Source of the DNA: an uncultured Gammaproteobacteria bacterium | GTDB lineage: Bacteria > Pseudomonadota > Gammaproteobacteria > Arenicellales > CAJQKF01 | Direction: 5' to 3' | DNA: 64,000 nt | Assembly (NCBI GenBank): GCA_905478855.1 | Contig: CAJQKF010000058.1 | Coordinates: 1-64,000 of the forward strand | Shown here: piece after piece, positions 1 to 64,000 of the stretch | Position numbering within the stretch: the stretch's first letter is position 1 | Layout: every line of letters begins with the position of its first letter | Made by a program: the position numbers and the translations under genes | The notes under the pieces: generated by a model | What the model was told of the DNA's origin: nothing | The model's input: the letters and a program-made list of their open reading frames with translations, nothing else | Database searches by the model: none

Positions 1-675
1 TCTGACGTTGCTGACGTGCAAGACAACAATCGTTTGAGCTTTGTTGGTCTGTCAGGATCTTTTGGTACAGTTACCATGGGTCGTGTATGGAGCGCTCTTT
101 TCAACCATGTTGGAACTAACGTTGATCCATCACAAAATGTTGGTGGTGATTCATACTGGCGTGCTGGTGGTACTTACCGTACTTCAAACACTCTGTCTTA
201 TGCTCACGGTACAGGCAACGTAAACTTCCAGATTGATATGGAATTAGACGGTTCAAATGCTGCTTCTAGCACAACTGATTCTTGGGCTGCTGCTGGTACT
301 TTCAAAGCAGGCGCTGCTTCTATCGCTCTTGGCTATCGTGACGTTAAAGACGATCATGAATACACAGGCATTAGCGCTAAAATCGGCCTGGGTGCAGTAA
401 ATATGCATGTTGGTTATAGCACTCAAGACGACGGTTCTGCTGATAACACAACTGGTGTTGCACTGGGTGTAAGTGGTGGTTCTGGCGATATTAGCTGGTG
501 GGCAATGGCTGAAGACGTATCTGATGATGATGATGGTACTGATTTCAGCGCAATTAACCTAAATGTTCTTCGAAACATGGGCGGCGGTACTAAAACTTAC
601 GTTGAAATCGCACTTGATGACAACGGCGGTTCTGATACCAACGAGATCATTCTTGGTCTGCGTAAAGATTTCTAA
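1..675 (+). CDS. Gram-negative outer-membrane porin, 3' part only
   Basis: The reading frame is open from base 1, so the start and signal peptide lie upstream of the window; about 224 residues remain. The protein is rich in Gly, Ser, Asp and Thr with alternating polar/hydrophobic stretches typical of beta-barrel strands. It ends in GLRKDF, a terminal Phe as used by the Bam machinery to recognise outer-membrane barrels. It should form a general diffusion channel in the outer membrane. Composition is strongly acidic (runs of Asp near the C-terminus), common in marine porins. A strong terminator follows the stop codon. Substrate preference cannot be read from the sequence. Confidence 0.85.
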   Translation, partial: SDVADVQDNNRLSFVGLSGSFGTVTMGRVWSALFNHVGTNVDPSQNVGGDSYWRAGGTYRTSNTLSYAHGTGNVNFQIDMELDGSNAASSTTDSWAAAGTFKAGAASIALGYRDVKDDHEYTGISAKIGLGAVNMHVGYSTQDDGSADNTTGVALGVSGGSGDISWWAMAEDVSDDDDGTDFSAINLNVLRNMGGGTKTYVEIALDDNGGSDTNEIILGLRKDF

Positions 676-705
676 GTCTGTTTAAGACTTCTTAATCGAG
701 AAAAA

Positions 706-730
706 GGGCGCTCATTGAGCGCCCTTTTTT
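706..730 (+). terminator. Rho-independent terminator after the porin gene
   Basis: An 8-9 bp GC-rich stem (GGGCGCTC / GAGCGCCC) with a 3-nt loop is followed by six T and preceded by five A, so it can work in both directions. It sits between two convergent genes, the porin and the TPR-sulfotransferase. Confidence 0.9.
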
Positions 731-781
731 AGTTCTACGTTTTATATTTATGAGTATGATGAAACTAAAATACTTATAAGG

Positions 782-2683
782 TTACAGTCCCTGGTTTTTA
801 AGTTCAGCACTTAGCGTAACCATCAACTTATCATAATTATTAATTCTTCCAACGCTGTTGGTATTTAATGGTTTTCGAACCTGCCAGGCGCTTATCGTTC
901 GAACCTCTCTGCCCTGCTGATAAAAATTCAGCACTTCGGAATTCCAATGTAAACCAAGTGTTGAAAATATTGGCTTAAGCTGCTCATCGGGAAACGCTAC
1001 AAGCCGTTCATAATTCACCGTATGAATTGGTATTTTGCATGTATTGCGCCAGTGATCCATGATATCGAAATAAATACGACAAAACTGCGCTAATTCCTTG
1101 TAGCTATAAGTGTAATCCATACCTTTAGGAAACCAATTAAAAAAAGCAGAAAGACACGTATCCAGAAGATTTCGTTGACACTCAATTATCTTCACCCCTG
1201 GCAACAGCATATGTATCAACCCAAGATGAAAAAAGTTGAAAGGCATTTTATCAATAACTAAACGTTGAGTCGGACTTTCCAACACCGATCGGTACGCCAA
1301 AGCAGTATCGGCAGAAAAACCAGAAATTTCCTTATCATCCAAAAATTTACAAAGTTCAGGGTAAGGGTCCTGTTTTGTTGATTCCAACTTTTGAACAAGT
1401 TGATTAATCACCAACATTTCCCCGCCTGGATGTACGCTCGGATCAGCACTAAGCATCTGTTCTAGAAGTGTCGTACCGCTACGCGGCAGCCCTACTATAA
1501 GTGCGATATCTTCGCCGTCACCTAACAGTGACGCCCTTGAAAGTAGTTCTGGCGTAAAAACGCTCCGAATTCTATCAACGTGTTGCGTTAATAGTTTGAT
1601 ATCAAAATTGAGAGTAGCCCTTCGAATATGATTGCCTTTTTCATAATGGCTCAACGCCTGATCAAAACGTCCACAATCGTCAAAAATTTTACCCAGAGTG
1701 AAATGCAATGCGGATTCACTCTGAGCTGCTAGCTTCTTTCCAAGTAAAGACTGCAAAGCTCTTACATCAGGATGACCACAATCTTCATACTTTTTTAAGC
1801 CTGATAAATGTCGCCATGCATCTACGTGCAGTGGGTCATGGATAAGAGCTCTACGCATGTAGTCCTCAGCTAATTCCCTTTCGCCCTCAATGGAATATAG
1901 AACTCCCAGGTTAGTTAGCAACGTAGGATTTTGTGAGTCGATTTCGAGACCACTCTTAAAAGTTTCTTTCGCTATGGCTGATTTACCCAATAATGTCTGA
2001 CAATTTCCCAGTCTTACACAATAATCGATCGTTGGATAACATCCATATAGTTTTATGAGAACCGGCTCAAGATCATCTATTCGTTGTTGATCATCTAAAA
2101 TACCGGCCAATCCTAGTAGGGCTTTTTGATCAATTGAGTGAAATTCCAGTATGTTCCTATAAAGTGTTTCCGCTCTCTCTGTTTCGCCATTCAACACTAG
2201 ACTCATTGCTAGGTTTAATTGGTAAACCGGGTTTTCAGGAGATTTAGTGAATGCCATATCATAGTACTTGACCGACTCTTTAAAATTGCCTAGTTCACCA
2301 TACACCGTGGCTAGATCATTCAATTCATCATTCGAAATTACACCGAGTCTAATCAGTACCTTATATGCCTTAATGCTTTCCTGAAACTGTCGTGAATCCC
2401 TGCAACAGCGAGCTAGATTTTGCCACAGATCAATCTGCTCGGGCTTCACGACAACACACCGTTTATAAAACCCGGACGCTTCTCTAAACATACCAAGCTG
2501 CTGATGTGTAGCACCCAAATTAAACATGATGGAGTAGTTACTTGGTGCCAGCTTGTCTGCTTTCTTCAGTCGAGCTAACGCCGACTTGAAATCCCCAGAC
2601 TGGAGAAATTCTACTGCACTCGAAAATAGGGTTCGTATTTTCTCTGGGTTTGCTAAATTATTTTTTCGTGATTGTTTAGACAT
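782..2683 (-). CDS. TPR-repeat sulfotransferase
   Basis: This 633-residue protein has an N-terminal half of tandem tetratricopeptide repeats (about residues 15-350) and a C-terminal sulfotransferase domain (about 390-630). The PAPS 5'-phosphosulfate loop is visible as VGLPRSGTTLLEQ near residues 397-409, followed by SVHPGGE. It should transfer sulfate from PAPS to an unknown acceptor that the TPR region may recruit. The start codon shares one base with the stop of the upstream oxygenase gene (TGATG), and no Shine-Dalgarno sequence is visible, so translation is probably coupled. No PAPS-synthesis gene lies nearby. The acceptor could be a protein, glycan or small molecule. Confidence 0.85.
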   Translation of the reverse strand: MSKQSRKNNLANPEKIRTLFSSAVEFLQSGDFKSALARLKKADKLAPSNYSIMFNLGATHQQLGMFREASGFYKRCVVVKPEQIDLWQNLARCCRDSRQFQESIKAYKVLIRLGVISNDELNDLATVYGELGNFKESVKYYDMAFTKSPENPVYQLNLAMSLVLNGETERAETLYRNILEFHSIDQKALLGLAGILDDQQRIDDLEPVLIKLYGCYPTIDYCVRLGNCQTLLGKSAIAKETFKSGLEIDSQNPTLLTNLGVLYSIEGERELAEDYMRRALIHDPLHVDAWRHLSGLKKYEDCGHPDVRALQSLLGKKLAAQSESALHFTLGKIFDDCGRFDQALSHYEKGNHIRRATLNFDIKLLTQHVDRIRSVFTPELLSRASLLGDGEDIALIVGLPRSGTTLLEQMLSADPSVHPGGEMLVINQLVQKLESTKQDPYPELCKFLDDKEISGFSADTALAYRSVLESPTQRLVIDKMPFNFFHLGLIHMLLPGVKIIECQRNLLDTCLSAFFNWFPKGMDYTYSYKELAQFCRIYFDIMDHWRNTCKIPIHTVNYERLVAFPDEQLKPIFSTLGLHWNSEVLNFYQQGREVRTISAWQVRKPLNTNSVGRINNYDKLMVTLSAELKNQGL

Positions 2684-3381
2684 CAGGAAAAGGAGTAACC
2701 ATATCGAAGCTCAGTATCGCCATTAACTTGCGCGTGAAACGAAACAATAACTCGATCATCCTCACCGGCATAAGGATAGACCATATGTTTAAGATGAGAC
2801 GGAAAAATAACTAATTTCCCATCTTCAGGGTAGGAATCAATACTGTGGTCCTGTAAGTACAGATTGCCAATATCTCCATGACCTCCTGCTGTAATTTCCA
2901 TTTGCGGACCATAAAACCGAGTAATTCCATTTGGCATTCCGTTACTCGCCAATTCGCTCGCATTTTTGCTGGCATTTCCGGATTGCACGTAATACACGCC
3001 AGACCATGAACAATTGCCGTGGATATGGGTTTCGTGAAACCCATAATCATTGGTAATTTGAAACCATATCCCTGTAACGTCAATATGAATATTACTTGTT
3101 TCCTTCCAATAAGGAGCATTTACGTGTGAGGCAATTTCAAAAACACCATCCATAATAAATTTGCTCAATCTTTCCATAGATGGATGTTTAATAATTTTAT
3201 CTAAATTATCTGGCGATGAATATACCGACCCCTGATTGCGTGGATTAGAACGTTTGTATTCGTAGAACAATCCTAGTAGATCTGGATTTATTTTTTGATG
3301 GGCTCCAAACTTTTTAGTCAAAACGGGTACTGCCCAGTGACTACTTATATTTGGGTTTTTTTTTACAACCGGTTTGGCCAA
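2683..3381 (-). CDS. Putative 2OG-Fe(II) oxygenase (TIGR02466-like)
   Basis: The protein has 232 residues. The C-terminal half carries a jelly-roll oxygenase pattern: HETHIHGNCSWSGVYYV supplies candidate iron-binding His residues, and LVIFPSHLKHMVYPY followed by DRVIVSFH supplies the distal His and the region that normally binds 2-oxoglutarate. It probably hydroxylates an unknown substrate. Translation likely starts at a TTG, chosen because GAGG lies eight bases upstream. Its stop overlaps the ATG of the sulfotransferase by one base, so the two are co-expressed. The exact iron ligands are not certain from reading alone. Confidence 0.75.
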   Translation of the reverse strand: MAKPVVKKNPNISSHWAVPVLTKKFGAHQKINPDLLGLFYEYKRSNPRNQGSVYSSPDNLDKIIKHPSMERLSKFIMDGVFEIASHVNAPYWKETSNIHIDVTGIWFQITNDYGFHETHIHGNCSWSGVYYVQSGNASKNASELASNGMPNGITRFYGPQMEITAGGHGDIGNLYLQDHSIDSYPEDGKLVIFPSHLKHMVYPYAGEDDRVIVSFHAQVNGDTELRYGYSFS

Positions 3382-3487
3382 TTTTTAATCCTCAGAATTC
3401 ACTATGCGTTGTTAGCCATGAAAGCTTACGCGTAAAAATCTGATTATATCCGCCCTTACAGATTGAACCAAATGGAATCGACGAAAT

Positions 3488-3994
3488 CTATTTCAGAGTG
3501 GCAAGATTACCTAATGCCTGATGAACTTCATTAACAGACAATTCTAGCGAATGAAAGTCTCGATCAACCGTCCGTTGGCAACGTAGCCTAACAATATTCT
3601 TATCGGTTTTTGAAGAAAGCTCAAAATCTAACTGCAGATCGATGGGTCCTGGATCATCACCATTTAGCGAGCTGATTATTGAATAGCCACCAATTGGCTG
3701 GCGACGTCGAACGCGTTCGACTACATATATATCTGGCTGAACCACCACCTCACCTGAAAAGGAGGCAACTGTTTTCACTTCTACACTGCAATAAGGTTGC
3801 CATTGATCTATATTGACAAATTTTTTTGGTTCGCCATTTTGAACAAAACTACGAGCCCACCCGGTCTCAATAGAAAGCGCAGTGCCGAGCTCGAAGTAGC
3901 GCATGTGTTCAGTCGATGCCATTGCGGGTGTCGATAACACAAATAAAAAGGCAACCCGCCTGACTAAATTTATATACTTACGAAAACGGCTCAT
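3488..3994 (-). CDS. Secreted protein of unknown function
   Basis: The 168-residue protein starts with a basic stretch and hydrophobic segment ending in PAMAS, a plausible signal peptide cleaved near residue 27. The mature part contains two Cys residues (in PYCSVEV and LRCQRTV) that could form a disulfide, a basic VRRRQ patch, and ends in ALGNLATLK. I have the impression of an uncharacterised gammaproteobacterial exported family with this ending, but I cannot assign a function. It lies between the oxygenase/sulfotransferase pair and the stress-protein gene, all on the same strand. No clear ribosome binding site precedes the ATG. Confidence 0.7.
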   Translation of the reverse strand: MSRFRKYINLVRRVAFLFVLSTPAMASTEHMRYFELGTALSIETGWARSFVQNGEPKKFVNIDQWQPYCSVEVKTVASFSGEVVVQPDIYVVERVRRRQPIGGYSIISSLNGDDPGPIDLQLDFELSSKTDKNIVRLRCQRTVDRDFHSLELSVNEVHQALGNLATLK

Positions 3995-4024
3995 TTTAGT
4001 TATTCACTAACCAGTAAATAATTT

Positions 4025-4450
4025 CTACAAACGAACAATCATTACAGACGCTGTAGCTCGCTGAGCAACCTTTGTACCTACCGAGCCCAGGATTGCATCC
4101 GATAAGCGATCAGACATCTTTGAACCAATTAAAATCAGATCACTCTTACGTCGTTTGGCAACTTTAAGAATTTCATCAGCTCGTTTCCCTTCTGATATGC
4201 TCATGGTTACTTTTGCTGACATCTTACCGACAACTAATGCAGCCAATTTTTCCTCCAGTATTTTACGAGCTTTACTCTTTGCATCAGCTGGAAAGTACGT
4301 TGCTACAATTGGCATGCCAAATCCAGGCATTACTGTCATCACATGCAAGGAACTGCCAAATTGCTCCGCAAGTTGATTCGCAATTTTTAAAATTTCTACA
4401 GCCTGCCCCGTTCGTTGCATGTCAATTGGTACAAGTATCTTCTTAAACAT
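4025..4450 (-). CDS. Universal stress protein (UspA family)
   Basis: This single-domain, 141-residue Usp protein starts with KILVPIDMQ and has the C-terminal signature LILIGSKMSDRLSDAILGS...VAQRATASVMIVRL, matching the ATP-binding G-2X-G-9X-G-type loop region of the family. The start is supported by AGGAG eight bases upstream. It lies 40 bp downstream of the fused TRAP permease gene on the same strand. Usp proteins next to TRAP transporters are known (TeaD regulates TeaABC), so a role in adjusting this transporter is plausible but inferred. Confidence 0.9.
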   Translation of the reverse strand: MFKKILVPIDMQRTGQAVEILKIANQLAEQFGSSLHVMTVMPGFGMPIVATYFPADAKSKARKILEEKLAALVVGKMSAKVTMSISEGKRADEILKVAKRRKSDLILIGSKMSDRLSDAILGSVGTKVAQRATASVMIVRL

Positions 4451-4490
4451 TGTCTATCTCCTAGAAATGTGTGGACGAATATTCTTCAGT

Positions 4491-7076
4491 TTATACAAGT
4501 TCTTGTTCTTTTCGCTTTTTCTGAGAGAAAACGACAATCATAAGTAAAAGAAATGCCGGTAAAAACATCCATTGTTTTGCTGCGCGATCGGATTTCACTT
4601 GCACATCAGCAATTTCCCAATCGAAGTCAATTTTCTGCCGTTCTGCAGGACCACCGAATGTTAGGTTGTCCACAAAGAATCGACCTTCTTCCTCTCTAAG
4701 CTCAAGTCCTGCTGACTCCTGCAATCGGGCTTGACCCTCAGCGACAGGCCCCATAGGTAGCATTACTACCTTATCGACTGGATCACCCTCAAGGGTTTCA
4801 CCAACTACATGCACACGTAACTGAGCATTTTCAGGCAGATCCGCTGCTATATCATAAATTTGTGCAGCATCGACTTTGACCAGTGGTGGTGTAATTTGGT
4901 CCATCCAAAAGCCCGGTCTAAAAAGCGTAAAAACAACTAAAAGTAAAATAATAGTTTCCCACCATTTACTTCGGGTTAAGAACCACCCTTGAGTTGCGGC
5001 AGCAAATAACAACATACCGGTAAGTGCTGAAACCACTACAACGAACAGGTGCCCTACGCCAGTAATGCCAATTAACAATAATTCGGTATTAAAGATGAAC
5101 ATAAATGGCAATATGGCAGTACGAATATCATAAGTAAAACCCTGAATACCCGTTTTTATTGGATCGCCACCAGATATTGCGGATGCGGCATAAGCCGCTA
5201 GCCCCACAGGCGGAGTGTCATCGGCCAATATGCCAAAATAAAACACAAAGAGATGAACAGCAATTAAAGGTACGATCAGACCGTTCGCCGCACCGACTGT
5301 TACGATAACCGGTGCCATAAGCGACGAGACCACAATATAGTTAGCTGTTGTTGGAAGTCCCATGCCCAAAATTAAGCTAATAATCGCCGTAAAAATCAGC
5401 ATTAATATAAGGTTCCCGGCGGAAATAAATTCAACAAGTTCGGACATAACAAGCCCAATACCTGTAAGGGTTACAGTACCCAAAATAATCCCTGCACAAC
5501 CAGTTGCGACCGCTATACCGATCATATTCCGTGCACCGGCAACCATACCACTGACAAAATCATCAATTCCTTCTCGGTACGCTTCGTTTATATTTGTCGC
5601 TTTACGGATCATTGCTTTCAATGGCTTATGAGTAACCAGAATTAGGACCATAAATAGTGTGGCATAAAATGCGGATAAGCCGGGAGATAAGCGTTCAACG
5701 GTTAAACACCAGATTAATACCATAACGGGTAATAGATAATATAAACCGGACTTTACGATCGGCCCCGGCATAGGCAGCTGATCAATTTCATCACTTCTGC
5801 CCAGTTCTGGAAAATTCGTTGAATACTTCAACAAAGCTAAATAAGCGACGATTAATATTGCAGAAGACACCCAAAAAGTTGCCGCACCAAATACATCCTT
5901 TACCCAACTAAAGCCGTAATAGCACATGCCAGACAAAATGACGATGCCGAGCACATTAACTACAAACACCATTGCGCTTTGATACCAAGCCTTTTCGACT
6001 GGCCGTTTTAATCCTTCCAAACCAGCTTTGCAGGCCTCCAGATGCACAATATAGACCAAAGCTATATATGAAATTATTGCAGGTAGAAACGCATGTTTGA
6101 TGACCTCAATATAGGAAATTCCAACAAACTCAATCATCAAAAAGGCGGCTGCACCCATTACTGGTGGCGTTAACTGACCATTGGTTGACGATGCCACTTC
6201 AACAGCACCGGCTTTTTCAGCGGAAAAACCTACTCGCTTCATCAAAGGAATAGTGAAAGTACCGGTCGTTACAACATTTGCGATAGAAGAGCCGGACACA
6301 AGCCCAGTTAGCCCAGAAGAAACTACAGCAGCCTTAGCTGGTCCGCCTTTCATATGCCCAAGCAAGGAAAAAGCAACCCAAATAAAGTAGTTTCCTGCTC
6401 CTGCTCTTTCTAGTAATGAACCAAAAAGTACGAAAAGAAATACCATGGAAGTTGAAACGCTAAGCGCAACACCAAAAACCCCTTCCTGAGTTAGCCACAT
6501 ATGTGACATGGCTTTGTTAAATGACGCTCCCTTCCAAGCAATAACCTCTGGCGCAAGATGTCCAAAAAATACGTAACCTAAAAATATGGCCGCTATAACC
6601 ATCAACGGTGGGCCAAGGGCACGACGTGCAGCCTCAAGCACCAATACAATACCTATTGCCGCTAACACGACGTCCAAGGTCTCAGGAATACCTGTTCGTT
6701 CGGCGAGTTGAAGGGCAAAAACCGATAAGTACATACTGACACACACACCAAGGATCGCTAGCCCCCAATCTTGAAACGGAATTTTGTCTCGTGGTGATGA
6801 TTTCAAAGCAGGATAGGCAAGAAATGCTAGAAATAATGCGAATGCTAAATGGATTGAGCGTGTGTCGGTATTATTTAAAACTGGAATAATATGGCCAACC
6901 ATATAGGGTAACGGCGAAGCAATCCAGAGTTGAAATACCGACCAGGCAAAGGCTACCCAAAGCAGTGCCTTGCCAACATTTCCTGAAGGATTTCGCGCAC
7001 CGGTATCGGTTGCTGCGAGCATCTCTTCTAATTGATCATGATCGATCGCATGGTCATCTTCTGGAATTGAACTCAT
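4491..7076 (-). CDS. TRAP transporter fused permease (4TM/12TM) with DUF3394-like tail
   Basis: An 861-residue integral membrane protein joins the small (DctQ-like) and large (DctM-like) TRAP subunits, as in TAXI-type TRAP systems. Many hydrophobic helices are visible. The large-subunit core contains SSGLTGLVSGSSIANVVTTG and the repeated LGMGLPTTANYIV and DDTPPVGLAAYAASAI motifs. After the helices comes a soluble segment of about 110 residues and one last helix with a KKRKEQ end, resembling DUF3394. It should import an organic acid or amino acid with a sodium gradient, using the TAXI receptor encoded just upstream on the same strand. A terminator-like hairpin separates the two genes, so the permease is probably made in smaller amounts. 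Confidence 0.9.
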   Translation of the reverse strand: MSSIPEDDHAIDHDQLEEMLAATDTGARNPSGNVGKALLWVAFAWSVFQLWIASPLPYMVGHIIPVLNNTDTRSIHLAFALFLAFLAYPALKSSPRDKIPFQDWGLAILGVCVSMYLSVFALQLAERTGIPETLDVVLAAIGIVLVLEAARRALGPPLMVIAAIFLGYVFFGHLAPEVIAWKGASFNKAMSHMWLTQEGVFGVALSVSTSMVFLFVLFGSLLERAGAGNYFIWVAFSLLGHMKGGPAKAAVVSSGLTGLVSGSSIANVVTTGTFTIPLMKRVGFSAEKAGAVEVASSTNGQLTPPVMGAAAFLMIEFVGISYIEVIKHAFLPAIISYIALVYIVHLEACKAGLEGLKRPVEKAWYQSAMVFVVNVLGIVILSGMCYYGFSWVKDVFGAATFWVSSAILIVAYLALLKYSTNFPELGRSDEIDQLPMPGPIVKSGLYYLLPVMVLIWCLTVERLSPGLSAFYATLFMVLILVTHKPLKAMIRKATNINEAYREGIDDFVSGMVAGARNMIGIAVATGCAGIILGTVTLTGIGLVMSELVEFISAGNLILMLIFTAIISLILGMGLPTTANYIVVSSLMAPVIVTVGAANGLIVPLIAVHLFVFYFGILADDTPPVGLAAYAASAISGGDPIKTGIQGFTYDIRTAILPFMFIFNTELLLIGITGVGHLFVVVVSALTGMLLFAAATQGWFLTRSKWWETIILLLVVFTLFRPGFWMDQITPPLVKVDAAQIYDIAADLPENAQLRVHVVGETLEGDPVDKVVMLPMGPVAEGQARLQESAGLELREEEGRFFVDNLTFGGPAERQKIDFDWEIADVQVKSDRAAKQWMFLPAFLLLMIVVFSQKKRKEQELV

Positions 7077-7180
7077 ATCGAACTGCCCTTTTTATATTTT
7101 CTGGTTGCAAATACTATATGTGGCGAACTAGGGGTTTATTATAATTGTTACTAAGTTCCAACATATTGATCAAAATAAAA

Positions 7181-7205
7181 CGGGGAGCAATTGCTCCCCG
7201 TTTTG
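7181..7205 (-). terminator. Hairpin terminator/attenuator between TAXI receptor and TRAP permease
   Basis: A perfect 20-bp palindrome (CGGGGAGCAA / TTGCTCCCCG) lies between four A and four T. On the minus strand it follows the receptor stop codon by about 14 bp. It may stop most transcripts after the receptor gene, giving receptor excess over permease. Confidence 0.85.
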
Positions 7206-7214
7206 GCAACAAAC

Positions 7215-8204
7215 TTACAGCCAGCCGCGTTCCTTATAGTACTTAGCAGCACCATCGTGCAAAGGCGCAGATAAGGCGTCAGAAATCATTTCCGATTCTT
7301 TCAGATGCGCAAACGCTGGGTGTAATTTTTTGAAGTCATCAAAATTGTCGAACACAGCTTTAACGATCTGATATACAACATTTTCTTCAACAGCTGTAGA
7401 GCTTACAAAAGTAGCACCTACACCAAATGTTGGAGTGTCATCATCGTTACCCCGATACATGCCACCAGGAATTGTCGCGGTGCGATAAAAGGCATTGTCT
7501 GCAACTAACTGATCAACAGCTTCGCCATTAACCTCAACAAAAACTACATCACAGGTTGTAGCTGCTTCCTTATTTAAGGCTGATGGGTTACCAACTAACC
7601 AGAAAAAAGCATCAATTTTGTTATCACATAACGCACCAGGAGTCTCAGATGACTTCATTTGAGCCGCCAACTTAAGATCGTCATTTGTGTGGCCCATTGC
7701 GCCCCAGAGAACATTCCAGGTAGCTTCTGTTCCTGACCCCGCATTACCGATATTTACACGCTTGCCAACTAGATCACTGATATGTTTAATACCGGAATCT
7801 GCACGAGCTACTAAGCTCACAGGCTCTGCATGTACTGAAAATACCGCACGAAGATCTTCAAACGGACCCGCTTTGATAAATGCTTCTTTACCGGTGCCGT
7901 TATAAGCATGGTACTGCCAGTCCGATTGAGCAACACCTAGGTCAAGCTCACCAGCGCGAATAGTATTGATGTTATACACAGAGCCACCAGTAGACTCAAC
8001 AGAACAACGCACACCATGTTCTTTCCGACCTTTGTTAACCAAACGACAAATTGCCCCGCCAGTTGGATAATAAACACCAGTGATACCGCCGGTGCCGATG
8101 GTGACGAAGGTATCTGCAGCACTAGCGGTCAAACTGCCTATAGCACCACTCAATGTAAAAATGGTAGCGGCAAGACCGGCACCAAAGCTTTTAGTTGAAA
8201 ACAT
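7215..8204 (-). CDS. TAXI-family TRAP transporter solute receptor
   Basis: This periplasmic solute-binding protein has about 329 residues. The start at 8204 is chosen because GGAGG precedes the ATG and the product then begins directly with a signal peptide (MFSTKSF... ending near SLTASA/AD). The hallmark TAXI start FVTIGTGGITGVYYPTGGAICRLVN follows, then SGGSVYNINTIRAGELDLGVAQSDW and GKRVNIGNAGSGTEATW. It captures the substrate for the fused permease encoded downstream. Divergence from the RpiR/aminotransferase/BKACE genes suggests that this substrate is the one the neighbouring enzymes degrade. The ligand cannot be read from sequence; TAXI receptors bind glutamate, 2-oxoglutarate and other acids. 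Confidence 0.93.
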   Translation of the reverse strand: MFSTKSFGAGLAATIFTLSGAIGSLTASAADTFVTIGTGGITGVYYPTGGAICRLVNKGRKEHGVRCSVESTGGSVYNINTIRAGELDLGVAQSDWQYHAYNGTGKEAFIKAGPFEDLRAVFSVHAEPVSLVARADSGIKHISDLVGKRVNIGNAGSGTEATWNVLWGAMGHTNDDLKLAAQMKSSETPGALCDNKIDAFFWLVGNPSALNKEAATTCDVVFVEVNGEAVDQLVADNAFYRTATIPGGMYRGNDDDTPTFGVGATFVSSTAVEENVVYQIVKAVFDNFDDFKKLHPAFAHLKESEMISDALSAPLHDGAAKYYKERGWL

Positions 8205-8301
8205 ATTGTTCCTCCACGGAATGAAAATTGTAGTTGCAAAATTAACATGCAATGCACGATTGAAATTTTACTGATTCCGTCCCGCCAGTTTAGATCCTTT
8301 T

Positions 8302-8323
8302 GATTACGGAAGATTCTGTAATC
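8302..8323. promoter_or_regulatory. Candidate RpiR operator (22-bp dyad)
   Basis: An imperfect palindrome has arms GATTACnGAA and TTCnGTAATC around a 2-bp centre; 18 of 22 positions are symmetric. It lies almost midway in the 233-bp gap between the divergent TAXI-receptor and RpiR-regulator genes. The same gap holds TGCAATGCA (8248-8256) and its inverse TGCATTGCA (8334-8342). Binding by the adjacent regulator is inferred. Confidence 0.5.
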
Positions 8324-8437
8324 ATGACTAGAATGCATTGCACATTTGCAGATGACATGACAACGCAATTTATCATTGCATTACAACATGTGAATCAACT
8401 AACATACGGTTAAGATTTTTCGATACGGACACAAAAC

Positions 8438-9346
8438 TTGGTTACTAGCCAAACCACCGCTCACGATTTGCGATCATTAAAGGAATTGCTATCCAAGATA
8501 CGATCTGGCACATCAACAATTACTCTGGGAACGAGGGCATTTAACGTTCTCGCAAGATTAATAGACGAGCCGCAGATGACCGCTGTATCCTCTATTACTG
8601 ATCTTGCCAGGATTCTGGAGGTTAATGCTTCTACACTGACAAGACTGGCAAAACGTTTGGGTTATCGCGGTTTCAACGAACTTCAATCCGTATTTCGTCG
8701 ACATATCGTTGATTCCGGCGCATCATATTACAGCAGACAGGTGGATCAACTTATTCACCCAGCAGCAGATACTGATCATGCCCTTGATGTTTTCAATCAG
8801 GTTGTTGAAGACGAACTGGAAAACCTGCGAAAGCTAAGAAATGGTATTGATGTTTCATTACTTAGTGAAGCAGCTATGTTATTAAAAAATGCGCGAAAAG
8901 TGCGCGTACATGGATTACGCCAATTCTACTCTCTCGCTAATTTCTTCACCTACGGGTTAGGGTTAATCCGAGATCGTGTGTCAGGTCTGGGCGATGCCGG
9001 TCATGGCGTAGCTCATGCATTATCGCAATTAAACGAACAAGACTGCCTTGTTGTTCTGGGCTGCACCCCCTACACAAGAGCCACTATTCTCGCCTGCGAA
9101 GTTGCTCACGACATGGGAATTCCGGTTATTGCATTGACAGACTCCAGCGCCTCCCTGCTTGCCGCAAATGCCGATTGTTGCTTTGTGATTCCTTCGACGG
9201 GTCGATTCTATGCAAATAGTACCGCTGCTTGGGCAGCATTGTTGGAAGGATTGTTAACACTTGTTGCCAAGGAACTTGGCGAAGAAGCCATCAAAACCCT
9301 TAAAACGCGGGAAGCATTAATAGAACGACTTGGAATTTCTATTTAA
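8438..9346 (+). CDS. MurR/RpiR-family transcriptional regulator
   Basis: The protein has about 302 residues. The N-terminal helix-turn-helix (about residues 40-85) contains SITDLARILEVNASTLTRLAKRLGY, typical of HTH_6. A SIS domain follows (about 135-280) with LVVLGCTPYTRATI and IPVIALTDSSASLLAANAD, which would bind a phosphorylated sugar or another acid ligand. The only plausible start in this frame after the upstream stop is a TTG; no strong ribosome binding site is visible. It is divergent from the TAXI-TRAP genes and heads a same-strand run with the aminotransferase and BKACE genes (gaps of about 33 and 9 bp). It should control both directions in response to the imported substrate or a catabolite. 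Confidence 0.88.
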   Translation: MVTSQTTAHDLRSLKELLSKIRSGTSTITLGTRAFNVLARLIDEPQMTAVSSITDLARILEVNASTLTRLAKRLGYRGFNELQSVFRRHIVDSGASYYSRQVDQLIHPAADTDHALDVFNQVVEDELENLRKLRNGIDVSLLSEAAMLLKNARKVRVHGLRQFYSLANFFTYGLGLIRDRVSGLGDAGHGVAHALSQLNEQDCLVVLGCTPYTRATILACEVAHDMGIPVIALTDSSASLLAANADCCFVIPSTGRFYANSTAAWAALLEGLLTLVAKELGEEAIKTLKTREALIERLGISI

Positions 9347-9379
9347 CTTCTCTTTTCACACTTGCCTATTATTACAACC

Positions 9380-10708
9380 ATGAATCACGTTTTCCATCGA
9401 CACACCCTTGCAGACCTTCCTCTAGCAGCCTCAGGAGACGGACCCTATATCATTGATACTTCGGGCAAGCGATATATTGATGCTTGCGGCGGCGCTGCTG
9501 TTTCGTGCTTGGGGCATTCCAATGCCCGTGTACAGCAATCTATCCACAGGCAAATTGACAAGATTCCATATGCGCATTCATCTTTTTTTAGTAATGATGC
9601 ACTGGAACAATTGGCGGACATGCTAGTTGCTAGGGCACCTCTAGATCTCGATAGAGTGTACTTCGTATCCGGCGGTTCAGAAGCGATGGAAGCCGCTCTA
9701 AAGATGGCTAGGCAATATTTCCTCGAACGTGATCAACCGGAAAAACAACTCTTTATCAGCCGTAAACAAAGCTATCATGGCAATACACTTGGGGTGCTAT
9801 CAGTTGGAGGCAATCAATGGCGTAGAGAACCCTTTCGCCCGCTATTAATGCAAGCGAATCATATTTCTGCTTGTTATGCGTATCGAGATCAAAGTGAAGA
9901 CGAGACAGAAATAGACTACGGTTTGCGTGTAGCAAATGAACTAGAAACACGTATCCTGGAACTCGGTCCAGAGAAAGTGATCGGATTTATAGCAGAACCA
10001 GTGGTAGGCGCAACCTTAGGCGCTGTTGCGTCTGTTGAAGGTTACTTCAAAAGAGTTCGGGAAATATGCGATCAGTATGGAATTCTATTAATACTCGATG
10101 AAGTTATGTGTGGCATGGGTCGAACCGGTACACTTTTTGCCTGTGAACAGGATGGCATTACCGGGGATTTAGTGGCTATTGCAAAAGGCCTTGCTGCTGG
10201 TTATCAACCCATCGGAGCTTTATTAGCCAACAAGAAAATATTTGAAACCATAAGAGACGGTAGTGGCTTTTTTCAACACGGTCACACTTTTATGGGACAT
10301 CCAACCGCCTGCGCCGCGGCCGTGGCAACGCTTACTGAATTTGAAGAACATGATTTATTAAACAACGTCAATCTTCGAGGAGAACAACTTCGACATCGGC
10401 TTCGTGAGTCGCTTAGTGAGTGCGAGAATGTGGGTGATGTACGCGGAAGGGGTCTGTTTATAGGCATTGAATTAGTTAAAAATTCAATCAGCAAACAACC
10501 ATTTGATCCGGCGATCCCATTGCATACCATCGTTAAGAAAAAGGCAATGAGCAATGGCCTAATGTGTTACCCGATGGCAGGAACCATTGACGGACAGCAG
10601 GGTCACCATGTGTTGCTGGCGCCTGCCTATATTATCAATGATTCACATGTCGACGAAATAGTTGAAAAAATGAGTACGTCCATTACTCAATCTCTGCGCT
10701 CTATTTAG
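9380..10708 (+). CDS. Class-III PLP-dependent aminotransferase
   Basis: The protein has 442 residues from the ATG giving MNHVFHRH, the usual start of this subfamily; a TTG 18 bp upstream is the alternative. The PLP lysine is Lys269 in AIAKGLAAGYQPIG, and the Asp that contacts the pyridine nitrogen is in LILDEVMCGMGRTG. It should move an amino group from an omega- or beta-amino carboxylate to pyruvate or 2-oxoglutarate. The next gene, nine bases away, encodes a beta-keto acid cleavage enzyme, so a likely job is converting a beta-amino acid to the matching beta-keto acid. The substrate is inferred from context only. Confidence 0.85.
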   Translation: MNHVFHRHTLADLPLAASGDGPYIIDTSGKRYIDACGGAAVSCLGHSNARVQQSIHRQIDKIPYAHSSFFSNDALEQLADMLVARAPLDLDRVYFVSGGSEAMEAALKMARQYFLERDQPEKQLFISRKQSYHGNTLGVLSVGGNQWRREPFRPLLMQANHISACYAYRDQSEDETEIDYGLRVANELETRILELGPEKVIGFIAEPVVGATLGAVASVEGYFKRVREICDQYGILLILDEVMCGMGRTGTLFACEQDGITGDLVAIAKGLAAGYQPIGALLANKKIFETIRDGSGFFQHGHTFMGHPTACAAAVATLTEFEEHDLLNNVNLRGEQLRHRLRESLSECENVGDVRGRGLFIGIELVKNSISKQPFDPAIPLHTIVKKKAMSNGLMCYPMAGTIDGQQGHHVLLAPAYIINDSHVDEIVEKMSTSITQSLRSI

Positions 10709-10717
10709 GATGCTCTT

Positions 10718-11539
10718 ATGAATTCAGTTATTGTAGCGACAGCACCCACAGGCGCTTATAAATCAGTTTCAGATCATAAACATCTGCCAATCACACCAGC
10801 TGAAATTGCGGATGAGGCGTATCGCTGCCAACAACTGGGTGTTTCCATGTTACATCTGCATGTAAGAGACACTCTAGGTAAACATAGCATCCACTGGGAG
10901 CATTACGAGCCGGCAATTGACGCAGTAAGAGAACGATGCGGTAATGAACTTATTATTCAATGCACTACTGAATCGGCAAGGCGATATAACTGGGCCGAAC
11001 AGTTTGATGCGATCACTAAAATGAAGCATGACTTCGTGTCAATCGCCATTAGAGAAGCGGCTGGCGATCAAGGCGAACCGTCTCTTACAAAGTTAACAGC
11101 CGTATTTGATGTACTTTTTAGCAACAACGTAACATGCCAAATTATACTTTACGACCCATCCGATTTTCGCCTGCTGAAGCTTGTTGTTGATAAGTTTCCG
11201 GACGGACAATTTACCCTATTATTTGTTCTTGGGAAGTACCGTAAAGGCCATCAATCGGAACCCGAAGATTTACGTCCCTTTCTTGATGAAAACCCTTATC
11301 AAATGAGTTGGATGGTTTGTGCATTTGGTAACGGTGAATCTGATTGTTTGCTCGAGGCCGCAAAAAGTCATGGACACATTCGCGTCGGATTCGAAAACAA
11401 TCTAATTGATTCTCGTGGATTACCGTTTACTAACAATTCCGCCTCTGTAGCCTTTGCAATCGAAAAACTTAAAAGTAACGATATACAGCCCATGAGCGTT
11501 GACCATGCTCGGAAAGTATTAAAATTGCAAAATCGTTAA
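10718..11539 (+). CDS. BKACE family protein (DUF849, beta-keto acid cleavage enzyme)
   Basis: This TIM-barrel enzyme of 273 residues belongs to the family of 3-keto-5-aminohexanoate cleavage enzyme (Kce), which splits a beta-keto acid with acetyl-CoA into acetoacetate and a new acyl-CoA. Zinc ligands fit: His46 and His48 in HLHVRD, and Glu226 in IRVGFENN. LPITPAEIADEA is the usual N-terminal signature. From memory of Kce, two active-site positions differ: the Glu equivalent to residue 14 is Tyr here, and the conserved Asp after the zinc Glu is Asn227. The substrate is therefore likely different. It follows the aminotransferase gene by nine bases, in one operon. Confidence 0.88.
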   Translation: MNSVIVATAPTGAYKSVSDHKHLPITPAEIADEAYRCQQLGVSMLHLHVRDTLGKHSIHWEHYEPAIDAVRERCGNELIIQCTTESARRYNWAEQFDAITKMKHDFVSIAIREAAGDQGEPSLTKLTAVFDVLFSNNVTCQIILYDPSDFRLLKLVVDKFPDGQFTLLFVLGKYRKGHQSEPEDLRPFLDENPYQMSWMVCAFGNGESDCLLEAAKSHGHIRVGFENNLIDSRGLPFTNNSASVAFAIEKLKSNDIQPMSVDHARKVLKLQNR

Positions 11540-11623
11540 CTTATCGCGGCGCGCTTAACAGATAATATAAATCTTAATTCTGATGATTACACAGCAATGA
11601 GCGAAACATTAACTGAGGAACTA

Positions 11624-12871
11624 TTAGTAACCTAATTTTTTCCCTGAATCCGCAAGAACCAACTCAAACAAATTACGTTGGGCATGGCTTCCACCAATCA
11701 AAGCCATATCTTTCTTACATTTATTTATTGCCTCTATCGCGGCAGCGAATTTTTTTGAACGTGCGAGTTGGATACCTTTTGCAAGACCCATACCAACCTC
11801 CATACAAACATACGACTGTGTATCAGTACCTGCTGCCCAGGATTTGAGCGAATTATACAAACGATCTGATGAGCGATTCTCATTAGCAGCCAATAGTGCA
11901 AGATAATAGTGCAATGAAACAAACACGAGTTCATGATCAGTAATATGGTTTTCTGCAGTTTCAATCAATCCTTGCCAACGCTCACCAACGTTAACACCAT
12001 ACATTTCCAATCGCCACAGTAATGATGCCGCATTGCACATATCTAAATTAAAATCGGCTGTGATATCACTGCCAACCTGGGTATCGTATAACTGCAATAC
12101 CGTTTCAGTATCGCCATTTTCCAAGTAAAATAGAGCAAGATGCCAATACAAATGATACCTGAAATTATTTACAGATAACCAGTTGTCGCTGAGACTATTA
12201 ACCCAGCTAATACCCTCTGCGCGACGTCCAGTCATTTCCATCACATGTGCAACGGCATGCACCGACCACGTATCCGCCGGGTTTCGCTCAACAGCCTTTC
12301 GCCCGTATATTTCAGCCGTATCATATTCACCAGACTCTTCAAGACCGAATGCATACATGCCAACTACAAAACCATAGTTAGGCTGACTCTCACTCCACGA
12401 TGACAATACACGGGCAACAGAATCTCGCATATTACCAGCGTTACCGCTGTAAAAATGGAGGTAATGAGCAAGCCTTAATGCAAGTGAATCCAATGGGTAA
12501 TCCACTAATATTTTTTCCCAACATTCCGTCGCCCTTACCAACTCCCCTTTGCACCACTCATCTAATGCCTTCGCATGAAGCCTTTCACGGTCATTAACTC
12601 CATGTATTGTTATCACAGCCTCAAGTTTTTGCGAAATACCAATGGCCCTTGCAGAATGACTTGCGCTAACAATCATCTTGGCGATATATCCCTTAACACA
12701 CAATGCCATTGGCATCTCAGGCGCATCCTGCAACAATTGCTTGAGCAAAGAACCAATATCCTTTCGAAAGCCTAAAAAGGCCGTCGTCAGTTCAGAGAAC
12801 CTATCGACATCCTCTTGTAAATTTGCACTGAAGGTTAAGTTTTCTGCGCTTGTAAATTGCGGAAATGACAT
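11624..12871 (-). CDS. TPR protein related to TTC38
   Basis: This 415-residue soluble, all-helical protein has TPR-like repeats. The central part strongly recalls eukaryotic TTC38: HAKALDEWCKGELVRATECW, then LALRLAHYLHFYSGN, MRDSVARVL, GMYAFGLEESGEYDTAE and NPADTWSVHAVAHVMEM. No signal peptide or membrane segment is seen. Function is unknown in both bacteria and animals. It lies on the same strand as, and 34 bp downstream of, the acyl-CoA dehydrogenase gene, so the two probably form an operon. It converges with the BKACE operon, with no clear terminator between. Confidence 0.75.
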   Translation of the reverse strand: MSFPQFTSAENLTFSANLQEDVDRFSELTTAFLGFRKDIGSLLKQLLQDAPEMPMALCVKGYIAKMIVSASHSARAIGISQKLEAVITIHGVNDRERLHAKALDEWCKGELVRATECWEKILVDYPLDSLALRLAHYLHFYSGNAGNMRDSVARVLSSWSESQPNYGFVVGMYAFGLEESGEYDTAEIYGRKAVERNPADTWSVHAVAHVMEMTGRRAEGISWVNSLSDNWLSVNNFRYHLYWHLALFYLENGDTETVLQLYDTQVGSDITADFNLDMCNAASLLWRLEMYGVNVGERWQGLIETAENHITDHELVFVSLHYYLALLAANENRSSDRLYNSLKSWAAGTDTQSYVCMEVGMGLAKGIQLARSKKFAAAIEAINKCKKDMALIGGSHAQRNLFELVLADSGKKLGY

Positions 12872-12905
12872 AACAACACCTAAGTTCGTAATTTGTTAGA
12901 ACAAT

Positions 12906-14114
12906 TCAATCCCTTTGGGCATAGCCGTTGCGAACCTGCGGAGTTGGCATGCCTAGCAGATGCCCTGCAACCTGGGTTTTAAGTATCTGTGCAGTACCGC
13001 CACCGATCGTAAACATCCTTACGTCACGATACATACGCTCCAATGGTTCGTTGCTACCAAACCCTCGAGCACCGAACATTTGCAATGCATCATTTACTAC
13101 TTTTATTGCCCGTTCCGTAGCGAAGAATTTTGCCCGAGCTGCCGACATCATATCAGGAAATCCGCTACTAGAAGTAATCGAAGACTGTGCCGCATCATGC
13201 AACATAAGTCGTGACGCATGCACATCGGCATCCATTTCCGCCAACATCCACTGCAGCCCTTGAAATTCTGCAAGAGGCCGGCCGAACTGTTTACGCTCAC
13301 ATAAATACTGCTTTGCTCTATGAGTTGCACCTGCTGCTATACCCATTGCAATCGTGCCAGCTCCAACTCTCTGGGTATTGTAGGCCATCATTAATTCCGC
13401 AAAACCCTTTCTATAACCCGACCTAGGTGCTAGAACAAAATCCTCTTCGATCTCAACTTTATCAAATAAAAGCTCCGTCTCCGGCATACCGCACAACCCC
13501 ATCGTACGTTCACGTTTGCCAACGACAAAACCTTTAGGATTTATTCCTTTATTCAAATCCCGATGAATAAGAAATCCGCCTATTCCCAGATAATTATCAT
13601 TTTCATCAAGCACTTTGGCGAAAACCAAATAGAGCTTTGACACCCCACCCCCTGTAATCCAATGCTTGTGCCCATTAAGTATAAAACGATTGCCCTGTTT
13701 TTTAGCTGTAGTTGACATTTCCGTCGCAGCACTCCCTGCTAAAGGCTCCGTTATGCAAATGGCCGGCTTATCTCCGTTAATAACAATAGGCGCACAAAAT
13801 TCTTTCTGTTTTTTCGTACCATACGCCATTATTGCACTTATCCCGCCCATGTTGGATTCCACTAAAATACGAGCGGAAAGCGCACATTCTCGAGCGACAC
13901 ACTCAATAACTTTAAGCACATCCAGAAAGGAAGCGCCCTGCCCCCCAAATTCCCTTGGTATGGTCATACCCATTAAACCCGCATCGGACATCACTTCGAC
14001 ATTTCTCCAACAATATTCTCGACGTTGATCCCATTGATGAGCGGTGCCGGAAAACTCCAACGCTAATTCTTTTGCGGTGTCATACAAGTCCTGCTGAGTA
14101 AGAACAGTAGTCAT
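12906..14114 (-). CDS. Acyl-CoA dehydrogenase family protein lacking usual catalytic Glu
   Basis: This FAD enzyme has 402 residues from the ATG giving MTTVLTQQ; an in-frame upstream start would add 17 residues that do not look like family sequence. The family pattern is clear: CITEPLAGSAATEM, HKHWITGGG, RKQFGRPLAEFQGLQWMLAEM and ALQMFGARGF. At the MCAD-type base position (YEGT) it has GGGT (Gly372). At the IVD-type helix-G position it has NTQR (Gln248) instead of an ERx motif. It may therefore use another base or act on an unusual thioester. It is divergent from the LysR gene, and the TTC38-like gene follows 34 bp downstream. Confidence 0.85.
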   Translation of the reverse strand: MTTVLTQQDLYDTAKELALEFSGTAHQWDQRREYCWRNVEVMSDAGLMGMTIPREFGGQGASFLDVLKVIECVARECALSARILVESNMGGISAIMAYGTKKQKEFCAPIVINGDKPAICITEPLAGSAATEMSTTAKKQGNRFILNGHKHWITGGGVSKLYLVFAKVLDENDNYLGIGGFLIHRDLNKGINPKGFVVGKRERTMGLCGMPETELLFDKVEIEEDFVLAPRSGYRKGFAELMMAYNTQRVGAGTIAMGIAAGATHRAKQYLCERKQFGRPLAEFQGLQWMLAEMDADVHASRLMLHDAAQSSITSSSGFPDMMSAARAKFFATERAIKVVNDALQMFGARGFGSNEPLERMYRDVRMFTIGGGTAQILKTQVAGHLLGMPTPQVRNGYAQRD

Positions 14115-14216
14115 TATGTTTATAAACTCCCTAACCCTAAATTGATACCAAGTATTTAGAGTCAATAATTATTTAGTTGTGACTACACTATATATTCATA
14201 AAAATTTATGTTAATT

Positions 14217-14235
14217 AGTTATTTTTACGATAACT
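14217..14235. promoter_or_regulatory. Candidate LysR-type operator
   Basis: A 19-bp inverted repeat, AGTTAT-N7-ATAACT, contains the T-N11-A pattern expected for LysR-type regulators. It lies 18 bp before the LysR start codon, in the 138-bp gap shared with the divergent acyl-CoA dehydrogenase gene. The surrounding DNA is very AT-rich, so chance similarity is possible. Confidence 0.4.
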
Positions 14236-14252
14236 TTATTTATTTTTATGTT

Positions 14253-15137
14253 ATGAATTTAAAGCAACTCAAATCACTATGCACAATTCTTGAGGAGGGA
14301 AGCTTTGCGGCCGCTGGACATAAAATTGGCCTGACACAGTCGGCCATTAGTATTCAAATGCAACAACTCGAAATTGAACTTGAGATTTTGCTTTTCGATC
14401 GTAAAACACGTCCTCCAACACTCACTGCAGACGGAGTTCTAATCGCCAAAATTGCCGGTGAAGCCCTTAAACAAACAGACAGAATAAAACAAGTGGCCGC
14501 CGGCAATCAACCTGGAGATCAAATCTCCATCGGTTTTGTGCAGTCTTGTACCCAACATATACTGCCGAGAATTCTAAATGAAATACGTAAAGACCATCCC
14601 AAATTCCGTATTTATGTAAAGACTGGCTTATCCAACGAACTTGCATCAGCGGTAATTCATAGGGACCTTGACTATGCGCTGGTTACATCACCCATGAGCG
14701 AAATACCAGATCTTCAATTTACAGAGATAAAAAATGAACCACTAATGGTTATTGGCCCCCCTTCCTTGGCGCATATGAAATCTGATGTGGAATTAATTCG
14801 CTCTATGCCATTTATTTCCTTTAGTAAACGCACATGGTTGGGCCAAAAAATAACTACGACTCTTCAAATGCGCGGCATTCTAGTGGAGGAAATTATGGAA
14901 ATAGATTCACTCGACGCAATCGAGAATCTGGTAAATCAGGGTTTTGGGGTATCCATAGTCCCAAAACGGTTACTGGCCGAGAGCGTCCAATCAATACTAA
15001 CAAAAATACCGTTTGGAGACCCCGTAGAAGGGCGTAATCTGGTATTAATCGAGCGTCGTGAAAGCTCCCAACCCAACATAGACAAATTCATTCATGGAAT
15101 CTTTAGGAGAGTTGCGTCGATGCGCTTAGTAAACTAA
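14253..15137 (+). CDS. LysR-family transcriptional regulator
   Basis: The protein has 294 residues from the ATG giving MNLKQLKSL; an earlier start would add a Phe/Tyr-rich stretch not seen in the family. The winged helix-turn-helix occupies roughly residues 1-60 (EEGSFAAAGHKIGLTQSAISIQMQQLE), followed by a periplasmic-binding-like effector domain (from ISIGFVQSC to about residue 285). It is divergent from the acyl-CoA dehydrogenase/TTC38 genes and probably controls them. Its 3' end overlaps by four bases the 3' end of the convergent glutamine-synthetase-like gene. The effector is unknown. Confidence 0.9.
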   Translation: MNLKQLKSLCTILEEGSFAAAGHKIGLTQSAISIQMQQLEIELEILLFDRKTRPPTLTADGVLIAKIAGEALKQTDRIKQVAAGNQPGDQISIGFVQSCTQHILPRILNEIRKDHPKFRIYVKTGLSNELASAVIHRDLDYALVTSPMSEIPDLQFTEIKNEPLMVIGPPSLAHMKSDVELIRSMPFISFSKRTWLGQKITTTLQMRGILVEEIMEIDSLDAIENLVNQGFGVSIVPKRLLAESVQSILTKIPFGDPVEGRNLVLIERRESSQPNIDKFIHGIFRRVASMRLVN

Positions 15138-16462
15138 CTTCGGCGCAAATACCATTGAAGCTCCAGAGGAGTAATTGCTTGATTGAATGCTTCAAACTCC
15201 TGTCTTTTTACTGCGCTAAATAACCGTACAAAAGGCGCACCTAAGTACTTTTTACAAAACGCAGAATCAGCAAACAACGTCTGCGCCCGAGACCACTCAG
15301 TTGGAATACGATTATCGACTTGAGCATTCTCTGTGGCGCGCTGGGGTAGATGTACCTTCTGAGTTAATCCATGGTGAATTCCTGCCAATACGGTAGCACA
15401 CAGTAAAAATGGATTTACGTCCGCACCCGCCATACGATGCTCAAGTCGTCTGGATTGCACATCGCTAGCCGGAATACGAACCGCTACCGTACGATTATTT
15501 ACTTCCCAGTTATTGTTTAAAGGCGCAAAATTACCAGCAACAAAACGCCTGTATGAATTAGCACCTGGAGCAAATATTGCCATACAGTCCGGCATTGAGT
15601 CCAAAAGCCCCGCTATTGCTTTCTTTAATAAATCACTGCCTGTTTCATCTTCTGAGCTAAATATATTATTTCCAGATCGATCCAAAACGCTTACGTGAAC
15701 ATGGCAACCACTACCTGCGCTATCGGCAAATGGTTTAGGCATAAATGTTGCTTCAAAACCGTGTTTATGAGCAACATTACGCACAATATTTTTTAACATC
15801 AATGCTTGTTCGCAGGCCGCTATTATATCCGATGTGTGATTCAGGTTGATTTCAAATTGCGCTGGAGCGTATTCAGAACTGGCAGCCGTGGCATCCACTT
15901 GCTGCACAGTGCAACAGTGCTCTACTTCATCTAGAAAACCGGAAAAGTCCCATAGTTCAGTCATGCCGTAGACCTGAATCATGGACTCACGTTCATTATT
16001 ATGCGGAGACCGTGGAAATTTTACCGAGCAAGTAGCGCCGTCATACTCCGTGAGATAAAACTCTAATTCAAGGGCCACAACCGGCCGTAGCTCCAACTCG
16101 TCTAACTGACTTAATACAGACTGTAAACGGTGTCTTGGATCGCCATAATATGGCTCGCCATCAAGATGATGCATACTCATCAACACCTGAGCTATCCCGT
16201 CAAACCACGGTGTTTCGCACAGACTAGATAGGGACGGTATACATAGTAAATCTGGATCGCCGATCAACAGTCCTTCCTTCTCCAAATTAACGGTCACACC
16301 ACATATATCCGTGCTGAACACAGTACCGGGTAGTTGTAGACCAACACCTTCAACTTTCGACCAATTCGCAACAGGCAATCGCTTTCCGCGAAAAACACCA
16401 TTCAAATCCGGCATTAAGGCATCAATATGGCGTATATCGGCTAAGTTAATTTTAGTATTCAC
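15134..16462 (-). CDS. Glutamine synthetase-like gamma-glutamyl ligase (PuuA-type)
   Basis: This 442-residue protein of the GS-I fold has the ATP/glutamate-site motifs ELEFYL (132-137), GSGCHVHVS (250-258) and NSYRRF (about 305), and then NRTVAVRIPAS. The N-terminal beta-grasp part is short, and the adenylylation loop of true GlnA is not evident. In PuuA-type relatives the enzyme ligates glutamate to an amine such as putrescine. It is divergent from a second GS-like gene (91-bp gap) that is followed by an aminotransferase. The amine acceptor is not deducible from sequence. Confidence 0.85.
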   Translation of the reverse strand: MNTKINLADIRHIDALMPDLNGVFRGKRLPVANWSKVEGVGLQLPGTVFSTDICGVTVNLEKEGLLIGDPDLLCIPSLSSLCETPWFDGIAQVLMSMHHLDGEPYYGDPRHRLQSVLSQLDELELRPVVALELEFYLTEYDGATCSVKFPRSPHNNERESMIQVYGMTELWDFSGFLDEVEHCCTVQQVDATAASSEYAPAQFEINLNHTSDIIAACEQALMLKNIVRNVAHKHGFEATFMPKPFADSAGSGCHVHVSVLDRSGNNIFSSEDETGSDLLKKAIAGLLDSMPDCMAIFAPGANSYRRFVAGNFAPLNNNWEVNNRTVAVRIPASDVQSRRLEHRMAGADVNPFLLCATVLAGIHHGLTQKVHLPQRATENAQVDNRIPTEWSRAQTLFADSAFCKKYLGAPFVRLFSAVKRQEFEAFNQAITPLELQWYLRRS

Positions 16463-16552
16463 AATTCTTCTTGCAAGATCAGTTAAATTTCAGATGTAAA
16501 ACATGGCAAAACTATTCATAATCCACTAACAAGTCTCAACACATTTAAATTT

Positions 16553-17935
16553 ATGAACGCTCAAGTCGATAGCACACCCAAAGAAGCCGATGATTCCCGA
16601 ATTACACCAATAAGGGAATGGCTCGTTCAGCATAATATTGACGAGGTTGAGGGAATAATACCAGATATGACGGGGATCGCCCGCGGCAAAATAATACCAG
16701 CGGCAAAATACAGTGAAGAAGCTGGACTTCGATTACCTGAAGCTGTTTTCATGCAAACAGTAACCGGTGACTACCCGGAAGACTGGAGCGCAGTAAATCC
16801 GGCCGATGGTGATATTATTTTATGGCCAGATCCCAATACCATTCGGCATGTACCGTGGGCATCTGACCCGACGGCCGTGATTATTCACGATTGCTATTTC
16901 GCCGATGGTTCTCCTGTTGAACTGGCACCGCGTTATGTGCTGCGCAAAATACTCGATATGTATGCAAAAAAGGGCTGGAAGCCCGTGGTTGCGCCAGAAC
17001 TTGAATTTTATCTGGTCAAACCTAACACAGATTCCGATTACCCCCTGGAACCACCTATAGGCCGATCTGGCCGACCGGAAATTGGCCGTCAATCGTTCAG
17101 CATAGATGCAGTTAACGAATTTGACCCGCTTTTTGAAGACTTGTATGACTACTGTGAGCGTCAAAATATAGGCATAGATACTCTAATTCACGAAGCTGGC
17201 GCCGCTCAAATGGAAGTGAACCTGCTGCATGGCGACCCGATGGAACTAGCCGACCAGGCATTTCTATTCAAGCGTACACTTCGAGAAAGCGCTTTACGAC
17301 ACAAAATGTATGCGACCTTTATGGGTAAGCCGATGCAGCGCGAACCTGGAAGTGCTATGCATATTCACCAAAGTATTGTGGATACCCAGACCGGTAGGAA
17401 TATTTTCTCTGACGAAGACGGAAATTCAACCGACTTTTTCAAATGGCATATTAGTGGCCTACAAAAATACCTTCCCGCCGCAATGTCGCTGTTTGCGCCG
17501 AATGTAAACAGCTATAGGCGTATTACACGCTATGATGCTGCGCCGATTAATATCCAGTGGGGATACGATAATAGGACAGTTGGACTCCGTGTACCGGCAT
17601 CAACTCCCGAGGCTAGGCGAGTAGAAAATCGTCTACCCGGCGCTGATGCCAATCCATACCTTGCGATTGCAGCATCACTAATATGCGGTTATCTAGGCAT
17701 GATCGAAAAAGAAGAACCCACTGAACCGATAGCAGGTTGTGCTTACGAAATGCCCTATGAACTCCCCCGTAGTCTCGAAGCCGCACTGGAAAAACTTAAT
17801 GCCTGTGATCCGTTAAAAGAAATTTTAGGCAAGAAATTCGTTACGGGTTATACCGCAGTAAAGGAATCAGAACTTGCCACATTCATACAGGTTATCAGCT
17901 CTTGGGAGCGAGAATATTTGCTACTTAACGTTTAG
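16553..17935 (+). CDS. Glutamine synthetase-like gamma-glutamyl ligase (second copy)
   Basis: This 460-residue GS-fold ligase has ELEFYL (149-154), REPGSAMHIHQSI, NSYRRI and NRTVGLRVPAS. It resembles gamma-glutamylputrescine synthetases more than biosynthetic glutamine synthetase. It is clearly diverged from the neighbouring divergent copy (different loops, longer insert around residues 155-185), so this is not a recent duplication. The aminotransferase gene starts nine bases downstream, suggesting one operon for amine activation followed by transamination. No gamma-glutamyl hydrolase or aldehyde dehydrogenase of the Puu pathway lies within the window. Confidence 0.87.
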   Translation: MNAQVDSTPKEADDSRITPIREWLVQHNIDEVEGIIPDMTGIARGKIIPAAKYSEEAGLRLPEAVFMQTVTGDYPEDWSAVNPADGDIILWPDPNTIRHVPWASDPTAVIIHDCYFADGSPVELAPRYVLRKILDMYAKKGWKPVVAPELEFYLVKPNTDSDYPLEPPIGRSGRPEIGRQSFSIDAVNEFDPLFEDLYDYCERQNIGIDTLIHEAGAAQMEVNLLHGDPMELADQAFLFKRTLRESALRHKMYATFMGKPMQREPGSAMHIHQSIVDTQTGRNIFSDEDGNSTDFFKWHISGLQKYLPAAMSLFAPNVNSYRRITRYDAAPINIQWGYDNRTVGLRVPASTPEARRVENRLPGADANPYLAIAASLICGYLGMIEKEEPTEPIAGCAYEMPYELPRSLEAALEKLNACDPLKEILGKKFVTGYTAVKESELATFIQVISSWEREYLLLNV

Positions 17936-17944
17936 GTTCATATC

Positions 17945-19318
17945 ATGACAAACCAATTAAATACACAAGAATTACAAGATCTTGATCGCGATCATTTCTT
18001 ACATCCATTTACCAATTATAAAGAGCTCAATCGTAAAGGCTCGAGAATAATTACGCGCGCTTCTGGACCCTATCTCTGGGATAGCGAAGACAATTGCTAT
18101 TTGGATGGAATGGCAGGACTTTGGTGCGTAAATATCGGCTATGGAAGAACTGAACTTGCAGCTGCAGCTCAAAAACAAATGTCAGAACTTCCCTATTACA
18201 ATACGTTTTTTCAAACGGCTCACCCACCAGCAATCGAACTGGCTTCATTATTAAGTGAACTAACTCCGGCCGGATTAAACCATGTGTTTTTTACCAACTC
18301 GGGCTCTGAAGCGAATGATACAGTAATAAGAACTGCACGCCAGTACTGGAATTTACTAGGACAACCCGAGAAACAAATTTTTATTTCTCGCAAAAATGCC
18401 TATCACGGCAGCACCATGGCCGGCGCAAGTCTTGGGGGTATGAGCGCTATGCATGCTCAAGGTGGGTTACCTATTCCCGGAATTGAACACATAGACCAAC
18501 CGGACTGGTATAAAGAAGGCGGAGATGAAGATCCAGCGGAATTTGGCATACGCATTGCGCGACAGCTTGAAGAAAAAATACTCGAGCATGGTGAATCTCG
18601 TATTGCAGCTTTTATCGCTGAGCCTATTCAAGGCGCTGGCGGCGTTATTATTCCACCTGCGACTTACTGGCCAGAAATAAAACGAATCTGCAATCATTAT
18701 CAGATTCTGCTCGTAGTTGATGAAGTAATTTGTGGTTTTGGTCGAACCGGAAAATGGTTCGGTAGTGATCTGTATGACATATCACCCGATCTAATGCCAA
18801 TCGCCAAGGGATTATCTTCCGGGTATCTTCCAATTGGTGGTGTTATGATTGCAGATCATGTCGCTCGAGTCTTAACTGAAGAAGGTGATGAGTTTGCTCA
18901 TGGTTTTACCTATTCAGGCCACCCTGTGTGTAGTGCCGTGGCATGCGCCAATCTGCGTATTCTACGAGATGAAAATATCGTCAGTAATGTGGATTCTGTG
19001 ACAGGGCCTTACTTGCAAGAGCGGTGGGCATCATTGGCCGATCATCCATTAGTAGGCGAAGCACGTGGCGTAGGCTTTCTGGGTGCACTCGAATTAGTTG
19101 CCGATAAATCTGCTCGTAAACCTTTTGGCTCACCCGGAGCGGTGGGCGCCATTTGTCGTGACTCATGTTACGAAAATGGGTTGATTATGCGCGCTGTCGG
19201 TGACACTATGATTATCTCACCACCACTCATCCTAACCAAAGAGCATATTGATGAGTTAGTTGAAACGGCACATCGTAGTTTAGATCAAACACTGGCGAAG
19301 CTCACAGGTATGCGATAA
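17945..19318 (+). CDS. Class-III aminotransferase, SpuC/omega-transaminase type
   Basis: The 457-residue PLP enzyme has its PLP lysine at Lys288 in PIAKGLSSGYLPIGGV, Asp260 in LLVVDEVICGFGRTG, and the N-terminal HFLHPFTNYKELN start typical of putrescine/cadaverine-pyruvate aminotransferases. It should transfer a terminal amino group from a diamine or omega-amino acid to pyruvate. It is co-transcribed with the GS-like ligase gene upstream, and a long near-palindromic hairpin follows the stop. Whether it acts on free polyamine or another amine is unresolved. Confidence 0.87.
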   Translation: MTNQLNTQELQDLDRDHFLHPFTNYKELNRKGSRIITRASGPYLWDSEDNCYLDGMAGLWCVNIGYGRTELAAAAQKQMSELPYYNTFFQTAHPPAIELASLLSELTPAGLNHVFFTNSGSEANDTVIRTARQYWNLLGQPEKQIFISRKNAYHGSTMAGASLGGMSAMHAQGGLPIPGIEHIDQPDWYKEGGDEDPAEFGIRIARQLEEKILEHGESRIAAFIAEPIQGAGGVIIPPATYWPEIKRICNHYQILLVVDEVICGFGRTGKWFGSDLYDISPDLMPIAKGLSSGYLPIGGVMIADHVARVLTEEGDEFAHGFTYSGHPVCSAVACANLRILRDENIVSNVDSVTGPYLQERWASLADHPLVGEARGVGFLGALELVADKSARKPFGSPGAVGAICRDSCYENGLIMRAVGDTMIISPPLILTKEHIDELVETAHRSLDQTLAKLTGMR

Positions 19319-19322
19319 CAGC

Positions 19323-19360
19323 AGACCCGGTTAATATTCTATAGAATTTTAACCGGGTCT
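19323..19360 (+). terminator. Long hairpin after the aminotransferase gene
   Basis: A 38-bp almost complete palindrome has outer stem AGACCCGGTTAA / TTAACCGGGTCT and an inner self-complementary ATTCTATAGAAT. No T-run follows, so it may act with Rho, in 3'-end protection, or as a poor intrinsic terminator. Confidence 0.55.
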
Positions 19361-19587
19361 CGCTACGAAATCGAATTGTCTTCAAGATAGTAAAGAACAC
19401 TCGGAATTCGACTCTAGAAGTAACTGCTCAACCTTGTATTCATGCGCTCAAACTAACACGTTCAAGTCAATTAGTTATGATCGTAACTGGCATTAATATT
19501 AATCTGAAAAACTGAATATTTATATTCTAACGAAGGAAAATTATCATCCCAGGATAGATGTATACCCACTGTTAGACGGGCATAATA

Positions 19588-20322
19588 TTAAGAAAGCCTT
19601 TGCCGCATAACTTCATAAAGAACTACACCGGTTGCAACCGATACATTCAAACTTTCCACCACACCAGCCATAGGAATTCTTGTTACAAGATCACAGTGTT
19701 TGCGTGTTAGGGGTCGCATTCCACTGCCCTCACCCCCAAGCACAACCGCACATGGACCACTGAAGTCCATTTGCCAAACATCCTGGTCTGCATCCTCGGC
19801 TGTACCGATAATCCAGATACCTAATGCTTTCAAATCATCGAGCGTTCGACTTAAATTATTAACCGTAAATAGCGGTACGGAGTTGGCCGCCCCGGCCGCA
19901 ACTTTTGAGACGACAGGGGTTATTCCACATGCCCTATCAGCCGGCACAATTACCGCATCTGCACCGGATCCATCTACAGTACGTAAACAAGCGCCAAGGT
20001 TATGCGGATCCTGAACACCATCTAGCACCAATATAAGTGGTGGATGATCCAGTTCATTCAACAATGCCTCTATGGATGCTTCTGAATGTGAAGGACGTTC
20101 GCGACAATAGGCTACGACGCCTTGATGCCGCACACCTTCTGCGCGATGCTCGAGTTCATCTTTATCCACACGATGAGTGGGAATCCCACGTTTAGCCGCT
20201 AAGCTACTAACTTGGATCATTCGCTTATCTTTTCGCTTGCCATCGACAAACACCTCGATAACATTTGCTGCATCCTGTTCTAATGCTAATCGCACGTCGT
20301 GCAGCCCCGCTATTACATTCAT
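19588..20322 (-). CDS. rlmB: 23S rRNA (guanosine-2251-2'-O)-methyltransferase RlmB
   Basis: This SpoU/TrmH-class methyltransferase has 244 residues. An N-terminal substrate-binding domain (about 1-75) begins NVIAGLHDVRLAL. The SAM-binding knot carries LVLDGVQDPHNLGACLRTVDGSGADAVI (motif 1 with the catalytic Arg), VVLGGEGSGMRPLTRKHCD (motif 2) and IPMAGVVESLNVSVATGVVLYE (motif 3). It methylates G2251 in the 23S rRNA P-loop. Its start overlaps the rnr stop by four bases, the usual rnr-rlmB arrangement. Confidence 0.96.
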   Translation of the reverse strand: MNVIAGLHDVRLALEQDAANVIEVFVDGKRKDKRMIQVSSLAAKRGIPTHRVDKDELEHRAEGVRHQGVVAYCRERPSHSEASIEALLNELDHPPLILVLDGVQDPHNLGACLRTVDGSGADAVIVPADRACGITPVVSKVAAGAANSVPLFTVNNLSRTLDDLKALGIWIIGTAEDADQDVWQMDFSGPCAVVLGGEGSGMRPLTRKHCDLVTRIPMAGVVESLNVSVATGVVLYEVMRQRLS

Positions 20323-22472
20323 ATTTCTACCTTAGACCATTTACCACTTTTTCGTTTTAATTGATGTTCATTTACCGGAGTAAAATCAACTTTGGCATCA
20401 TCCAAATCAACGCCCGCAACAACTACCTTAAAAGGATCACCTAAATTATAAGTACGACCACTGCGCTCGCCCCGCAAGGTATACCGCAATAGATCAAAAT
20501 GAAAGTAATCTTTTCCGAGTTCTGATATATGCACCAGACCATCAACATACATATCGTTTAACGTAACGAAAACCCCAAACGGAGTTACTCCGGATATAGT
20601 GCCTTCAAATTGCTCTCCTATCCGATCTTTCATAAATTCCACCTTCAACCACTGATAAACATCTCGAGTTGCGTCGTCGGCACGGCGTTCGGTTAAACTG
20701 CAATGATCAGCAATATCATTTAGCTGTCCGGTCTCATAATAATCGCCATCTAAACCTGCACAATGTTTTATTAATCGATGAACGATTAAATCCGGATAGC
20801 GGCGAATGGGTGAGGTAAAATGCGTATAGTGATCAAACCCAAGTGCAAAATGCGGCGAACATGCCGAACTATATACAGCTTGTTTCATTGTTCGTAACAC
20901 GAGTATTTGTAACGCCTGAGCGACGTCGGGACGCTGACTTCGTGCTTGCTCGACCGCTTTCATTAAACTTTTACTATCCTGATATTCACCCGTGAGTTTT
21001 ATTCCAAATCCACTATAGACACGAGCCAAATCAACAATCTTTTCCGCATTCGGCTTATCATGATTTCTATACATCGCAGCGGGTAACGAATCATCCAGCA
21101 ATCGCGCTGCGCATACGTTAGCAATTAGCATACATTCTTCGATAAGACGGTGGCTCATTAACCGTTGCCGACTCTTTACCGCTTTTATTTTTCGATTCGA
21201 ATCAAATTCGAATAACGGTTCAGCAATCTCAAGATCTATTGATCCATTTTCTGCCCTTACTTCACGTAATAATTCATAAACAGATTTCAAACTTTGCAAC
21301 GACGCCAGAACGTCCAGATCGAGCTTCGTTTCATTATCTTCGTCGACCAGCACACGTTGGGCGTCTTCATATGTTAGTCGAGCATGAGAACGAATCACGG
21401 CCTCATAAAATATAAATTCAGAGACGACCCCTAAAGCGTCGAGGCGCATCTCACAGGTAAGAACCATCCGATCCACATCGGGATTTAACGAACACAACCC
21501 ATTCGAAAGCTGCTCAGGTAGCATTGGTATAACACGATTAGGAAAATATACTGAATTTCCCCGAGCTAATGCGTTGCTATCTAATGCGCAGTCCGGTTTC
21601 ACATAGTGCGACACATCGGCTATAGCTACAATCAATCGCCAGCCTTTACCCGTTGGCTCAGCAAATACTGCATCATCGAAATCTCGCGCATCGGCACCAT
21701 CAATCGTCACCAGTGCAATATCGCGTAAATCTTTTCGCTGTTCAGAGTAAGCCGTCGATTCCGGTATGCTTTCAATTTTAATGGCCTCCTCAACAACCTC
21801 AGATGGCCATTCATATGGAATACTATGTTTCCTTATGGCGATTTCAGATTCCATACCAGGTGCCATTTCATCACCTAACACTTCAACAACCGCACCGCGC
21901 ATTTGTCTCTTCTCGAATGGATGAGTGGTTAATTTCACTGAAACAATCTGGCCATCCAGCGCGCCAGCCTGATCCGCAGGATGAATTTGTATATCCATAT
22001 TAATCCGACTATCGTCCGGCACGACATAAGACATGCCGCGATCTTGATGGAATCGACCAACTATATGGGTAAGTGTTGATTCGATTAACGACACAATAAC
22101 ACCCTCTCGACGACCTCGACTGTCAATCTTCGTAACCCGTACCAATACTTTGTCGCCATTCAACACACGGCGCATTTCCCGCGGTGCAAGATAGATTCCT
22201 GAGTCTTCACCAACGATATCAATGAACCCGTAGCCATCACGATGACCTACTACGCGCCCAGAGATCATGTCCATTTTTTCGGATAGAGCGTATCGATTCC
22301 GTCGGTTTCGAATTATTGAACCATTTTTTATAAGAAAATCCAGCTGGGATAACACTTGCTTGCTGGATTCCTTACCCTTAGCATGTAATTGATTGCACAA
22401 TTCAGCTAAGGATTGAGGCGCACCCGCGTCTGATAACGCCTTAATAAGTTTTTTGCGGGAAATAGAAGTCAA
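20319..22472 (-). CDS. rnr: Ribonuclease R
   Basis: This 717-residue 3'-5' exoribonuclease of the RNB family degrades structured RNA. In order: an N-terminal winged-helix region, cold-shock domains, the RNB catalytic core with DGADARDFDDAVFAEP (metal-binding Asp cluster) and HFTSPIRRYPDLIVHR, and a C-terminal S1 domain (GTISGVTPFGVFVTLNDMYVDGLVH). It is about 100 residues shorter than the E. coli enzyme, with little of the Lys-rich C-terminal tail. It is co-transcribed with rlmB and divergent from tRNA-Leu. Confidence 0.96.
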   Translation of the reverse strand: MTSISRKKLIKALSDAGAPQSLAELCNQLHAKGKESSKQVLSQLDFLIKNGSIIRNRRNRYALSEKMDMISGRVVGHRDGYGFIDIVGEDSGIYLAPREMRRVLNGDKVLVRVTKIDSRGRREGVIVSLIESTLTHIVGRFHQDRGMSYVVPDDSRINMDIQIHPADQAGALDGQIVSVKLTTHPFEKRQMRGAVVEVLGDEMAPGMESEIAIRKHSIPYEWPSEVVEEAIKIESIPESTAYSEQRKDLRDIALVTIDGADARDFDDAVFAEPTGKGWRLIVAIADVSHYVKPDCALDSNALARGNSVYFPNRVIPMLPEQLSNGLCSLNPDVDRMVLTCEMRLDALGVVSEFIFYEAVIRSHARLTYEDAQRVLVDEDNETKLDLDVLASLQSLKSVYELLREVRAENGSIDLEIAEPLFEFDSNRKIKAVKSRQRLMSHRLIEECMLIANVCAARLLDDSLPAAMYRNHDKPNAEKIVDLARVYSGFGIKLTGEYQDSKSLMKAVEQARSQRPDVAQALQILVLRTMKQAVYSSACSPHFALGFDHYTHFTSPIRRYPDLIVHRLIKHCAGLDGDYYETGQLNDIADHCSLTERRADDATRDVYQWLKVEFMKDRIGEQFEGTISGVTPFGVFVTLNDMYVDGLVHISELGKDYFHFDLLRYTLRGERSGRTYNLGDPFKVVVAGVDLDDAKVDFTPVNEHQLKRKSGKWSKVEI

Positions 22473-22506
22473 TAGATAAAGCTCTCAATATAATTTACGA
22501 TCCGCA

Positions 22507-22535
22507 TTGACATCAATACGGGTGGAATGTACATT
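22507..22535 (+). promoter_or_regulatory. Sigma-70 promoter of tRNA-Leu
   Basis: TTGACA (22507-22512), a 17-bp spacer and TACATT (22530-22535) lie about 43 bp upstream of the tRNA. A GC-rich stretch (CGGCCCC) follows the -10 box, like the discriminators of stringently controlled stable-RNA promoters. Confidence 0.7.
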
Positions 22536-22577
22536 TCGGCCCCTTGTCTGCTTTAAACAGCATGTTTCAAACACCGG

Positions 22578-22663
22578 GCCGAGGTGGCGGAATGGTAGAC
22601 GCGCTAGCTTCAGGTGCTAGTGGGGGTAACCCCGTGGAGGTTCAAGTCCTCTTCTCGGTACCA
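22578..22663 (+). tRNA. tRNA-Leu (anticodon CAG)
   Basis: This is an 86-nt class-II tRNA with an encoded CCA end. The acceptor stem is GCCGAGG / TCTCGGT, the anticodon stem GCTAG/CTAGT surrounds a loop with CAG, the long variable arm folds as GGGGGTAACCCC, and the T arm is GGAGG-TTCAAGT-CCTCT. It reads CUG codons. It lies between the divergent rnr gene and the convergent hydrolase-OsmC gene. No clear terminator follows. Confidence 0.96.
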
Positions 22664-22761
22664 ACTGGTTGAAATACCCAGGTCATCATTCCTTTCTAAC
22701 AGCACATATTACACTATTCGCCGAATTAAGCGATTTTTGAAGTATCAGTTTTACTCAATCA

Positions 22762-23979
22762 CTAGCCTAATCGGGTATTAACCAGTACATCACTCTCCAA
22801 TGTACGGTGTACCGGGCATCGATCAGCAATTTCTAATAAACGTGCACGTTGTCCATCATCCAAATCACCGTCAAGCTCTATGACACGTGTAATCTGATCC
22901 AATTTTCCAGACTTACCCGGTAGCAAGTCACAATCACAGTCTGAAGCATGTATTTTATTGTGGCTGAGATGTACACGAACGTCGGTTAAATTCCAGTTCT
23001 TTCGCCGTGCATACATTTTAATCGTCATCGCGGTGCATGCACCCAATGCTGCAGTTAATAATCCATAGGGCGACGGTCCTAAGTTTGCTCCTCCGACAGA
23101 TGCTGGCTCATCGGCAAGTAAAAAATACCCACCTGCTTTTATACGAGTAGTAAAACCTGCATCACTCGGCAACTGCACCACAACTTGCTCTGATGTCTCC
23201 AAAGAACAGTCCACAGCAATATCAAGATAACGAGAAGCCCATGCGCCAATAACCTGTCCAGCGTAAAGACTATCCTTTTCTGCACTTAATAAGTGGTCGG
23301 CACCGTCAAGCGAAACGAAGCTCTTTGGATGGACTGCGGCCGCAAAGATTTCAGCCGCATTGGATACATTTACGATGCTATCTTGAGGTGAATGCATAAC
23401 CAACAAAGCTTTGCGTAATCGTCGTATTTTTGATGCATTATTCTGTGCGTTAAGGTCCTTCACTAACGACCTTCCAATAGTTATAGGCTTACCGCCCAAA
23501 CTAATGCTAGCTTTTCCTGTACTTTCCAACTCTTCAGTCTTACCAGCAAATAAATGGGACACATGGCCCGGTTGAAAAGGCGCCCCAATTGTAACTATGG
23601 CCCTGGCGGATGAAATGCGTTCAGCAGCCGCCAGTACTGCAGCTCCCCCCAAAGAATGGCCAATTAATATTTGTGGCGCGTCGTAGAACTCACCTAAGTA
23701 GTCTGCCGCAAATTCAATATCATTCAAATTACTCGTAAAGTCTGTATTTGAAAACTCGCCATCGCTTTCACCAAGACCCGTAAAATCAAAACGCAGAACT
23801 CCAATACCGCTCTGATTTAAAGATCGAATAATATTTCGCGCAACAGCTAAGTTTTTACCACAAGTAAAACAATGAGCGAACAATGCATAAGAAGACGCCT
23901 TGCTATCAGCGGGCAAGCTAATTACTCCCCCCAGCATCTGGCCATCGGCAGTTGGTATTTTTACGCGGATACTATTCAT
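22762..23979 (-). CDS. Alpha/beta-hydrolase fused to OsmC-like domain
   Basis: The protein has 405 residues. The N-terminal hydrolase domain (about 1-245) shows LFAHCFTCGKN (oxyanion region), the nucleophile elbow LIGHSLGG with its Ser, and LVMHSPQDSIV plus GADHLL carrying the likely acid and His. The C-terminal domain (about 255-405) is OsmC-like: SPYGLLTAALGACTAMTIKMYARRK and the second Cys in IADRCPVHRTLES. The two Cys residues fit the thiol-peroxidase pair of Ohr/OsmC. Such fusions are widespread but their physiological substrate is unclear. Its start overlaps the upstream small gene by eight bases. Confidence 0.92.
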   Translation of the reverse strand: MNSIRVKIPTADGQMLGGVISLPADSKASSYALFAHCFTCGKNLAVARNIIRSLNQSGIGVLRFDFTGLGESDGEFSNTDFTSNLNDIEFAADYLGEFYDAPQILIGHSLGGAAVLAAAERISSARAIVTIGAPFQPGHVSHLFAGKTEELESTGKASISLGGKPITIGRSLVKDLNAQNNASKIRRLRKALLVMHSPQDSIVNVSNAAEIFAAAVHPKSFVSLDGADHLLSAEKDSLYAGQVIGAWASRYLDIAVDCSLETSEQVVVQLPSDAGFTTRIKAGGYFLLADEPASVGGANLGPSPYGLLTAALGACTAMTIKMYARRKNWNLTDVRVHLSHNKIHASDCDCDLLPGKSGKLDQITRVIELDGDLDDGQRARLLEIADRCPVHRTLESDVLVNTRLG

Positions 23980-24175
23980 TTATGTTACTTGCCTCACCAA
24001 GATAGGCAGCTTGTAATTTGTTTCTAAGTGGGTTGCCCACATAGTCGCATAATATGCAGGAGAATAAAGCGCCCGGCTCACCATCACTAGACGTGCCATT
24101 CTCATAGCTTATTGCCTGCACTTTATTTCTGTCCGGATCGCGAAAATCATCCGTACTATATCGCTTAAATATCAA
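23972..24175 (-). CDS. Small hypothetical protein, possibly coupled to the hydrolase-OsmC gene
   Basis: A 67-residue open frame probably starts at a TTG. It is acidic and polar with a CILCDY (CxxC) motif in the middle and no membrane segment. Its 3' end overlaps the start of the hydrolase-OsmC gene by eight bases, which supports translation. I do not recognise the family. The CxxC could bind metal or take part in thiol chemistry, consistent with the OsmC partner, but this is inference. No strong ribosome binding site is visible. Confidence 0.45.
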   Translation of the reverse strand: MIFKRYSTDDFRDPDRNKVQAISYENGTSSDGEPGALFSCILCDYVGNPLRNKLQAAYLGEASNINE

Positions 24176-24314
24176 ATTAAATGAGTTTGACTAGGTTGCA
24201 GGTAAATCATCAAAGGGACAACATACAAACGAATGAGAATGCGCGACATTACTACGACCGAACATTTATCCTAATTCTGAGTTACTGTCCATCAACTTAC
24301 ATCCGAGTGAGGTC

Positions 24315-26820
<2,506 letters not shown>

Positions 26821-26837
26821 AATTCATTCAACTAATT

Positions 26838-27026
26838 CTAACGAACAAGACTAAGAACAATGATACCGGCAAGCATACTAAGCAATCCTATTACACGGAG
26901 GGTTGACTCAGGCATTTGAATTATAATTTCCAAGGTACGTTTCCATCGAACTGGACTTGCGAACGGCATAATACCTTCGAGAACCAGAACAAGTGCGAGT
27001 GCAGCGAATAGATCTTGCCAACTCAA
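26838..27026 (-). CDS. DUF2065 family membrane protein (YjeT-like)
   Basis: The product is a 62-residue inner-membrane protein with two predicted helices: DLFAALALVLVLEGIMPFASP near the N-terminus and VIGLLSMLAGIIVLSLV at the C-terminus. The family is uncharacterised and nearly always found between hflC and purA/hisZ, as here. Whether it has a role with HflKC is unknown. Confidence 0.9.
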   Translation of the reverse strand: MSWQDLFAALALVLVLEGIMPFASPVRWKRTLEIIIQMPESTLRVIGLLSMLAGIIVLSLVR

Positions 27027-27058
27027 AGGGCTTTCCAGAATAGGTGTCTAGGAAGTTA

Positions 27059-27086
27059 CCCGATCCAAGATGAAGTTTGGATCGGG
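27059..27086 (-). other. Intercistronic hairpin between hflC and the DUF2065 gene
   Basis: A perfect 10-bp stem (CCCGATCCAA / TTGGATCGGG) with an 8-nt loop has no T-run on either side. It may stabilise the hflKC message or reduce read-through, but is not a standard intrinsic terminator. Confidence 0.6.
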
Positions 27087-27095
27087 CGAGGATTA

Positions 27096-27968
27096 CTACT
27101 GAGATTTCTTGAAGTATCTAAAGAATTCTGAATCCGGTTCAACCACTAGCAGATTGCTAGGATCTGCAAAAGTCTTTCCATACGCCGTCATACTGCGATA
27201 AAAATTATAGAATTCACGATCCTGGCTAAAAGCAGAAGCATAAATTGCTGTTGCGCTCGCTTCACCATTACCGCGAATTTCATCCGCTGTTTTAGTGGCT
27301 TCAGCAACAATTATCGATTTCTGTCGGTCTGCATCAGCGCGAATTTTCTCCGCTAACTCCGATCCCTCTGCTCGATATTCTTTCGCAACTCGCGATCGCT
27401 CAGCTTCCATACGGCTGTATACACCCGAGGAAACTTCAGGATCAAGATCCACGCGTTTCAACCGAACATCAACGACCTCTACCCCTAGACCTTCCATTTC
27501 ATCGTTTACGACAGCACGAACTAAATCCATGATTTCAACTCGGTCTCCGGTAATAACATCTCGAACATTCCGTTTACCGAATTCTTGCCGCAAACTATCA
27601 TTTACACGCTGTGATAACCGATTTCTAGCGTTTGATTTATTGCCTTGAAGTTTAGTGTAGTAAAGGAAAACATCACTAATACGCCACTTAACGAAAGAAT
27701 CAACCACCAAGTTCTTCTTTTCAACAGTTAGAAAACGTTGCGGATCCGCATCCATTGTTTGGATTCGGGCGTCAAATTTTCTCACGTTATTTATAAAAGG
27801 CTTCTTGAAACGGAGGCCAGGATTACCTTCCTGAGAATCCGCTTTTACGATTTCACCAAATCGTAAAACAAGTGCGCGCTCACGTTCGTCAACAACATAA
27901 ATTGACATCAGTCCTACAATAACCAATGCACCTAAGATAATTACAGAAATAAAACTTTTAGTACTCAT
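27096..27968 (-). CDS. hflC: HflC, regulator of FtsH protease
   Basis: This 290-residue SPFH/band-7 membrane protein has one N-terminal helix (FISVIILGALVIVGLMSIYVV) and then a band-7 domain beginning VDERERALVLRFGEIV. With HflK it forms a cage around FtsH in the inner membrane and tunes its proteolysis. The C-terminal half is rich in Ala, Glu and Arg (REMEAERSRVAKEYRAEG-like coiled helix). The start lies three bases after the hflK stop. Confidence 0.96.
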   Translation of the reverse strand: MSTKSFISVIILGALVIVGLMSIYVVDERERALVLRFGEIVKADSQEGNPGLRFKKPFINNVRKFDARIQTMDADPQRFLTVEKKNLVVDSFVKWRISDVFLYYTKLQGNKSNARNRLSQRVNDSLRQEFGKRNVRDVITGDRVEIMDLVRAVVNDEMEGLGVEVVDVRLKRVDLDPEVSSGVYSRMEAERSRVAKEYRAEGSELAEKIRADADRQKSIIVAEATKTADEIRGNGEASATAIYASAFSQDREFYNFYRSMTAYGKTFADPSNLLVVEPDSEFFRYFKKSQ

Positions 27969-27971
27969 ATC

Positions 27972-29198
27972 TTATCCCCGTTCATCGCGAAGGGTGTTGA
28001 AACGGTCAGTACGACCCGCTCTAAAACCATCATCTGATCCATTATCGGTAGTGGAATTTAACTGATTCCCCGAAGCTGGCAGTAGCCGGGAGCTTCCATT
28101 ACTCCTGCTATTATTTTTCAACAATTGATCAATTGGCAAATAAATCATACTATTCCCGCCATCCTTTTGATCAATCATTAATTTGGTGGAATTAGTAAAA
28201 ACGTTTTCCATCGTGTCTAAATACAAACGATCTCGAGTTACGCCCGGTGCTTGACTATATTCGGTATAAATTTGATTAAAACGGGAAGCCTCACCTTCAG
28301 CCTTGGCAATTACACTCGCTTTAAAACCTTCTGCTTCTTCAATAATTCGAGACGCTTGACCACGTGCTCGCGGTATAACGTCGTTTGAGTATGCTTCAGC
28401 TTCGTTTTTCAATCGCTCTTTATCTTCGCGAGCGCGCACTGCATCATCAAACGCAGGCTTTACTTCGAGAGGTGGTTGCGCATCCTGCATCTCAACCGCT
28501 CGAATATTCAATCCGGTTTGATATCGATCCAGAATAGTTTGCAGCAATGTTCGGGTTTCTGAGGCAATTTGTGCTCGCCCGTCAGTTATAGCGTAATCCA
28601 TCGTATTGCGCCCTACCACTTCACGTACGGCGCTTTCAGTAGCCGAACGAATGACAGAGTCCCAAGATTCGCTAACATTAAACATTAAATCAACCGGACT
28701 CTTGATATCGTACTGCACGGCAAATTTAATATCGATGATATTTTCGTCTGCAGTCAACATTAAAGCTTCTCGCGGAACCGCAGATTTCTGATTGGTTCGT
28801 GCGTTCTCTCGATAACCAACTTCTACAGTGCTAATTTTCTGAGTATTTATTTTAGTTACTTTATCAATACCATAAGGAACCCAATGCAAACCCGCTGTAT
28901 TGGTGTCAAGATACTTTCCAAAACGAAGGATTACCGCATCTTCGCCTTGCTCTACTTGATAAATTCCGAGGAACCCCCAAACCGCTAAAGCACCTGCCAA
29001 AATCAGCCCTATTCCGGCTTTACCTGGCATAGAGGGTCCACTGCCACCACTGCTACTTCCACCCCCAGAGCCACCAAATCCACTAAACTTTTTACGAATA
29101 TTTTGTACGACTTCGTCGAGATCAGGTGGCCCAGATTGGCCATTCCCCTGTCCCCAGGGATCTCGATCGTTGCCGGAACCCGGTTGATTCCAAGGCAT
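27972..29198 (-). CDS. hflK: HflK, regulator of FtsH protease
   Basis: The product has 408 residues from the ATG giving MPWNQPGSG. A TTG 12 bp upstream is rejected because the GGAG ribosome binding site lies between the two. Order: a Gly/Pro/Ser-rich cytoplasmic start, one membrane helix (GIGLILAGALAVWGFLGIYQV), a band-7 domain (EQGEDAVILRFGKYL) and a long charged helical region, then a low-complexity C-terminus. It partners HflC around FtsH. Confidence 0.96.
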   Translation of the reverse strand: MPWNQPGSGNDRDPWGQGNGQSGPPDLDEVVQNIRKKFSGFGGSGGGSSSGGSGPSMPGKAGIGLILAGALAVWGFLGIYQVEQGEDAVILRFGKYLDTNTAGLHWVPYGIDKVTKINTQKISTVEVGYRENARTNQKSAVPREALMLTADENIIDIKFAVQYDIKSPVDLMFNVSESWDSVIRSATESAVREVVGRNTMDYAITDGRAQIASETRTLLQTILDRYQTGLNIRAVEMQDAQPPLEVKPAFDDAVRAREDKERLKNEAEAYSNDVIPRARGQASRIIEEAEGFKASVIAKAEGEASRFNQIYTEYSQAPGVTRDRLYLDTMENVFTNSTKLMIDQKDGGNSMIYLPIDQLLKNNSRSNGSSRLLPASGNQLNSTTDNGSDDGFRAGRTDRFNTLRDERG

Positions 29199-29351
29199 TA
29201 AATTCTCCAATTAAAACGTGAGTGCTCGACACAAGGTTTTGTGTCCGCTCGAAAAGATTAGTTGATTTTACCACGATGCGCACAAAATACGTATCGAGCA
29301 GTCAAAGAATCAGTACATCTATACTCTTTATTGTGTGCGTTTTGCACAAAT

Positions 29352-30686
29352 TCAAGAGATTTGACTATTTTTAATACAAAAATCTTCTGTTTCGTTAAAG
29401 TATGCTGGCTTAAAATCTTCATGACTCTGCAACCAACCGCTTTCACGTGGTCCCAAATCTAATTCCAGCACAATGACTCCAGTGTCATCCACAATTTCGC
29501 TCAATACCTGACAGTGATCATAGATTTGGGCTCTAAGTCGCCCTGCATCGCTTGGTAGGAATATTTTTCGATGCTCTCGATGCCGGGAAAAATAATCAGC
29601 AAGCGCTTCCTCCAGCAAGTCTATGCCTTCGCCGGACACTGCCGAAACCACTAATTTTTCGGGAATCGCCTCTGAAACGGCACTTCGCTCTGGGCTTAAA
29701 CCGGCCTGATCACATTTGTTATAAATTTCAAAACGCGGTATCTCATCTGCGCCGATATCAGCTAACACAGCTTCTACATCAGCCTTCCGGTCACGCCAGT
29801 CAACATCCGAAATATCAATAACATGTAACAACAATGTCGCATCAATTACCTCTTCTAGTGTTGAATGAAAAGCCTTAACTAAATTATGCGGCAGTCTAGA
29901 GATAAATCCAACCGTATCAGATAACACGACTGGATCACCAGTGCCCGCCTGATAGCGACGCATCGTTGGATCCAGAGTCGCAAACAACTCATCCTTAGCA
30001 TAAACGTTAGCGCCGGTAAGCGTATTAAACAAAGTTGATTTGCCGGCATTGGTATAACCAACAAAAGAAACGGTTGGAATTGGCGTTCGGTTTCGACCAC
30101 GACGTCTCAGCTGTCGCTGGGACTCAACTTTGTCCAAGCGGTTCTTAAGTGTACGTATACGATTCCCTAACATACGTCGGTCAGATTCGAGTTGAGTCTC
30201 ACCCGGACCACGCAAGCCAATACCGCCTTTTTGTCGTTCCAGATGCGTCCAACCCCGAACGAGGCGTGTAGACATGTGACGCAATTGAGCAAGTTCAACC
30301 TGAAACTTGCCTTCAGATGTTGTCGCCCGTAAAGCAAAAATATCAAGAATCAAGCGGGTTCTATCAATAACACGGCACTCAAGTCCTCGCTCAAGATTTC
30401 TCTCCTGAATCGGAGTTAAATCCTGATCGACGATGACCAGGGTAATATCATTAGATTCTACTATCTCGTGAAGTTCTTGTATCTTCCCACGACCGAGCAA
30501 TGTGGCCGCTACTGGATGACTACGAGTTGAAACAAGCCGTTCAATAACCACACCACCCGCAGCCCTTGCTAAACCGTCAAGCTCGTCCATATCCTCAGAA
30601 GAAGCTCGCGGCGCCTGATGAACAAGAACAACGCGTTCAAAATCACCCGCTTCGGTCTGGTGTGCCGAAAATTTAATATCGGACAA
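29352..30686 (-). CDS. hflX: GTPase HflX
   Basis: This 444-residue ribosome-associated GTPase splits stalled 70S ribosomes. The N-terminal nucleotide-binding domain ends with ERQKGGIGLRGPGETQLESD. The G domain has VGYTNAGKSTLFN (G1), DTVGFISRLPHNLV (G3) and NKCD (G4). The start is probably TTG, without a strong ribosome binding site. It lies between hfq and hflK in the conserved order, with 102 bp to hfq. Confidence 0.96.
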   Translation of the reverse strand: MSDIKFSAHQTEAGDFERVVLVHQAPRASSEDMDELDGLARAAGGVVIERLVSTRSHPVAATLLGRGKIQELHEIVESNDITLVIVDQDLTPIQERNLERGLECRVIDRTRLILDIFALRATTSEGKFQVELAQLRHMSTRLVRGWTHLERQKGGIGLRGPGETQLESDRRMLGNRIRTLKNRLDKVESQRQLRRRGRNRTPIPTVSFVGYTNAGKSTLFNTLTGANVYAKDELFATLDPTMRRYQAGTGDPVVLSDTVGFISRLPHNLVKAFHSTLEEVIDATLLLHVIDISDVDWRDRKADVEAVLADIGADEIPRFEIYNKCDQAGLSPERSAVSEAIPEKLVVSAVSGEGIDLLEEALADYFSRHREHRKIFLPSDAGRLRAQIYDHCQVLSEIVDDTGVIVLELDLGPRESGWLQSHEDFKPAYFNETEDFCIKNSQIS

Positions 30687-30788
30687 TTATTATGCCAAGA
30701 ACAAGTTGGAAATTAATATTGCAGGCAAGCCAAACCCCATTGATTCCATCAACGTGACCGACAGCTTACAAAATGAACAGAAAAAAGG

Positions 30789-31043
30789 TTAAACCTCATT
30801 CCCCAGCTCAGTTATCTCATCACTAGGAATTTTCACGGCTCTCGACGGAACGATGGTTGATATTGCATGTTTGTAAATCATCTGACTCACACTATTTTTT
30901 AGTAGAACAACAAAGGGATCAAAAGACTCAACTTGTCCTTGCAACTTAATGCCATTAACAAGGTAGATTGCTACCGGAATACGCTCCTTGCGTAGAATAT
31001 TGAGAAACGGGTCTTGAAGTGCCGCCCCCTTTTGGTGTGCCAT
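30789..31043 (-). CDS. hfq: RNA chaperone Hfq
   Basis: This 84-residue Sm-like protein starts [15 protein letters not shown]. It has the Sm1 region [17 protein letters not shown] and the Sm2 signature [12 protein letters not shown], so the Lys and His of the proximal RNA-binding face are kept. The residue after SFD, Gln41 in E. coli, is Pro here. The acidic tail is short ([11 protein letters not shown]), without the long disordered extension of enterobacterial Hfq. It pairs small RNAs with mRNAs. Confidence 0.97.
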
Positions 31044-31329
31044 ATTATTATCTCTTGCGTACTAATCGTTAAATTACAAAACCACTAATCTTATTCTTAT
31101 CCGTAATAAAATACTTTCTAAAAGCTTACCATTAAACGAAACCGTATTAGTTTCAACTACTAGACATTAACAATTGCTCACGAAATCATTGTATTTAATT
31201 GGTCGAAAGCTCCTTGTGATTCATAAGTATATCTTTTACTTCTGTTCCTGCCTAATATATTTTAACTATTTAGTCATTTAACAAATAATTTCTGTATAGC
31301 GGCCAAATTATAGATATTTACTCTAATTA
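31044..31329. other. AT-rich spacer between hfq and miaA
   Basis: No gene is visible in these 286 bp. Composition is markedly AT-rich compared with the coding DNA. On the minus strand a TATAAT lies at 31307-31312, without a convincing -35 box. The stretch probably holds the hfq promoter(s), which in E. coli lie inside miaA. Confidence 0.4.
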
Positions 31330-32322
31330 TTATTTACAACTTGTAAATATTTTAATGTAATCGCAGACAATTGATGAGGTATCAAGCCGCCCTGCCGGAA
31401 TCCACACTACTCCTGCGGTGTGACGCAACCACGTCAATTGACGCTTTGCCAATTGACGAGTAGCAGCAATTGTCGTCTCGCGCATCTCAATATTATTGAT
31501 ATCGCCTTCTAACCAATTCCATGTCTGTCGATAGCCAACCGTTTTCATCGCGGTAGATTCACGCGATATCTTTGGGTGGCACCTTAATCGTTTTACTTCT
31601 TCAACTAACCCCCTGTCTAACATTTCATCGAATCGTTGGGCTATACGACTGTGTAGCAAACGACGATCCGTATGAAATAAAGTCAAATGCAGAACAGGCC
31701 AGGGACACGGAACCGGTTCACACTCTTTCATTACTGACGAGGGTTTTCTGCCAGTCATATAATGTATTTCCAGTGCACGTTGGATACGTTGTTTATCATG
31801 AGAATGCAGCTTAGCACCCAGTTCTGAATCAATCGACACCAATTCCCCGTGCAACGCCTCCCAGCCAGATTTTTCCGCCTTACGAATTATTCTATTACGA
31901 GTTTCCTTATCGGCCGATGGTAGATCAGAAAGTCCATTTAGTAACGCCGAAAAATAAAACATCGTCCCACCGGTAAGCACTGGAATAACTCCATCGGCAT
32001 GAGCACGCTCAATCTCTCGATAAGCATCGTGGCAAAACTCGGCTGCGGAATAGCTTTGCCACGGATCACGAACATCGACTAGACAGTGCGGATATCTATC
32101 CAGAACTGAACGGTCAGGTTTTGCTGTCCCAATATCCATTCCGCGGAACACCTGAGCCGCATCAGCCGATATTATGCGTATATTTAACTTGTCCGACAAA
32201 TCAAATACAGTCTGTGTTTTTCCGACCGCCGTTGCTCCAGACAGAAAAACAACTGGCCGCCTTAAATGGCTCAATTCAGTTGTCCGGTTATTGACCACGC
32301 TTAAACCATGCGTCCATTTCAT
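31330..32322 (-). CDS. miaA: tRNA dimethylallyltransferase MiaA
   Basis: The 330-residue enzyme has the P-loop FLSGATAVGKTQ, the ISADAAQVFRGMDIGTAKP segment and VPVLTGGTMFYFSALLNGL. It adds a dimethylallyl group to A37 of tRNAs reading UNN codons. The 5' end overlaps the mutL 3' end by 35 bp; shorter starts at nearby GTG codons are possible, since the first 20 residues are not typical. Confidence 0.95.
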   Translation of the reverse strand: MKWTHGLSVVNNRTTELSHLRRPVVFLSGATAVGKTQTVFDLSDKLNIRIISADAAQVFRGMDIGTAKPDRSVLDRYPHCLVDVRDPWQSYSAAEFCHDAYREIERAHADGVIPVLTGGTMFYFSALLNGLSDLPSADKETRNRIIRKAEKSGWEALHGELVSIDSELGAKLHSHDKQRIQRALEIHYMTGRKPSSVMKECEPVPCPWPVLHLTLFHTDRRLLHSRIAQRFDEMLDRGLVEEVKRLRCHPKISRESTAMKTVGYRQTWNWLEGDINNIEMRETTIAATRQLAKRQLTWLRHTAGVVWIPAGRLDTSSIVCDYIKIFTSCK

Positions 32323-34090
32323 TAAGAGAAATATGCCTCCACGTGGGACGACCGTGATTGCATTGACCGGAACGTTCCGTTACCTCCATCTGACGCAATA
32401 CACTATTCATCTCCTCTATCGTTAAACGTCTATTGGCGCGAACGGATCCATGACAAGCAACTGTGCCAAGTAGTTCATTTATACATTCCTGAATACGGGA
32501 GCTATCACCAAACTCCGCAAGGTCCGACAATACGTCGCGAATCAAACCGGCAACATCCGAATTTTTCAATAACTCAGGAATACATCGAATCGTTATTGAT
32601 TCTGGCCCGCTTCGCTCTACATCGAAACCCATCAGTAGGAACATTTCAACATTTTGATCGACTAGAGTCGCTTCAGCATCGCTGACAGACAAACTCACCG
32701 GAACCAACAGCGGTTGAGATACTATGCCGTTTTGCTCATTTTGACTCTTCAGTTTTTCATACACCAGACGTTCATGAGCAGCATGCATATCCACAATAAT
32801 AAGCCCTTCTTTATTCTGCGCTAATATATAGATACCTAAAAGCTGCGCTAATGCGTAACCCAATGGCGGTATTTCGGCCTGTTGATTAACGGCCTCGGAA
32901 TGGTCATCTCGTGTTGCTTCTATCGCGATCCGGGTGCTTTCTCGAAGTGTTTTCCATTGCGATCCAGATTCTCGTAGCGGAAATCCAAGGTTTATCGGAG
33001 TTTGATATCGGGAATCGGTTAGCGTGCTAGGTGAGTTGTTCTTTTCCTCCGTATCGAAGCCTCTCACAGTAGGAGAAGCTACCGATCCAGCACGAGCGTT
33101 CGCAACCGCATGATGAAGACTACGATATAAAAAATCATGTACGGAACCACTCGAACGAAATCTTACTTCAGACTTTGCGGGATGAACGTTCACATCCACT
33201 TCTGCAGGATCCATTTGCAAAAACAAAACGAAGGCAGGATGACGACCGTGCATTAACACATCGTCATAAGCTCTGCGGACAGCATGGCTAATAAATTTAT
33301 CTTTTATTGCTCGCCCATTGACGAAAAAAAACTGCAGATCCCGTTGTGCCCGAGAGAATGTAGGCAACCCGATCCAGCCTGTTAAGTTCATATGGTCTGT
33401 CGCAACATCTATCGCGCTATTCTGCCGAGCAAACTCCTTGCCGAATATCCTCTGCAATCTATCGAGCCTCCCCTTATCATCCGAAGCCGACGGCAGTTGC
33501 AATACCGTTCGTCCGTTATGCGTCATTTCAAATGCGGTCAGAAAATTCGCTAAGGCAAGTCTCTGGACAACATCCTGAATATATTTAAATTCGGTTTTCT
33601 CAGTTCGTAAGAATTTACGTCGTGGCGGGACATTATAAAAGAGGTCTTCCATAATAACCGTTGTACCGATACTATGAGCAATAGGCTCCGGCTCCTCAAC
33701 CGCAGTCCCGCCACTGCATCGCACCCTAAAGCCAGACCCTTCTCCATTTCGAGAACGAATTTCAAGACGCGAAACAGCGGCTATACTGGGCAATGCTTCG
33801 CCCCTGAAACCTAGTGATGCGACACAGAACAAATCTTCCAAACTACTAATTTTGCTCGTTGCATGCCTGCGTAAACATAACAATAGATCTTCTGGTGACA
33901 TTCCATTCCCATCATCGCGAACCGCAATTCGCTTTACACCTCCGGTTTGAATATCAATCCACAAGTTACGTGCACCAGCATCAAGCGAGTTTTCCAAAAG
34001 TTCCTTTAATAGGGACGCCGGTCGCTCAATAACCTCACCCGCCGCAATTTGATTAATTAAACGATCATCGAGTTGATGAATCACACCCAT
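32288..34090 (-). CDS. mutL: DNA mismatch repair protein MutL
   Basis: This 600-residue GHKL ATPase has EVIERPASLLKELLENSLDAG, DDGNGM and LGFRGEALPSIAAVS. The C-terminal dimerisation domain contains DMHAAHERLVYE, which fits the DQHA-X2-E-X4-E metal site apart from Q to M. This MutL therefore likely nicks DNA, unlike the E. coli protein. It starts three bases after amiB. Confidence 0.96.
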   Translation of the reverse strand: MGVIHQLDDRLINQIAAGEVIERPASLLKELLENSLDAGARNLWIDIQTGGVKRIAVRDDGNGMSPEDLLLCLRRHATSKISSLEDLFCVASLGFRGEALPSIAAVSRLEIRSRNGEGSGFRVRCSGGTAVEEPEPIAHSIGTTVIMEDLFYNVPPRRKFLRTEKTEFKYIQDVVQRLALANFLTAFEMTHNGRTVLQLPSASDDKGRLDRLQRIFGKEFARQNSAIDVATDHMNLTGWIGLPTFSRAQRDLQFFFVNGRAIKDKFISHAVRRAYDDVLMHGRHPAFVLFLQMDPAEVDVNVHPAKSEVRFRSSGSVHDFLYRSLHHAVANARAGSVASPTVRGFDTEEKNNSPSTLTDSRYQTPINLGFPLRESGSQWKTLRESTRIAIEATRDDHSEAVNQQAEIPPLGYALAQLLGIYILAQNKEGLIIVDMHAAHERLVYEKLKSQNEQNGIVSQPLLVPVSLSVSDAEATLVDQNVEMFLLMGFDVERSGPESITIRCIPELLKNSDVAGLIRDVLSDLAEFGDSSRIQECINELLGTVACHGSVRANRRLTIEEMNSVLRQMEVTERSGQCNHGRPTWRHISLNEMDAWFKRGQ

Positions 34091-34093
34091 GAT

Positions 34094-35440
34094 CTACTCC
34101 CGTAACCTGAGTTTTTGACCGACATTAATTTGATTTCCGTTAATACTATTTATTTTCTTTAGCTGGTTAACGGAAGTATTGTATTTCTGGGCAATGACAG
34201 ACAAGCTGTCTCCGGTTTTTACGACATGCTGCGCTGGCACCTGATTATTTAATGCAAAGTCACCATTTTTAATGTAACTGTTTACACCCGTCGCTATAGC
34301 ATTCGCGAGTTTCTGCTGATACCTGCTGCTACGCAGCAGCTTTTCTTCACGTGGATTAGTTATGTATCCGGTCTCTACAAGAATTGATGGAATATCCGGA
34401 GATTTTAGAACTGCGAATCCAGCCTGTTCGACTTTTTCACTATGAACAGGGCCCAATGTCCGTAGATTCTTAAGTACAAATCGCGCAAAAGCGATAGAGT
34501 CACTGACCGTTTTACTCATAGACAGGTCCAAGAGCACTTGTGCGAGCATATCATCTTTATCATGTAAGGATATTCCACCAATAAGGTCCGATGCATTCTC
34601 CTTATCGGCCAACCAACGCGCTGTTTCACTGGTCGCACCCTTATTGGATAATGCATAAACGCTCATTCCCCGAGCAGTTTTTTTATAAAACCCATCGGCA
34701 TGAATAGAAATGAACAAGTCCGCATCAGCTTTTCTAGCCAGATTGGTACGTTCACGTAAACTGATGTAGTAATCGCCATTTCGCGTAAGTCTGGCGACCA
34801 TTCCAGGATAGGTATTGATAGCACGCTCAAGCTTTTTAGCTATAGACAACACAACATTTTTTTCTCTCGTTTTCTTTGATCCTACCGCCCCAGGGTCTTC
34901 ACCCCCGTGCCCAGCATCAATTACGACCATGATCGGTTTTGCCTTTTTTTCAATGACTTTCCTCGATGGATTAACAACAGTCGGTTGGTGCACAGCAGAG
35001 CCGGGTTCTTTCTTTTCTGACACAGCATCGATCTGTGGAAAACGTTGACTCAAATCGATAACCAATCGATGACCGTACACATCATTTGGCTTATGGACAG
35101 TTATTGATGACCTTACGGGTGTTTTAAGATCCAGCACGATGCGTAATACACCATTGTGAGGGATTCCTTGGCGTATCCGATGTAGGTAAGGTCCAACAGT
35201 TTTTTGGTCAGGTAAAACACTGTTAAATATGACGTTTTCCATATCGATAACCAAACGCTCCGGATTCGATAATTCATAGACGTTGTAAATTATCGGTTCG
35301 GATAAGTCAAAAACGAGTCGACTCTTATCAGGCCCGTGCCACAAGCGCAAGTTTTTCACATCCGCCGCATTAAGCGGACATGCAAAGAAAAATAATAATA
35401 TAAAAATTCGCGGAAGCCGCCCAAGCAACAACATTAACAT
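34094..35440 (-). CDS. amiB: N-acetylmuramoyl-L-alanine amidase (AmiB-type) with AMIN and LysM
   Basis: This periplasmic cell-division hydrolase has 448 residues. In order: a signal peptide (hydrophobic run ending CPLNAA), an AMIN domain (about 28-130), and an Amidase_3 domain with VVIDAGHGGEDPGAVG, LFISIHADGF and the catalytic Glu in LVETGYITNPREE. A C-terminal LysM domain begins HVVKTGDSLSVIAQKYNTS. It cleaves the peptide stem during septum splitting. The 5' end overlaps tsaE by seven bases. Confidence 0.95.
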   Translation of the reverse strand: MLMLLLGRLPRIFILLFFFACPLNAADVKNLRLWHGPDKSRLVFDLSEPIIYNVYELSNPERLVIDMENVIFNSVLPDQKTVGPYLHRIRQGIPHNGVLRIVLDLKTPVRSSITVHKPNDVYGHRLVIDLSQRFPQIDAVSEKKEPGSAVHQPTVVNPSRKVIEKKAKPIMVVIDAGHGGEDPGAVGSKKTREKNVVLSIAKKLERAINTYPGMVARLTRNGDYYISLRERTNLARKADADLFISIHADGFYKKTARGMSVYALSNKGATSETARWLADKENASDLIGGISLHDKDDMLAQVLLDLSMSKTVSDSIAFARFVLKNLRTLGPVHSEKVEQAGFAVLKSPDIPSILVETGYITNPREEKLLRSSRYQQKLANAIATGVNSYIKNGDFALNNQVPAQHVVKTGDSLSVIAQKYNTSVNQLKKINSINGNQINVGQKLRLRE

Positions 35441-35859
35441 CGTTCTATAGCCACAGATCGGCCATCGTCAACAGTCTCAATCGTGATAATGACATTAGGC
35501 GGCGGCAGCAGTGATCCGCCGCGCTCGGGCCATTCAATTATACAAATTGTGTTGCCGACAAAATCGCGAAAACCCAACATTTCCAGCTCTTCAGGGGATT
35601 TCAAACGATACAAATCCATATGAATTAATTCTCGGTCACTCACGTTATAGGGTTCCACTAACGTATAGGTAGGACTAGGTACCGGTCCAACGTGTCCAAA
35701 TTTCCTTAGTATGCCTCTAGTTAATGTGGTTTTACCTGCACCTAAATCTCCAACTAAAAAGACAAGATCATCCGCACGAAGCAAAGAAAATACATACTCA
35801 CCGAACTCAATCATCGCTTGTTCTGAAGATACCAACACGGCTTTAGGTTTTATGTTCAT
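35434..35859 (-). CDS. tsaE: tRNA threonylcarbamoyladenosine biosynthesis ATPase TsaE
   Basis: This 141-residue P-loop ATPase has VGDLGAGKTTLTRGILR, PSPTYTLVEPY and HMDLYRL, with the final Trp-containing IIEWPERG. It supports the TsaBD complex in t6A37 synthesis. It overlaps the nnr stop by 17 bp and the amiB start by seven, so the genes are tightly coupled. Confidence 0.96.
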   Translation of the reverse strand: MNIKPKAVLVSSEQAMIEFGEYVFSLLRADDLVFLVGDLGAGKTTLTRGILRKFGHVGPVPSPTYTLVEPYNVSDRELIHMDLYRLKSPEELEMLGFRDFVGNTICIIEWPERGGSLLPPPNVIITIETVDDGRSVAIERC

Positions 35860-37342
35860 TAGGCAGTCTGTTTAATAAAGTTCTTATATGTGGAATTAAA
35901 TCACTGGCAAGCATACCTATGGTGCCACTGTGTTTAGATTCCATATCCGCCGCTGTGCCATGCAGCCAAACTCCGCAAATCGCAGCATCAATTGGCGCAA
36001 CACCCTGGGCCATCAGACCTGCAATTATACCTGTCAGACAGTCGCCCATTCCGCCACTGGCCATTCCGGAATTGCCCGTTGAATTCAACCAAATCTGCGT
36101 ACCATCGCTAACCAATGTTCCTGCCCCTTTTAAAACACAAACAGTAGAGTATTTTCGAGCCAACTTGAGCACAGCAAGAATTCGGTCGGAGTTTATTGTT
36201 GCTGTATCACACTTCAGCAAGCGCGCAGCTTCACCCGGATGGGGCGTAATCACAGCTGAATGAAAACGTAAATTATCGGATGCCAAAAGGTTGAGTGCAT
36301 CCGCATCAATTACCTTTGGCGCAGAAGCCGAAAGTACTTTTCGCCAAAGCTCAGTTGCCCAATCTGTGGTACCGAGTCCTGGACCTATACCAAGACTACT
36401 TGCCGACTGTATTAATGCGGTTATTTTTTCGTCGCGGGGGTCATCGTTACAATGAACCATTATTTCCGGTTGACTCGCATTTACTATACCCACGTGTTCG
36501 GAGATAGTAATTGCACTAACCAAGCCCGCTCCGGTTCTCGCTGCGGTCTCACTCGATAGACGCAAAGCGCCCACCATCCCACGATTACCACCAACTAGCA
36601 CCGCATGCCCTTGCATCCCCTTATGAGCACATACTCTGCGCCGAGGTAACAACCTAGCGACTTTGTCCTCTGTTATTAAAGAGCAAATTTCGCCATACGA
36701 ACTCATTAGATGCTCCGGAATCCCAAGATTATGGAACGACAATGTCCCAGTATAATCTGGCCCAGAAGATGTCATTAATCCTAATTTTAATCCAACAAAT
36801 GTGCACGTATGAGTGGCTCTTACGACGGCACCTAACGCGGAACCGCTATCTGCGTTAAGCCCTGAAGGGACGTCGATAGATAGTACCGGGCAATTCAAAC
36901 GGTTAATCCACTGAATGATCTCGGCCGTACAACCCCAGACAGCGCCTTGCGCACCGATACCCAACAAAGAGTCAACTACGACATCTACCCTAGACCATTC
37001 AATATCCTGCATTTCTGCAAATCTAACTTTTTTATCGCTAGCATATTGTCGTGCAGTTTGTGCATCTTGACTCTTAGGTGACCACACACTAATAACGGTC
37101 ACATTCCATTTTCGGTCTGCTGCTAGCGCCGCGACAATATATCCGTCACCACCATTATTTCCACTACCACACAGTATAACTATGCTACGACACTCAGGCC
37201 AAAACTCGCATAAGCTTTGAAACGATGCTAAGCCAGCTCGTTGCATTAACTCATAACTTGAGATACATAGGTACTGCATTGCAGATTTCTCTAATCTGCG
37301 ACAATCATTTGCACTCAGTAGTTTGGTTGGTAAAGTATGCAT
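35843..37342 (-). CDS. nnr: Bifunctional NAD(P)H-hydrate epimerase/dehydratase
   Basis: This 499-residue repair enzyme has an N-terminal epimerase domain (about 1-215; MQRAGLASF, GSGNNGGDGYIVA, SIDVPSGLNADSG). The C-terminal ADP-dependent dehydratase domain carries GIGPGLG, VITPHPGEAARLL and NSGMASGGMGDCLTGIIAGL. It restores damaged NADHX/NADPHX. It heads the nnr-tsaE-amiB-mutL-miaA run. Its start codon lies only 23 bp from that of divergent queG. Confidence 0.95.
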   Translation of the reverse strand: MHTLPTKLLSANDCRRLEKSAMQYLCISSYELMQRAGLASFQSLCEFWPECRSIVILCGSGNNGGDGYIVAALAADRKWNVTVISVWSPKSQDAQTARQYASDKKVRFAEMQDIEWSRVDVVVDSLLGIGAQGAVWGCTAEIIQWINRLNCPVLSIDVPSGLNADSGSALGAVVRATHTCTFVGLKLGLMTSSGPDYTGTLSFHNLGIPEHLMSSYGEICSLITEDKVARLLPRRRVCAHKGMQGHAVLVGGNRGMVGALRLSSETAARTGAGLVSAITISEHVGIVNASQPEIMVHCNDDPRDEKITALIQSASSLGIGPGLGTTDWATELWRKVLSASAPKVIDADALNLLASDNLRFHSAVITPHPGEAARLLKCDTATINSDRILAVLKLARKYSTVCVLKGAGTLVSDGTQIWLNSTGNSGMASGGMGDCLTGIIAGLMAQGVAPIDAAICGVWLHGTAADMESKHSGTIGMLASDLIPHIRTLLNRLPNEHKT

Positions 37343-37365
37343 TACTATATGATAACTGGGAAATC

Positions 37366-38445
37366 ATGAACGAAAAAGTTACCGACTATGAACATTTGGC
37401 TAGTCAGATTAAAGACCTAAGTAAACAACTGGGGTTCGCACGAACAGGAATAACCGATACTAATCTTAGCAAAGCCGGCGAACAGTTAAAGGTTTGGCTT
37501 GGGAAGAATTATCACGGCAGTATGCACTATATGCAATCTCATGGATCTAAAAGGTATCGCCCAGATCAACTTGTACCGGAGACCATACGCATCATATGTG
37601 TGGCCCTAGAATACCGAACAGACGATATGCAATCAATGGAATCTCGTTTATCTGAAAACTCTAAGGCCTATATCTCGCGCTATGCAATGGGTCGCGACTA
37701 CCATAAATTAGTCCGCAAAAAGCTACAACTGCTCGCTTCCGAGATCACCAAATTAATTGGTCCGTTTGGCTATCGCGTTTTCACAGATAGTGCACCGGTA
37801 ATGGAGAAACCACTAGCCGAAAAAGCCGGCCTCGGGTGGATTGGTAAACATTCGAACTTACTCAATAAGAATAATGGTTCCTGGTTTTTTCTCGGCGAAA
37901 TTTATACTGATTTACCGTTACCAATTGATGAGCCCGCGACAAACCATTGTGGCACATGTGCTTCATGCATGGAAGTATGTCCAACACAAGCGATTGTCGA
38001 GCCGTACGTGGTAGATGCGCGGCGATGTATAGCCTACCTCACAATAGAAAATAAAGCAGCCATTCCAGAAGATCTCCGACCGCTAATAGGCAACAGAATA
38101 TTTGGGTGCGATGACTGCCAGCTTTTTTGTCCGTTTAACAAGTTTTCTAGTGAATCTGACATAGACGATTTTAAGCCACGTCATCAATTAGATAATAGCT
38201 CACTCATCGAACTTTTTAATTGGAACGAAGACGATTTTGATCTAAAAACCAGGGGTTCCGCGATAAGACGCACCGGCTATGAAGGCTGGCTCCGTAATAT
38301 TGCTGTCGCGTTAGGAAACGCGCTGCGAAATAGTCCTCAAGACAAACAAATTCTCGCAGCCTTAGCGAACAAAACCGAACATCCATCAGCACTCGTTCGA
38401 GAGCATGTACAGTGGGCGCTGCAGCAATCGGACACCACAGACTAG
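37366..38445 (+). CDS. queG: Epoxyqueuosine reductase QueG
   Basis: The protein has 359 residues from the ATG giving MNEKVTDYEH, preceded by GGGA; longer in-frame starts lie inside nnr. Two iron-sulfur cluster motifs are clear: CGTCASCMEVCP and CDDCQLFCP. VMEKPLAEKAGLGWIGKH belongs to the cobalamin-binding part. It reduces epoxyqueuosine to queuosine in tRNA. Confidence 0.96.
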   Translation: MNEKVTDYEHLASQIKDLSKQLGFARTGITDTNLSKAGEQLKVWLGKNYHGSMHYMQSHGSKRYRPDQLVPETIRIICVALEYRTDDMQSMESRLSENSKAYISRYAMGRDYHKLVRKKLQLLASEITKLIGPFGYRVFTDSAPVMEKPLAEKAGLGWIGKHSNLLNKNNGSWFFLGEIYTDLPLPIDEPATNHCGTCASCMEVCPTQAIVEPYVVDARRCIAYLTIENKAAIPEDLRPLIGNRIFGCDDCQLFCPFNKFSSESDIDDFKPRHQLDNSSLIELFNWNEDDFDLKTRGSAIRRTGYEGWLRNIAVALGNALRNSPQDKQILAALANKTEHPSALVREHVQWALQQSDTTD

Positions 38446-38461
38446 AAGACCAAAGTCTACA

Positions 38462-39016
38462 TTAATAAACGATTTTCGATAACAAATGCTTGCGATAGAA
38501 CTTTAGCTCTTCAATAGACTCAATAATATCGTTTAAAGCTTGGTGGGTATTTTTTTTGCTAAACTCTCGGCTAAACCCTGGAAACCAGTAATCCGATAGT
38601 TCCTTTATCGTACTTACATCAATATTCCGATAGTGCAGAAACGCTTCCAGTTTGGGCATGTGTCGAAACAAAAACCGACGGTCCTGACAAATAGTATTGC
38701 CACATAGAGGGGATGTATTCTTTTTAACAAGACCCGATAAAAACTCAAGCGTTTTTTCCTCGGCTATCGACTCCGTTATTTCTGATTCCTGTACACGCTG
38801 CACTAAACCTGTTTCGTTATGAGTGTGGGTATTCCACCGGTCCATCGACATTAGGATATCGTCATCCTGGTTAATCGCAAATACTGGGCCTTGACGAACG
38901 ACATTCAATTCCAAATCGGTCACGATTGTAGCGATTTCGATAATACGATCAGTGTCAGGATTGAGCCCGGTCATTTCCAAGTCTATCCAGACTAGTCGTT
39001 CTGTAGAAGAAGGCAT
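38462..39016 (-). CDS. orn: Oligoribonuclease
   Basis: The 184-residue DEDDh exonuclease has VWIDLEMTGLNPDTDRIIEIA (first Asp-Glu pair), NTICQDRRFLFRHMPKLE (Asp) and HQALNDIIESIEELKFYR (His/Asp). It clears 2-5-nt RNA fragments and pGpG. It converges with queG, with 16 bp between the stop codons. Confidence 0.96.
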   Translation of the reverse strand: MPSSTERLVWIDLEMTGLNPDTDRIIEIATIVTDLELNVVRQGPVFAINQDDDILMSMDRWNTHTHNETGLVQRVQESEITESIAEEKTLEFLSGLVKKNTSPLCGNTICQDRRFLFRHMPKLEAFLHYRNIDVSTIKELSDYWFPGFSREFSKKNTHQALNDIIESIEELKFYRKHLLSKIVY

Positions 39017-39126
39017 TGTTTTTTATTAACTCCAAGTTAAAACTTGTTTATCCGTTAGATAGATATTACAGCGGTTGTTAGTGTTTATATGGTTTTGAGG
39101 GGTTGGTGATACGGACTACTATTTAG

Positions 39127-39825
39127 CTATATACCAAGATAACGATCGAGTTGTTGTCGATTCCCTTGCAAATCTCCGCTGGTACCCGACCACACTATGC
39201 TACCTTTTTCGATAATATAGTGCCTGTCGGCAATACGCATCAAATCTTTCAGGTTTTTATCGACAATCAGAATAGATTGCCCCATAGCTTTTAGCCGGGA
39301 CAGGCAATTCCAAATTTTGGTTCGAATTAATGGTGCTAGACCTTCGGTTGCTTCATCAAGAATTAACAATGAGGGATTCATCAATAGCGCTCTGGCAATT
39401 GCTAACATTTGCTGTTCACCACCGGATAATAGGTTTCCCATTACCGAAAGTCTTCCCACTAATTCTGGGAACATTTCCAGAACCCCATCTACGGTCCAAC
39501 CTTTCTCACCGGTACAATGAACCTGAGTTGCGATTAGGTTCTCTCTCACGCTTAAGTTGGGAAAGATCTGCCGTCCTTCCGGAACTAAACCGATACCAAG
39601 TTGGGCCACGGTATACGATGGAAGACCTCGTATTGAACGTTCTTTAAAATTTACAGTACCTGCCATTGACGGTACGATACCCATAATAGAATTAATTGTC
39701 GTGGTTTTACCCATACCGTTGCGGCCAAGCAATGATACGACCTCGGATTTCCCCACAGAAAACTCCATGCCAAACAGAATCTGACTGGTTCCGTAACTGG
39801 TCTCCAGTCCGTTTATTGATAACAT
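39127..39825 (-). CDS. livF: Branched-chain-type ABC transporter ATP-binding protein LivF
   Basis: The 232-residue ATPase has LLGRNGMGKTTTINSI (Walker A), LLSGGEQQMLAIARAL (signature) and LLILDEATEGLAP (Walker B). The ATG giving MLSINGLETSYG matches the usual family start; an in-frame GTG lies six bases upstream. Ten bases separate it from the livG stop. It powers the five-gene importer together with LivG. The signature and order suggest the HAAT family; the ligand is not certain. Confidence 0.92.
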   Translation of the reverse strand: MLSINGLETSYGTSQILFGMEFSVGKSEVVSLLGRNGMGKTTTINSIMGIVPSMAGTVNFKERSIRGLPSYTVAQLGIGLVPEGRQIFPNLSVRENLIATQVHCTGEKGWTVDGVLEMFPELVGRLSVMGNLLSGGEQQMLAIARALLMNPSLLILDEATEGLAPLIRTKIWNCLSRLKAMGQSILIVDKNLKDLMRIADRHYIIEKGSIVWSGTSGDLQGNRQQLDRYLGI

Positions 39826-39834
39826 ATGCACACT

Positions 39835-40575
39835 CTACTCATCACCAAGATACGCCCGTCTCACTTGCTTATCGTCCCTAATTTGCTCGGGGCTACCACT
39901 GGCGATGATATTACCTTCCACCAGAACGCTAATTCGGTCTGCTAATTTAAAGACAGCATCCATATCGTGTTCGATCAATAATATTCCAGTCCCTCCTTTA
40001 ATAGAGGAGATAAAATCAATCATTTTTATACTCTCATCCGAACCCATGCCAGCCATAGGCTCATCCAATAGTAATAGTTTCGGTCGCATTGCTAGTGCCA
40101 TAGCAACTTCTAACTGACGTCGTTCACCGTGAGAGAGTTCGGTAGTTCGATGTAAAGATCGGCTTTGTAAGCCAACATTAACTAAAATCTCGTGAGATGT
40201 TTCAGTTAATTCTTGTTGTGCTGAAACCGGCTGCCAAAAGCGAAAAGAATGCCCACTTTGTGCCTGTACGGATAGCATTACGTTCTCAATGACACTCATA
40301 TTATCAATGACACTCGTAATTTGAAAAGAGCGTGCCATTCCTAGTCTCGCACGTTTATGCATGGGCAATCGCGTTATGTTCTTACCGTCCAAATAAACAG
40401 TACCACTATCACTTTCAAGATCACCAGTTAGCTGTGAAATCAACGTGGTTTTTCCTGCACCATTTGGTCCAATAATCGCGTGTAATTCTCCTTTTTCGAC
40501 ACGGATACTTACATCACATGTTGCACTTATACCGCCAAAACTCTTGTGCAAGTTATTTACTTCAAGAAGTGCCAC
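39835..40575 (-). CDS. livG: Branched-chain-type ABC transporter ATP-binding protein LivG
   Basis: The 246-residue ATPase has AIIGPNGAGKTTLISQL (Walker A), LSHGERRQLEVAMALAM (signature) and LLLDEPMAGMGSDE (Walker B), and the IRDDKQVRRAYLGDE ending of the LivG type. It starts at a GTG that shares one base with the livM stop codon, so translation is coupled. Confidence 0.93.
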   Translation of the reverse strand: MALLEVNNLHKSFGGISATCDVSIRVEKGELHAIIGPNGAGKTTLISQLTGDLESDSGTVYLDGKNITRLPMHKRARLGMARSFQITSVIDNMSVIENVMLSVQAQSGHSFRFWQPVSAQQELTETSHEILVNVGLQSRSLHRTTELSHGERRQLEVAMALAMRPKLLLLDEPMAGMGSDESIKMIDFISSIKGGTGILLIEHDMDAVFKLADRISVLVEGNIIASGSPEQIRDDKQVRRAYLGDE

Positions 40576-41528
40576 TACTTATCACTCCGCGAAAACTTGC
40601 TTAACAATCCATCAAGTCCACCTCGCACAAAAAGCACAACTGCGACTAGAAACAAACCAAAATATAACTGCCAATAAATAGTAAAGCCAGATAACACTTC
40701 CTCAATTAGAACAAACGCAGCTGTTCCAAGTACTGGTCCAAACAATGATCCTGCTCCACCTAACACAACCATAAATATAAGTTCGCCGGAACGGGTCCAG
40801 TCCATCATTTCGGGACTAATAAAATTAGTAAAGTTTCCAAGCAACCAACCTGCCACACCACACATAACTCCCGCGATTACAAAGCATAGTAGCCGGTATC
40901 GAAAAGTTGGAAAGCCGAGTGATTGCATTCTGGAGTCATTAACAGCGCTTCCTCTAATTACCATTCCGAATCTGGAATTCACTAATCGATGAATGATAAA
41001 AAGAAAAAACAGCAAAATGAAGAAACAGAGATAATACATTGAAACAGAGTTTTCCAATGAAAATCCAAAAGGCAATTCGCTCCGCAAATCGATCACTAAT
41101 CCATCATCAGCGCCATATTCCTCGATACTCACTAAGGCAAAAAACATCATTTGCGCAAAAGCTAGTGTAATCATTATGAAATAAACACCTTTTGTCCGTA
41201 GACACACATACCCGGTCAGCAATGAAAACGATCCACAGGCAATAATGGTAATGGCTAATTGATATAGCCCATCGTACTCTCCATAGTAGGCAGGAATACC
41301 TATACTATATGCGCCTATACCCAAGTAAGCGGCGTGACCAAAACTGATCATTCCACCATAACCGAGAATCAAATTAAGACTCGCCGCAGCGATAGCCAAA
41401 ATGACCATACGGGTTACTAAATCCAGATAAAACGGTTTATCGATCCAATCGATGATAAATGGAGCAAATGCCAGAAGTAACAAAATTGCCACCACGACCC
41501 CGCCGTGAAGTTTTAAACCTGCAATCAT
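40575..41528 (-). CDS. livM: Branched-chain-type ABC transporter permease LivM
   Basis: This 317-residue membrane protein has around ten hydrophobic segments. The family marker LNLILGYGGMISFGHAAYLGIGAY lies near residues 50-75, and AGVMCGVAGWLLGNF and MVVLGGAGSLFGPVLGTA form the EAA-type loop region. It forms the channel with LivH. Confidence 0.93.
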   Translation of the reverse strand: MIAGLKLHGGVVVAILLLLAFAPFIIDWIDKPFYLDLVTRMVILAIAAASLNLILGYGGMISFGHAAYLGIGAYSIGIPAYYGEYDGLYQLAITIIACGSFSLLTGYVCLRTKGVYFIMITLAFAQMMFFALVSIEEYGADDGLVIDLRSELPFGFSLENSVSMYYLCFFILLFFLFIIHRLVNSRFGMVIRGSAVNDSRMQSLGFPTFRYRLLCFVIAGVMCGVAGWLLGNFTNFISPEMMDWTRSGELIFMVVLGGAGSLFGPVLGTAAFVLIEEVLSGFTIYWQLYFGLFLVAVVLFVRGGLDGLLSKFSRSDK

Positions 41529-41583
41529 CTGTTTAAACTACTCATATCAATCTGCAACACTATTTATATTTATATATTAGAAA

Positions 41584-42507
41584 TTAGCGAGTTTTCGGAG
41601 GGAACAAACCTTGTGGTCGAAAAAAAAGTATAGCCGCCATTAGTATATATACCAACATAGCTGACAAAGCTGGTGCCGATGTTTCAGCAGCCTGATTAGA
41701 GACAACTAACTTCATTAAGTCGTCAAGAAAACTCCGGCCCATTGTATCAATAAGCCCAACTATTAACGAAGCGATTAAAGCCCCACGTATCGAACCTATT
41801 CCACCAATAATAATAACCACGAACGCAATGAGTAGTACGTCGCTGCCCATACCAATACTTGCTTCAGTAATGGGCGCAATAATCATTCCGGCAAAACCCG
41901 CCAGCATGGCCCCTGTTGCAAAAACATAACGAAACAACTGATTAATATTAACACCTAAAGCCGAAATCATTGTCCGATTTGAAGCACCTGCCCGAATTAA
42001 CATTCCAGTCTTTGTGCGTACAATAACAAAGTACAATCCAATTGCCACGGTTATGCCAGAAAAAATAATGAGCAATCGGTAAAGTGGAAAATCAACAAAA
42101 CCAAACAAATTGACTTGGCCGTTCATCCAGTTTGGTAACGGATAAGATATACCCGCTGGACCCCATAGCATATGCACCAAAGTATCAAAGACTAGAATCA
42201 GTCCAAAGGTCGCAAGAACCTGATCAAGATGGTCCCTATGATAAAGATGACAAATAAACACGCGCTCAATAAGATAGCCAACAATAAATGTAGCAGGTAA
42301 AGCCAGAGCTATCGCGATCAAAAAAGAATCCAGTGCAAGAGTCAATGAAGCGCAGATAAAAGCTCCAATCATATATAATGCACCATGGGCTAAATTAACG
42401 AAATCCATGATCCCAAAAACTAAAGTTAATCCGGCAGCAACTAAAAACAGTAGCACTCCCAATTGGATACCATTCAGTAACTGTACGACAACAAGCGCCC
42501 CGTCCAT
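41584..42507 (-). CDS. livH: Branched-chain-type ABC transporter permease LivH
   Basis: This 307-residue permease has LTLVFGIMDFVNLAHGALYMIGA, IERVFICHLYHRDHLDQVLATFGL and FVVIIIGGIGSIRGALIASLIVGL, all characteristic of LivH-type subunits. A hairpin terminator separates it from the upstream binding-protein gene, suggesting lower expression than the receptor. Confidence 0.93.
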   Translation of the reverse strand: MDGALVVVQLLNGIQLGVLLFLVAAGLTLVFGIMDFVNLAHGALYMIGAFICASLTLALDSFLIAIALALPATFIVGYLIERVFICHLYHRDHLDQVLATFGLILVFDTLVHMLWGPAGISYPLPNWMNGQVNLFGFVDFPLYRLLIIFSGITVAIGLYFVIVRTKTGMLIRAGASNRTMISALGVNINQLFRYVFATGAMLAGFAGMIIAPITEASIGMGSDVLLIAFVVIIIGGIGSIRGALIASLIVGLIDTMGRSFLDDLMKLVVSNQAAETSAPALSAMLVYILMAAILFFRPQGLFPPKTR

Positions 42508-42540
42508 CTCTAAATAACCCCTTATCTATTAATCAAAACT

Positions 42541-42570
42541 AAAAGGGGGCAATCAAGCCCCCCCTTTTTG
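42541..42570 (-). terminator. Terminator/attenuator between ABC receptor and permease genes
   Basis: The stem AAAGGGGGC / GCCCCCCTTT has a six-base loop, with A and T tracts on the two sides. Located after the receptor stop on the minus strand, it would limit read-through into livH, a common way of making excess receptor. Confidence 0.88.
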
Positions 42571-42588
42571 TTTGTTTAAATTGCTTAA

Positions 42589-43773
42589 CTAAAGCGGACA
42601 TTCACTTACATATGTGTCTTGATGATTTTCGTAAATAGTATCAACAATCTTAGTCGTCCAGTTACCATCAGCATCTACGACGGCCTCACGTAAGTAAAAG
42701 TTTTGAATCGGAAAATGATTTTTCCCATAACTATAAGGACCACGCACGGAAGGATAATCAGCCTTCTCCATCGCAGCTCTCATTCCGTTCATATTTGAAA
42801 GATCTCCATTGACAGCCTCGACAGCACTTTTAATAAGAAAAACCGTATCATAAGACTGAGCTGCATAGAACGAAGGATAGGTTCCGTATTTTTCCTTAAA
42901 GGAACTAACAAATTTCTTGTTTTGAGCGTTATCAAGATCTGGAGACCAGAACTGAGTAGCCAGTGAACCCAACACGCCCTCTAACTTACCTGCCTGCAAT
43001 TTCGGAAGGCTAATCGCATCAACTGTAAAAACGGTATACAGTTTGGTTGACTCGGAAAGGCCAGACTGTTGGTACTGCTTTATAAATGCGCCGCCTGCTT
43101 TACCGGGATAAAATACAAATAATGCTTCCGCACCGGAAGATTTAACTTTTGCTAATTCGGCCGAAAAATCGAGTTGAGCATCTTTACCCCACTTCGTTAG
43201 ATCTTTACCAACAATGGTCCCATTAAAAGTTCGTTCGACACCAGCCGACATATTTTTCCCAGCTGCATAGTTTGGCGCCATTATGTACAGATTCTTAACA
43301 CCATTGCGATTTAGAACTTCCCCCATAGCCATTGGGGTTTGATCATTTTGCCATGATGTGGAGAAAAAATTCTCATGACATAACTTACCGGCAATCTGAC
43401 TTGGCCCAGCATTCGAACTGATGAGAAATTTACCCGCGTCCAGAGCTGATTTTCTCGAAGCTAATAAAACATGGGACCAGATAAATCCTGCAACGAAATC
43501 AACATCGTCAGATTTAACTAACTTGTCGGTTTTTTGTTTTCCGATTTCTGGCTTAAAGCCATCATCTTCAAAAATCATCTCAACATCGAGATCACCCATT
43601 TTTGAACCAATGTGCTCCATCGCTAAATCGACGGCATTTTTCATATCATTACCGATAACGGCAGCGCCAGTTGTAAGCGTTGTGACGAAACCGATTTTAA
43701 CTGAGTCGGCGGCAAAAGCTGGAGCTGAAATCAACCCACAAACTGCAGCCGCTAATAGTGCTTTTTTAAACAT
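42589..43773 (-). CDS. Periplasmic ABC substrate-binding protein (LivJ-like)
   Basis: The 394-residue type-I periplasmic-binding protein has a signal peptide ending SAPAFA/AD and then VKIGFVTTLTTGAAVIGNDMKNAVDLA. GGAGG precedes the ATG. It feeds the LivHMGF components downstream. The sequence resembles receptors annotated for aromatic or branched acids as much as amino-acid receptors, and the upstream acyl-CoA thioesterase hints at a carboxylic-acid ligand, but this is a guess. The mature chain has Cys in KLCHENF and a final Cys, possibly a disulfide. Confidence 0.9.
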   Translation of the reverse strand: MFKKALLAAAVCGLISAPAFAADSVKIGFVTTLTTGAAVIGNDMKNAVDLAMEHIGSKMGDLDVEMIFEDDGFKPEIGKQKTDKLVKSDDVDFVAGFIWSHVLLASRKSALDAGKFLISSNAGPSQIAGKLCHENFFSTSWQNDQTPMAMGEVLNRNGVKNLYIMAPNYAAGKNMSAGVERTFNGTIVGKDLTKWGKDAQLDFSAELAKVKSSGAEALFVFYPGKAGGAFIKQYQQSGLSESTKLYTVFTVDAISLPKLQAGKLEGVLGSLATQFWSPDLDNAQNKKFVSSFKEKYGTYPSFYAAQSYDTVFLIKSAVEAVNGDLSNMNGMRAAMEKADYPSVRGPYSYGKNHFPIQNFYLREAVVDADGNWTTKIVDTIYENHQDTYVSECPL

Positions 43774-43907
43774 ACTTCCTCCAAGTTAACTTAAAACGCG
43801 GGATTTTTTGAGAAACCTCATAATTCATTAAAACTAAAAAGAACTAGAACAAGGTTTTATATAATACCAACAAGCATTAGTTTATCCTCAGCGGCAATAA
43901 AGTTCCA

Positions 43908-44342
43908 CTACCCGTTGAAGCAAAGTCGAGTTCGTATCTTATTTGGGATTACCGCGGCCTGTAACTGACCAGAGTCTCCAATCACCCCTAGAATTCGGGT
44001 TTCTTCTCCTCTAACAACCTCTTGATTATCGCTTCGAATAACATGCTCGATGAGTAAGGTCTTTCGGGAAATGGAGCTAACAGTAGATTCAATACTAAGC
44101 TTATCAGCTATACGAGAAGGTCGTAGAAAATCAGCTTTGGCACCAACCAATGGAAATCCTATTGAATTAAACTGTTCACGGAGTTCCGAAAAACCTAGAC
44201 CTACGCTACTAAATAAATGGTGACTGGCATTATCAAACCAACGGTAGTAATTAGGATAGTACACAATATCGGCAGCATCGCAATCACCCCACTGCACTTC
44301 ATATTCGTATACCGACTTAATTCCATCTGAAAGCATATTCAT
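43908..44342 (-). CDS. Acyl-CoA thioesterase, 4-hydroxybenzoyl-CoA thioesterase family
   Basis: This 144-residue hot-dog-fold enzyme has the 4HBT signature VQWGDCDAADIVYYPNYYRWFDNA, including the catalytic Asp, near residues 17-40. It hydrolyses an acyl- or aroyl-CoA. It starts directly at the dtd stop codon, and the ABC receptor gene follows 134 bp downstream. The link to an aromatic substrate is only suggestive; YbgC-like roles in envelope lipid metabolism are an alternative. Confidence 0.85.
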   Translation of the reverse strand: MNMLSDGIKSVYEYEVQWGDCDAADIVYYPNYYRWFDNASHHLFSSVGLGFSELREQFNSIGFPLVGAKADFLRPSRIADKLSIESTVSSISRKTLLIEHVIRSDNQEVVRGEETRILGVIGDSGQLQAAVIPNKIRTRLCFNG

Positions 44343-44783
44343 TTAAAACTCCAACATTAATGTAAAGGGACCATCGTTTACTAATGATACTTTCATGTCG
44401 GCACCAAATACTCCCTTCTCTAGCACCCCAGAAAAGTCTGCTTCAAATTGAAGTAAAAAACTTTCAAAATACACTTTTGCGAGAGCGGCAGGCATCGACT
44501 CGACAAAATCTGGTCTACGGCCACGTTTAGTATTAGCATAAAGAGTAAATTGGGGAACAACTAGAATTTGCCCACCTGTTTCGATGATAGAATTTTGTAA
44601 TTTACCACTTGAATCCTCAAACACACGCAAGTTAATAACTTTACTTACGACACGTTGCAGATCAATCTTCTGGTCTTCACAAGAGAATCCGACGAGCAAC
44701 AACAATCCAGATCCAATATTTCCAACTATCTGCTTATCAACCCACACACCTGCCTCAAGAACTCGCTGCAATAATATTTTCAA
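44343..44783 (-). CDS. dtd: D-aminoacyl-tRNA deacylase
   Basis: The 146-residue protein begins MKILLQRVLEAGVWVD. It has LLVGFSCEDQ, the substrate-site motif as PQFTLYANTKRGRRPDF (Pro where many homologues have Ser), and NDGPFTLMLEF at the C-terminus. It removes D-amino acids and mischarged Gly from tRNA. The start is TTG, preceded by GGTGGA. It lies downstream of pnp and its terminator. Confidence 0.94.
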   Translation of the reverse strand: MKILLQRVLEAGVWVDKQIVGNIGSGLLLLVGFSCEDQKIDLQRVVSKVINLRVFEDSSGKLQNSIIETGGQILVVPQFTLYANTKRGRRPDFVESMPAALAKVYFESFLLQFEADFSGVLEKGVFGADMKVSLVNDGPFTLMLEF

Positions 44784-44808
44784 CTTTTAATCCACCAGAA
44801 TAAAAAAA

Positions 44809-44828
44809 GGGGCCTAACTGGCCCCTTT
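44809..44828 (-). terminator. Terminator after pnp
   Basis: The hairpin GGGGCC-TAACT-GGCCCC has TTT on one side and an A-run on the other. On the minus strand it follows the pnp stop by about 22 bp and is followed by a T-run, so it would end the rpsO-pnp message. Confidence 0.85.
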
Positions 44829-44850
44829 CTGCAAAGTACTACGAAACAAC

Positions 44851-46941
44851 TTACTCTTCTTCAGTAATTGCCTTCATGCTCAAGCGAATACGGCCTTGCT
44901 TATCCACTTCTAGCACCTTAACTCGAACTACGTCACCTTCTGTAAGTTCGTCAGTAACATTATTCACGCGCTCGTTACTAATCTGAGAAATATGCACAAG
45001 CCCGTCTCTTCCTGGAAGAATATTAACGAAAGCGCCAAAATCCATCAGTTTTACAACTTTACCTTCGTAAATCGTACCAACTTCTACATCCGCTGTGATC
45101 TGCTCGATACGATGCTGAGCTGCCTGCGCCGCTGCCAGATCCGCAGTAGCGATGCGTACAGTACCATCATCATCTATATCGATCTGAGCACCTGTTTCTT
45201 CTGAAATTGAACGGATAGTTGTACCACCCTTACCAATTACGTCACGAATTTTATCGGAACTGATTTTCATGGTAAGAATACGGGGAGCATAATCTGACAT
45301 TTCTTCACGAGGCTTATCCAACACTTTGGACATCTCGCCTAGAATATGTAATCGCCCATCACGCGCCTGGCTCAAAGCTTGTTCCATTATTTCGCTGTTG
45401 ATGCCCTCAATTTTAATGTCCATCTGAAGCGCAGTAATACCTTCTGAAGTACCGGCTACCTTGAAATCCATATCCCCTAAGTGATCTTCATCACCCAGTA
45501 TGTCAGTCAAAACAGAGAATCGTTCACCTTCCTTAATAAGTCCCATCGCAACACCTGCAACAGGAGCCTTTACAGTAACACCAGCATCCATCATTGCCAT
45601 ACTCGCACCACATACTGTGGCCATTGAGGATGAACCATTTGATTCCGTAATTTCGGATACCACACGTATGGTATATGGAAATGTTCCTTCTTCCGGGAGA
45701 ACCGCCATTACTGCCCGTTTAGCTAACTTCCCATGGCCAATTTCACGACGTTTTGGACTTCCAACTCGTCCGGTTTCACCGACGGAATACGGAGGGAAAT
45801 TATAGTGCAATAGAAAGCCATCGCGATAATCACCTTCCAAGGCATCAATAATTTGCGAGTCCCGATCAGTTCCTAGAGTTGTCACCACTAGTGCTTGTGT
45901 TTCACCACGAGTAAACAGAACAGATCCATGAGTTCTTGGTAACACACCGGTGCGTATAGTAATTGGTCGAACCGTAGTTAGATCACGACCATCTATTCTC
46001 GGCTCGTTATCGAGAATTCGACCACGAACAACAGATTTCTCCAATGATTTAAGTGCTGATTTCACGTCATCAAGTGTGCCATCAGCAGAGTCCGCATTGA
46101 CCAATTCGGCGCAAACACGCTCTTTGAGTTCAGATACCTTGTCTTGTCTGGCTGTCTTCTCAGCTACTTGATAGGCTTTTGCCATATCGTCTGCAGCCAT
46201 GCTTGCCACCTGCTCATTGACTTCGGAGTTCTTTTCGTCAGCAATCCAATCCCAACGCTCAGCCCCCGCTTCCGCGACTAATTCTTTAATTGTAGAAATT
46301 GCACGTTGCATTTCTTGATGGCCAAAGACTACTGCACCGAGCATTTGCTCTTCAGTAAGTACTTTTGCCTCGGACTCAACCATTAATACTGCTTTTTCAG
46401 TTCCTGCAACAACTAAGTCGAGAAGAGACTCTTCCGCCAACTGCGTTTTTGATGGATTCAGTATATATTCACCATCAATATAGCCAATCCTAGCACCACC
46501 GATTGGACCGTTGAAAGGAACACCGGAAAGCGATAATGCTGCAGATGCACCAATCATAGCGACAATATCCGGGTTTATTTCCGGATCAACTGACATAACA
46601 GTACAAACAATTTGCACTTCATTATTAAAGCCGTCCGCAAATAACGGTCTAACTGGACGATCAATTAATCGTGCAGTTAAGATTGCTTTCTCGGATGGAC
46701 GACCTTCACGCTTGAAAAATCCGCCTGGGATTTTTCCATTGGCATAGGTACGTTCTTCGTAGTCAACAGTTAACGGAAAAAAGTCTTTTCCAGAACTATT
46801 TCTGGATGCAACAACTGTTACTAAAACAGTTGTGTCCCCCATTTTTGCAATAACAGAACCACTAGCCTGTTTAGCAATTTCACCTGTTTCGAGGGTAACC
46901 TCATGGTTACCATACTGAAAAGATTTTACAACGCGCGTCAC
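44851..46941 (-). CDS. pnp: Polynucleotide phosphorylase
   Basis: The 696-residue enzyme has two RNase PH-like domains ([39 protein letters not shown]), a helical linker, a KH domain ([21 protein letters not shown]) and an S1 domain ([24 protein letters not shown]). It degrades RNA 3'-5' using phosphate. The start is GTG. It is the last gene of the metY-rimP-nusA-infB-rbfA-truB-rpsO-pnp block. Confidence 0.97.
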
Positions 46942-47041
46942 GATATGTGCTCCGAGTAGTTCATCACCGAACGATCAGCCCTAGATGCGGGCGAAGTCAG
47001 CTAAATTATTGACCGGGGATGTTTAGATTTGTCGAGGTTGC

Positions 47042-47311
47042 TTACTTTCGCAGACCCAAACGAGAAATGAGTGATCGATATCGATCACCGTCTTTGGATT
47101 TCAAATAATCCAATAATTTTCGACGATGATTCACAAGCTTCAATAGACCCTGTCGGGAATGATGATCATGTATGTGAATTTTAAAGTGTTCCGTCAGATC
47201 CTTAATTCGCGCAGTCATAAGTGCAACTTGCACTTCTGGGGAACCCGTATCACTTGTACCGACCTGATAATCGCCGATAATGTCCGATTTTTGTGAAACC
47301 GTTAAGCTCAT
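47042..47311 (-). CDS. rpsO: 30S ribosomal protein S15
   Basis: This 89-residue protein has [44 protein letters not shown] and ends [10 protein letters not shown], full family length. It binds the 16S rRNA central domain. It lies 100 bp upstream of pnp in the conserved order, and a 155-bp AT-rich gap before it may hold its own promoter. Confidence 0.98.
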
Positions 47312-47466
47312 TGTAAATATATCTCTATTTAGTTACTTAAATCAAAATAATGACGTTCAAAGCGCCATAAGCAGACTCATTAAAAAATCATCCAATGACT
47401 CGGCAAAATTAAAACGGCGTATTCTAACCGCGAGGCACTACGATCTCAACCGAAATCTCCGTTATA

Positions 47467-48444
47467 TTAACGGTTTTCACTGAATTTTGTCCGAGTTGGT
47501 GATACAGAGTGGGTAAGATGTTGAAAAAGCCTTTTAGGTGCTACACGCCCGTCGTCAGTTACCGAACCTAAACCCAGAAAGCCATTGGCTTCCGAATAAA
47601 GCCGAACCCATCCCTCAGCAGGTAATCGAGCTGCACTCACAATCTGACCCCGTAACAAATAAAAAGTAGCATCAACTGAAAGATTCACTTTGGGAATATG
47701 AGCCAATCCAACATCTGAGGGCAAAACAAAGTTGTCCCGATGTTCTACTTCAGCAACTGCTTCTAATTGCTCAAGTGTAACAGATTGATCAATAGTTAGT
47801 TCCCCAACGCCAGTGCGACGTAATTCGATAACATGGCCACCAACACCTAACGCATTGCCTAAATCAACGGCAAGACTGCGAACATAGAAACCACGGGAAC
47901 AACTAATTTCTAGAACCACATCCCGTCCATCAAATTCGTGCAAGGTTAATTCGTAAACGCTAACATCTCTAGGCTCGCGTTCAATCTCAATACCTTGCCT
48001 AGCAAGCTTATATAGAGGCTGACCGTCTTTCTTTATTGCGGAAAACATCGGTGGCATTTGTTTGTAATCGCCACGAAATGCTTCAAGCGCTTTATGAATA
48101 TCTTCTACGGTAACACTAGCGCTACTGCTGGTGATAATTTCACCCTCACTATCCCCAGTTGTGGTCGTTTCGCCAAGACGTACTTTGGTAATATAACGCT
48201 TATCGGCATTAAGAAAAAAGCTTGACAACTTGGTAGTTTCCCCAAAGCACAATGGCAACAAGCCGGTAGCAATCGGATCTAAAGACCCAGTATGCCCTGC
48301 TTTTTTAGCATCAAGAAAAAATTTAGCCCTCTGTAACGCACCGTTAGAAGAAATTCCAGCGGGTTTATCGAGCAGTAAAAAACCATTGACATCACGACCC
48401 TTACTAGCGCCATTACCACGGGATCGGTTACGAGACTTTGACAT
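47467..48444 (-). CDS. truB: tRNA pseudouridine(55) synthase TruB
   Basis: The 325-residue protein has NGFLLLDKPAGISSN and the catalytic Asp in GHTGSLDPIATGLLPLCFGE, then ISCSRGFYVRSLAVDLG and a C-terminal PUA-like region. It makes pseudouridine 55 in the T loop. I chose the ATG giving MSKSRNRS; a TTG 27 bp upstream, overlapping rbfA, is also possible. The basic, Gly/Ser-rich start is not part of the core fold. Confidence 0.95.
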   Translation of the reverse strand: MSKSRNRSRGNGASKGRDVNGFLLLDKPAGISSNGALQRAKFFLDAKKAGHTGSLDPIATGLLPLCFGETTKLSSFFLNADKRYITKVRLGETTTTGDSEGEIITSSSASVTVEDIHKALEAFRGDYKQMPPMFSAIKKDGQPLYKLARQGIEIEREPRDVSVYELTLHEFDGRDVVLEISCSRGFYVRSLAVDLGNALGVGGHVIELRRTGVGELTIDQSVTLEQLEAVAEVEHRDNFVLPSDVGLAHIPKVNLSVDATFYLLRGQIVSAARLPAEGWVRLYSEANGFLGLGSVTDDGRVAPKRLFQHLTHSVSPTRTKFSENR

Positions 48445-48454
48445 AATATTTTTA

Positions 48455-48811
48455 TCAGTTTTCAGCGTCAATGACTGAATTTATTAGCTGCGTTAAATGG
48501 ATACCGCGTTCAATACTGGTGTCAACACGGAAATTAATAACTGGCGTGCTTTTCAGACGGATTCTAGAACTAAGCAGATAACGGATCTGGCGTTTAGCTT
48601 GGTTAAGCTCGACCTGTAACTCGTCGGCGGGATACTTAGCGCCGATACAGGTAAAGAAAATTGTCGCGTTACGTAAATCACGACTAATCGTGACTGCAGA
48701 AATGGATACCATTTTAAAACGTGGTTCATCCATTTCCTGTAATAGGATTATTGCAATTTCTCGTTTAATCAACTCGCCAACACGGCGTGTACGTTCGGTT
48801 TCCTGATACAT
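48455..48811 (-). CDS. rbfA: Ribosome-binding factor A
   Basis: This 118-residue KH-like protein has RTRRVGELIKREIAIILLQEM, VSISAVTISRDLRNATIFFT and LSSRIRLKSTPVINFRVDTSIERG. It supports late 30S maturation. It follows infB in the standard order, with a 68-bp gap. Confidence 0.97.
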   Translation of the reverse strand: MYQETERTRRVGELIKREIAIILLQEMDEPRFKMVSISAVTISRDLRNATIFFTCIGAKYPADELQVELNQAKRQIRYLLSSRIRLKSTPVINFRVDTSIERGIHLTQLINSVIDAEN

Positions 48812-48879
48812 AAGAGTTTCTACGCTCGATCAAAAATGGCTAATGACTTTACACTAAAGACCATTAGAGGAGTTCTTGA

Positions 48880-51606
48880 CTAGAGCGTTACTTTCTCCTC
48901 GACCATTTCGTACACTTCGATCTGATCACCCGCTTTAATATCGTTGTAGTTCTTGATTCCGATACCGCATTCAAAGCCACTGCGAACTTCTGCTGCATCT
49001 TCCTTAAAACGCTTAAGTGAATCAATTTTTCCATCGAATATCACAACGTTGTCACGCAATACGCGCACTGGCAAATGTCTTTTAACAACACCCTCTAGCA
49101 CGTAACAGCCTGCAACAGCGCCGATTTTCGCAACACGAAAGACATCACGAACAGAGATAAGTCCTACTGCACGCTCCTTAATAATGGGCTTCAACATGCC
49201 TGTCATTGAAGCCTTAATTTCATCAACCACATCGTAAATTACGTTGTAATAATGAACATCAATACTTTCGCTTTCGATCAAACGACGAGCCGCAGCATCA
49301 GCACGAACGTTAAACGCAATCACAATTGCTTCCGAAGCCATCGCCAAGTTCACGTCAGATTCGTTAATTCCGCCAACCATACCGTGTATAACTTTGACAC
49401 GAATATCATCGCGCGACAATTTTTCAAGGGACTCAGATAATGCTTCGACCGAGCCTTGTACATCTGCTTTAATAACAAGATTCAGTGTACGTACTTCACC
49501 CTCTTCCATCTGGGTAAACATACTTTCAAGTTTGGCTTTTTGCTGTCGGGCGAGCTTTATTTCCTTAAACTTACCTTGACGGTAAAGTGCAATTTCCCGA
49601 GCTTTACGCTCATCTGACACAATTAAAACATCATCCCCAGCAACAGGGACTCCAGACAACCCTTGAATTTCTACCGGATCAGAAGGGCCAGCAAATTTTA
49701 GAGGTTTCCCAGCAAAATCATTGAGCGCTCTAACTCGGCCACTCTCACGACCCGCCAAAATAGCATCACCTTTCTTCAGCTGTCCTGAGCGAACCAGAAT
49801 GGTTGCAACTGGACCACGACCACGATCCAAACGCGCTTCAACTACAACACCGCGCGCCGATCCGGTTGGATTTGCCTTCAACTCGAGCAATTCTGCTTGC
49901 AGAGAAACAGCATCCAATAATTCATCAATACCTTCGCCAGTATGAGCCGAAACAGGACACATTTGCGTATCACCACCCCATTCCTCAGGCACTACTTCGT
50001 AGTTTGTTAATTCCTGCTTAACCCGATCTAAATCAGATTCTTCACGATCCATTTTATTAACCGCAACAATAATTGGAACTTCGGCAGTACGAGCATGACG
50101 AATAGCTTCAATAGTCTGCGGTTTAACACCATCATCACCCGCTACAACCAGGATAACGATATCAGTCGCCTTTGCACCACGTGCTCGCATTGCTGAAAAC
50201 GCCTCGTGGCCGGGTGTATCTAGAAATGTAATCTCACCATGACTAGTCGACACTTTGTACGCGCCAATATGCTGGGTTATGCCACCCGCTTCTCCAGCTG
50301 CAACTTTCGCTTGTCGGATTTTATCTAGCAGTGATGTTTTACCATGGTCAACATGACCCATAACGGTAACCACCGGTCCGCGGGGAACTAGAGCACTAGC
50401 TGGATCATCAGCCAAACGCTCTTCAACTAACAAGGCTTCTGGATCGGATGCAGCAGAGGCCTTGGCCACGTGTCCCATTTCCTCGACAACAATTGAAGCG
50501 GTATCTTGATCAAGTATCTGATTAATGGTCACCATGGATCCCATTTCCATCATTTTCTTAATCAATTCAGCAGCCTTTACCGACATTGCTTGAGCTAATT
50601 CGGCAACGGTTATCGTTTCCGGGATACTAACCTCACGAATTACGGGTGCGGTTGGTCTCTCAAATGCATGCTGGTCAGATGTCGAGGATCTTACTGATCC
50701 AGGTTTCGCAACAGGCCTGCTTTTTCGTCGTCCACGTTTGTCCTTAGATACATGCAGTTCTTCGCGGTTATCACGGCCTTTGCCTTTTTTCTTTTTCTTG
50801 GTTTTTTCAGCGCGCTTACTAGCGTCGTCTTCGACAACCGGTTTCTTAACTTCAGCTGCGGCAGGCTTTGGAATAGGTTTAACAGCAACCTCTTCTTCTG
50901 CAGGCTTAGCTTCTCCGGATTGTTGTTGTGCTTGTATTTGAGTTTCTTCAGCAGAAGTCTCTGCAACTGGTTCAACTACAGGAATCGAATCATCTTCCAC
51001 CACAGACACGTCACTTGCCTTGTCTTCCAGCTGTTCTGGGGCATTGTCAGATGTGTGGTCCGAACTTTCAATAATTTCTTCTACTAATACTACAGGCTCT
51101 AAAACCACTGGAACTTCGACTTCTGTAGAAGGTGCCGTAACTTCAACATCCTCCACGACCTCATCCACAGTATCGACTAGGGCATGCTTAGCAATTGCCG
51201 CAGCCTCGGCAGCCACTTCCTTAGCTTCTGCGTCTGCTATTTCTTTTAGTCGTGCTTCATGTTTTTCACGTTCTTTACGCGCTTCCTCTTCAGCTTCTTC
51301 GACTAAGTCTGTTCGTTTAACAAACGTTCTACGCTTTCGAACCTCAACATGAACGGTATGAGCGGCTCCAGTTTTAGACGTTTGCTTTATCTCGCTTGTA
51401 GTTTTCCGCTTGAGAGTAACGCGCTTACGTTCTGCTGGCTGCGACGCTCCGCCCTTCAGAAAAGCCAACAGCTTTACTTTATCCTCGTCCGATAATACGT
51501 CGTCTACCGATCCGGCTTTGACACCCGCCGACCCAAGCTGCTCAAGCAGTCGCTCCGGAGCTACGCGGATTTGTTCCGCAAAATTCTTTATCGTGATGTC
51601 AGCCAT
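48880..51606 (-). CDS. infB: Translation initiation factor IF-2
   Basis: The 908-residue GTPase has an N-terminal IF2_N segment, then a long acidic and basic low-complexity region (about 80-310; Glu/Val/Ala and Lys runs) typical of gammaproteobacterial IF-2. The G domain has [26 protein letters not shown] and VAVNKMDRE. Domains 3-4, which bind initiator tRNA, follow at the C-terminus. The initiator tRNA gene itself heads this operon. Confidence 0.98.
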
Positions 51607-51615
51607 AAGATGTAC

Positions 51616-53100
51616 TTACTCTTCTGCGAACCAAGGTGCACGTGCAGTCATAATTAATCTGCCCGCACGCTCTTCGTCCATACCGGTTAATTCATTTAAT
51701 TCGTCAGACGCAAAATCTGCCAACTCTTCCATGGTACGTACACCTTTGGAAGCTAACATATGCGCAGTTTCTTCATCCATACCGTCCATAGTCAGTAAAT
51801 CCTCTGCAGGAGAATTTTCTTCCTCAGTTGCGATTGCTTGCGTTAATAATGAGTCCGAGGCGCGATTACGTAATTCATCTACCAACGACTCATCAAATTC
51901 TTCAATATCAAGAAGTTCCTGCCTGGGCACAAATGCAACTTCTTCAAGACTGGTAAACCCTTCTTGCACAAGAATCTCTGCGATATTTTCATCCACATCC
52001 AGAGTCTTTATTAGACGCGCACGCACTTCACCGGCTTCTTTCTCAGCCTTCTCAGCAGCGGCGCTGTCAGTCATAATATTGAGTTCCCACTTCGTAAGTT
52101 CCGAGGCCAGACGCACATTTTGCCCGCCGCGACCTATCGCCTGCGAGAGCTGACTCTCTTGAACGACTACATCCATACTATTGGAGTCCTCATCGAGAAT
52201 AATCGACTCAACAATTGCAGGAGCTAGGGAAGCAATGACGAACGTCGGCGAATCTTCCGAAAACGGAATAATATCAACGCGTTCACCAGCGATTTCATTT
52301 GAAACGCTTTGTACACGAGCACCTCGTATACCAACACAGGCACCCACCGGATCTATTTTTCGATCGTTAGAACGTACCGCTATTTTAGCCCGAATACCAG
52401 GATCACGCGCCGCCGCAAGAATATCTATAATTCCTTCACCAGCCTCAGGAACCTCTAATTGAAACAATTTTATCAACAACTCCGGACATACTCGGTCAAG
52501 CATCAGTTGTGGACCCCGAGATTCGGCACGAACGTCACATAAAATCGCTCGGATTCGATCACCTGGACGCAAAGCCTCACGTGCAATCATACGATTTCTT
52601 GGTAACGAGGCTTCAACACCACCTACATCTACAACAATATCACCACGATCCGTGCGTTTAACCGTACCAGACAACATTTCTCCAATGCGCGGCTCATATT
52701 CTTCGACAATTAAGCGACGCTCTGCTTCTCGAACTTTTTGATGAATGACCTGCTTTGCCGCCTGAGCGGCAATACGACCAAACTCCACGGCTTCCATAGC
52801 TTCTTCAATAAACTGGCCAACCTCAATTTCTGCAGATTTCTCACGGGCATCTTGCAGATTAATTTGACGCGAAGGAAACTCTACGTCTTCGTCGTCTTCG
52901 ATAACCAACCACTGTCGAAAGGTATCGTAATCGCCAGTAGTGCGCTGAATATTAACTCGAGCTTCTATATCCTCACGATGACGTTTGCGCGTAGCGGTAG
53001 CCAAAGCAGCCTCTATTGCTTCAAAAATCACGTCTTTTTCTAGTCCCTTTTCACGAGACACAACGTCTGCCATCAGCAGGATTTCGCTATTACTTATCAC
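51616..53100 (-). CDS. nusA: Transcription termination/antitermination protein NusA
   Basis: This 494-residue protein has an N-terminal RNAP-binding domain, an S1 domain (GEMLSGTVKRTDRGDIVVDVGG), KH domains (VGACVGIRGARVQSVSNEIAGERVDI; AIGRGGQNVRLASELTKWELNI) and two C-terminal acidic repeats. The start is GTG. It probably controls its own operon through the terminators after metY. Nine bases separate it from infB. Confidence 0.97.
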   Translation of the reverse strand: MISNSEILLMADVVSREKGLEKDVIFEAIEAALATATRKRHREDIEARVNIQRTTGDYDTFRQWLVIEDDEDVEFPSRQINLQDAREKSAEIEVGQFIEEAMEAVEFGRIAAQAAKQVIHQKVREAERRLIVEEYEPRIGEMLSGTVKRTDRGDIVVDVGGVEASLPRNRMIAREALRPGDRIRAILCDVRAESRGPQLMLDRVCPELLIKLFQLEVPEAGEGIIDILAAARDPGIRAKIAVRSNDRKIDPVGACVGIRGARVQSVSNEIAGERVDIIPFSEDSPTFVIASLAPAIVESIILDEDSNSMDVVVQESQLSQAIGRGGQNVRLASELTKWELNIMTDSAAAEKAEKEAGEVRARLIKTLDVDENIAEILVQEGFTSLEEVAFVPRQELLDIEEFDESLVDELRNRASDSLLTQAIATEEENSPAEDLLTMDGMDEETAHMLASKGVRTMEELADFASDELNELTGMDEERAGRLIMTARAPWFAEE

Positions 53101-53125
53101 CGTAATTTACCCTTCACTTAATCTC

Positions 53126-53593
53126 TTATACTTCCGCGTTATTAAACAGCGGTGCTAATTTTGCAGTATCCATCTCGGCATAACCAAGCTCATACGCCTC
53201 ACCGTCCACATCAACCACAACTCCCGTGTCATCAGCGTCTGTTAACACGCCGGTTACACGTTTACGCCCTAGGTGATGCTGCGTTAACTTAATTTTCACG
53301 CGCTCGCCTACAAAACGAATAAAATGCTCCGTTTTCACCAAAGGTCGTTCCAGCCCTGGTGACGACACCTCCAAATGATACTGACCCGATATAGGGTCTT
53401 CCACATCGAGCTCCGCACTCACTTGTCGGCTCACCGATTCACAATCTTCCAGCATTACACCGCCCGGTGCGTCAATAAACAATCGTAATGTTTTCGACCC
53501 ACCACCTGCTATTTCTATCAACACCAGCTCAAAACCGAGCGCCTCAACTACCGGCTCTAGAAGTTTTCGTAGCTCTTGCGAATCGCCTAACAT
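53126..53593 (-). CDS. rimP: Ribosome maturation factor RimP
   Basis: The 155-residue protein starts at the ATG giving MLGDSQELRKLLEPVVEALG. Longer in-frame starts would read through the terminator hairpin and are rejected. LFIDAPGGVMLEDCESVSRQVSAEL and YHLEVSSPGLERPL are family signatures. It aids 30S assembly and is the first protein gene of the nusA operon. Confidence 0.96.
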   Translation of the reverse strand: MLGDSQELRKLLEPVVEALGFELVLIEIAGGGSKTLRLFIDAPGGVMLEDCESVSRQVSAELDVEDPISGQYHLEVSSPGLERPLVKTEHFIRFVGERVKIKLTQHHLGRKRVTGVLTDADDTGVVVDVDGEAYELGYAEMDTAKLAPLFNNAEV

Positions 53594-53612
53594 TTTATAC
53601 AAGCCCAAAAAA

Positions 53613-53642
53613 ACGGGTAAAAGCGATCCTCTGCTTACCCGT
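53613..53642 (-). terminator. Second terminator-like hairpin in the nusA operon leader
   Basis: On the minus strand the stem ACGGGTAA / TTACCCGT, extended by a small bulge, is followed by seven T just 20 bp before the rimP start. It looks like an attenuator through which transcription must read to express rimP-nusA-infB. Confidence 0.75.
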
Positions 53643-53653
53643 GCAAAAAACAA

Positions 53654-53671
53654 ACCCCGCATCCGCGGGGT
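53654..53671 (-). terminator. Terminator after the initiator tRNA
   Basis: The 7-bp stem ACCCCGC / GCGGGGT has a four-base loop and is followed on the minus strand by TTTGTTTTTTG. It starts about 20 bp downstream of the tRNA CCA end. Confidence 0.85.
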
Positions 53672-53690
53672 CATACAAACAAAAAATCTT

Positions 53691-53767
<77 letters not shown>

Positions 53768-53779
53768 ATCGGGATCCGA

Positions 53780-53808
53780 ATTATAGGGAAAACAATCGGA
53801 TAGAGCAA
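53780..53808 (-). promoter_or_regulatory. Sigma-70 promoter of the metY-rimP-nusA operon
   Basis: On the minus strand TTGCTC (53808-53803), a 17-bp spacer and a perfect TATAAT (53785-53780) lie 12 bp before the tRNA 5' end. This is the only strong promoter visible ahead of the operon. Confidence 0.8.
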
Positions 53809-53977
53809 CATACTTTGTAACTTATTTTACTATTAGATGGAATAAATCGAAGCCAATTATAAAATCATGTCTCCATTAAACGTTCGGATTAAGTTAATAT
53901 TGGTCCTTCCCCGGAAGAACTGCCTATATAGAAACTGGATAATTCCCAAACTCTCAATTACTCGTAGAAACATTTCC

Positions 53978-55315
53978 TTGAAACAAACCCGTTCAAATAT
54001 CGACCTTGCACTGGACGCAAAATGGATCGTTACCGTCAATCCCCAACAAAGTGTACTCACCGATCATGTGGTTTTAGTAAACCACGGACGAATTATCGAT
54101 ATTGTTGATCGTTCAACAGCAAAAAGCAACTTCACGATCGAAAGCTGGGTGACCTTAGATAGACATGTATTGATGCCAGGTCTAGTAAATGCGCATACTC
54201 ATTCAGCAATGTCACTATTACGGGGCTTTGCAGACGACCTACCCCTTATGGAATGGCTTGAAAAACATATCTGGCCAGCAGAATCGACCTTTGTTGATGA
54301 GCAATTTATGGAAGATGGGGCGAATCTTGCAATACTTGAGATGCTACGGGGAGGAACAACCTGTTTCAATGATATGTATTTTTTCCCTAATGTTGTTGCT
54401 GATTGCGTTAAGCACTCCGGAATTCGTGCAAATATCGGAATGATAGTACTTGAGAACCCTACAGCATGGGCAAACGACAGCAATGAATACCTGCAAAAGG
54501 GATTGTTGCTACACGATCAATTGCGATTAGAAGATCGGTTAACGACAAGTTTCGCACCGCACGCACCCTACACCGTTGAAGATAACTCACTAAAGCGCAT
54601 TCAAACCCTAGCCGATGAGTTGGATATTCAAATACATATGCATATTCATGAAACAGCATTCGAAGTTAAGTCGTCAGTAGATAGATTTGGCTGTCGCCCT
54701 TTGGAACGATTAGCTCAATTAGGGTTGGCTACGCCGAGATTGCAGGCCGTGCATATGACACAGCTATTAGATGAAGAGATTGACTTCTGCGCTGAGCAAG
54801 GGATTCATGTTATTCATTGCCCGCATTCGAATCTCAAGTTATCCAGTGGGTTTTCACCCATTAGCAAATTAATCGAACGCGGCGTTAACGTTGCCTTAGG
54901 AACAGATGGCGCGGCCAGTAATAACGATTTGGATATGTTTGAAGAAATGCGCACTGCAGCATTATTATCTAAAGGCGTATCGGAATTACCCACCTCAATT
55001 CCAGCATCTAAAGCGTTGGAAATGGCCACTATTAACGGCGCGCGTGCATTAGGCCTTGAAGACGAAATAGGCACTATTGAGGCAGGAAAATGGGCGGATC
55101 TAATCGCAGTAGATATGGAACATCCCCGCAGCCAGCCTGTATTTGATCCCGTTGCCCAATTAGTTTACAGCGTCTCCGCTGATCAGGTAACAGATGTTTG
55201 GGTTGCAGGGAAACAGCTGCTAAGCAACCAACGTCCTGTTACATTGGATCCTACTCGCATTTTCCAACAAGCAAACGTCTGGCGCGATCGCCTGCAAAGC
55301 ACTACCGAGAATTAA
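53978..55315 (+). CDS. mtaD: Amidohydrolase: 5'-methylthioadenosine/S-adenosylhomocysteine deaminase type
   Basis: This metal-dependent deaminase of the TRZ/ATZ group has about 445 residues from a TTG giving MKQTRSNIDLALDAKWIV. An ATG 111 bp upstream is open, but the extra stretch is basic, hydrophobic and unlike the family. Metal-site motifs are MPGLVNAHTHSAMSLLRG, QIHMHIHETAFE, the His in VIHCPHSNLKLSSG and LGTDGAASNNDLDM. It likely deaminates MTA or SAH. ubiG, encoding a SAM-dependent enzyme that produces SAH, follows two bases after its stop. Confidence 0.9.
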   Translation: MKQTRSNIDLALDAKWIVTVNPQQSVLTDHVVLVNHGRIIDIVDRSTAKSNFTIESWVTLDRHVLMPGLVNAHTHSAMSLLRGFADDLPLMEWLEKHIWPAESTFVDEQFMEDGANLAILEMLRGGTTCFNDMYFFPNVVADCVKHSGIRANIGMIVLENPTAWANDSNEYLQKGLLLHDQLRLEDRLTTSFAPHAPYTVEDNSLKRIQTLADELDIQIHMHIHETAFEVKSSVDRFGCRPLERLAQLGLATPRLQAVHMTQLLDEEIDFCAEQGIHVIHCPHSNLKLSSGFSPISKLIERGVNVALGTDGAASNNDLDMFEEMRTAALLSKGVSELPTSIPASKALEMATINGARALGLEDEIGTIEAGKWADLIAVDMEHPRSQPVFDPVAQLVYSVSADQVTDVWVAGKQLLSNQRPVTLDPTRIFQQANVWRDRLQSTTEN

Positions 55316-55317
55316 TA

Positions 55318-56016
55318 ATGTCTAATGTCGACCCACATGAAATCGAAAAATTTGAATCAGTAGCGAGTCGTTGGTGGGATCCCGAAAGCGAGTTTAAACC
55401 GCTACATGATATGAATCCTGTGCGTCTTAGCTACATCTGCAGTAAAACTCAACTCAAGGACAAACATATTCTCGATATTGGTTGCGGTGGCGGAATCTTG
55501 ACAGAATCCATGGCACCCTTCGGTGCAAGCACCACTGGCATAGACTTGGGTAAAACTCCACTTATTGTCGCTCAACTACATGCCGCGGAGTCCAAACTTG
55601 ATATAAACTACCAACAAATTAGCGCCGAAGAATTGGCTAGTGCACGACCAAACGAGTTTTCCGTTGTTACTTGTATGGAGATGCTTGAACACGTGCCGGA
55701 CCCAGCCGCTATCGTAAAGGCCTGCTCAGATTTAGCAAAACCTGGGGCCGATATTTTCTTTTCAACTATTAGTAGAACTCCAAAGGCGTGGTTGGCGGCC
55801 ATTGTCGGGGCGGAATATGTGCTTAATCTGCTGCCAAAGGGGACACATGAATTTAAGAAGTTTATTCGTCCATCAGAACTTTCAAATTGGTGTCGGAAAG
55901 CCAATTTAGACGTTAAGGAAATTACTGGCATCCACTACAACCCATTTGCAAAAACATTTAAAATCGGACCGGGAGTGGATATCAACTACATCATTCATTG
56001 CCAGAAATCTCACTAA
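55318..56016 (+). CDS. ubiG: Ubiquinone biosynthesis O-methyltransferase
   Basis: The 232-residue protein starts at the ATG giving MSNVDPHEIEKFE. The SAM-binding glycine loop is ILDIGCGGGILTESMAPFGA, and FESVASRWWDPESEFKPLHDMNPVRL is a UbiG/Coq3 signature. It performs both O-methylations of ubiquinone. The cluster mtaD-ubiG-gph is frequent in gammaproteobacteria. Confidence 0.96.
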   Translation: MSNVDPHEIEKFESVASRWWDPESEFKPLHDMNPVRLSYICSKTQLKDKHILDIGCGGGILTESMAPFGASTTGIDLGKTPLIVAQLHAAESKLDINYQQISAEELASARPNEFSVVTCMEMLEHVPDPAAIVKACSDLAKPGADIFFSTISRTPKAWLAAIVGAEYVLNLLPKGTHEFKKFIRPSELSNWCRKANLDVKEITGIHYNPFAKTFKIGPGVDINYIIHCQKSH

Positions 56017-56030
56017 GCTGCTATCCAATA

Positions 56031-56690
56031 ATGTTTGAAACAGTTCTATTTGACCTTGATGGCACGCTCGTCGATTCCGCGCCCGACTTATGTCTAGCTT
56101 TGAATACAGTTCTAGCGGAACACAATCGGCCCTTAGTTTCATTAGACGCCATAAGACCTTGGGTATCGAGAGGTACGCCAGCAATGATCAAAATAGGATT
56201 CGGGGTCAATAGCCAAGATTCCCAGTTTGAAATACTACGCCAGCAATTTCTGAACGCATACGGGGATAATTTATGCGTTGAAAGTCGCCTTTTCGATGGT
56301 ATTGAGAAGTTAATTCGCCACCTAGGAGATAGCAATATCCCGTGGGGTATTGTGACAAATAAACCAGCACGATATACCGATCCACTCGTCGACTTACTGC
56401 AGTTTCCGAACTCACCAGGAACAATCATTTCGGGAGATACCCTAACTCAAAAAAAACCCGATCCTGCTCCTCTCATACTTGCTTGCGAAAATCTCGGTAG
56501 AACTACCAATAGTACAGTCTATGTTGGCGACGACAGACGAGATATTAGGGCTGGAATCGCCGCAGGGATGCATACCATCGCAGTTGGATATGGATACACA
56601 CCGCCGGACGAAGACTTCCATCAATGGGGAGCAGATAATCATGCAACAAGCGTCAAAGAGCTTACGCAATTACTCACACCTAATAACTAA
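56031..56690 (+). CDS. gph: Phosphoglycolate phosphatase
   Basis: The 219-residue HAD phosphatase starts at the ATG giving MFETVLFDLDGTLVDSAPD (motif I). The Lys motif is in LTQKKPDPAPLI, and motif IV is VGDDRRDIRAG. It hydrolyses 2-phosphoglycolate; other HAD substrates are possible. It lies 14 bp after ubiG. Confidence 0.9.
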   Translation: MFETVLFDLDGTLVDSAPDLCLALNTVLAEHNRPLVSLDAIRPWVSRGTPAMIKIGFGVNSQDSQFEILRQQFLNAYGDNLCVESRLFDGIEKLIRHLGDSNIPWGIVTNKPARYTDPLVDLLQFPNSPGTIISGDTLTQKKPDPAPLILACENLGRTTNSTVYVGDDRRDIRAGIAAGMHTIAVGYGYTPPDEDFHQWGADNHATSVKELTQLLTPNN

Positions 56691-56785
56691 AACTTTTTAC
56701 GCAAGTAATTTTATATAACGGCCTTAAGTTCTGATCATTACCTTTATACAAACACATACCACTTGTCGATGTTCAATTTAAATCA

Positions 56786-56809
56786 ATTGACGTTTACGTA
56801 AACGTCAAT
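56786..56809. promoter_or_regulatory. Perfect 24-bp palindrome, LiuR-like operator
   Basis: Each arm is ATTGACGTTTAC or its reverse complement, meeting at a central ACGT. Its left end doubles as a -35 box (TTGACG, 56787-56792), and TATTCT (56811-56816) lies 18 bp further on as a -10. MerR-family activators such as LiuR bind in that spacer, and the ACGTwwACGT core matches LiuR sites as I remember them. The site is 37 bp before the thioesterase/isovaleryl-CoA dehydrogenase genes. No liuR gene lies in the window. Confidence 0.65.
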
Positions 56810-56846
56810 ATATTCTTATATCCTGAATGTTTACTATTGAAGAGAA

Positions 56847-57299
56847 ATGACCGAATTACGCACTCAAAACGACGACTATGTGAATGTAGTTAAAGATAGT
56901 TTTAGCAAACAAACCATTATGCATTTGATAGGTGCCGAACTGGTTGACGTTACTCCAGGATTTTGCAGCATAGAGTTATGCCATCGAGAAGATCTTTGCC
57001 AACAGGATGGCTTCTTTCACGCGGGTGTCATCAGCATTATTGCAGATTCAGCAGGTGGATATGCGGCATTCAGCTTAATGCGCCCCAACAGTCGGGTACT
57101 AACTGTTGAATTCAAAATTAACCTGTTGAGACCCGCTGCCGGACACTCCATTTTCGCCAAAGGTGAAGTTATACGCGCGGGTAAAAACCTTTCGTTCACA
57201 GAAGTAAAAGTTTATGTCCGTAACAGTAATAAGAATACACTCTGTGCAAACATGACACAGACCCTCGCTTGTGTTGATGACACCATTAAATCAGCATAA
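56847..57299 (+). CDS. PaaI-family thioesterase
   Basis: This 150-residue hot-dog thioesterase has the family pattern [25 protein letters not shown], with the catalytic Asp in ADSAGG, then [22 protein letters not shown]. It should hydrolyse a short or phenyl-acyl-CoA and may release CoA when intermediates accumulate. It is the first gene after the LiuR-like operator, and the dehydrogenase gene starts 28 bp after its stop. Confidence 0.9.
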
Positions 57300-57327
57300 A
57301 CCTTCACTAATAAAAAACTCTTTCGCC

Positions 57328-58497
57328 ATGAAAACTAATTATCCTTCGTTATGCTTTGGCCTTAATGAATCTGAGCAAATGTTGCAAGACACAGTAGTGA
57401 GTTTTGCGTCTACGGAAATAGCACCACGAGCTAATGATATAGATAGAAACAATGACTTCCCATCAGATTTATGGCAAAAGATGGGTTCACTTGGCTTGCT
57501 GGGTGTCACCGTTGAAGAACAATATGGTGGCAGCGAAATGAGCTATCTTGCACACACTATAGCGATGGAAGAAATCAGTCGAGCATCTGCGTCAGTGGGA
57601 CTTTCTTACGGTGCTCACTCGAATTTATGTGTAAATCAAATTCGAAGAAACGGAAATCATGATCAAAAACAACGCTATTTGCCCAAGCTAATTAGCGGCG
57701 AGCATATAGGTGCTCTGGCAATGAGCGAGTCAGGCTCAGGGTCCGATGTTATAAGTATGGAGTTAAATGCCACTAAAACGAACGATGGATACGTACTGAA
57801 CGGTACCAAAATGTGGATCACTAATGGTCCCGACGCAGACACCCTAGTCGTGTATGCAAAAACTGATGCAGACGCCGGCTCCCGAGGCATTAGTGCTTTT
57901 ATTGTCGAGAAAAACTTTCCAGGGTTCACAACCTCGCCAAAACTCGACAAATTAGGAATGCGTGGATCAAATACGGCTGAACTTGTTTTCGAAAACTGTC
58001 TAATTCCAGATGAAAACCTGTTAGGTGATATGAATCACGGCGTCGAAGTGCTTATGAGCGGTTTAGACTATGAGCGGGTTGTGTTATCTGGTGGTCCACT
58101 CGGAATCATGCAGGCTTGCATGGATGTTGTCGTCCCTTATGTACATGAACGAAAACAATTTGGAAAAGCGATAGGTGAGTTTCAATTGATGCAAGGCAAA
58201 CTTGCCGATATGTACACAACGTTGAATGCCTGCCGTGCCTATGTTTATACAGTTGCCAAAGCATGCGATAACGGACAATCAAGCAGAAAAGATGCGGCAG
58301 GTGCAATTCTTTATTCGGCAGAGCGTGCGACAAGCATGGCACTAGATGCCATTCAAATTCTGGGCGGCAATGGCTACACTAATGATTATCCCGCGGGCAG
58401 GTTACTGCGTGATGCCAAACTTTATGAAATCGGCGCAGGAACCAGTGAAATCCGCCGCATGCTCATTGGCCGTGAGCTATTTAAAGAATCCATCTAA
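57328..58497 (+). CDS. liuA: Isovaleryl-CoA dehydrogenase-type acyl-CoA dehydrogenase
   Basis: This FAD enzyme has 389 residues from the ATG giving [12 protein letters not shown]; an earlier start lies inside the thioesterase gene. The IVD catalytic Glu is Glu249 in [15 protein letters not shown]. The MCAD position reads [10 protein letters not shown], as in IVD, and [27 protein letters not shown] and [13 protein letters not shown] are typical. It oxidises isovaleryl-CoA in leucine breakdown, or a related branched acyl-CoA. The liuBCDE partners are not present here. Confidence 0.9.
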
Positions 58498-58536
58498 ACA
58501 CAAACTTTACTCAACCATATCGAATTTACCGTAAAT

Positions 58537-59736
58537 ATGACTATACATTCTTACCAGTCGGATCCAGTGGTTATAGCTGCAGCACAACGCACGCCTATGG
58601 GTGGATTCCAGGGTGAACTTTCATCTGTACCCGCGCCAACCCTCGGGGCAATAGCTATTGAAGCCGCACTGCATAAAACAGGAATCGATGTAAACCTTAT
58701 TGACGAGGTGATTATGGGATGCGTACTACCGGCTGGACTCGGACAAGCGCCCGCACGCCAGGCCGCATTAGGCGCAAACCTTCCCCTTTCAGCCGGCTGC
58801 ACAACAATAAACAAGATGTGTGGTTCCGGAATGAAGGCTACCATGCTTGCCCATGACTTAATTCTTGCCGGTAGCGGTAACGTTATGGTTTCAGGTGGCA
58901 TGGAAAACATGTCACGCGCCCCTTATTTGTTGGATCGAGCGCGACAAGGCTATCGTCTTGGGCATGGAGAAATAAAAGACCATATGTTTCTAGATGGATT
59001 GGAAGATGCCTACGATCAAGGAAAATTAATGGGCTGCTTTGCGGAGGAGACTGCCGAATATTATAAATTTTCCCGAAAAGCTCAGGACGAATTTGCAATT
59101 CGATCGTTGCATCGCGCAATGCGGGCTATTGAGCAAGGTTTATTCACAGACGAAATTACTCCCACGGCAGTTCAATCAGGCAAGAAGAGCAAAATTATTA
59201 CCACCGATGAACAACCACATAAGGCGAATCTAGAAAAGATACGAACACTCCGGCCGGCCTTTAAGTCTGACGGAACCGTAACACCAGCTAACTCCAGTTC
59301 AATATCAGATGGTGCAAGCGCGCTAATACTCATGCGTGAATCCACAGCAAATCGGCTACATATTGATCCGCTTGCAAAGATTCTCGCCCATAGCACTCAT
59401 GCCGGTGAGCCACGTTGGTTTACAACAGCCCCCGTTCAAGCAATAAATACTGTTTTGCACAAATGCGGATTGACAACCGATGATATTGACTTATGGGAAA
59501 TAAATGAGGCATTTGCCGTCGTGACCATGTCTGCAATCACACAACTAAACCTCAATGTTGAGCAAGTAAACATCCACGGTGGTGCCTGTGCACTCGGTCA
59601 TCCAATTGGTGCCAGCGGCGCTCGAATTCTTACAACACTTATTCATGGCCTAAAACAAAACAATCTAAAGCGTGGCGTAGCCTCTTTATGTATTGGCGGT
59701 GGAGAAGCAACGGCAATGGCCGTAGAACTAACCTAG
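58537..59736 (+). CDS. Acetyl-CoA C-acetyltransferase (thiolase)
   Basis: The 399-residue thiolase II-type enzyme has acylated Cys95 in TINKMCGSGMKAT, His355 in ALGHPIGASGARI and Cys385 in SLCIGGGEATAMAVE. It cleaves or forms acetoacetyl-CoA, the end of leucine and ketone degradation. It lies 39 bp after the dehydrogenase gene and shares its predicted operon. Confidence 0.93.
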   Translation: MTIHSYQSDPVVIAAAQRTPMGGFQGELSSVPAPTLGAIAIEAALHKTGIDVNLIDEVIMGCVLPAGLGQAPARQAALGANLPLSAGCTTINKMCGSGMKATMLAHDLILAGSGNVMVSGGMENMSRAPYLLDRARQGYRLGHGEIKDHMFLDGLEDAYDQGKLMGCFAEETAEYYKFSRKAQDEFAIRSLHRAMRAIEQGLFTDEITPTAVQSGKKSKIITTDEQPHKANLEKIRTLRPAFKSDGTVTPANSSSISDGASALILMRESTANRLHIDPLAKILAHSTHAGEPRWFTTAPVQAINTVLHKCGLTTDDIDLWEINEAFAVVTMSAITQLNLNVEQVNIHGGACALGHPIGASGARILTTLIHGLKQNNLKRGVASLCIGGGEATAMAVELT

Positions 59737-59749
59737 CCAGGAATAACAA

Positions 59750-60355
59750 ATGAGCAACCCTATTCAGTTCTGGTACGATTTTTCTTCCCCTTATGGATTT
59801 CTTGCGACTGCACGTATTAGCGAAATCGAGCAACAAACTGGCCGAGCTGTCACTTGGCACCCGTACTTGATGGGTGCACTTTTTAAGACAACAGGCAGAC
59901 AACCAATAATCAACCATCCTATGATTTGGGAATATGCCAAACAGGATGTTGCACGCACGGCTCGAAAACTGAAAATGGATTTACTACTTCCGTCCGAATT
60001 CCCAGTAGCAACTGTAGGAGCATGCAGAGCAACTTACGCAATCCATGAAACTGCGGGACCCGATGAGGCAAAACGATTGGCTAAAGCACTATACCGGGGA
60101 TATTTTCAACATAATCGTAATATTTCAGTATCATCGATTATTTTAGACATTGCCGAAGAACACAACTTTGACCGAGTCACCGTCGAAGAAAACATGAATA
60201 GTCCGCAGATCAAAGCTCTTCTTCGAGAAGTTATCCAAAATGCTGGCGATAATAATATCTTCGGGTCACCGTTCTTTCTCATTGACGATGAGCCATTCTG
60301 GGGCGTTGATCATATTGACGATTTGATTCTTTGGGGACGGGACGGCTCATGGTAA
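59750..60355 (+). CDS. 2-hydroxychromene-2-carboxylate isomerase-like protein (DsbA/kappa-GST fold)
   Basis: The 201-residue thioredoxin-fold protein has QFWYDFSSPYGFLATARI with the catalytic Ser near residue 11, and FGSPFFLIDDEPFWGVDHIDDL at the C-terminus. In naphthalene degraders this enzyme isomerises an aromatic ring-cleavage product using glutathione; most genomic copies have unknown substrates. AGGA precedes the start. It lies between the thiolase gene and the overlapping TauD-type gene. Confidence 0.88.
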   Translation: MSNPIQFWYDFSSPYGFLATARISEIEQQTGRAVTWHPYLMGALFKTTGRQPIINHPMIWEYAKQDVARTARKLKMDLLLPSEFPVATVGACRATYAIHETAGPDEAKRLAKALYRGYFQHNRNISVSSIILDIAEEHNFDRVTVEENMNSPQIKALLREVIQNAGDNNIFGSPFFLIDDEPFWGVDHIDDLILWGRDGSW

Positions 60356-61203
60356 GCATACAACCGCTTCACGAAGAATTTGGAGCAACTATTACCGATT
60401 TTGATCTGACAGAACCATTTACAGAAGAACGAATACAGATAATTCTGGATGCTATCAATCAATTTTCCCTAATATGTTTTCCTAACCAAAAGATGACCGA
60501 TGATGTTCACATCGAACTTACCCGTAGAATCGGCAATCCTGAAGTCGATCACGTTCGGTTCGGAAAGACTGGAGAGATCGACTATTTCGGTGTTGTTGGT
60601 AATGTCACACCAAGCGGCAAACTGGGATCTGATGCTTCAAACACGAAGTTTCAACGAGGAAATGAAATGTGGCATTCGGATTCTTCATTCCGCGAAATCC
60701 CGTCATTTTTATCGATAACACATGCGTACGAAGTACCAGGTGAAGGCGGCCAGACTCTATTCGCCAGCATGCGTGCAGCCTATCAAAGGCTTTCTGAAGG
60801 GGAAAAACAGCAGATAGAAAACCTTCAAGTTGTGCATGATTATGTTTATTCTCGATCCAAAGTGGCGCCTGTGGAACCAGCTCACGCAGCATCCCTACCG
60901 CCTATTGTCAATCGTATGGTTCGGCGCAATCCGGTAAATCACTTAAAGAATTTTTACATCGGTTCTCATGCCCGCGATATTGTTGGCTGGGATTACAACG
61001 ATAGCCGCAAGCTACTGGATAACTTGCTACAACGCACAACGGGTCAAGGCCATGTTTATAGCCACCAATGGGCCATTGGGGACACCGTAATATGGGATAA
61101 TCGCTGTTTATTGCATCGAGGCGGCGGATACGATGCTGACCGCTGGCGTCGGTATATGCGTCAAACACGCGTAGCTGGGTTAGGCCCGACACTAAATGAG
61201 TAA
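60349..61203 (+). CDS. TauD/TfdA-family 2-oxoglutarate dioxygenase
   Basis: The protein has 284 residues from the ATG giving MVSIQPLHEEFGA, which overlaps the last sense codon and stop of the isomerase gene. Iron site: MWHSDSSF provides HxD and IWDNRCLLHRGGGYD the distal His; the Arg in RWRRYMRQTRV would hold 2-oxoglutarate. It belongs to the 2,4-D/taurine dioxygenase group and oxidises an unknown carboxylate or ether. Coupling to the isomerase-like protein suggests the two handle one substrate. Confidence 0.9.
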   Translation: MVSIQPLHEEFGATITDFDLTEPFTEERIQIILDAINQFSLICFPNQKMTDDVHIELTRRIGNPEVDHVRFGKTGEIDYFGVVGNVTPSGKLGSDASNTKFQRGNEMWHSDSSFREIPSFLSITHAYEVPGEGGQTLFASMRAAYQRLSEGEKQQIENLQVVHDYVYSRSKVAPVEPAHAASLPPIVNRMVRRNPVNHLKNFYIGSHARDIVGWDYNDSRKLLDNLLQRTTGQGHVYSHQWAIGDTVIWDNRCLLHRGGGYDADRWRRYMRQTRVAGLGPTLNE

Positions 61204-61282
61204 CATCCGTAATTACAAACAATAAAACTACGCCACGGACGATCTTAAGAAACTAATGTGGAATTTTACACAGAGGCATAAA

Positions 61283-62539
61283 TCATGATGAACTTTTCTT
61301 CACCATGGAACAGCTTTCGCCATAGTTATTATTAGCAGCTCGTTCATTCAGGAGACGTCTAGTGTTCACAGCTTTTGAATGGCAATGCAGTTCTTTCGGT
61401 AAATTTAATGACTCCCAGCTAAATTTAATTTTCTTTGTTAGTTCTTGCTCGCCCACCAGAATTTTTGAAACGTTTTTTCCTGTAACCATATTTCGCACAC
61501 CAAGGCCATCCCCGGCGATATAGGTTTGAATATTATCTTGAAAAACATCAATGGAGTCGTGAATATGACCCGCAAGCAACGTTGGTGAAGAATCCAGGCT
61601 CAACATTCTCCTCATAACATATTCGTGCTCACGGGCTGATAGAATATGTTTTTCATCTTCAGTAATATATTCGCGTGTATCGTGAAAAGGTCGATGTGTC
61701 ATAAAAACCCATTGATTTGTTTGCGACTTAACACTCTGTGCTAAGTCGAATATTTTGGCACGGTTTCCAGATGATGACGGCCACGTTGAAGCAGATGTAT
61801 CGAAATTAACAAAACTGGTATTGCCAATCTGAAACAAACTATTCATTGGTCCAGCTAGATTAGTAAATAAAGGATGAAGATTTCTGCCACTTTTTTGGAA
61901 ATCATGATTACCTATAGATATGTATATGGGCAATGGAGAACGATCCAAGTTTCCCTCAAATTTTTGGATGTCGTCATCATCATAAAACACATCTCCTAAG
62001 TGCAATACGAAATTAGCCTTAAGCTCCACACTGCGGTGTAAACACCAATTTAGCTCTGTGCCTGCACCTGAGTCCCCGATTGCTGTAAATCGATATTCTT
62101 TCGTAAATGGCACTGTCCACACCAAAGATATCCGGCCTGTTCCTGTTTTACACTTTAAAATACGATTGATAGTCGTTTCTTGGGTTTCCGATAAGTCACC
62201 AGAAAAATCCGTTTGCAGCATGGCGTCGGCTGAGATATTTTTTATCACTAATTCCAAATGAAAATCATTTTCAGTTTGAATCAAAACAATTGGCTCGGGA
62301 GCAAATGCACGAACAACCAATTTTAAACCCAAGTTTGTGCGAACAGCTGTTTGAATAAAGGCGCCTTCAAGGGATATTTGGGCTTTCGGGTCGATCAAAT
62401 CTAACGTTATTGGCTTTGCTGTTGACTCCCCTTGAACAAATGGAAAACGAATACCACCGGATAAATGGCTGGCTGCGATAGCGGTGAATCCACCGCACAA
62501 AACGGAAGCACATTGTTTGATTAATTGACGCTTATTCAT
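61283..62539 (-). CDS. Exported metallophosphoesterase
   Basis: This 418-residue protein has a probable N-terminal signal (MNKRQLIKQ then a hydrophobic run to about 28), a beta-rich region (about 40-145), and a calcineurin-like core with AIGDSGAG (155), HLGDVFY (182), IGNHD (210-213), MTHRPFH (282) and AGHIHDS (324-327). All five metal motifs of purple-acid-phosphatase-like enzymes are present. It probably acts in the periplasm on a phosphate ester; the substrate is unknown. It converges with the TauD-type gene. Confidence 0.85.
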   Translation of the reverse strand: MNKRQLIKQCASVLCGGFTAIAASHLSGGIRFPFVQGESTAKPITLDLIDPKAQISLEGAFIQTAVRTNLGLKLVVRAFAPEPIVLIQTENDFHLELVIKNISADAMLQTDFSGDLSETQETTINRILKCKTGTGRISLVWTVPFTKEYRFTAIGDSGAGTELNWCLHRSVELKANFVLHLGDVFYDDDDIQKFEGNLDRSPLPIYISIGNHDFQKSGRNLHPLFTNLAGPMNSLFQIGNTSFVNFDTSASTWPSSSGNRAKIFDLAQSVKSQTNQWVFMTHRPFHDTREYITEDEKHILSAREHEYVMRRMLSLDSSPTLLAGHIHDSIDVFQDNIQTYIAGDGLGVRNMVTGKNVSKILVGEQELTKKIKFSWESLNLPKELHCHSKAVNTRRLLNERAANNNYGESCSMVKKSSS

Positions 62540-62703
62540 ATATCTTTTCTACTGATCAACAAAGCGGTTGCAACTACACCATTAGAGTAAAACGGGATAA
62601 TTAAAGCGGAAATCGAACGTAGATATGATTTTATATAACGAGCGCGGTAATCGCTGTAATGAGTAATACCGGAGAAAAAGTACATCATCTAGAATTAGCA
62701 TCA

Positions 62704-63078
62704 TTAAACAGGGCAATATATCAGTAAAACGATGCAACCATCCTCACTTCCGGCTGTATGCACAGCACCTGGTGCGCGCAAAACAAAATCACCTGGGTGA
62801 TAGGTCTTTTCATCATCATAAAAAGTTCCCTCTAGAACAAGAATTTGTTCCAAATCCTCATGTGCGTGTGGAGGTGACCATGCACCGGCATCCACTTTCA
62901 TTATCCACGTTCGATGTTGACCATTTGCACCTTCGAAAAGTGGTTTAATCCAAAAGCCATCGCCACCACAGGTTTGCCAAGCAACATCAGTTGTCGATGT
63001 TGATATAGACGCCAAAGGGAGCCCCAAGGGTAATTTGGCAGCGTCATTAACGTTAGATCGTGTAAATATTTCCGACAT
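62704..63078 (-). CDS. Cupin-domain protein, ChrR-like
   Basis: The 124-residue single cupin has metal ligands in SPPHAHEDLEQILVLEG (HxH...E) and the second-motif His in GAVHTAG. PGDFVLRAPG is typical of the ChrR-type cupin. No zinc anti-sigma N-domain is present, so it is not a complete ChrR. It may be a small dioxygenase, isomerase or sensor. The gene stands alone: 164 bp to the metallophosphoesterase and 314 bp to the ABC permease. Confidence 0.8.
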   Translation of the reverse strand: MSEIFTRSNVNDAAKLPLGLPLASISTSTTDVAWQTCGGDGFWIKPLFEGANGQHRTWIMKVDAGAWSPPHAHEDLEQILVLEGTFYDDEKTYHPGDFVLRAPGAVHTAGSEDGCIVLLIYCPV

Positions 63079-63392
63079 GAGATTTTTCTATCACCACATT
63101 ATTATTACACATTAAATAGTTCAATCACACCAAGGACTAAACCTAGTTTAGAGGTTATCATTAAAAAGGGAGACAGTACCAACGCACCGGATTAATATCG
63201 ATACGTTTTAGTTTTTATCTGATAGCGAAACGTACAAAGTTGATAGCAAAGTCTCTATACGTGATCGCATCAATCAACCTCGGATAAATAACATAATCGA
63301 TTAAAACGTTCTCATTAGACTTAAAAATAGCGAACCATAAACAGGTTCGCTATTTTTTACCTGTTTAATCGTCAGTTATTATCATCACACAA
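63079..63392. other. Non-coding stretch between cupin gene and ABC permease
   Basis: No gene is seen in these 314 bp. They hold the upstream region of the cupin gene (minus strand) and, at the right, a strong hairpin terminator for the permease operon. Confidence 0.6.
63324..63356 (-). terminator. Terminator after the ABC permease gene
   Basis: A stem of about 13 bp (AAAATAGCGAACC / GGTTCGCTATTTT) with a seven-base loop and A/T flanks can work on both strands. It lies 37 bp after the permease stop on the minus strand. Confidence 0.88.
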
Positions 63393-64000
63393 CTAGCCCT
63401 TTCCGCGCCACGGTATGGTTCTAGCGATAACCCATCGCATTATTATATCGAACATCAGACCTAATATGCCCATAATAAGTATGGTTACCCAAATCAGCTC
63501 ATAATCCGATACTGTTCGAGCTATGTTCTCGATAAAACCAATACCAGTAGTGCCTGCCAGAATTTCGGCAGCAACCAATGTACCCCAGCACACACCAATC
63601 GCAATACGCACACCCGTAAGAATTTCCGGCATCGCATTAGGCAGAATAACATACCGCATTATTTGAGACGTTGACGCACCAAGAGAGTGTGAAGCACGAA
63701 TCTTCGATAATTGAGTACCGGAGGCACCCGTGCGGGCCGAAATGACCATGATTGCAAACGCAACCATGAACAGTAAAAAGATTTTCCCATCGTCGGTAAT
63801 ACCAAAAATAGTCAAAATCAATGGCGCCCAGGCAAGCGGTGGAACAGGCCGATATAGTTCGATTAGCGGATCGAAGAACGATTTAAAGAATCTAGACACG
63901 CCCATAAATAAACCTAGCGGAACCCCCAGCAGAATACCCAAAGCAAGAGCCACTAAAACACGGAACAGTGAATCCCACAAATGTCCATCAAGCATCGGAA
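63393..64000 (-). CDS. ABC transporter permease, TauC/SsuC type, 5' end outside window
   Basis: About 202 residues of a permease remain; the family usually has 250-280, and the frame is still open at the window edge. The EAA loop is visible as KIRASHSLGASTSQIMRYVILPNAMPEILTGVRIAIG, with multiple helices and the YRPVPPLAWAPLI motif. Such permeases import taurine, alkylsulfonates, nitrate or thiamine precursors. It is the last gene of a minus-strand operon that continues beyond the window. Confidence 0.9.
   Translation of the reverse strand, partial: PMLDGHLWDSLFRVLVALALGILLGVPLGLFMGVSRFFKSFFDPLIELYRPVPPLAWAPLILTIFGITDDGKIFLLFMVAFAIMVISARTGASGTQLSKIRASHSLGASTSQIMRYVILPNAMPEILTGVRIAIGVCWGTLVAAEILAGTTGIGFIENIARTVSDYELIWVTILIMGILGLMFDIIMRWVIARTIPWRGKG

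Follow-up and report, generated by a model that had tools for sequence, protein, structure and literature searches.

Which regulator would act on a long perfect palindrome lying in front of a branched-chain catabolic operon, and would it act there as an activator or as a repressor? The question is raised by the sequence ATTGACGTTTACGTAAACGTCAAT, found at positions 56786-56809 of the 64-kb stretch of DNA analysed here (the window), inside the 156-bp gap separating gph (stop at 56690) from the start codon of a thioesterase gene (ATG at 56847). The sequence-only reading of this locus had described a flawless 24-bp palindrome resembling an operator of LiuR—a MerR-family protein described for Shewanella as repressing the catabolism of branched-chain amino acids (PMC3223726)—and the palindrome is indeed perfect over all 24 bp.

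From the base composition, 0.0043 perfect palindromes of this length are expected per 64 kb, and a first-order Markov simulation yielded one in 300 windows. Among the perfect palindromes of the window it ranks second in length, the longest being a 28-bp one at 7177-7204 (AAAACGGGGAGCAATTGCTCCCCGTTTT), G+C-rich with A and T runs at its flanks, which is probably a bidirectional intrinsic terminator. When 161 bp around the 24-bp palindrome were used as a query in a DNA search of 109 genomes from the same order, 57 of them gave matches; these were short and centred on the palindrome, covering mostly the query positions ~46-78 (window 56785-56817). Since the matches centre on the palindrome, selection acts on the element and not on its surroundings.

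Operator anatomy and the operon downstream

The features of the locus are as follows:
56786-56809, no strand assigned: putative LiuR operator of composite build, its three ACGT half-sites recurring every 6 bp, kept in relatives
56787-56792, plus strand: -35 hexamer TTGACG, within the operator; a -10 in the same direction at 17-18 bp is kept in relatives
56787-56802, plus strand: LiuR box 1, TTGACGTTTACGTAAA, 16 bp, overlapping the -35 hexamer, 0 mismatches to TTKACGTNNACGTMAA
56793-56808, plus strand: LiuR box 2, TTTACGTAAACGTCAA, 16 bp, occupying 16 of the 18 spacer bases, 0 mismatches to TTKACGTNNACGTMAA
56811-56816, plus strand: predicted -10 hexamer TATTCT of the putative promoter, 18-bp spacer
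56847-57299, plus strand: thioesterase of the hotdog fold (4HBT/PaaI-like), with which the operon begins (TIGR00369, PF03061), in the same place in relatives of the same family
57328-58497, plus strand: LiuA, isovaleryl-CoA dehydrogenase (IVD), best solved relatives all IVDs
58537-59736, plus strand: acetyl-CoA C-acetyltransferase (thiolase) of the liu operon (TIGR01930), in the same place in relatives
59750-60355, plus strand: DsbA-fold protein (PF01323), recurring in the liu operons of relatives
60352-61203, plus strand: TauD/TfdA-type dioxygenase (PF02668), downstream in the same direction

The window palindrome consists of two canonical 16-bp LiuR boxes that overlap with a 6-bp offset, and it is better read in this way than as one 24-bp dyad. 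Two boxes of the ACGT-type palindromic kind, both free of mismatches, thus stand before a branched-chain catabolic operon with an IVD gene. Among 80 named LiuR loci drawn from alpha-, beta- and gammaproteobacteria, the same box, TTKACGTNNACGTMAA, precedes liuR in 66 when one mismatch is allowed. The third half-site is also strongly enriched at liuR promoters, where it has a mean of 4.70 of 6 matches over 33 groups; hexamers drawn at random from the upstream regions gave 2.38 (sd 0.18). This excess is descriptive, the null being one of random hexamers and the groups phylogenetically non-independent. It was rejected as a rule for all LiuR operators, being mostly missing at other targets, e.g. 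gltB and bkd-like genes. In the lineage of the window the third half-site is perfect, and therefore the element looks like a single long palindrome; the three-half-site architecture at liuR promoters is missed by the simple description as a 16-bp motif.

As for the genes behind the operator, the IVD-type dehydrogenase pointed out previously is confirmed as an isovaleryl-CoA dehydrogenase, its top five solved relatives all being IVDs with E <1e-160 (e.g. 4kto, 1.5e-190, and 1ivh, 7.5e-166) and the next kind of enzyme following at 1.7e-96. In relatives the same gene order runs on into a 535-aa carboxyltransferase and then an enoyl-CoA hydratase-like gene, i.e. a classical liu operon; from its sequence and position, the carboxyltransferase is read as the putative LiuB, the beta subunit of 3-methylcrotonyl-CoA carboxylase. 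The liuB-like and liuD-like genes of the studied genome itself are found on another contig, C106, the upstream end of which is cut off, so that their regulation is not visible. It should be noted that in this family both 3-methylcrotonyl-CoA carboxylase subunit-like genes are separate from the IVD operon (locus L124; contig C106 of genome G000), and that the genome G001 has two strong LiuR-type sites, neither of which shares a contig with the 3-methylcrotonyl-CoA carboxylase-like genes. The TauD/TfdA-type dioxygenase was not seen adjoining the liu operon in the loci of relatives, and its membership in the same transcription unit is uncertain. A hotdog thioesterase gene is present near liuR and liuA in many alphaproteobacteria (loci L133-L147, from alphaproteobacteria and others), so that the association of the window operon's thioesterase with the branched-chain pathway may be an old one.

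The regulator and its sites

The regulator had been expected to be encoded elsewhere, and this proved right. The genome (4.08 Mb in 170 contigs, 94% complete) contains five genes with a MerR domain, one of them, on contig C6, being of the LiuR type. Its product carries the MerR-family DNA-binding domain (PF13411 with 61.9 bits, PF00376 and PF09278) and is 50-53% identical to the LiuRs of Shewanella, Pseudomonas, Microbulbifer and a Hahellaceae genome, the best of the five; the other four share at most 32% identity with those LiuRs. In these four sources the liuR genes head liuA-liuB operons, and by sequence the C6 protein is taken to be orthologous to such LiuRs.

The scan of the genome for further copies of the motif led to the same place. 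The 16-bp LiuR-type box without a mismatch occurs only at the window site and at C6:124780-124801, where TTGACGTTTACGTAAACGTAAC lies between liuR and the divergent icmF, coding for a fused isobutyryl-CoA mutase; the C6 liuR thus has a LiuR box at its own promoter. Four further matches with one mismatch were dropped, three of them because they fall within coding sequences and the fourth because the genes on either side have functions outside this pathway. The window palindrome is the strongest LiuR-operator-like site of the genome, and because exact copies are restricted to it and to the liuR promoter, the pair of site and regulator is found independently of the motif in the literature. The proposal that the palindrome is a LiuR-type operator is supported by this sole other exact copy adjoining icmF at the promoter of liuR; there is a LiuR-type MerR protein in the genome, and no regulon of unrelated genes stands behind the copies of the motif. 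Concerning the start of the C6 LiuR, the downstream ATG of the frame (MPSSFNITELSK...) is preferred to the first, which falls within the operator, because the -10 box of liuR is situated between the two.

The site accompanies the regulator across the order. LiuR orthologues are present in most of 60 relatives, and the core with at most two mismatches was found at 81 sites across the 60 genomes, against 12 for a reversed control pattern. It is present in 46 of the 47 genomes with a clear LiuR orthologue and in 2 of the 13 without one (Fisher p = 2.6e-9, the genomes being related, so that the p value overstates their independence). In one of the two genomes with the site but no orthologue, G009, the site stands before a thioesterase-IVD operon; the regulator may simply be missing from that assembly. 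At the liuR promoter this core recurs in almost all of the relative loci retrieved.

Promoter geometry and mode of control

The sequence-only reading had the palindrome overlapping the -35 box and filling the 18-bp spacer. The overlap and the spacer length—18 bp from TTGACG to TATTCT, positions 56793-56810—stand, but the filling is not complete, since the palindrome takes in the -35 box but only 17 bases of the 18-bp spacer, with its centre ~4 bp upstream of that of the spacer. The hexamer TATATT, two bases upstream of TATTCT and giving a 16-bp spacer, scores slightly higher as a -10, and the spacer of the window is therefore ambiguous, 18 bp to TATTCT or 16 bp to TATATT. In the liuA-side promoters of 12 relatives, the best -10 lies 18 bp (nine cases) or 17 bp (three cases) from the operator TTGACG; the spacers of the icmF promoters in relatives are mostly 17 or 18 bp, and at the liuR promoters the -35 is often the inner TTTACG, again with a 17-18-bp spacer.

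The same geometry had been taken as the hallmark of MerR-family activators, and the corresponding explanation, i.e. that LiuR is a classical MerR activator untwisting the spacer upon ligand binding at this same operator, has to be weighed. Box 2 does lie between -35 and -10 as the operators of MerR do, and LiuR has the MerR fold according to the family models, so that the likeness to the promoters activated by MerR, CueR and ZntR extends to the DNA-binding fold and to an operator between and over the two hexamers. Those promoters, however, have a 19-bp spacer, and derivatives shortened to 17-18 bp are constitutive (PMC11049809). Instead of ~19 bp, the spacer is 18 bp in the window and mostly 17-18 bp, already near-optimal, at the liuA, icmF and liuR promoters of the relatives; untwisting should therefore be unnecessary. 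The position of the operator relative to the promoter also differs, the -35 being TTGACG on the liuA side and often the inner TTTACG on the liuR side; such variation should be hard to reconcile with strict untwisting. An operator that takes in the -35 hexamer, and whose placement varies slightly from promoter to promoter, fits steric repression. With the -35 box inside the operator and LiuR described in the literature as a repressor (PMC3223726), the reading as an activator hallmark is not supported, and activation by LiuR appears rather improbable. It should be pointed out that MerR on the 17-18-bp spacer derivatives of its own promoter barely affects transcription (PMC11049809), and occupancy of the spacer alone is therefore no guarantee of repression; the overlap with the -35 is needed.

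The site could also belong to another regulator, e.g. a TetR-type one of fatty-acid or amino-acid metabolism, its presence at liuR then reflecting cross-regulation. The TetR-family proteins PsrA, FadP and LiuQ do control acyl-CoA catabolic operons in other bacteria (PMC5343134), LiuR being of a different protein family; but the site tracks liuR across the order, as the above Fisher test indicates, and is found right at the promoter of liuR in almost every relative inspected, with the 16-bp box being shared by most of the named LiuR loci. No TetR gene linked to the window site was found, and this explanation is very unlikely. Still less probable is a terminator of gph or a structural element of the mRNA, which an intergenic perfect inverted repeat might bring to mind: the palindrome is not G+C-rich and has no T-run after it, the same sequence stands at the divergent promoters of liuR and icmF, where a -10 box is conserved on either side, and it alone is conserved where the neighbouring genes change. 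Rfam gave no match in the palindrome region.

Based on the sites, the regulator, the conserved links between site and genes and the promoter geometry, all read from the sequences themselves, it is highly probable that the palindrome is a LiuR operator at the promoter of a leucine-catabolism (liu-type) operon, that the C6 LiuR also regulates liuR itself and icmF by way of a near-identical site, and that LiuR represses by binding to the overlapping boxes. In the absence of inducer, LiuR dimers would occupy both 16-bp boxes, mask the -35 hexamer and the spacer, and thus exclude RNA polymerase from a promoter with an already near-optimal 17-18-bp spacer. As branched-chain acyl-CoAs, or another catabolic intermediate, build up, LiuR would be released or change its shape, and the thioesterase-IVD-thiolase operon, icmF and liuR would be expressed.

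The known counterpart is the LiuR regulon with its 'ILV box' in Shewanella, Vibrio and Rhodospirillum (Kazakov et al. 2009, as cited in PMC3223726 and PMC7238569). Both have an orthologous MerR-family regulator, as judged from sequence and operon context, and the box TTKACGTNNACGTMAA before liuR and the IVD operon of the same pathway. The present case differs in that the regulator adjoins icmF outside the liu operon, two boxes are combined into one perfect 24-bp operator, and the genome has only two strong sites, with liuB and liuD on another contig. Regulation of branched-chain breakdown by LiuR is thus already known and the window site adds an instance of it, extending the regulon to this gammaproteobacterial-type lineage from raw sequence; what is new is the composite operator, icmF as a probable member of the regulon and a regulator encoded apart from the operon it would control.

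Extent of the regulon

In most of the 40 relative loci fetched, the site is located between liuR and icmF, in front of a liuR-liuA-thiolase-liuB cluster, or by itself upstream of liuA or thioesterase-liuA. In the genome G006, icmF lies away from liuR and has its own copy of the LiuR site (locus L120, contig C274, site at 404), which is evidence for icmF itself being a target. By this sequence evidence icmF appears to belong to the LiuR regulon; no statement on icmF in a LiuR regulon was found in the literature searches. The predicted operator-regulator pair, icmF as a target of LiuR and the arrangement of three half-sites at liuR promoters are thereby made open to checking.

A wider arrangement may tentatively be put forward, although it is more doubtful than the operator assignment itself. 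Two LiuR dimers might sit on the overlapping boxes, the 6-bp offset of about half a helical turn placing them on roughly opposite faces of the DNA with the central ACGT common to both; a third half-site in phase might be common at liuR promoters across Proteobacteria; and in this order LiuR might also govern icmF and so link the catabolism of leucine and valine with butyryl-CoA metabolism.

The same class of box was found before gltB in two Shewanella genomes, gltBD being a published LiuR target (PMC3223726), and before an etfB-like electron-transfer flavoprotein gene in Pseudoalteromonas genomes. The gltB sites serve as an indirect check on the box, the letters of the published motif not having turned up in the literature searches. 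An exact copy of the palindrome precedes a 2-oxoacid:ferredoxin oxidoreductase-like cluster (locus L106, contig C35 of genome G011, site at 4996), a possible further LiuR target. Finally, in genomes of the family f10 (loci L116, L117 and L119) a variant, TTACGTTTACGTAAACGTAA, stands before or near genes for thiolase, acyl-CoA dehydrogenase and short-chain dehydrogenase, and in two cases in f10 genomes near kynureninase-like genes; these contexts suggest a shifted regulon in that family.
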